Virus record (IMG/VR): IMGVR_UViG_3300021068_000032
Coordinates: 1 to 23,626 of that record
Direction: 5' to 3' (one strand)
DNA: 23,626 nt
Origin: a virus
Shown: in pieces, positions 1 through 23,626 of the stretch
Layout of the letters: every line of letters starts with the position of its first letter
How positions within the stretch are numbered: position 1 is the stretch's first letter
Notes under the pieces: model-generated
Told to the model about the DNA's origin: nothing
The model's input: only the letters and a program-made list of their open reading frames with translations
The model's database searches: none
Program-made: the position numbers and the translations under genes

Positions 1-145
1 AATCTCTATTGACTAGTGTTCTAGGTAGGTAATAGACATCGTGGCCGTAAATTTTAAGACCTTCAACTATTAAGTCTTCGTGTAATCTTTTTTCATTTTG
101 ATTACCAATGCCGTTGCCGCCTTGAAAATAATGATTAACTGGCAT
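1..145 (-). CDS. 14: Neck protein gp14-like, 5' part only (runs off window)
   Basis: A reading frame opens at the ATG at 145 and runs open to the window edge for 48 codons. It begins MPVNHYFQGGNGIGNQNEKR and continues with a GLKIYGHDVYYLPRTLVNRD-type stretch. I recognise this N-terminus as that of the T4-like marine phage neck protein gp14, which with gp13 completes the head and connects it to the tail. The start lies four bases after the gp13 stop. An AGGA element about eight bases upstream, inside the end of gp13, can serve as ribosome binding site. The gp13-gp14 order is the usual one in T4-like phages. The rest of the gene lies outside the window, so integrity cannot be judged. Confidence 0.85.
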   Translation of the reverse strand, partial: MPVNHYFQGGNGIGNQNEKRLHEDLIVEGLKIYGHDVYYLPRTLVNRD

Positions 146-149
146 AGCA

Positions 150-971
150 CTATCCTATCATAAATGCTGGGTTTAATTCGTAAGTAGTTCTTAATTCTGT
201 TTCTAATTTATCTATATCAGCAGTTGCTTCTGAAAAAATTTGTTGACCGTTTAGAGTTACTCCACCCACCATTGCTACTCCATTAAATTTAGACAAGTTA
301 GCGCCCCATTGTTTTTTAAATAAAGCAGTTGTATATCTTTTTAAATAAATATCATTAAAAATATCTCCAAATTGTGATGGATCTAATTTTCTATAACACT
401 CTATTACTAACCATTCATCTTTTTGTAAATCATTTTTCCAATCCATATCAATATATAATCTATTATCTAATTGACTAAATCTCATTGGTTTTTCACCTAC
501 AAGAATATGATCTAAAAAATCTAAATGTCTTAATACAACATCATAGTTAATTACACTTGTTGAAGAAAAATCATACAAATCATTTAATCTTAATTGGTAT
601 CTAACATCAAATAAATTCATACTACCTTTATCTGAAAAAGGAAATATATTAACTACTGAAATAATACTATCTGGAACAACTAAAAAGTTTTTGTCTTCAT
701 ACCACTTGGTAGAAACCGTATTGTCTTTTAAATCTGTTGCTGTTTCGTCTAAATTATTTAATGCTGATAAACGAGTTTTATCTGCTTCAGTTAACTTATA
801 TTTTAAATATGTTCTTCTAATACCTTCATAGTGGAATTGTCCAAAATATTGCAACGCTTCATCAATTCTATCTTCTAATTGGTCGTCATCTACATTTATT
901 TCAATGACTGGTTTACCCAATGCTCTTAATGAATACTGCTTTAATGTTTCTCGTGTTGATGGTGTTGCCAT
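150..971 (-). CDS. 13: Neck protein gp13-like
   Basis: This 273-residue protein starts MATPSTRETLKQYSLRALGK, followed by PVIEINVDDDQLEDRIDEAL and a QYFGQFHYEG segment. That opening is characteristic of the gp13-type neck or head-completion protein of T4-like marine myophages. The protein forms part of the collar that seals the packaged head and accepts the tail. The length is close to the family norm. The start is supported by a GAGGA ribosome binding site about six bases upstream and by a TATAAATA late promoter at 993-1000. gp14 follows after four bases, so the two neck genes form one late transcription unit. Nothing appears broken. Calling it gp13 rather than another neck component rests on recalled similarity. 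Confidence 0.85.
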   Translation of the reverse strand: MATPSTRETLKQYSLRALGKPVIEINVDDDQLEDRIDEALQYFGQFHYEGIRRTYLKYKLTEADKTRLSALNNLDETATDLKDNTVSTKWYEDKNFLVVPDSIISVVNIFPFSDKGSMNLFDVRYQLRLNDLYDFSSTSVINYDVVLRHLDFLDHILVGEKPMRFSQLDNRLYIDMDWKNDLQKDEWLVIECYRKLDPSQFGDIFNDIYLKRYTTALFKKQWGANLSKFNGVAMVGGVTLNGQQIFSEATADIDKLETELRTTYELNPAFMIG

Positions 972-992
972 TTAAATCCTCGTCTTTTATAC

Positions 993-1000
993 TATTTATA
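993..1000 (-). promoter_or_regulatory. T4-type late promoter for gp13-gp14
   Basis: The minus strand reads CTTATAAATAGT here, a perfect copy of the T4 late octamer TATAAATA. It sits 21 bases before the gp13 start, in the 33-base gap after pcyX. It separates the neck genes from the bilin operon transcriptionally. Confidence 0.75.
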
Positions 1001-1004
1001 AGAT

Positions 1005-1685
1005 TTATTTAATGGTAGGAAAGAGATTATCAGCGCAAAATAACTTTATATCGTCCTCTGGTAATCCTAGTGATTTCATTGTTCTAGGAGTGTGTGGATT
1101 TTGTTGTTGGTGTTCGCAATAGAAATTTTGTGCTCTTATTACATCTTCTTTATTTGAATCACTATTATAATCACTAATTTTATCAATATATGCGTTTAAA
1201 TTTGATATTGCTAATGTACAAATTTGATTCAACTCTCTCTCTTCCGTTATCTTACCAGCGGCAATCATACCTTTACTAAAGATTGCTTTTGCCCAATCTG
1301 GTAATTCTCTTACTTTAGATGGTTTAAACCATTTATTTTCTTCTATGAAATATTTTGTTAAGGGATGGTCTTTTAATAATAGTGGACTAAAATCGTGGAA
1401 ACAACCTGTAATCTTATTCTTGCCTGCGATAACATCAAATCCATAAATTGGACCACCATTAGTTAAATTTGGAAATAAACATATGTGTGCCATCCAAAGA
1501 CCTTTTCTTTCTCTGGCATCCACTACATCTATGTGTGCTCGTCTAATACTCATATTAGTCCAAGTACGGTTTATCCAACCAGGTTGATTAAATCTATCCA
1601 TACCTGGTTCATTATATTCAGTTAAATGTTTATCAAAAATTTCTATAATTTCTTTTTCTAATTTAATTAATCTTTCCCAAATCAT
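1005..1685 (-). CDS. pcyX: Ferredoxin-dependent bilin reductase, PcyX type
   Basis: This 226-residue protein has the ferredoxin-dependent bilin reductase fold signature: an AHIDV strand, the MAHICLFP strand, then PIYGFDVIAG and a HDFSP turn, and a C-terminal YCEHQQQNPHTPRTM helix that matches the PcyA counterpart. Aligning by eye to PcyA, the catalytic Glu76/His88/Asp105 correspond to Asp53, His67 and Asp84. An Asp-His pair with Asp replacing the Glu is the published hallmark of PcyX, which turns biliverdin IXalpha into phycoerythrobilin by a four-electron, ferredoxin-driven reduction. PebS instead has Asn at the His position. The gene overlaps the heme oxygenase stop by one base (TAATG), with an AAGGT site inside the end of that gene. 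PcyX versus a divergent PcyA is the main remaining uncertainty. Confidence 0.88.
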   Translation of the reverse strand: MIWERLIKLEKEIIEIFDKHLTEYNEPGMDRFNQPGWINRTWTNMSIRRAHIDVVDARERKGLWMAHICLFPNLTNGGPIYGFDVIAGKNKITGCFHDFSPLLLKDHPLTKYFIEENKWFKPSKVRELPDWAKAIFSKGMIAAGKITEERELNQICTLAISNLNAYIDKISDYNSDSNKEDVIRAQNFYCEHQQQNPHTPRTMKSLGLPEDDIKLFCADNLFPTIK

Positions 1686-2338
1686 TAATCTTTACCTTCA
1701 ATACTAGTACCTTTGAAAGGATCATTTTCTGTATCTCTTTCAATTACTTCGTTAGTTAAGATTAAAGGTTTGTAATACATATCTTCAATCTCTTTCATCT
1801 CTTGGAATAATTTTGTAGCAGAAGCGAAACAAATCTTTGCTTCTGATACTACATTTATTTGATATGTATTTAAATATTCTTGTATAATTTCTTTTACAAT
1901 TCTTTTATACTCTTGTCCTTTACCTTCAAAATCATAGTATCTTTTGACTGGTACTTTTTTAGAAATCATTTGACCACCAGATAAATCACCACAATGTCTA
2001 ACATAGATATGTGCATATAGTTTTTCTGGATCTTCTGATATAGTTTCAATATGTTTAACATATTCTTTTGTACTATCAGTTATGACAGGTCTTTCTTCTT
2101 TAGACCATATCTTTTTGAAATCTCTATCTATTTTTTCTGCTCTTTGTAAATTAGGTGTTTGCCTAAAAAGGTCGTTGTGCATACTATACTTTTCCAGTAC
2201 AGCATAACATTGTAATTGATTATAGAGATAGGTAGCGTACAATTCAGGATGAATCGTACCGCTCATTAGAGTTTTTACAAACTCTTGTCGTTCAGCGTTT
2301 TGATGAATTTCTTTAGTGAGTTCTTTAATGTCGTACAT
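1685..2338 (-). CDS. ho: Heme oxygenase
   Basis: This 217-residue protein resembles cyanobacterial HO-1. The N-terminal helix KEIHQNAE supplies His12 as the likely proximal heme ligand. The distal-helix motif GDLSGGQ lies at residues 117-123, inside a YVRHCGDLSGGQM segment, and an F/YxF motif with a long helical C-terminus follows. The enzyme should cleave heme to biliverdin IXalpha, Fe2+ and CO using reduced ferredoxin or a similar donor. The product is the substrate of the bilin reductase encoded immediately downstream, with a one-base overlap. I see no clear ribosome binding site before the ATG at 2338. A 19-base palindrome lies 24 bases upstream. No late promoter octamer is seen directly in front. 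Length is slightly shorter than HO-1, as usual for phage versions. Confidence 0.92.
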   Translation of the reverse strand: MYDIKELTKEIHQNAERQEFVKTLMSGTIHPELYATYLYNQLQCYAVLEKYSMHNDLFRQTPNLQRAEKIDRDFKKIWSKEERPVITDSTKEYVKHIETISEDPEKLYAHIYVRHCGDLSGGQMISKKVPVKRYYDFEGKGQEYKRIVKEIIQEYLNTYQINVVSEAKICFASATKLFQEMKEIEDMYYKPLILTNEVIERDTENDPFKGTSIEGKD

Positions 2339-2361
2339 AATATAAAAACCAGCGATGTAAA

Positions 2362-2380
2362 GTTAATATTAAATATTAAC
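2362..2380. repeat. Perfect 19-base AT-only palindrome core upstream of heme oxygenase
   Basis: The plus strand reads GTTAATATTAAATATTAAC: two 9-base arms around a single central A, with no mismatch. It spans the stop codon of the 95-residue gene at 2376 and lies 24 bases before the heme oxygenase start. It could be an operator-like dyad or a weak AT-rich hairpin. In this AT-rich genome it could also be chance. No function is shown. Confidence 0.5.
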
Positions 2381-2663
2381 CAGCGTTAGCAGCGATTCTT
2401 GCTTTTTCTCGTTCAACTTCAGCAGTTGCTTCAGTTTCATTATCTGTTACTTGTTTTGCTACTGCTTCGTCATCTGTAATACCTGTTGTTCCATATACAT
2501 CAACAGCATTAGTTCCGAAATTATATTTCATTCTCCACTCAGCAATATCGTCAGGTGCGTCAGTTACTTTAACGCAATGTCCTTTTGATACTCCATCTTC
2601 ACCAGTTACAGCGTTAGCAGTGAATGGTTCACCTGTTACAGTTTTAAAATACATTGTTGCCAT
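2376..2663 (-). CDS. Small hypothetical virion-region protein
   Basis: This 95-residue protein begins MATMYFKTVTGEPFTANAV and ends in an acidic/alanine-rich helix (EATAEVEREKARIAANAG). I do not recognise a family. The N-terminal half looks beta-rich, with no cysteine cluster, signal peptide or membrane segment. A good AAAGGAAAC ribosome binding site precedes the ATG, and the gene follows the 499-residue protein by 22 bases, so it probably belongs to the same late transcript. A role as a small fibre-associated protein or chaperone is plausible from position only. The gene ends inside the palindrome that precedes heme oxygenase. Confidence 0.75.
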   Translation of the reverse strand: MATMYFKTVTGEPFTANAVTGEDGVSKGHCVKVTDAPDDIAEWRMKYNFGTNAVDVYGTTGITDDEAVAKQVTDNETEATAEVEREKARIAANAG

Positions 2664-2685
2664 AATTGTTTCCTTTACTTATTAT

Positions 2686-4185
2686 CTATGCGGAATCTAC
2701 ACCAAACTTACCACCGTAAGCAGCGTCTTGGTTTCCGTAATTGCCCCACCAATCAACTCCACAAATTACAGGATAACAAGTTGAGTAATACCCACCGTGT
2801 AGACCTGTTCTTGATTCTGTTAATCCGTAGTTTCCTGTTTTGTTAGTTACATCGGTTCCTCTAAATGAGTTATCATTTCTGATTACATCATTATTATCAT
2901 TTGAACCGTAATAAACTCTTGTTGTAGTCGTATGATCTGAATCTGTCGGATCAAAAGACCAAGAGTATGTTCTCCACATTTCTGAGTCAGTATTGTCTGA
3001 CCAGCCACCGTGGAAACCTGTTCGTCCCCAAGCAACATATGGATTTGATCTACTTGTTTTTGTTTGGTTAATACTTATGAATTTTCTAGGATTTTCTAGG
3101 TTCATACACCAACCGTCTATTCCACAACCGTAGTAGTAGTAAGGAGCATAAATCATTCCCCAAGTACCATCCCAAGTTGTATTAAATTTAGTGTAATACT
3201 GAGCACCTTGTGTAGCACCGTAAGATGTAGTTGTTGAACCATTGAAATCTTGCCAACCAATGTATACCCTAGCAGCACCAGTTGTTCCTAATGATTGTCC
3301 GTTTTTACAATTGAAAGCGGCATATCTAATATTGTTTCCATTTTTATGTCCAAAACCAACCCACTCATTATTACCAACAGCAACTGTCATATCTCTATTG
3401 TTTTGAGATGTCCAAGTGTCTGTAAAGTATTCTGTTGATGTTAAGTTATCAAAATAATCTTTAATTTTAGTTACTTGATTTAAACATTTACTTGATTTGA
3501 AAATGTGAATAAGTTTAGAAGTATTTCCACCTTCGTCACCAGCGTGAACCATAACTAGCATTTTATTTTTCTCGTTATATCCAGTACCAGTAGCGTAGGT
3601 TTGATCGTCATTTAATTTGTGTGAAGTATAATCATAAAAATCTATAGCAGCACAAGAGTTGTTTCCAACCGTTATTTCTCTCATTGAATTTCGTCTATTA
3701 CAGAATGTTCTTCGTGGTCTAATACCTTCAGGTAAAACCATATTTAATTTTGACCAAGCATTTTGATATTCAAAAGTTGATGTATAGTGGTGAAAACTTT
3801 GCCAAGAAATAAATCCATCCCTAGATGAAGTGTAATATTGTGCGTGAGGATATTGGTCAATCTGATACATTGATTTAAAATATTTTGTCCAATCAGAATA
3901 TGTTTCTGAAGTTAGGTTATCGTGCCCAATATCTGTACCGAAATCATTTAAATTATATGCGTGAGAAGCGTCCCCTAATATACCGAAACGGTAATTAGTT
4001 GTTGAGTTACATACTGAACCCCAAGGTGAGCCGACCATTTTAAAACCAGAATCAAAGATTCTGTATGTCATATGTGTATTTTGGTCACCTGTTGCGCCAA
4101 ATAATCCGAATAGTGGCATTCCTTCTTTTCTGTGGTCTATTGTGCCACCGCCGCCGCCACCGAGTAAGTTTGATAATGTTGCCAT
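2686..4185 (-). CDS. Aromatic- and glycine-rich putative virion surface protein
   Basis: This 499-residue protein starts MATLSNLL followed by six glycines, then a globular sequence unusually rich in Trp, Tyr, Asn and Gly. An RTG(F/L)HGG motif occurs twice in the C-terminal quarter, the second at residues 459-465, and there are paired cysteines near the C-terminus (STCYPVICG). I do not recognise the family. The composition fits an extracellular beta-rich adhesin or spike. Its late promoter at 4216-4223, AGGA ribosome binding site and place among fibre genes support a virion role. The poly-glycine tract could be a flexible hinge to a preceding assembly domain. No enzyme motif is visible. Confidence 0.75.
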   Translation of the reverse strand: MATLSNLLGGGGGGTIDHRKEGMPLFGLFGATGDQNTHMTYRIFDSGFKMVGSPWGSVCNSTTNYRFGILGDASHAYNLNDFGTDIGHDNLTSETYSDWTKYFKSMYQIDQYPHAQYYTSSRDGFISWQSFHHYTSTFEYQNAWSKLNMVLPEGIRPRRTFCNRRNSMREITVGNNSCAAIDFYDYTSHKLNDDQTYATGTGYNEKNKMLVMVHAGDEGGNTSKLIHIFKSSKCLNQVTKIKDYFDNLTSTEYFTDTWTSQNNRDMTVAVGNNEWVGFGHKNGNNIRYAAFNCKNGQSLGTTGAARVYIGWQDFNGSTTTSYGATQGAQYYTKFNTTWDGTWGMIYAPYYYYGCGIDGWCMNLENPRKFISINQTKTSRSNPYVAWGRTGFHGGWSDNTDSEMWRTYSWSFDPTDSDHTTTTRVYYGSNDNNDVIRNDNSFRGTDVTNKTGNYGLTESRTGLHGGYYSTCYPVICGVDWWGNYGNQDAAYGGKFGVDSA

Positions 4186-4215
4186 TGTTCTATTTTCCTT
4201 TTAAATTTCTATAAC

Positions 4216-4223
4216 TATTTATA
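4216..4223 (-). promoter_or_regulatory. T4-type late promoter
   Basis: A TATAAATAGT element on the minus strand lies 30 bases before the ATG at 4185, in the 62-base gap between fibre genes. It is the nearest late octamer upstream of the heme oxygenase and pcyX genes. Confidence 0.7.
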
Positions 4224-4247
4224 TTAGTTTGTACTTGCATTTTAAAA

Positions 4248-4877
4248 TTATGTTAATACCCATCCAATAAAAGATGAAGTTACATCTGGAGTTGTTTTAT
4301 ATGTAAGTCTTAAAGTTGCCCAATCAGAGTCACAAGTTAGATTAGCAGCTTCTCCTGCAATGTTTTCGCCATTTCTATCAACAGTTAAGTTTGTTGTTTT
4401 CCATTTACCATATCCATCACAAAAAATTACATAATCGTTATCTACTGGAGAAGCAGGAAGTGTCATTGTAAATGTCCCAATATCTCCTGTATTACATATA
4501 TAAGCACCGCCTGAAACAGCAGTGAAATTTGCGTTTTTATAGTCCCAATTAATTGCAGTTGATGAAGTCCAAGTAGGATCAACACCAGCGCCTTTAGTTG
4601 TTAATACATTATTTGCTGTACCAGCAGCAAGTCTTTCAACACCACTTACACCTCTAAACAGCATATCGCCGTGAGTAGTAAGTTGTGTTACATCATCACC
4701 TTTTTTAGCAAGTTTTGACCAATAAGTTGCGTTTGATGTAGCGTTACCAGTTGAAGCTAATATACAAATAAAAGTTTCTCCACTTGAAGTTACAATGTCA
4801 TCTACAACATAAGCTGTACCTGCATTATAAGCACCCTGGAATACTGGTTTAATTCTTCCTAAATTTATTGTCGCCAT
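4248..4877 (-). CDS. Miniature fibre protein (one module, linker and cap)
   Basis: This 209-residue protein has the two ends of the 1641-residue fibre without its middle. Residues 9-60 form one copy of the N-terminal module (FQGAYNAGTAYVVDDIV...TYWSKLAKKG). Residues 61-108 match the linker after the seventh module of the large fibre (LTTHGDMLF versus LTDRGDLIV). Residues 112-209 match its C-terminal domain (LPASPV...NNLTV-type, VDRNGENI versus VGRNGNEI). It probably makes a short fibre or a cap sharing a docking partner with the large one. The module resembles carbohydrate-binding folds of the CBM5/12 kind, which is tentative. An AAGGA ribosome binding site and a doubled late promoter lie upstream. 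Confidence 0.8.
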   Translation of the reverse strand: MATINLGRIKPVFQGAYNAGTAYVVDDIVTSSGETFICILASTGNATSNATYWSKLAKKGDDVTQLTTHGDMLFRGVSGVERLAAGTANNVLTTKGAGVDPTWTSSTAINWDYKNANFTAVSGGAYICNTGDIGTFTMTLPASPVDNDYVIFCDGYGKWKTTNLTVDRNGENIAGEAANLTCDSDWATLRLTYKTTPDVTSSFIGWVLT

Positions 4878-4897
4878 AATTCTTTATATCCTTATTC

Positions 4898-4911
4898 TAT
4901 TTATATTTATA
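4898..4911 (-). promoter_or_regulatory. Two overlapping T4-type late promoter octamers
   Basis: TATAAATATAAATA on the minus strand contains the octamer twice, offset by six bases, 20-34 bases before the ATG at 4877. Either copy, or both, could place sigma-55-like factors for the miniature fibre gene. Confidence 0.65.
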
Positions 4912-4939
4912 ATTGTTTTACCTTCAATTATTAAAAATT

Positions 4940-6430
4940 TTAATTTAATTCTACCTTCAAATCCCCATTATCTACACTAAATGTCAATCCAGCACGCATA
5001 AAGAAACTTTGCATAAAAATATCTTCTTGTTCTTTAGTTTCAAATCTAGTTTCTATATCATCCTGACCATCTGTTTTAGTTATTTGAAGTTCACCTTTCC
5101 ATTCAGGTGTGTATATTTTACCACCAGTATTAGTAAAGTTACTTTCATAGTAAAATAGTGTATCTATTGCACTTCCAGGTTCTTTACTTAAAACCTTTTT
5201 AGGAACTATTATAGTTACAGTTGCACCTGCCTGACCTATTGTTCCTGAAGTAGTTACATTTGTTGAATATTCAGTACCACCTTCTTTAGTTCCACCCATT
5301 GTTGTAGAAAATTTAAAGGATGAATCTGTTAAATTTGAGTCAGATACATCAAAAATATATGTATTTCCTTCATAGAATTTCATATCATTTCTTGCTCTAA
5401 CTTGGTATGCTGAAACTGGCAATTCATCATCACCACCGTCAATTGTTAAAGTACCACCTGTACCTACAACATAAAGTTTTGTTCCATTATCATTGAATGC
5501 CATACCTCTTGGTATAATATTATTTGTTCTTAAAGATTTAGTGCTATTAACTGCTTGTGTTGTTGAAATATCCCAACCTGTTACCAATGGATATTGGTTT
5601 ACATCATTTCCAGTATGACCTAGTACATACAATCTATCTCCGTCATTATCAAAAATGAGTGCTCTTGGTTTGTCTTCTTCACCAGCAATAGAATGTGCGT
5701 CAACAAAAGACGCCGTACTAATATCGTAAGCCGTACCTAGTAAGTATTCATTAACATCATCTCCATCATCACCTACTACAAAACATAATCCTCCGATTGG
5801 AACAGCACCTCTAACAACATTGTTAAAATATAAATCTTGTGGTTTTGTATCCTGAGCAGCAACTGAAAATCTGTCTGTATAGGTTGCTGTTGTAATATCG
5901 TAATTTGTACTTAAAGCAAATTCATTAATTTGTCCACCAGGAACACTTGCGTCTTCTGGTCCACCGATACCTAACATATACATTTTAGAACCATCGTCAT
6001 TAAAAGTAAGTGATTGTGGTGTTATGTCTTGTGTTTTGACATCTAATTCTTCATTTTGTGTATAAGTTAAAGTTGATACATTGTAAGCAGTTGATAATGA
6101 GTATTGAATAATTCTTGCGTGATATTGGTCAACAGCATACATTTTTGTTCCATCACCATTAAATGAAATACCTGTAATATTTGATTTTCCTGATTGTAAT
6201 GTATTTTCTGATCCTCTTCTAACTAAAGAAGTTGTTGTTGTTAAAGTCATATTTGCAATATCATAAGCACTTGGTAAAGCATATTCGTAAATACTATCAT
6301 TTTGATTTACGCCAGATACATCTTTAGTTACTGTTCTTTTTATTGTTTGATTAGATATAGACCCAATATGGAATCCATAAAAATCGTCTTTTTCTTTTCC
6401 TGTTACTGTGAATTGTGTTAATGTACTCAT
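4940..6430 (-). CDS. Beta-propeller putative fibre/adhesin protein
   Basis: This 496-residue protein has at least five repeats at residues 47-325. One repeat element is the strand pair I.(Q/E)(Y/F).L.TAYDIST. The other is FN.DGTK(M/L)Y.(V/L)G. This alternation is typical of YncE/WD-like propeller blades of about 45-60 residues. A different domain follows at about 348-440, with GNTYIFDVSDSN, FKFSTT and GGTEYS motifs known from marine phage fibre proteins, although the usual final histidines seem absent. Propellers commonly bind ligands or receptors, so a receptor-binding role is inferred. The start is near a degenerate octamer (GATAAATA) only, and the large fibre gene ends 18 bases upstream, so it may be read from that transcript. 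Confidence 0.8.
   Translation of the reverse strand: MSTLTQFTVTGKEKDDFYGFHIGSISNQTIKRTVTKDVSGVNQNDSIYEYALPSAYDIANMTLTTTTSLVRRGSENTLQSGKSNITGISFNGDGTKMYAVDQYHARIIQYSLSTAYNVSTLTYTQNEELDVKTQDITPQSLTFNDDGSKMYMLGIGGPEDASVPGGQINEFALSTNYDITTATYTDRFSVAAQDTKPQDLYFNNVVRGAVPIGGLCFVVGDDGDDVNEYLLGTAYDISTASFVDAHSIAGEEDKPRALIFDNDGDRLYVLGHTGNDVNQYPLVTGWDISTTQAVNSTKSLRTNNIIPRGMAFNDNGTKLYVVGTGGTLTIDGGDDELPVSAYQVRARNDMKFYEGNTYIFDVSDSNLTDSSFKFSTTMGGTKEGGTEYSTNVTTSGTIGQAGATVTIIVPKKVLSKEPGSAIDTLFYYESNFTNTGGKIYTPEWKGELQITKTDGQDDIETRFETKEQEDIFMQSFFMRAGLTFSVDNGDLKVELN
5456..6292 (-). repeat. Five to six propeller blade repeats (protein level)
   Basis: The coding repeat covers residues 47-325 of the propeller protein. 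Conserved YDIST and DGTKMY cores recur at about 60-residue spacing. The third blade (around residues 200-220) departs from the pattern, with FNN followed by an insertion before GLCFVVG. Confidence 0.75.
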
Positions 6431-6448
6431 ATCTCTATTTATCTATTA

Positions 6449-9400
6449 TTAAGCAACCTCTACTAATTTCCAACCGTTAATTCCACCAGTCCAAACTAAA
6501 GTAAATCCTGCGTGATTTGTTGTTATATTCATATCTTCAGCAAGATTCATAATTTCATTGCCATTTCTACCAACGGTTAAATTGTTTGTTTGGAATGTAC
6601 CTGATAAATCTAAAAATGCGACTGAATCTCCAACTAATGGAGAAGCAGGTAAATTAATTAATTGTGTTCCGCCAGTTGTATTTACTAAAAATCTTTGACC
6701 ACCAGCAGCAGTAACCGTAGTTGAACCATCTCCTACAACAGTTGTCCAAGGAGTTCCACCTCCAAGACCTGTCCAAGAATCACCGTTATAACCTTCCCAA
6801 TTTAATATTGAGGAGTTATATCTTATTGCACCTGTGAATAAAGCACCACCTGTTGGTCTTTGTGCTTCTGTTCCTGTTGGAGGAACCCAAGCACCTGTGC
6901 CTGCTTTATCTCTAGTCATATATCCTAATACAGCGTTTTCTGTTGGTACAGCAGTATTAGAATTTCCTGCTAAACTTTCATCTGTACTAAATTCGTTTAC
7001 AGCGGCACCTAATTCTGCACCGATAGACCCAAGTTTTAATTCACTTAATCCTGAAAGGTTAAAGGCGTCTGCGTTTAATGTTGCAGTACCAGTTGCCTGT
7101 TCAATTTTAAATAAATCTCCAACTCTAAAGTCACCAGTTTGGTCAGTTGATACCCAATATACACGACCACCATCTTCTTCAGAAATCTCATCTGCCTGGT
7201 CGGAAGGTTGTGTAGGTGTTAGTGGATAATTTGTAGTTACAAAATCTCCAGTACCTATATCCAAGAAGTCGTGACCTGTTAATCTTATGTTTGAGAATTC
7301 CGTGGTCATATTTACTGATACACTATCCCCTTTTGCTTTACTAACTCCAATATCTTCTGTTAATCTTATTACAGCAGTTCCGTTAACTGTATCTTCTTCA
7401 GATACTAACCCAATTCTAAAGTATTTGTTATCTCCTGCAAATTTAAGATTAGCAGCTAATTTTAATATATTAGCAGCATTTAAAGTTGTAGTTCCTGATT
7501 TAACTGCAAGTAATGGTCCTCTTTGACCTTGTTGTGCAGGTGAACCAAAAGAAGCACCCAAAGTAATTTGGAATGTTGATGAATCTTCTTTTTCAATTGT
7601 ACATACTTCTCCGTTTTGAAACTGACCTGAAATATTTTCTATGTGTAAATAATTTAATGAGTTGTTCCATCTGAATATTTTAGCAGTTGCACCTGAAGTA
7701 TCCCCTTGGATTACAGCAGTACCTTGCCCTTGTACAGCAATACAGTTTTCAATATCTCCTAATGTTGCACTTCCAATAAATCCTGTTGCATCCCATTGTA
7801 ATAACAAACCTCTAGTTTGAATATTTACTGGAACTTCAAATTCGTCTGTACCTGAAGCAACACAAGCTCTTTCTCCGTATGCGTGAGAACAGTTTAGTCC
7901 TCTAATAAATCCACCTGATTCACAGTAAATTGCCTTATCGCAATAGTAAATGAATACTGATACTGCCTCAACACGACCTTTTCCTAAAATGTGAATACCG
8001 ATACCATCATTATTGATTTGAGTAAAGTCATTACCCAACATTGATTTATAAGATTTAGTATAAGTATTTTTGTGAAGATTACCGTCAACTTGTATTCCAC
8101 AAGCGTTAGCATTAATAGATGTACAGTTTTGTATATAAGGTGATTGTATTAAAATATTACCACTAGGGTCTAATGACATAACTGCAGCCTGTACAACACC
8201 TTTTGGTATAGTTCTTTCACCTACTTCTACTATATTCCATTTTGCTCTTCCTAAAGTAACCCAATCGCCTGTTGCTAAATTGTGTGCTGCTGAAGTATTA
8301 ACTGTTATTTGACCTGCACCGTGAGCATAAGCATAATTCTGAATTGAAATATCTGTTCCTACTTTTGGATATATTTTTTCACCCATTGAACAAGTATATT
8401 TTAAATTTGCTACTTTGATACTATCACTTGCTGATAATCCGTGAGCAGTGGATGTTTCAATTGTAATTATACCAGTACCGTGAACATAAGGAGCGTCATC
8501 AACTGTTAAAGTTGTATTATCTGTTTTTCTAACTTGACCTCCACTAATATAAGTATGTGCAAATGCTGATGTGCCTAAATCCATTGTAAAGTGTGTACTA
8601 TCTACTACACTATCAACTGTAAAAGCACCAAATTCTGAAATACAATTTCCACCACTTATATAATCGTGTGGGTTATCGTCTGTTACCGTAGGTACAGTAA
8701 ATGTATCTGCGTCTCCAACAGTTACTTGATATAATCCACCAGATTTTTTCAATCCAGAAAGATTCTGGAAAGTCATATTTCTAATATTGTTTTTATCATT
8801 AGTTAACATTAAGTTTGAAGCATTATTGTCTTCTAATTCTCCAACAGTTAATGTTAAATCGCCACCGCCACCAACATCATCTGAATCGATTGTAATAACA
8901 TCACCAACAGCAAATCCTGATCCACCGTGGTAAGTAATAATTTCTTTTGGTTGTCCACTTTGTACAACTACATTCCATACTGAACCTGATCCGACTTCTG
9001 GATATGTTTTATCACCTTCTGTACAACCATATTTAATTCCTGAAAGTTTAACAATATTATTAGTTGATAATCCGTGTGAAGAACTAGTTGTAATTGTGAT
9101 AACACCTGTTACATTATTGTAAGGTGCATTTGTTATTGTTAATTCTCCGTAAGCAGCATTAGTAACTGTTCCACCTGAAATATAATCGTGGACAAAAACT
9201 GAAGTTCCTGGATTAATTGTGAAAGATGTTGAATCTGGAACACTTGCAACTATAAAATTCTTTTCTGTTTTCTTCGGGTGAACATATTTGTACTCTCCGT
9301 TTGTTGCACCAGAGAAACCATTTGTCATTCTCACAGTTTTAATTTGAGTACCTTTACCACTTGCTGGTTGTATTCTTGTATTTCTTAAAGATTCTCCAAT

Positions 9401-11374
9401 TATTGAAACACCTTCTTGTACTCTTAAAGGTAATTTTTCGTTGAAAGTACCGTTTTTAAGTCTGATTACATCTCCTGCAACACTCTTAACATCAAAAGTT
9501 ACAGCAACTGTAGCACCACCTATTTCTGATCCATCAACTCTAATTTTGTCTCCAACATTATGTTTTGATCCACCATTTTCTATATCTACTGCTAATCCAC
9601 CTGAAGTATTAATTCTATAATATGAATCACTACCAGTTTCTGGATATGTTTTAGCACCTTGAATACAAGTGTAATTCATACCTCTTAATCTTATTTTATC
9701 ATTAACAGATAATCCGTGAGCACCTGAAGTTGTAATTGTTATAACTCCTGTTGAGTTATTATAAGGTGCGTTTGTAATAGTTATTTCGCTATCGTCTGCT
9801 TTTCTAAATGACCCACCATTAACATAAGTGTGAGTAAAAGCTGAAGTAGCAAGTGCAATAGTAAATGAAGTTGCGTCTAGTGTAGTTGCAACTGTAAATT
9901 CTTTATATGATATACCTCTAGCATTAACATAAGTTCCTACTGTACCACCAGTACCACCAGCAGTATTTTCTACTCCTCTAACTGTATTAGTTTTTGCAAC
10001 TTTTACAGCATAATTAAGTGAAGCATAAGGTGATGATTCTGTTCCTGCAATAGCACCTCCGTCTTTTCCACTAGGAGAAACCCATAAGACGTTTTTACCT
10101 GAAATTCCTGACCATACTACATCATTACCATCGTTAGTTAAAAATGCACCTGGAAGTCCTACTGGTAATCTACCAACACCACCAGAGGTTTGAACAATTA
10201 AATCTCCACGATCAGTTAATACAGCAGCAGTATCTCCTTGAGCAACAATACTCCATACTGTTGCGTCTGAACCTGGTAATATATTTAATGTTTGGTCTTT
10301 TAAGTGTACATAAGAGTTTGCAGAATATCTTACTACATCTCCAATATTGTAAGTTGTAAGTGCGCTATAGTTACCTTGCCATTTAAATCCTTGAACAACA
10401 ATTTTCCAATAAGTAGCATTTACTGTACCATCTGCATTTGATGGTCTTTCGTTTGTAGAAGATAAAATAGAAACATATGAATATCCTCCGTACTGGACTG
10501 TATCTCCAGTTTTGTATGCTGTACCGTGAGTATAAACTCCAGTTGCATTGAAACCTGTTGTGATTACATCCCAATAAGTATTATCGGCAGGAGTATGTCC
10601 TGCACCTTCTTCAGCATTAATAAAGACATAAGAATACCCACCGTAAGTTACAACATCACCTTTTGAGTAAACTGTACTTGCGTTGTATGAATCTTCAAAT
10701 TGTAAACCTTCTGAATAAACTGTAAAATTTGCTTGAGCGAAAGCGTCTGCGTTTGCACCTGAAGTATGAGCAGTTGTACATCTATATTGGTATGAACCAA
10801 ATTTAACAACATCATCTAATCTGTAATATGTTGTTGCTGCCCAATCGCCTCTAAATGCTAAACCTTCACTATAAAGAGTGAAGTTTCCTAAAACTATGTT
10901 TATATCACCACCAGCAGCAGAAGTATGCTCAGTAATAACTCGGTATGTTCTTCCACCGTATTTAACTAGGTCGTTTAATCTGTATTGAGTTGAAGACGCA
11001 TAATCACCTCTAAAAGTGATACCGTCTGAATATTGTTCAAAATTTGATTGATTTAAAACTGCACTATTAGATGTGTGAGCAGTTGTAACTCGGTATTGTT
11101 TACCACCGTAAGATACAATATCATTTAATTTGTACCAAGTAGCATTAGCATAGGCACCTTTAAAGTAAAAGGATTCGCCGTGTAGTTGCCAATAACTTGT
11201 ATATGTTCCAGGCTGAGTATAGAAATCTCCTACAGCCGCTGGTGATGTATGGTTTGCTATACAAACATAACTATTACCACCATATTTGATTATGTCATCT
11301 ATAACATAACCTGTACTAGCCGTCCAATCACCTCTCCATTTAAATTTAAGTCTGCCTAGTTTAAAATCTGCCAT
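6449..11374 (-). CDS. Giant multidomain tail fibre
   Basis: This 1641-residue protein is the largest in the window. Residues 11-380 are seven tandem modules of about 52 residues with a W.G.(Y/W).A.T.Y...D(I/V)V.YGG.SY core. A linker at 381-426 leads to a right-handed beta-helix beginning near VSPSGKDG and SSPYASLNYAV, with KNGTFNEKLPL and GVSIIGESLRNTRI typical of phage beta-helices. The helix is interrupted by three long repeats at about 490-632, 703-846 and 912-1058. Residues 1410-1540 include GDFRVGDLFKIEQATGTATL and LNWEGYNGDSW segments seen in T4-like marine phage fibres. Residues 1540-1641 form a C-terminal cap shared with the 209-residue gene. An AAGGGAAAC ribosome binding site fixes the start. 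It very likely binds the host surface. Confidence 0.88.
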   Translation of the reverse strand: MADFKLGRLKFKWRGDWTASTGYVIDDIIKYGGNSYVCIANHTSPAAVGDFYTQPGTYTSYWQLHGESFYFKGAYANATWYKLNDIVSYGGKQYRVTTAHTSNSAVLNQSNFEQYSDGITFRGDYASSTQYRLNDLVKYGGRTYRVITEHTSAAGGDINIVLGNFTLYSEGLAFRGDWAATTYYRLDDVVKFGSYQYRCTTAHTSGANADAFAQANFTVYSEGLQFEDSYNASTVYSKGDVVTYGGYSYVFINAEEGAGHTPADNTYWDVITTGFNATGVYTHGTAYKTGDTVQYGGYSYVSILSSTNERPSNADGTVNATYWKIVVQGFKWQGNYSALTTYNIGDVVRYSANSYVHLKDQTLNILPGSDATVWSIVAQGDTAAVLTDRGDLIVQTSGGVGRLPVGLPGAFLTNDGNDVVWSGISGKNVLWVSPSGKDGGAIAGTESSPYASLNYAVKVAKTNTVRGVENTAGGTGGTVGTYVNARGISYKEFTVATTLDATSFTIALATSAFTHTYVNGGSFRKADDSEITITNAPYNNSTGVITITTSGAHGLSVNDKIRLRGMNYTCIQGAKTYPETGSDSYYRINTSGGLAVDIENGGSKHNVGDKIRVDGSEIGGATVAVTFDVKSVAGDVIRLKNGTFNEKLPLRVQEGVSIIGESLRNTRIQPASGKGTQIKTVRMTNGFSGATNGEYKYVHPKKTEKNFIVASVPDSTSFTINPGTSVFVHDYISGGTVTNAAYGELTITNAPYNNVTGVITITTSSSHGLSTNNIVKLSGIKYGCTEGDKTYPEVGSGSVWNVVVQSGQPKEIITYHGGSGFAVGDVITIDSDDVGGGGDLTLTVGELEDNNASNLMLTNDKNNIRNMTFQNLSGLKKSGGLYQVTVGDADTFTVPTVTDDNPHDYISGGNCISEFGAFTVDSVVDSTHFTMDLGTSAFAHTYISGGQVRKTDNTTLTVDDAPYVHGTGIITIETSTAHGLSASDSIKVANLKYTCSMGEKIYPKVGTDISIQNYAYAHGAGQITVNTSAAHNLATGDWVTLGRAKWNIVEVGERTIPKGVVQAAVMSLDPSGNILIQSPYIQNCTSINANACGIQVDGNLHKNTYTKSYKSMLGNDFTQINNDGIGIHILGKGRVEAVSVFIYYCDKAIYCESGGFIRGLNCSHAYGERACVASGTDEFEVPVNIQTRGLLLQWDATGFIGSATLGDIENCIAVQGQGTAVIQGDTSGATAKIFRWNNSLNYLHIENISGQFQNGEVCTIEKEDSSTFQITLGASFGSPAQQGQRGPLLAVKSGTTTLNAANILKLAANLKFAGDNKYFRIGLVSEEDTVNGTAVIRLTEDIGVSKAKGDSVSVNMTTEFSNIRLTGHDFLDIGTGDFVTTNYPLTPTQPSDQADEISEEDGGRVYWVSTDQTGDFRVGDLFKIEQATGTATLNADAFNLSGLSELKLGSIGAELGAAVNEFSTDESLAGNSNTAVPTENAVLGYMTRDKAGTGAWVPPTGTEAQRPTGGALFTGAIRYNSSILNWEGYNGDSWTGLGGGTPWTTVVGDGSTTVTAAGGQRFLVNTTGGTQLINLPASPLVGDSVAFLDLSGTFQTNNLTVGRNGNEIMNLAEDMNITTNHAGFTLVWTGGINGWKLVEVA
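8201..9907 (-). repeat. Three ~140-residue repeats inside the giant fibre
   Basis: Copies lie at 9479-9907, 8837-9268 and 8201-8641. Shared cores are D(A/S)TSFTI followed by H.YISGG, then TITNAPYN, TGVITI.TS..HGLS, and (K/E)(T/K).YP.VG. A further half-unit (TFTVP...HDYISGGN) precedes the third copy. The third copy ends differently, with a second AHNLATGDWV motif. The spacing suggests internal duplication within a beta-helix shaft. Confidence 0.8.
10235..11344 (-). repeat. Seven tandem ~52-residue N-terminal modules of the giant fibre
   Basis: Module boundaries fall near residues 11-66, 67-118, 119-172, 173-223, 224-274, 275-329 and 330-380. Each has an aromatic-glycine start, a Y..(G/D)D.V.YG turn and a final (Y/W)...G. 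Modules 2-4 share YRV/YRCT.(A/E)HTS and look most recently duplicated. Modules 5-7 share (T/V).W.(V/I)(I/V)..G. The single module of the 209-residue gene most resembles this second group. Confidence 0.82.
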
Positions 11375-11394
11375 TTGTTTCCCTTAATTTCTCA

Positions 11395-12024
11395 TTATAC
11401 AGCACTTTGGTATGTTGTTGTACCTGAACTTGCTGTTGTACTTTCAAAAGTATCAAAGTCATCACTTCCCTCTGCTGACCTTGTAACTCCTTGATTACTT
11501 CTTTTTACTAAATCTCCACTATTACTATTTATAAGAAAAGTTGTAGTAGGATTAGATGAAAAGTTTATTTGTTGAAATTTATCACTATCATTATTAAAGT
11601 ATCTTTTACTAACTTGACCAACAACAATACTCAATCCAGTCTTTGGAATTAGTGTGAAAGTTACTACTGTATTATTGACTAAAACAAAGTCTGAAAATGG
11701 AACTTGTTGAACTCCATCTAAAAATACTGCAATCCTTGACTCATTTAATACTGGTGTTGATATTGTAAATTGATATGCTGAACCATCAGTTGTGAAATAA
11801 CTAACATCAAACATCTCTAATCTTTCGTCAACATAATCTGTTTCTGCTCTTGCGACAAAATCTGACTTACCATCTTCGTAATATTTTGATACTTCAATAG
11901 TTTCAGTACCTATATTAGGGTTTATTGAAGTCAGATATAACATTCCGTCTTTGGTTCTTCTTATACCATTGAAAGATTTTGATTGTGTAGAAGGACCAGG
12001 TGTATGTGAAACTAGATATGCCAT
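11395..12024 (-). CDS. Fibre-associated putative virion protein
   Basis: This 209-residue protein opens MAYLVSHTPGPSTQSKSFNG. At residues 98-115 it carries AVFLDGVQQVPFSDF, a motif frequent in phage fibre and virion proteins (a short beta-hairpin domain followed by VVTFT and P..G). The C-terminus is Ser/Thr-rich and ends near TTYQSAV. The giant fibre gene starts 20 bases after its stop, so it may encode a fibre connector or trimerisation partner; this is inferred from position. There is no strong ribosome binding site, only AGAAAA. The upstream late octamer ends just eight bases before the ATG, which would give an extremely short leader. Confidence 0.75.
   Translation of the reverse strand: MAYLVSHTPGPSTQSKSFNGIRRTKDGMLYLTSINPNIGTETIEVSKYYEDGKSDFVARAETDYVDERLEMFDVSYFTTDGSAYQFTISTPVLNESRIAVFLDGVQQVPFSDFVLVNNTVVTFTLIPKTGLSIVVGQVSKRYFNNDSDKFQQINFSSNPTTTFLINSNSGDLVKRSNQGVTRSAEGSDDFDTFESTTASSGTTTYQSAV
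11526..11533 (-). promoter_or_regulatory. Candidate intragenic late promoter before the giant fibre
   Basis: CTTATAAATAGT on the minus strand matches the gp13 promoter over 12 bases. It lies inside the 209-residue gene, 151 bases before the giant fibre start. It encodes part of an LINS segment there, so it may be coincidental. Confidence 0.35.
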
Positions 12025-12032
12025 TTTTTCTA

Positions 12033-12040
12033 TATTTATA
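12033..12040 (-). promoter_or_regulatory. Candidate late promoter very close to a start codon
   Basis: A perfect TATAAATA lies in the 22-base gap before the ATG at 12024. With the usual T4 late geometry, transcription would start within a few bases of the ATG, giving a nearly leaderless message. Confidence 0.5.
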
Positions 12041-12046
12041 TTTTTT

Positions 12047-12394
12047 CTATGTTAATGCTAATATACTTGCGTATGCCTCAACATCAACTGAACTTGAATC
12101 AGGTTGAGGATCAGCAACAACTCGTATAATATCGTTGTTTTCTAAATTTACAGGTTTGTCTAGTGTTAATGTATTGTTAGGTGGAACAGTTAAACTTTTA
12201 CCTATATGATAAAAAGTAGTACCACCGTCAGTTGTAACTTTTACATTTACAGTTGCACTAGCAGTTGTACTATTATTTGAAACATATAAAGCGTGGATTA
12301 CTGCTTGTTCACTTGCACCAGCAGTATATAAATTTGCTGCTGAATTATCTGTAAGTGGAACAGTTATACCTGCATTTTTAAATGTACTTGCCAT
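12047..12394 (-). CDS. Small putative virion protein
   Basis: This 115-residue, beta-rich protein has alternating segments such as VIHALYVSNNS, ATVNVKVTTDGG, FYHIGKSLTVPPN and NDIIRVVAD. This pattern looks like a single beta-sandwich domain of the kind found in phage decoration or fibre-tip proteins, with an (A/V)..(I/V)YVSN.S core that I have seen in marine phages. No catalytic motif, signal peptide or membrane segment is visible. The start lies two bases after the stop of the 126-residue gene, so it is translated as part of that operon. The exact role is unknown. Confidence 0.75.
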   Translation of the reverse strand: MASTFKNAGITVPLTDNSAANLYTAGASEQAVIHALYVSNNSTTASATVNVKVTTDGGTTFYHIGKSLTVPPNNTLTLDKPVNLENNDIIRVVADPQPDSSSVDVEAYASILALT

Positions 12395-12396
12395 AT

Positions 12397-12777
12397 TTAA
12401 CTACCAAAAACTATTGAATACGCTAATGCGTCTCCATCCATTGCAACTTGACCATCTGAATTAGGTAATAATATTGTTCTATCTCCAGTAGGTTCTACTA
12501 CTGATAAAGTTGTTTCATAGGCATTTTCTAAATAACCTTCAAAAATTAAATTTGAACCATTTAAAGTAATATCATTATCGGTTACAGCACCACCGTCTGT
12601 AACTGTTTGTAAATCTACGGCACCTGCACCACCAACTTCTTTAACTGCGCCTCCAGTTGTTTTTGAATATAACTTACCATCAGTTAAATTCATTGCCAAT
12701 TCGCCAATTTCTAAAGCGCCAGCGCCTGGAATTTGGTTTGGTGTTTCTGATCTTTTTAATTTTATTACTGTTGCCAT
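12397..12777 (-). CDS. Short fibre protein with MATVI-KRS N-terminal domain
   Basis: This 126-residue protein starts MATVIKLKRSETPNQIPGAG and continues LEIGELAMNLTDGKLYSKTT. That segment is a phage adhesin N-terminal motif resembling the Mtd-type attachment domain. Residues 90-112 hold TLSVVEPTGDRTILLPNSDG, a strand-turn unit common in fibre shafts. The 570-residue fibre upstream has a related N-terminus (MATVIQIKRS...LKLGELAY), so both may dock at the same site on the particle. The start overlaps the previous stop by one base (TAATG). The short length suggests a minimal fibre or adaptor. Confidence 0.78.
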   Translation of the reverse strand: MATVIKLKRSETPNQIPGAGALEIGELAMNLTDGKLYSKTTGGAVKEVGGAGAVDLQTVTDGGAVTDNDITLNGSNLIFEGYLENAYETTLSVVEPTGDRTILLPNSDGQVAMDGDALAYSIVFGS

Positions 12778-13004
12778 TATTTTTTAACTCTATTCATTCT
12801 TGCTTTGAATTTTATTTTATTAATTAATTTTGATTTTGTAAATCTTCTATCTAATTCTATTCCAAGTTTTCTACCAATTCTCTCTAATTCTTTTTTTGTT
12901 TTACTTGGCAAATCTTTCATAACTACAACTTTTTTCTTTACAGGTTCATTTATTTTATCATAACCACTAGTCAACCAATTAGATAATTTATTCCAAAAAC
13001 CCAT
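12777..13004 (-). CDS. Small basic protein with SAP/HeH-like helix motif
   Basis: This 75-residue, strongly basic protein has an N-terminal MGFWNKLSNWLTSGYDKI helix with amphipathic Trp residues. At 31-65 it has DLPSKTKKELERIGRKLGIE followed by LDRRFTKSKLINKI. The latter resembles the SAP/HeH/Rho-N-like helix-extension-helix fold, which often binds DNA or RNA. The C-terminus is Arg/Lys-rich. Its location among fibre genes, with one-base TAATG overlaps to both neighbours, suggests a virion-associated or assembly role rather than regulation, but neither is shown. The family assignment rests on pattern only. Confidence 0.7.
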   Translation of the reverse strand: MGFWNKLSNWLTSGYDKINEPVKKKVVVMKDLPSKTKKELERIGRKLGIELDRRFTKSKLINKIKFKARMNRVKK

Positions 13005-13144
13005 TACATACTGTCCATTATTGCCTTGACAAAACTAGCATTTGCTTTTTTAGTTTCATCACATATTGTTCCTGCTGTACTGACCGTTTCATTACATAAT
13101 TCTTTTGAAACTTCAATACACCATCTTTTTAATTGTTCTATCAT
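13004..13144 (-). CDS. 46-residue hypothetical protein between fibre genes
   Basis: An ATG at 13144 opens a 46-codon frame beginning MIEQLKRWCIEVSKELCNET and ending AIMDSM. Its start overlaps the stop of the 570-residue fibre by one base, and its stop overlaps the start of the 75-residue gene by one base. These two TAATG junctions exactly fill what would otherwise be a 139-base gap, which strongly supports translation. The protein should be mostly helical, with cysteines at 9, 17 and 28 and no recognisable family. It could be a fibre chaperone or a small virion peptide; that is conjecture. Confidence 0.75.
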   Translation of the reverse strand: MIEQLKRWCIEVSKELCNETVSTAGTICDETKKANASFVKAIMDSM

Positions 13145-14856
13145 TAGAAAGAACCTCCGTCAATAGTTGTAATTTCAACTTCACCTGTTGTAACTGTAAA
13201 GTTGTCTGAAGTAAATTTAGCAACACCTTTATTTGAATTTGAAGCGTCTTCTCCTTGAATTGTAATAGAGTTATTATCAACAACTGTATTAATACCTTCA
13301 CCTGCTAAGAAATCTAAATTTTCTTCTAAATAAACTCTTCCTGTTGTAGAAGATTCATCTGTTAATGTTATAAATGGATTTGCAAGTTTAGTTGTTTGAA
13401 TTGTTCCTGCCAACATAGCATTAGTAATACCTAATCCTTTAACTCTTAATGCGTCTGTATTAACTTCAATTGAAGCGTTATCCACTTCAACATCCATTTG
13501 GTTTCCATCTTTTGATAAAGCGGCACCAGCAGTTATTTGCCCAGCACCAGAGAATTGTGATACATCTAAATTAGTTGTTCCAAATGTTGGAGCACCTGTA
13601 TGTGTAAATGTATAACCGTTATTCGCATTTAAAGTTCCTGCTTCAACGAATACGAAAGCACCACCTGATAATTCAGCAGGTTGATCTTCTGGAGTTGCTC
13701 TTGTTAGTACCCAAGGATTTGAACCATCTCCTAAAGTTGTTAAAGTATATATACCGTTTTGTGTACGAGTTGTTTGATCTTTAACTAAAATTCTATCATT
13801 TAAATTTGTTGCTGTACTATCTAAAGTTAATGTTCCATTTGAACTTCCTGTTAATGTTGCACCAACACCAAGACTTCCATTATTATAAGTTGCTGATAAG
13901 TTAGCAGTTGTTCCTAATTTACAAGAAGGTTTAGTATCTAAACCTTGAGCAACTTGGTCAACATACATCTTATTCGCAAGTGAATTATCTGTAAAACCTG
14001 ATCTATCTTCATAACCACTTGGTACTATAACTGTACCTGTTCCGTGTGGTGATAAATTAATATCTTTATTACTTGCTGTTGTTGAAACTGATTGACCATT
14101 TAATGTAAGGTCATCAATTACAATAGAAGTTAATCCTGCTAAATCTGTTTCTGTTTGACCTAAAGTTAATGTAGTTGATCCTAATAGTGTAGTAGGATTT
14201 GCTAAATTAGCATTTGTAATTGCAGCCGTACCAGATAAGTTAGCATTAGTTAATGCTGTAGCAGTTACAGTTACCGTATTATCAGTAACCGTTTGTGTCA
14301 TACCACCTGTACCTGCGAAAGTAAGTGTTTCGGAAGTATTGTAAGTATCTGTTCCTGTATCGCCTGCTAAATTTATGAATTGATTAACAGTTACGAAATC
14401 TAAATTACCAGATCCGTCTGTTTTTAAAAATTGTCCAGCAGTACCATCACCATCTGGTAAAACAAATGTTTCGGATGATGTAACTGCATTAGGTGATCTT
14501 AATCCTATGTAGTTAGTACCGTTATTAGTACCTTCGTTAAATCTTATTTCCCCACCTGCTGTTAGGTGGTTACCGACATTTATTGTGTCTATTGCTAAGT
14601 TAGAGTCGGCTGTAAGTGCTGAACTACCTGTTAAAGTACCAGCGACGTGGTCCAACATATCTGTAAAATACTGACCTCCGATTACTGATACATTATTTGC
14701 GTCACCATTACCGTCAACGCCACCTTCACCAATAAAAATTCTATCACCAAGATTACCTTGTGATCCTGTTCCATAAGTATATGCTAATTCACCTAATTTT
14801 AGTGTTGCTGGTGCTGTAGTTGATGAACTTCTTTTAATCTGTATTACTGTTGCCAT
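13144..14856 (-). CDS. Tail fibre protein, 570 residues
   Basis: The N-terminus MATVIQIKRSSSTTAPATLK leads into LGELAYTYG and a GDRIFIGEGG strand, matching the attachment-type domain of the 126-residue gene. Residues around 120-155 have a TFVLPDGDGTAGQFLKTDGS unit. A low-complexity NANL/TNANL and TTLTLG region follows. Roughly 290-440 form a conserved fibre domain with ANKMYVDQVAQGLDTK, RILVKDQTTRTQNGIYTL and WVLTRATPED. The end is TTIDGGSF, which recalls the FNGGSF end of the 81-residue gene. It is probably a receptor-binding or shaft protein. An AAGGT ribosome binding site supports the start. Confidence 0.85.
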   Translation of the reverse strand: MATVIQIKRSSSTTAPATLKLGELAYTYGTGSQGNLGDRIFIGEGGVDGNGDANNVSVIGGQYFTDMLDHVAGTLTGSSALTADSNLAIDTINVGNHLTAGGEIRFNEGTNNGTNYIGLRSPNAVTSSETFVLPDGDGTAGQFLKTDGSGNLDFVTVNQFINLAGDTGTDTYNTSETLTFAGTGGMTQTVTDNTVTVTATALTNANLSGTAAITNANLANPTTLLGSTTLTLGQTETDLAGLTSIVIDDLTLNGQSVSTTASNKDINLSPHGTGTVIVPSGYEDRSGFTDNSLANKMYVDQVAQGLDTKPSCKLGTTANLSATYNNGSLGVGATLTGSSNGTLTLDSTATNLNDRILVKDQTTRTQNGIYTLTTLGDGSNPWVLTRATPEDQPAELSGGAFVFVEAGTLNANNGYTFTHTGAPTFGTTNLDVSQFSGAGQITAGAALSKDGNQMDVEVDNASIEVNTDALRVKGLGITNAMLAGTIQTTKLANPFITLTDESSTTGRVYLEENLDFLAGEGINTVVDNNSITIQGEDASNSNKGVAKFTSDNFTVTTGEVEITTIDGGSF

Positions 14857-14864
14857 ATTCTACC

Positions 14865-15110
14865 TTAAAAACTTCCGCCGTTAAATGTTAGTGTTCCAGT
14901 AGTGGTAACAATTTCGTTTTTACTTACGAACTTACCATCACTAGCTCTATATTGTAATAATGCACCATCATTTAAGGAAGTTACGTCAACATCACCTAAT
15001 AATTTTAAAGAAAGAGAACTATTTTCTGCTGCTTGTCCTGAAGGTAAAGTTACCGATACCGCCTGTGGTCCACTAGATGTGGGAGCATTGATTTTTGCTG
15101 TAATCGTCAT
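14865..15110 (-). CDS. Small fibre-associated protein
   Basis: This 81-residue protein opens MTITAKINAPTSSGPQAVSV. Its central unit LGDVDVTSLNDGALLQYRAS, continuing DGKFVSKNEI, is a common repeat in phage fibre proteins (D.D.S.L.DG..L.Y....G.W). It ends in NGGSF like the larger fibre that follows. The ATG has a GAGAGG ribosome binding site, and a perfect late octamer lies at 15130-15137. It may represent a single fibre repeat used as an adaptor. No enzymatic feature is visible. Confidence 0.78.
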   Translation of the reverse strand: MTITAKINAPTSSGPQAVSVTLPSGQAAENSSLSLKLLGDVDVTSLNDGALLQYRASDGKFVSKNEIVTTTGTLTFNGGSF

Positions 15111-15129
15111 TGACCTCTCTCTTTAACAA

Positions 15130-15137
15130 TATTTATA
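15130..15137 (-). promoter_or_regulatory. T4-type late promoter before the fibre block
   Basis: A perfect TATAAATA on the minus strand, in the 33-base gap before the ATG at 15110. It could drive the run of genes from 15110 down to about 12047. Confidence 0.7.
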
Positions 15138-15143
15138 ATACTT

Positions 15144-15491
15144 TTAACTTGTTGTTACATTCGGTCTTACAGTAATAATACCTTCAATTACTCTAGTTAC
15201 GGCACCTGTTGATGTCTTTGTAATTTCTACATCATAGACATATCTCTCTGGTGCGTCTAAAGTTGCGGACTGAGCCGCCGTTAAAGTTAATGCTACTACT
15301 CCTGAAGTTGAGTCTGTAGCAATCGTTGATGTGATACTTGTTCTTGTTCTAGTTGACGCATACCCCTTTGCCATCTTGGCTTCCGTTGTATATCCAGTCA
15401 AGTCAAATGCGTTATTATTTGCGTCTTTGACTGTAATATCTGAACTAAAGTTTGCGCCTTGGTCTATAATTAAATTAGCTATTGCTGCCAT
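15144..15491 (-). CDS. BppU N-terminal-like virion protein
   Basis: This 115-residue protein has the pattern IIDQGANFSSDITVKD, then FDLTGYTTEAKMAK, a SGVVALTLTAAQ segment, YVYDVEITKTSTG, and RVIEGIITVRPNVTTS. This order matches the small phage domain seen at the N-terminus of baseplate upper protein BppU and in many stand-alone marine phage virion proteins. It is likely a beta-sandwich that joins fibres or baseplate parts. It overlaps the preceding 73-residue gene by 17 bases, so expression is probably coupled. The family call is moderate in strength; a virion role is more secure. Confidence 0.78.
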   Translation of the reverse strand: MAAIANLIIDQGANFSSDITVKDANNNAFDLTGYTTEAKMAKGYASTRTRTSITSTIATDSTSGVVALTLTAAQSATLDAPERYVYDVEITKTSTGAVTRVIEGIITVRPNVTTS

Positions 15492-15696
15492 TGTCTTTTA
15501 TCGGTTGAACTTTCTCTTTTTCCATCAATTCTTTAATCTTATTATTATAAAATTCTGTAAGAACTGTTATTTTTTCCAACTCAATATTGTGTCTGACTCT
15601 GGATCCTTCAATTTCTTGTCTTGCTGTTATTCTGTTTCTTAATCCAATACTAAACTTCGTTTCGTCATACACTTTTCCATCTATGGTAATTGACAT
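15475..15696 (-). CDS. Small coiled-coil protein, DUF6447-like
   Basis: This 73-residue protein begins MSITIDGKVYDETKFSIGLR and continues as one long charged helix up to KEKVQPIKDNGSNS. The I.IDGK.YD opening followed by a helix resembles the small phage family annotated DUF6447, although I cannot verify this. A strong AGAAGGAG ribosome binding site and a late octamer at 15729-15736 precede it. The helix may form a coiled coil. It shares a transcript with the BppU-like gene, with a 17-base overlap. Confidence 0.7.
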   Translation of the reverse strand: MSITIDGKVYDETKFSIGLRNRITARQEIEGSRVRHNIELEKITVLTEFYNNKIKELMEKEKVQPIKDNGSNS

Positions 15697-15728
15697 TATA
15701 TACTCCTTCTGTTTATAATATATAGGTA

Positions 15729-15736
15729 TATTTATA
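15729..15736 (-). promoter_or_regulatory. T4-type late promoter overlapping the end of the QueC-like gene
   Basis: TATAAATATA on the minus strand lies 32 bases before the ATG at 15696 and overlaps the last codons of the upstream PP-loop gene. It marks where the enzyme island gives way to virion genes. Confidence 0.7.
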
Positions 15737-16421
15737 AGACTTTTTCAACATCTTTATATTTTGGTCTCGTCTTACCAAGTAGTTTAAATGACATAGCAGC
15801 TTCTTCGCAAGAATAACACACATTGCAAGCAGGTGGATCTTTCTTTGAACAAGAATAAGCATATTGCATTAAATGTTCTTTACCAAGTTTATAGAAAATG
15901 TCAATTATTTGAGATTTAAGCATCCTTAAAAAAGGATAGGTAATGTGTGGTTCTTCTGGATAAGACCAAGATAAAGTAATGCCTGTATTAGTAGACTCTA
16001 TATCATATGATAATGGAATCTGGTCAAACCATTGAGTTTTTTCCCAACTGTTATTCCCACCTATATACAATACTATGCTATCAAACTGTTTATAAGCGTG
16101 TCTAGTTATTTCAAAATCAAAGATACCATTCTTTTTTGCCTCATCGCTAACATCATAATTATTATGATAAATTAATTTTCTGTTGTATTCTTTGCTTATA
16201 ATATCAACCATTCTAGCAGCGGGCATTGGATCAGGTGGTTTATTACAGGTCCATATATGTATCGGTGTTTGTCTATCAGTTCTTTTTAATTCTTCTATAA
16301 TAAGACAAAGTAATATACACGAGTCTAAACCGCCTGATAAAAAAAGTCCTATGTTGTCTACCTCTGGTATTGTAAAATCTAATTTATAATTAAAAGGTGT
16401 AGAACCTAATTCAATCAGCAT
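15732..16421 (-). CDS. QueC-like PP-loop ATP pyrophosphatase
   Basis: This 229-residue protein carries the PP-loop signature SGGLDS at residues 29-34 after a hydrophobic strand, as in N-type ATP pyrophosphatases that adenylate a substrate. Near the C-terminus, Cys191, Cys199, Cys202 and Cys205 form C-x7-C-x2-C-x2-C, very like the zinc site of QueC, and a YPFLRMLKSQII segment precedes it as in QueC. QueC makes preQ0 from carboxydeazaguanine. QueC-like enzymes also occur in phage DNA modification and in bacterial immune operons that modify proteins. None of the other preQ0 genes is in this window, so the substrate is unknown. It follows the Asp/Asn-hydroxylase-like gene by six bases and lacks a clear ribosome binding site. 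Confidence 0.82.
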   Translation of the reverse strand: MLIELGSTPFNYKLDFTIPEVDNIGLFLSGGLDSCILLCLIIEELKRTDRQTPIHIWTCNKPPDPMPAARMVDIISKEYNRKLIYHNNYDVSDEAKKNGIFDFEITRHAYKQFDSIVLYIGGNNSWEKTQWFDQIPLSYDIESTNTGITLSWSYPEEPHITYPFLRMLKSQIIDIFYKLGKEHLMQYAYSCSKKDPPACNVCYSCEEAAMSFKLLGKTRPKYKDVEKVL

Positions 16422-16427
16422 AATGAA

Positions 16428-17150
16428 TTACGATATAACTTTATATAACAGTTTTGTTATAGAATCCCAAGTTTTTGGTAAATTGAAAACAACCATATCA
16501 CAATTATGTTTCCACGCTGATAGTTTATGGAGTTTTGCTGTGTTAACATAATATAAACTATTTGGTTGAAATTGCCTAATTCTACCATCAAGTTCCCATT
16601 CTAATTTATCAGAAGCATTACCAATAAATGCAATCAGACGGATTGTATCTCTATGTAAAAGCCAATGGTCTCTATGATGTGGGTAAAAACCGCCAGCATT
16701 TAATTTAATTAAAAAACATCTTCCCCAATCCCCAAAATAATCAAAAATTTCTTTGCAACAAGTTAATTTTTCTTTTGCTTCTGTAGGAAATTTAAATTCA
16801 GATTCATTAGGAATATAACCTAACTTAGCATAAATTTGAGATAGACCAGTTGGTTCCGTAGGTTTATCACCCTTTAGTCCATATAAAAGAATACTCTCTC
16901 TATCATTAAGAATTCCTTTTTTAGGTTGAAAAGGTCTATACCAATGCTCCATATTTTTTTCATCTTCTATAAATTTTTTATAATCAATATCAAATTTTAA
17001 TCTTTCCCAATCTCCAATCATAGATAATTGTAATTCACATTTTAAACTTTCTTCCGAAACTTCTAATTCACATTTTGATTTAAATTTATCAAATGAATAA
17101 TTTAAACCTTTTTCATCTGCAAAATATAAATCTCTATCATCATTTTTCAT
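16428..17150 (-). CDS. Asp/Asn beta-hydroxylase-like 2-oxoglutarate/Fe(II) oxygenase
   Basis: I place the start at the ATG at 17150, giving 240 residues. It forms an ATGA overlap with the preceding stop and has AGAAGGA upstream; an ATG at 17174 would lengthen the overlap without better support. A C-terminal double-stranded beta-helix is indicated by GGFYPHHRDHW, which supplies HxD (His159, Asp161), then RLIAFIGN, LEWELDG and the distal His208 in TAKLHKLSA. The pattern resembles aspartyl/asparaginyl beta-hydroxylases and related marine phage oxygenases. The expected reaction is 2-oxoglutarate-driven hydroxylation. The N-terminal 130 residues are not recognisable. The substrate could be a protein side chain or a small molecule. 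Confidence 0.78.
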   Translation of the reverse strand: MKNDDRDLYFADEKGLNYSFDKFKSKCELEVSEESLKCELQLSMIGDWERLKFDIDYKKFIEDEKNMEHWYRPFQPKKGILNDRESILLYGLKGDKPTEPTGLSQIYAKLGYIPNESEFKFPTEAKEKLTCCKEIFDYFGDWGRCFLIKLNAGGFYPHHRDHWLLHRDTIRLIAFIGNASDKLEWELDGRIRQFQPNSLYYVNTAKLHKLSAWKHNCDMVVFNLPKTWDSITKLLYKVIS

Positions 17151-17854
17151 TTTATAAATCCTTCTATTTTCCATAAATGTCTTTTACCAGATTTTGTTGC
17201 TTCTCTTTTATGATTTGATACCATATTATTAACAAGTACAAAATCTCCTTTTTCCCATTTATGATAATATACTCGTTTAGGGTTATAGATTAAAGGTTCT
17301 ATTTTCTTTTTTTCTTCAATAGGTAATTGTGTATATGCTTCACAATAAAATACATATTCACCTCTTTTATCTTTTTGTATTAAATCGTGTTGTACATTTC
17401 TATGTTTTCTTCTAAACCATCTTCTTTCTGCTTCTGATTTAAACCTATATCCAAATCTACTGTTGCTCGTAAATCTATCCATATCAACTAAAACTTTTTT
17501 ATTATCTATTGGGCATTTAATTCTTGTATCAACATACATTGTACGACCAACCTCACCTTCTACTTCTAAACCATATAAAGCAGTTAGATTTACAGGAGTT
17601 GATGTATAACCTTTATCTATGTGCCATTCTAAATCGGTATTTCCATATAGCTCGTGGTAGTTTTCAGATAATACGACATCTACAAATACTTTGTCCATAG
17701 GATATTGTGGTGAAATATCGTAATGAGTTGTAATAAAATTTAAAATTTTAAGTTGAGATGGAGGTGTATTTTTAATGACAATTAAATCTGTATCATTATC
17801 TAATAAAGGTTTTAAATCTTTATTTTTCCAATCTTGTATCAAGTATTTCATCAT
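17147..17854 (-). CDS. TauD/TfdA-like 2-oxoglutarate/Fe(II) dioxygenase
   Basis: This 235-residue protein has EWHIDKGY, giving His78 and Asp80 of the HxD metal site. The distal His215 lies in SNHKREAT, and Arg225 ten residues later is placed to bind 2-oxoglutarate. A GDFVLVNN strand precedes the distal His, as in TauD. The fold and residues suit an active Fe(II) hydroxylase. The family acts on small molecules such as sulfonates and amino acids, but substrate cannot be inferred. Two ATGs begin the frame (17854 and 17851). The gene overlaps the end of the nitroreductase by about 35 bases, and the next oxygenase follows with an ATGA overlap. Confidence 0.82.
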   Translation of the reverse strand: MMKYLIQDWKNKDLKPLLDNDTDLIVIKNTPPSQLKILNFITTHYDISPQYPMDKVFVDVVLSENYHELYGNTDLEWHIDKGYTSTPVNLTALYGLEVEGEVGRTMYVDTRIKCPIDNKKVLVDMDRFTSNSRFGYRFKSEAERRWFRRKHRNVQHDLIQKDKRGEYVFYCEAYTQLPIEEKKKIEPLIYNPKRVYYHKWEKGDFVLVNNMVSNHKREATKSGKRHLWKIEGFIK

Positions 17855-18563
17855 TTACTTCTACCTTTATTTTTTTATCCAGACTCATATATCTAAAACG
17901 CTCATCATCTGCACCTGTTCTATATTGTTTTGGTATATCTTTATTAAAAAGCTCACCGTGTAATCTTCTATCCATATTTTTATTTTCATAACCAATACCT
18001 ACTATTACTCTAGGATCATCTTTTGTAATTGCCTTTAATTCTGGAATAACAAAAGCAGAACAAAAGCCAGTTTTATAACCTAATAGTGCTGCTACTAAAC
18101 TTAATTGACCAGAAGATATGCCAATTGAAAAATTTTTTAATCTAGTAAAAAGGTTTCTTGTATTTTCACTCGCATTTCCTCTAGCAGCTATTACTTGATC
18201 GCCACCTCTTAAATTATCTTCATCATCACAATAGACAAAAACAACATTAGAAAGTATTTGAGAATTTTTAATTTCATATTTGTTATTGCCAACCACTTCT
18301 TTACCGTTATCTTTATACATCTTGTCAAAAGTTTCTCTAGTAAATAAACCAAATCGTTCAGTACAATCATATATCTTTCGTATCAAATTAGGGTCTGTAT
18401 AAACCTTTAATTTAAAATGTGTTTCATTTTGTTTAGATGGTGAATTGATAGCCGTATAAATGAGTGTATCTAAATCTTCTTGTGGTATTGATTTAGACAA
18501 ATCATAATTGCGTTGTGCTCTTTGTGTAGTATAAACTGCACTCTTTAATATTTTATGATCCAT
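17820..18563 (-). CDS. Nitroreductase-family flavoprotein
   Basis: This 247-residue protein shows the FMN-dependent nitroreductase pattern: QRAQRNYD at 14-21 near the N-terminus, INSPSKQN at 40-46, the helix SIGISSGQLSLVAALLGYKT starting at 146, and the strand VIVGIGY at 186-192. Members reduce nitro compounds, quinones, flavins or enamides using NAD(P)H and FMN, usually as dimers. The start overlaps the stop of the GNAT-like gene by one base (TAATG). A second, more divergent relative is encoded at the far end of the window, so the island has a pair. The substrate is unknown. Confidence 0.85.
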   Translation of the reverse strand: MDHKILKSAVYTTQRAQRNYDLSKSIPQEDLDTLIYTAINSPSKQNETHFKLKVYTDPNLIRKIYDCTERFGLFTRETFDKMYKDNGKEVVGNNKYEIKNSQILSNVVFVYCDDEDNLRGGDQVIAARGNASENTRNLFTRLKNFSIGISSGQLSLVAALLGYKTGFCSAFVIPELKAITKDDPRVIVGIGYENKNMDRRLHGELFNKDIPKQYRTGADDERFRYMSLDKKIKVEVNDEILDTRLEK

Positions 18564-19093
18564 TACTTTCTTTCAAATTTATTTCCTGTGTATCCTATGT
18601 ACTGCAATCCACCTTTTGATTTATTGTAAGTTACATAATGTGGACCATCAAAATGCCATAAGTGTTTAGAATACTTATTATGTCCTTTAATAACTCTTTT
18701 TAAAGTTTTTTCAACTCTTAATTCCATAGAAATAAACATACACTTAAATCCCTTTTCAATACAAAAATCAGTTTGTTGATCTAACATATCTGAAGAAGAT
18801 TTTTTAAAAAGTCCATCATATTCATTAGGTATCAAACCTGTACTACCTTCAATCAAAGCATATCTATCAAACACTCTTACACTATCCTTATAACAAGTAC
18901 GACTTAACATTCTTGCCGTTGCAATAGGATTTCCTTGTTCATTATATCTTACAGTAACACCTACAACTGGTTCTTTTAAATTTTCTGAAAGATAATTATT
19001 TGATCGTTTACCATTTTTCTTTATAACTGTATCATAAATGTAATCAATGTCTTTCTGAACATCTGGTGAAGCCACCTCAAAAGTTTTAATCAT
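18563..19093 (-). CDS. GNAT-like acyltransferase (tentative)
   Basis: This 176-residue protein has an alpha/beta pattern compatible with the GNAT fold. A PVVGVTVRYNEQGNPIATAR strand pair at 42-61 is followed by VRVFDRYAL at 72-80. A helix at 100-115 follows, and there is a CMFISMEL strand. The usual acetyl-CoA pyrophosphate-binding R/Q-x-x-G-x-G/A motif is not obvious, so the call is weak. It could be an N-acyl- or aminoacyl-transferase-like protein. It overlaps the desaturase stop by eight bases and the nitroreductase start by one, which fixes it in the same operon. Confidence 0.55.
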   Translation of the reverse strand: MIKTFEVASPDVQKDIDYIYDTVIKKNGKRSNNYLSENLKEPVVGVTVRYNEQGNPIATARMLSRTCYKDSVRVFDRYALIEGSTGLIPNEYDGLFKKSSSDMLDQQTDFCIEKGFKCMFISMELRVEKTLKRVIKGHNKYSKHLWHFDGPHYVTYNKSKGGLQYIGYTGNKFERK

Positions 19094-19790
19094 ATTTTAT
19101 CATACGAATAAAAAAGTATGTAGGATCAATTGGACCTAATCTTAACTTTTTAGTATCTTCGTGGTGTACTTTATGGTATCCTTCTCCAGCTGTAAACAAA
19201 TTTAACCAATGACTATTCGCTGCCTTTCCATCTTTGTGCAAGTATGCGTTAAACAATCCAAATAAATGTGAACTTAAAACACAAGGTAGACAATAACCAA
19301 ATATTAAAAGTAAAGGGTTAATTAAAAATAATACTGTAACTAATAATAATACTAATTTAAAATAATGTCTATGAAAGAACATTAAAATTTTATTATTTAC
19401 TAATCCTTTAAAAAATCTGCGTTCTATTTTACCATCTAGTCCCCATAAATTAAAATAGATTTTCCAGAATCCGTGATGTACAGGAGAACTAGGGTCTTTA
19501 TCTGTATCTGAATAATGATGATGTTGTCTATGAATTGCCGCTCGTGTTAAGTATGGACCTGACCCGACAAATAAACTTAAAGAGTTTGTAAACCATTCAA
19601 ACCATTTACCTGTTTTAAATGAATTGTGAGCATAATATCTATGATAACCAGAACTTGATGAGGCAATAGTTATGAAGTAATACCATAAAAATCCTGCTAA
19701 CCACATCCATAACTGACCGTAAATTAACCCAGGTATTAATGCTAGGTTACATAAAAGATGGTTGATTAATAATTTGTGTGTAGTTTTCAT
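19086..19790 (-). CDS. Membrane fatty-acid (acyl) desaturase, delta-9 type
   Basis: This 234-residue protein has the three histidine boxes of diiron acyl desaturases: H50RYYAH55, H87RQHH91 and H206KVHH210, the last in GYHKVHH. Hydrophobic stretches near residues 7-45 and 145-180 make a multi-span membrane protein. The reaction expected is O2- and electron-dependent insertion of a double bond into an acyl chain attached to CoA or lipid. It is somewhat shorter than many bacterial delta-9 desaturases, but all boxes are intact. An AAGGTAA site lies upstream. It sits 14 bases after the 92-residue gene, so the late promoter at 20099 could drive it. It would alter membrane fluidity or provide an unsaturated acyl donor; which is unknown. 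Confidence 0.88.
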   Translation of the reverse strand: MKTTHKLLINHLLCNLALIPGLIYGQLWMWLAGFLWYYFITIASSSSGYHRYYAHNSFKTGKWFEWFTNSLSLFVGSGPYLTRAAIHRQHHHYSDTDKDPSSPVHHGFWKIYFNLWGLDGKIERRFFKGLVNNKILMFFHRHYFKLVLLLVTVLFLINPLLLIFGYCLPCVLSSHLFGLFNAYLHKDGKAANSHWLNLFTAGEGYHKVHHEDTKKLRLGPIDPTYFFIRMIKYD

Positions 19791-19804
19791 AATGTAAAAT
19801 TACC

Positions 19805-20083
19805 TTATATTTCTTCTTCATAACACACTATTGATCTTCCCTCACAATGCTGTATTCTTGCGTCTTGGTGACTTTTGCTAGTAGCATTATTTTCTGGTCT
19901 CATTAACTCATAATCTTCATCCGATAAAGTAAATGAAATTGTATTTGTAAGACCATCTTCACTTGTAATTGATGAAAAATTACCACTTTTTGAATTAATA
20001 ATATTTTTTATTTCATCAGGCGCTACATAAAACTCAACGCTAGTGTTTGGTCTTTCTTGTATTAATTTTCTTGTTATTGCCAT
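19805..20083 (-). CDS. 92-residue hypothetical protein behind a late promoter
   Basis: The sequence begins MAITRKLIQERPNTSVEFYV and has an APDEIKNIINSKSG helix, a TNTISFTLSDEDYELM segment and an acidic C-terminus CYEEEI. I do not recognise it. A strong AAAGGAG ribosome binding site and a perfect late octamer 15 bases upstream set it apart from its enzyme neighbours. This start style (MAITRK, MATVI) is common for small virion proteins. It may be a structural protein stranded within the island, or the target of the tailoring enzymes. Both are conjecture. Confidence 0.72.
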   Translation of the reverse strand: MAITRKLIQERPNTSVEFYVAPDEIKNIINSKSGNFSSITSEDGLTNTISFTLSDEDYELMRPENNATSKSHQDARIQHCEGRSIVCYEEEI

Positions 20084-20093
20084 AATATCTCCT

Positions 20094-20630
20094 TTAACTA
20101 TTTATAATGTTATTAATATAATCTACTTCATCTTTAAAGGTAACTTGAAGACTATATCTCCAATCAGGTGTTTGATTAAAACATTTATGAAATACAGTAG
20201 CATCCGTAATAATTGATTGACCATCATTATAACAATGGGTTTCCGTTATTGTTTTTTTATCTTCTTTGTAATATTCTAACCTTGTTTCTTCTTTATAATT
20301 TCTAGGACTTAATAAAGTCATAATTACGGTTCTTCTATATTCTCCTGGTTTTGTATAAGTGTCAATGTGTATGTGCATATCAGTCCAAGGTGGTAATCTC
20401 ATTACAAATATAGCGTCAGGTTCTTTAATTTTTTCTGTAATAATTTCCTTTGCTTTTAAAATAGAATCATCTACTTTTAATCTGCCTGAATAGTCTGTAA
20501 TAAATTGATAAGGTTGATATTGACCAGAATGGTGAGATTCGTGATTTAACCAATCACCTTTTTTAGCACACTCTAACATTTCATCTTTATGTTTATCTGT
20601 AAATTTTATATTTGTAGGAAAAATATACAT
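20094..20630 (-). CDS. HxD...H 2-oxoglutarate/Fe(II)-type oxygenase
   Basis: This 178-residue protein has RLPPWTDMHIHIDTYTKPGE, giving His88-x-Asp90, then RRTVIMTLLSP. The distal His148 lies in TVFHKCFN, and Arg158 is ten residues later in DWRYSLQV. These spacings fit a double-stranded beta-helix oxygenase of the Asp/Asn-hydroxylase or phage 2OG-oxygenase type. All presumed metal ligands are intact. The ATG directly follows the stop of the TauD-like gene without a gap. A late promoter begins immediately after its coding end, at 20099, within the last codons. The substrate is unknown. Confidence 0.75.
   Translation of the reverse strand: MYIFPTNIKFTDKHKDEMLECAKKGDWLNHESHHSGQYQPYQFITDYSGRLKVDDSILKAKEIITEKIKEPDAIFVMRLPPWTDMHIHIDTYTKPGEYRRTVIMTLLSPRNYKEETRLEYYKEDKKTITETHCYNDGQSIITDATVFHKCFNQTPDWRYSLQVTFKDEVDYINNIINS
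20099..20106 (-). promoter_or_regulatory. T4-type late promoter inside the enzyme island
   Basis: TTATAAATAGTT on the minus strand is embedded in the last codons of the oxygenase gene, 15 bases before the ATG at 20083. It could drive the 92-residue gene and, by read-through, the desaturase-to-QueC-like operon. Confidence 0.72.
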
Positions 20631-21341
20631 TTAAAATATTGCTATTCTGTGTAGCAACCTTTCTTTCATATTTTCAAAATAGTTTCTTCTATGAATTGCT
20701 AACCATTGTTCAGAAATTACAACATCACCATCTTCCCAATGATGGTCATATCTATACTTATCTTGTAAGATATGTTTTTTTAAATATTCAAACAACTCTT
20801 TAGGCACACCTTCTATTATCTGATTGAATGGAAAAAACAATCCAGTTGACCCCACTTCATTTGTATAAATTAAATTTTGAACACAATCTTTATTATGATG
20901 TTCCCTAAAAGCAGGTTCAGTTGAATACCTACCTCTTTTATAACCACAAGTAAATTTTACATTAGCACATTCTTCTTTAATATTTTGAGGTAAGTCTTCA
21001 TAAGCTTTCTTATTATTAATCCAACTGGTTACACTTCCTTTACTACCTTTGACAGCATATAACCATATTATAGGAGCTCTTTCTGGTTCACTAGGTCTAT
21101 TTACGTGCCAATCTAGTGTTTCTTTATGCCCAAATAAAGCACCTTCGGTAACATTTAAAATTCCTGGTAACTCTCCTTTAAATTGTTTATGTAATTTTAA
21201 TTCCCGTTCCCCTTTAGGAGTTTTTACTTCACTAATAGAGTTAGCTAATTTTAATTCTTCTTCAGCAGTAACCTTTCCTATTTTACGAACACAAACAAGT
21301 TCTTTAAAAACCATTTCTCTTGTTACATCCATTGATTTCAT
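20631..21341 (-). CDS. TauD-like protein with HxN in place of HxD
   Basis: I prefer the ATG at 21341, which overlaps the glycosyltransferase stop as ATGA and gives 236 residues; an ATG at 21416 would overlap by 79 bases. The TauD pattern is clear: LDWHVNRPSEPERAP, IIWLYAVKGSKGSVTSW, AYEDLP, a DGDVVISEQW strand, distal His217 in LAIHRRN, and Arg228 and Arg232 at plus 11 and plus 15. The Asp of the HxD iron site is replaced by Asn81 (codon AAT). Such a change can weaken iron binding or alter chemistry, as halogenases do with Gly or Ala. The protein could be inactive, repurposed, or a two-His enzyme. Confidence 0.78.
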   Translation of the reverse strand: MKSMDVTREMVFKELVCVRKIGKVTAEEELKLANSISEVKTPKGERELKLHKQFKGELPGILNVTEGALFGHKETLDWHVNRPSEPERAPIIWLYAVKGSKGSVTSWINNKKAYEDLPQNIKEECANVKFTCGYKRGRYSTEPAFREHHNKDCVQNLIYTNEVGSTGLFFPFNQIIEGVPKELFEYLKKHILQDKYRYDHHWEDGDVVISEQWLAIHRRNYFENMKERLLHRIAIF

Positions 21342-21901
21342 TTTGATAAAAAATAAGGCGTCCACCAACCAGTCCAACCTTCCTCCATTATGTGATGTAA
21401 TTGACCAAGTGTACACATACTATAATTTTTATCTGGTCCTTCTGCATTAAATTTTGGACAAACTTTATCATATGTTTTATAATCTATTTCTTTGTAATAA
21501 AACTCATCACTACCTTTATAATATTTCTTTAAGTATTCTTTGTCATTTGACTTAAACTTTTTCCATATATGAGATACATCTCCAGTCCAAGATACAACGG
21601 AAGAGTTTAATGGTGTATGCGCTGGTTCTCTCCACCAAGTATCATCTAACAATGTAAAATCTTTTCTAATTAAGTTTGGAAGTTTGTTATATATTATTAC
21701 ATCTAAATCAAAGTATAAGTTTTGTCCATCTCTATAAATGTCATACATTTGAAATTTGTTATACCAGTTGCCATATAAATCGGATGATACAACAACAAAC
21801 TCATCATACTTTAGACCTGAATAAGTGTCTATCATATGTTTCAAATTTTTAATGTGCCAATTAGTAAACTTCTCACCAAACTTACAACAAATGATTCGCA
21901 T
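21338..21901 (-). CDS. Small GT-A-like glycosyltransferase
   Basis: I choose the ATG at 21901, giving 187 residues beginning MRIICCKFGEKFTNWHIKNL, the usual opening of this marine phage family; ATGs at 21916 and 21925 lie deeper inside the upstream gene. An NLYFDLDVIIYNKL segment supplies the DxD motif (Asp65, Asp67) used for metal and nucleotide-sugar binding. LNSSVVSW and GSDEFYY follow, in the order seen in GT8/GT32-like enzymes. It probably transfers a sugar to a glycan, protein or DNA. It overlaps the radical SAM gene by 20 bases and the TauD-like gene by four. Confidence 0.75.
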   Translation of the reverse strand: MRIICCKFGEKFTNWHIKNLKHMIDTYSGLKYDEFVVVSSDLYGNWYNKFQMYDIYRDGQNLYFDLDVIIYNKLPNLIRKDFTLLDDTWWREPAHTPLNSSVVSWTGDVSHIWKKFKSNDKEYLKKYYKGSDEFYYKEIDYKTYDKVCPKFNAEGPDKNYSMCTLGQLHHIMEEGWTGWWTPYFLSK

Positions 21902-22913
21902 AAAGCTTTCTTTCATTTTTAACATTTCTTTCCAAATCTACACTACAATATCTTTTACAGACAGGTGGAATATCTTTGTCTGGACTATTCTCTAACAATT
22001 TCATAAAATCTTTCCACTCATCTTTATTTAAAATTTCTTCAATAGATTTATTGTTATCTATATGCAACTTATCTTTAAAAAGATTTTTCAGTTGTTTATC
22101 TTCCCAAGCAGTATTTACCCAACAACAAGGAAGTATGTGACCAGTAACCGAATAAGATAAATCTCTATTAGTTAAAAGACATTTTGGTTTTAATGTATTT
22201 CTGGAACCCTTTTTCTTTTCAAGTCTATCTTCAACTTTTTTAGTCCAATCTTTATCTTCAAAATTAATAGAGGCATATGATCCAACACCTCCATCAGTTT
22301 CACTATAACTTTTGATCCAACCTTCAATATCTAAATCCATATTACTGATTTCTTTTGATACAGGTCTTTTTGACAATATCAACATAAATTTTAATTTGTG
22401 TTGTTTAGCAATCTTCTTTGCTTCTTCAATATCATCTTTATTATAATCAAATACAATATACTGCCATTCAGGTTTTGAACCTAGATATTTGTTTAATAAC
22501 ATCATATCAAATAGAAATTCACCATCTTGGTTAACTCTATACTTATGACTATCTTTTGGAAGTCCATCTATACCAAAAATCCAATTAGCATTTATATTTG
22601 CTAGAAATGCCTCTTGGTACCACTTTTCAGGTTTATGTGAAGCGGCAGTATGTACTTCCGTAAATATATTCTCATCTCTACATATTTTTAATATCTCAAT
22701 GAAGTGTACATTAAAAATAGGATCAGAAAATGTTCCACAAAATGAAACTCTTTTAAAATATTTTATTATTTTTTTAAATTGTTCTGGTGTTAAATCTTTA
22801 CCAGGTATTCTTTTATTATTTTTTCTAAAATTAGTTCTTGCACAAGCAGAGCATTGTAAAGTACATTTTGGACCTGCGTCTATATTCAAAGTTCTTTCAT
22901 TGAACGGAATCAT
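21882..22913 (-). CDS. Radical SAM protein with C-terminal SPASM-like cysteines
   Basis: This 343-residue protein has the radical SAM motif C17-x3-C21-x2-C24 (KCTLQCSAC), which binds the [4Fe-4S] cluster that cleaves S-adenosylmethionine. A FCGTFSDPIF strand at about 58-67 fits the GGE-like SAM-binding position of this subgroup. Further cysteines at 245, 263, 264, 319 and 323 (GHILPCCW and PPVCKRYC) resemble a SPASM or Twitch auxiliary cluster, which is typical of peptide- or protein-modifying members. The glycosyltransferase overlaps it, and the nitroreductase-like gene ends six bases upstream. Similar radical SAM genes occur near glycosyltransferases in marine T4-like phages. The substrate is unknown. 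Confidence 0.85.
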   Translation of the reverse strand: MIPFNERTLNIDAGPKCTLQCSACARTNFRKNNKRIPGKDLTPEQFKKIIKYFKRVSFCGTFSDPIFNVHFIEILKICRDENIFTEVHTAASHKPEKWYQEAFLANINANWIFGIDGLPKDSHKYRVNQDGEFLFDMMLLNKYLGSKPEWQYIVFDYNKDDIEEAKKIAKQHKLKFMLILSKRPVSKEISNMDLDIEGWIKSYSETDGGVGSYASINFEDKDWTKKVEDRLEKKKGSRNTLKPKCLLTNRDLSYSVTGHILPCCWVNTAWEDKQLKNLFKDKLHIDNNKSIEEILNKDEWKDFMKLLENSPDKDIPPVCKRYCSVDLERNVKNERKLYANHLL

Positions 22914-22919
22914 AATTCA

Positions 22920-23626
22920 TTATTTAATTTCTATAGCTTTAATATCTCTTTTTCTCATAGTATTAATTTTAATATCTGCTCTGTCTGGTATTTTGTGCCA
23001 AACACCATATGGGTCTTGCGCTTTATCTGTTGTTTTAATATCTACGATTTTAATTTTTCTAAACTTTTTTCCTGTTCTAGGATGTTTATCTAGTTTAAAT
23101 GAATCTAAACTTAAATTACTACCATTAGCAGCACCTATAGCCAATAATGTTTGGTCTGATTCATAACGCTCAACTCCTTTTTTAGGAAATCCAATACCAA
23201 TACCATATGCTATTTGTTTCTCACCTTTATTTACTTCATCTAATATGCCTAATTTCTTTTCCCAAAAATCATCACCGTTCATATCATTATGACTTTTGTT
23301 GCCACCAGTAGCAAAACCTAATTTAGACGCCGCTCTCATAACTAAACCAATTGCTATACCTATACTTACATAAGCATTCTCCCAACGAGCAGCTGTAGCA
23401 TTGCCTTTTAAAGTTCCATCAGCATTACAATTTAATTGTGTATCTGGTTCTTTTGCCACAAATAACATATACATATTAGCATTTTGTTGTGAATTTTTCC
23501 AAGTTGATGGTGGGTTACGACTATGTGTTGTTCCCCAAGTATAATTTGATAACTCCTCTAATACTTTTCTATCAGCAGTCCAATAGACATCATAATAAGC
23601 TTCATATTGTTTTGAAGGAGCATTTT
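22920..23626 (-). CDS. Second nitroreductase-like protein, 5' end cut by window
   Basis: The frame stays open beyond the ATG at 23474 to the window edge, adding 50 residues. They include NAPSKQYEAYYDVYW and WGTTHSRNPPSTW. The APSKQ motif parallels SPSKQN of the other nitroreductase, so the true start lies outside the window. Downstream come ANMYMLFVAKEP, the helix VSIGIAIGLVMRAASKLGFA and the strand AYGIGIGFP, all in nitroreductase order. Residues beyond about 180 are a basic tail without recognised motif. At least 234 residues are present. An FMN oxidoreductase role is likely, but divergence from the first copy means another reaction is possible. Confidence 0.75.
   Translation of the reverse strand, partial: NAPSKQYEAYYDVYWTADRKVLEELSNYTWGTTHSRNPPSTWKNSQQNANMYMLFVAKEPDTQLNCNADGTLKGNATAARWENAYVSIGIAIGLVMRAASKLGFATGGNKSHNDMNGDDFWEKKLGILDEVNKGEKQIAYGIGIGFPKKGVERYESDQTLLAIGAANGSNLSLDSFKLDKHPRTGKKFRKIKIVDIKTTDKAQDPYGVWHKIPDRADIKINTMRKRDIKAIEIK

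Follow-up and report, generated by a model that had tools for sequence, protein, structure and literature searches.

What is a marine phage doing with a tightly packed run of enzyme genes next to its fibre genes? The question is raised by a 23,626-nucleotide stretch of viral DNA, here called the window, which is a fragment of a pelagimyophage, a phage of SAR11. SAR11 are the ocean's most abundant bacteria and their phages are among the most abundant viruses; the fibre-side islands of these phages have so far been classed as auxiliary or LPS genes, with no pathway assigned. Twelve open reading frames (ORFs), mostly abutting or overlapping by 1–80 bases, occupy positions 15732–23624 of the minus strand; all island genes, fibre genes and motifs located below are on that strand. 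Nearly all encode enzymes, with functions backed by profile, motif or fold, which bears out an earlier sequence-only reading of the region as a dense island of about twelve tailoring-enzyme genes. Judged by dN/dS against relatives (0.12–0.48 in 11 of the 12 genes, the gene S92 being left out of the comparison), the island genes are under purifying selection.

On the fibre side the island is bounded by a conserved block (13144–15696) with PHROG tail matches; most fibre-anchored loci have orthologues of it, as does Pelagibacter phage Mosig EXVC030M (MT647606). The block is composed of S73 (15475–15696), which comes first, FIBA (15144–15491), F81 (14865–15110) and the fibre protein F570 (13144–14856). 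A gp14-side gene (150–971; PHROG head-tail adaptor) also lies inside the window, and the VrlC side lies beyond the contig end; in Mosig and one further locus (L003), the block running from NTR1 to GTX adjoins VrlC at its end. Fibre-anchored relatives carry differing cassettes at the same site, so that hypervariable content sits beside the fibre genes. We place the island in the ‘host recognition cluster’ of pelagimyophages, a hypervariable region defined as lying between VrlC and the neck gene gp14 (Zaragoza-Solas et al. 2020, PMC7029224). It shares with that cluster its location (fibre genes and gp14-side neighbours here, the VrlC side in relatives), its hypervariability, its glycosyltransferases and its radical SAM cassettes. 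The site as such has therefore been described before, but the parts of that description considered here do not name nitroreductases, do not discuss the AAH–S92–DES–GNAT–TauD cassette and its enzymes, and contain neither the HxN clade nor the bacterial copies presented below.

The best explanation of the layout, although we give the reading as a whole somewhat less than an even chance, is a mosaic of two blocks: block A (NTR1–RSAM–GTX) and a fibre-side cassette, block B, with the gene order TAUD1–AAH1–S92–DES–GNAT–NTR2–TAUD2–AAH2–QUEC. Block A begins with NTR1 (22920–23624), a nitroreductase-fold protein that runs off the contig and so lacks its N terminus. Truncated in this way, it matches no Pfam model and was assigned through its orthologues, one of which (L024) is 79% identical and another of which, the full-length Mosig_00093, matches Pfam Nitroreductase (E = 0.005). 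RSAM (21882–22913) is a radical SAM/SPASM-like enzyme (Pfam Radical_SAM, E = 6e-6; SPASM, 0.003), in which the CxxxCxxC motif and five downstream, C-terminal cysteines are unchanged across eight relatives. GTX (21338–21925) is a glycosyltransferase-like protein (PHROG 1962 glycosyltransferase, E = 2e-5) with a YFDLD motif. A GTX orthologue directly follows NTR1 in 26 of 49 NTR1 loci, and a radical SAM gene does so in five more. Relatives of the block also contain DegT aminotransferase, carbamoyltransferase, methyltransferase, radical SAM and several glycosyltransferase-like genes, and end at VrlC: NTR1–RSAM–GTX is the end of a separate, VrlC-side glycan-type cluster. A search of 84,980 species genomes with an NTR1 profile yielded no confirmed relative and hence no cellular context for block A from this gene.

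Block B opens with TAUD1 (20631–21416), a TauD-type Fe/2OG enzyme by profile (Pfam TauD, E = 5e-21). Its true start is probably the ATG at 21338, which overlaps the GTX stop, rather than the GTG at 21416, because of where its homologues start. At the position of the iron-ligand aspartate, TAUD1 has an asparagine: the His-Val-Asn codons lie at 21099–21107 (residues 104–106 of the 261-residue ORF), and the asparagine is invariant in 15 aligned relatives. This HxN...H arrangement, in place of the 2-His-1-carboxylate HxD/E...H iron site, is found in TAUD1 and 95 others of 142 unique TauD relatives, which form a single large clade. Enzymes of the TauD/ScoE/2,4-D type share the profile, the distal histidine and the arginine with TAUD1, but the clade differs from them at the carboxylate ligand. 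Homology to TauD is thus clear from the profile, but hydroxylase activity should not be assumed. We found no relevant precedent for an HxN motif in TauD-type enzymes in the open-access literature, and no match to TAUD1 in 50,697 isolated-phage records. The other metal sites of the island (iron–sulfur, di-iron and 2OG–iron) are intact. TAUD2 (17147–17854; Pfam TauD, E = 5e-17) has the canonical HxD...H site (WHID motif and distal histidine). AAH1 (20094–20630) belongs to the Asp/Asn-hydroxylase family of 2OG oxygenases (Pfam Asp_Arg_Hydrox, E = 3e-4, just below the curated cut-off) and has HxD...H with an arginine 10 residues past the distal histidine. AAH2 (16428–17174) reached no Pfam model but has an invariant HxD...H and a distant match to the β-hydroxylase structure 7V4O (E = 2e-5). 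Of 62 aligned sequences, 61 have the HxD...H site of the Asp/Asn β-hydroxylase superfamily. Three of the four 2-oxoglutarate-type oxygenases initially proposed thus retain the expected site, with TAUD1 as the exception.

DES (19086–19790) is a short, stearoyl-CoA-desaturase-type membrane di-iron enzyme with hydrophobic stretches (Pfam FA_desaturase, E = 8e-12; PDB 4ZYO/4YMK, E = 4e-21). At 234 residues it is shorter than SCD1 (about 320–340), but all nine histidine and one asparagine ligand positions of SCD1 (4YMK/4ZYO) are found in it; this set, three His boxes plus NxxxH, is unchanged in 13 sequences and points to a putative membrane or acyl substrate. Among the 50,697 isolated-phage records, DES matches only Mosig. 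The GNAT-like assignment of the next gene (18563–19093), a GNAT-fold acyltransferase, is borne out by AlphaFold2 (pLDDT 89) and Foldseek, with GNAT acetyltransferases as best PDB matches (E = 6e-6, TM about 0.6). NTR2 (17820–18563; Pfam Nitroreductase, E = 3e-7) belongs to a nitroreductase subfamily other than that of NTR1, and has no match in the isolated-phage records. QUEC (15732–16421) contains the PP-loop motif SGGLDS and four C-terminal cysteines and matches Pfam QueC (E = 1e-6). Scored with the NCBIfam QueC model (25 bits against a cut-off of 150), it is a PP-loop relative and not QueC, the 7-cyano-7-deazaguanine synthase. Nor did 7-deazaguanine DNA modification gain support: QUEC is rare (5 matches across 338 loci, the window included), and among the scanned proteins, a subset of the ORFs of what is itself a fragment, no QueD, QueE, FolE or DNA transglycosylase was recognised.

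The remaining gene of the block, S92 (19805–20083), was not named in the sequence-only reading. It encodes a 92-residue protein predicted to have a ferredoxin-like α/β fold (AlphaFold2, pLDDT 93), with Foldseek matches to four uncharacterised phage proteins (E ≤ 3e-4). A RiPP precursor would be expected to be a short, unstructured peptide, and S92 is predicted to be well folded; an ABM-type enzyme was set aside as well, its PDB matches being weak (E > 0.007). One S92 relative was compared with the 50,697 isolated-phage records and had no match.

Do these genes belong together? The check proposed at the outset, a search for conserved co-occurrence and order, was carried out in relatives. In 16 fibre-anchored loci picked without reference to island genes, TAUD, DES, GNAT and S92 co-occur well above chance (pair sum 36 versus 19.5 expected; permutation P about 1e-5). 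Around GNAT, which never served as bait, 34 of 50 non-redundant loci contain at least four of GNAT, DES, AAH, TAUD-HxN and TAUD-HxD. The order AAH–S92–DES–GNAT–TAUD recurs (L260, L259, L107 and L145), and Mosig has 10 matches to these families within its island versus 2 in the remaining ~100 kb. The core of the cassette is AAH, S92, DES, GNAT and TauD, and a large part of the block is found again in numerous other phages from the sea. In relatives overall, order and content vary widely and orientations flip.

The gene set is also found in bacteria. Contigs of three genomes of Bdellovibrionota, predator-type bacteria, carry it in the midst of housekeeping genes and are free of fibre and capsid genes. 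One cluster (G001) contains TAUD-HxN, AAH, FMN reductase, methyltransferase, GNAT, two DES, a radical SAM gene and an acyl carrier protein gene, the last of which may be unrelated to the cluster. Another island (G078) spans 49 kb, with tuf on one side and the secE–rpoBC operon on the other, and contains radical SAM genes, AAHs, three TAUD-HxN, two DES, a PP-loop protein and a sugar-dehydrogenase-like gene; the third (G206) is a 10-kb cluster. Companion genes differ from those in phages, and the product may differ between islands. A small protein of the second genome (G078 C34:153237-153635) bears a weak resemblance to S92 (E = 4.5e-6 in a 190-protein set; 3e-4 for the best domain), on which no argument here depends. 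Two contigs in bacterial MAGs (L329 and L333) appear to be of phage origin but binned with bacteria, and were left out of the bacterial evidence; a 7.5-kb contig (G239) with TauD relatives bearing WHRD and WHSA was not counted. The absence of fibre genes from the bacterial copies implies that the module is a transferable biosynthetic pathway rather than a fibre-only modification system, and the fibre, one of the targets originally considered, is unlikely to be the sole one. The best explanation of block B is thus a transferable tailoring cassette common to phages and a few Bdellovibrionota. For the core, co-occurrence, recurrent order, concentration in the island, purifying selection and the bacterial contigs all favour the proposed biosynthetic or modification pathway. 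The twelve genes as one unit do not hold together: NTR1–RSAM–GTX belongs to the VrlC-side cluster, and NTR2, uncommon among relatives, and QUEC, present in few loci, fall outside the core.

A T4-type late-promoter-like motif, TATAAATA, lies upstream of S92 (20099–20106); such motifs also precede S73, at the start of the fibre block (15729–15736), and F81. The motif is present before S92 in 32 of 46 relatives (70%) and before S73 in 69 of 77. The count of TATAAATA in the window is not significant (9 versus 5.7 expected), and the argument for late promoters is based instead on position across relatives.

We tentatively propose, short of considering it probable, that the cassette remodels the host envelope late in infection, so that the infected cell would carry a decorated glycoconjugate or lipid in its envelope. 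Transcription would start at the promoter in front of S92, together with read-through; an acyl- or aminoacyl-type precursor would be desaturated and hydroxylated by the desaturase in the membrane together with the soluble 2OG enzymes, GNAT would acylate it, and the glycosyltransferases and radical SAM enzyme of block A would build or attach a sugar. With this product the surface of the infected cell would change, for instance so that progeny or competing phages could no longer re-adsorb. The authors describing the host recognition cluster likewise propose surface alteration against coinfection (PMC7029224). In this scheme, the substrate, step order, envelope target and benefit are inferred. 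Several points speak against it: the modelled GNAT resembles ordinary acetyltransferases and lends the acyl-lipid route no specific support (no OlsB or LuxI structure is among its top 50 Foldseek matches, and OlsB/OlsC/OlsE-like synthesis of ornithine lipids or N-acyl amino acids was rejected), QUEC and NTR2 have no step in it, and late transcription with fibre genes fits modification of the virion equally.

In that unlikely alternative, the enzymes would act while virions assemble and add hydroxyl, sugar or acyl groups to fibre or baseplate proteins or to S92, altering host range or stability. The island is directly upstream of the fibre genes on the same strand, the promoter-like motif before S92 resembles those of S73 and F81, AAH families are able to act on proteins, and in each of the 17 fibre-anchored loci one or more AAH genes lie no more than 5 kb upstream of the fibre block. 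However, the bacterial copies lack fibre and capsid genes, in 42 viral loci that contain four or more of the five families the stretch examined is devoid of pelagimyophage fibre core genes, and an integral-membrane desaturase would be odd for protein modification. Somewhat less likely still is a diffusible small product set free when the cell lyses, either a modified amino acid or an acyl amino acid, that would serve as a signal, toxin, metallophore or osmolyte. The aminotransferases, methyltransferase, GNAT, FMN reductase, TauD and radical SAM genes of relatives resemble a natural-product gene cluster, and the TAUD profiles are weakly similar to the isonitrile-forming enzyme ScoE (NCBIfam E about 0.005; PDB E = 1e-12); but this similarity is common to many TauD enzymes, the window contains no NRPS, PKS, ligase or exporter, and the neighbouring glycosyltransferase block is left unexplained. 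Finally, the host recognition cluster could be a hotspot gathering unrelated cargo without joint function, as the variable order and content, the flips, the rarity of QUEC and NTR2, and a cassette with a TctA transporter and an ATP-grasp-like gene at the same site in other phages might suggest. We regard this as improbable, given the non-random co-occurrence, the recurrent adjacencies (S92–DES, DES–(AAH–)GNAT and GNAT–TAUD) and the independent placement of the same set in bacteria.

Envelope remodelling thus remains our preferred reading, and known systems resemble the island in part. Mosig has, at the same site, orthologues of NTR1, GTX and the fibre block as well as DES, TAUD-HxN, GNAT and AAH; however, its NTR1 block is on the opposite strand, its radical SAM gene is divided into two and separated from NTR1–GTX, no S92 is recognised in it, and FMN reductase, peroxiredoxin, methyltransferase and aminotransferase replace NTR2, TAUD2 and QUEC. 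In the isolated-phage records, RSAM matches Mosig and Campylobacter phages. Of the latter, the T4-related CP220 and CPt10 carry an interchangeable radical SAM module (PMC2853527) that is likewise exchangeable, with five radical SAM genes and nucleotide-sugar-transferase-fold proteins near baseplate/tail genes. In the stretch examined it has an amidinotransferase instead of any annotated TauD, AAH or desaturase, and its identity to RSAM is about 27%, over only half of RSAM.

It is possible, although doubtful, that the HxN TauD-derived clade, the short SCD-type desaturase, AAH, GNAT and radical SAM form an undescribed pathway exchanged between marine T4-like phages and Bdellovibrionota, in which HxN enzymes would perform chemistry other than standard hydroxylation, such as halogenation or desaturation, or else take on a non-oxidative role. 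This HxN clade, large and conserved, comprises Fe/2OG proteins that appear non-canonical and whose activity can be tested directly, and the presence of the gene set among bacterial housekeeping genes offers a way to find its product in culture.

The window (G000) is a virus record of 23,626 bases, and its island (15732-23624, minus strand) finds its closest isolate match in Pelagibacter phage Mosig EXVC030M, the sole phage record that it matches at the DNA level. A pelagimyophage origin fits both the window's fibre genes and its gene on the gp14 side; the island therefore probably falls in the host recognition cluster (HRC) described in 2020, an extensive, hypervariable region bounded by VrlC and gp14 that contains fibre genes, glycosyltransferases and radical SAM cassettes (PMC7029224). 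A dense island of about twelve genes had been proposed in the sequence-only reading, and all twelve were found as described; S92, a 92-residue protein encoded at 19805-20083, is additional to the genes named there. The window is a fragment in which the first nitroreductase gene, NTR1, is truncated, and the IMG/VR contigs may include duplicates or incomplete pieces.

The window also carries bilin pathway genes on the minus strand, although the phage host is non-photosynthetic: a ferredoxin-dependent bilin reductase (1005-1685; PF05996, E 6e-15) and a heme oxygenase (1685-2338; PF01126, E 5e-24). Mosig has the same genes, adjoining a putative ferrochelatase. Bilin reductases of marine viruses have already been reported. 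Four relatives (L024, L042, L052 and L084) carry another cassette at the island site, upstream of the fibre genes, composed of a TctA tricarboxylate transporter (PF01970, E 3e-65), a putative periplasmic binding protein and an ATP-grasp-like gene, the last assigned by eye and having no Pfam match.

In alignments with relatives, the catalytic-site cysteines of the radical SAM protein (RSAM) are conserved, as are nine His and an Asn of the SCD-type desaturase (DES). The HxD...H motif is kept in TAUD2 and in 61 of 62 aligned sequences of the Asp/Asn-hydroxylase-family oxygenases (AAH). Simple Nei-Gojobori estimates of dN/dS against relatives were 0.12-0.48 for eleven island genes, S92 not among them. 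The model of S92 has a confident ferredoxin-like α/β fold (pLDDT 93), with good matches exclusively to uncharacterised phage proteins.

Gene maps of relatives show that the VrlC-side block NTR1-RSAM-GTX, GTX being glycosyltransferase-like, is separable from the remaining island genes. Directly after NTR1 stands a glycosyltransferase-type gene in 26 and a radical SAM gene in 5 of the 49 loci with context. The block runs on, in L003, L004 and Mosig, into DegT aminotransferase, radical SAM, carbamoyltransferase, nitroreductase-like, methyltransferase and glycosyltransferase-like genes and terminates at the VrlC side; by family membership, NTR1 and its neighbours are thus placed in a putative glycan-type cluster. 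The radical SAM gene is split in several phages, Mosig included, so that the core and the cysteine-rich C-terminal part are encoded by separate ORFs (L012, 27889-28855; L004, 10001-10920; also L061 and L058).

For the fibre-side cassette, TAUD1 to QUEC, loci were fetched by the fibre gene F570, so that island content did not guide the choice; the best 80 of 369 were used, with a bias to similar fibres. Within this sample, AAH lies within 5 kb in all 17 non-redundant loci having at least 5 kb upstream. TAUD, DES, GNAT and S92 co-occur across 16 fibre-anchored loci, the window left out (pair sum 36 versus 19.5 expected; permutation P about 1e-5, assuming independent loci, which these are not fully). 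GNAT was never a query, and 50 non-redundant loci with at least 9 kb of context were centred on it: AAH occurs in 47, radical SAM in 26 and nitroreductase in 12, alongside DES in 43, TauD with Asn at the iron-ligand position (HxN) in 29 and TauD with Asp (HxD) in 21, the DES and TAUD shares being inflated because both served as baits for part of the loci. At least four of five core families occur in 34 of the 50, DES and TAUD again being partly baits. The window order AAH-S92-DES-GNAT-(NTR2)-TAUD recurs, minus NTR2, in L260, L259, L107 and L145, and Mosig has 10 matches of these families inside the island versus 2 in its other ~100 kb. Independent occurrence, which would have spoken against a linked set, is thus not what the core genes display; it does describe QUEC (5 matches in 338 loci) and very nearly NTR2.

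TAUD1 has Asn in place of the usual Asp/Glu of Fe/2OG enzymes (HxN codons at 21099-21107). Among 142 unique TauD relatives from all loci, the three ligand positions read HNH in 96 and HDH in 42, and a quick tree of 62 representatives separates HxN from HxD by one change (branch support 89). The HxN clade is large and virus-rich, with 96 unique sequences in the fetched loci. Because its distal His and Arg are conserved while its members diverge widely, the HxN state is, judged from these sequences, not simple decay. Halogenases of the superfamily have Gly or Ala at this position, a different residue, and halogenation is not claimed for TAUD1.

The TAUD1 profile matched few genome contigs. L332, in a Bacteriovoracaceae MAG (G001), carries GNAT, methyltransferase, AAH-type, FMN reductase, TAUD-HxN and AAH genes, ordered as they are in Mosig's cassette. 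Close by lie a second TAUD, additional genes of the AAH and radical SAM families, two copies of DES together with an aminotransferase homologue, and a gene for an acyl carrier protein (PF00550, E 8e-14); the contig also has aroC- and aroA-like genes. Such TauD relatives occur in 2 of 129 genomes of the same order and 4 of 369 of the phylum. G078 and G206 were assigned to G001's order and phylum. G078, a Bdellovibrionota genome, has a chromosomal island of about 49 kb (C34:146,107-195,325), flanked by tuf and secE-nusG-rplK-rpoB. Besides many radical SAM genes, it holds AAHs, three TAUD-HxN, two DES, two GNAT, an aminotransferase homologue, a PP-loop protein and a sugar-dehydrogenase-like gene. 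Inspection of these 49 kb recognised no phage structural gene, and one radical SAM protein of this island shares 66% identity with one from a viral contig. G206 has a 10-kb cluster, AAH-GNAT-DES...RSAM-TAUD(HxN)-AAH-TAUD(HxN), with trpS- and nrd-like genes on either side. Housekeeping names in all three genomes were assigned from reading sequences rather than from database calls; MAG contigs may be misbinned, but the G001 and G078 copies share contigs with housekeeping-type genes. These bacterial copies show the set to be independent of fibres and to have been exchanged between phages and bacteria.

The T4 late promoter consensus TATAAATA has nine copies in the window, every one of them on the coding strand (including 15729-15736, 15130-15137, 12033-12040 and 20099-20106), a count that is not significant by itself. 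Across 160 fibre-bearing pelagimyophage loci, it stands at a fixed distance before S73, F81 and S92, lying at most 70 bases upstream of the fibre-side genes S73 and F81 in 90% and 99%, respectively, and of S92 in 70%, but upstream of DES, GNAT, TAUD and glycosyltransferase genes in 0%. We infer that the S92 promoter would drive late transcription of DES-GNAT-NTR2-TAUD2-AAH2-QUEC; S92 in its own right has the behaviour of a late gene. The HRC paper (PMC7029224) reported unsatisfactory results in pelagimyophages with promoter detection methods derived from cyanomyophages.

What the island does can be read in several ways. Modification of the virion seems unlikely, and its fibre-only form is opposed by the fibre-free bacterial copies. 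Synthesis of a diffusible molecule is somewhat less probable again, and carriage of the genes as unlinked cargo is the least probable reading. Among described systems, the exchangeable radical SAM module in Campylobacter phages CP220/CPt10 and the published HRC come closest. We tentatively prefer late remodelling of the host envelope: DES is a membrane desaturase of SCD type, so that the substrate may be acyl or membrane-bound, and the glycan-type block alongside the cassette points to a product that may belong to the envelope.
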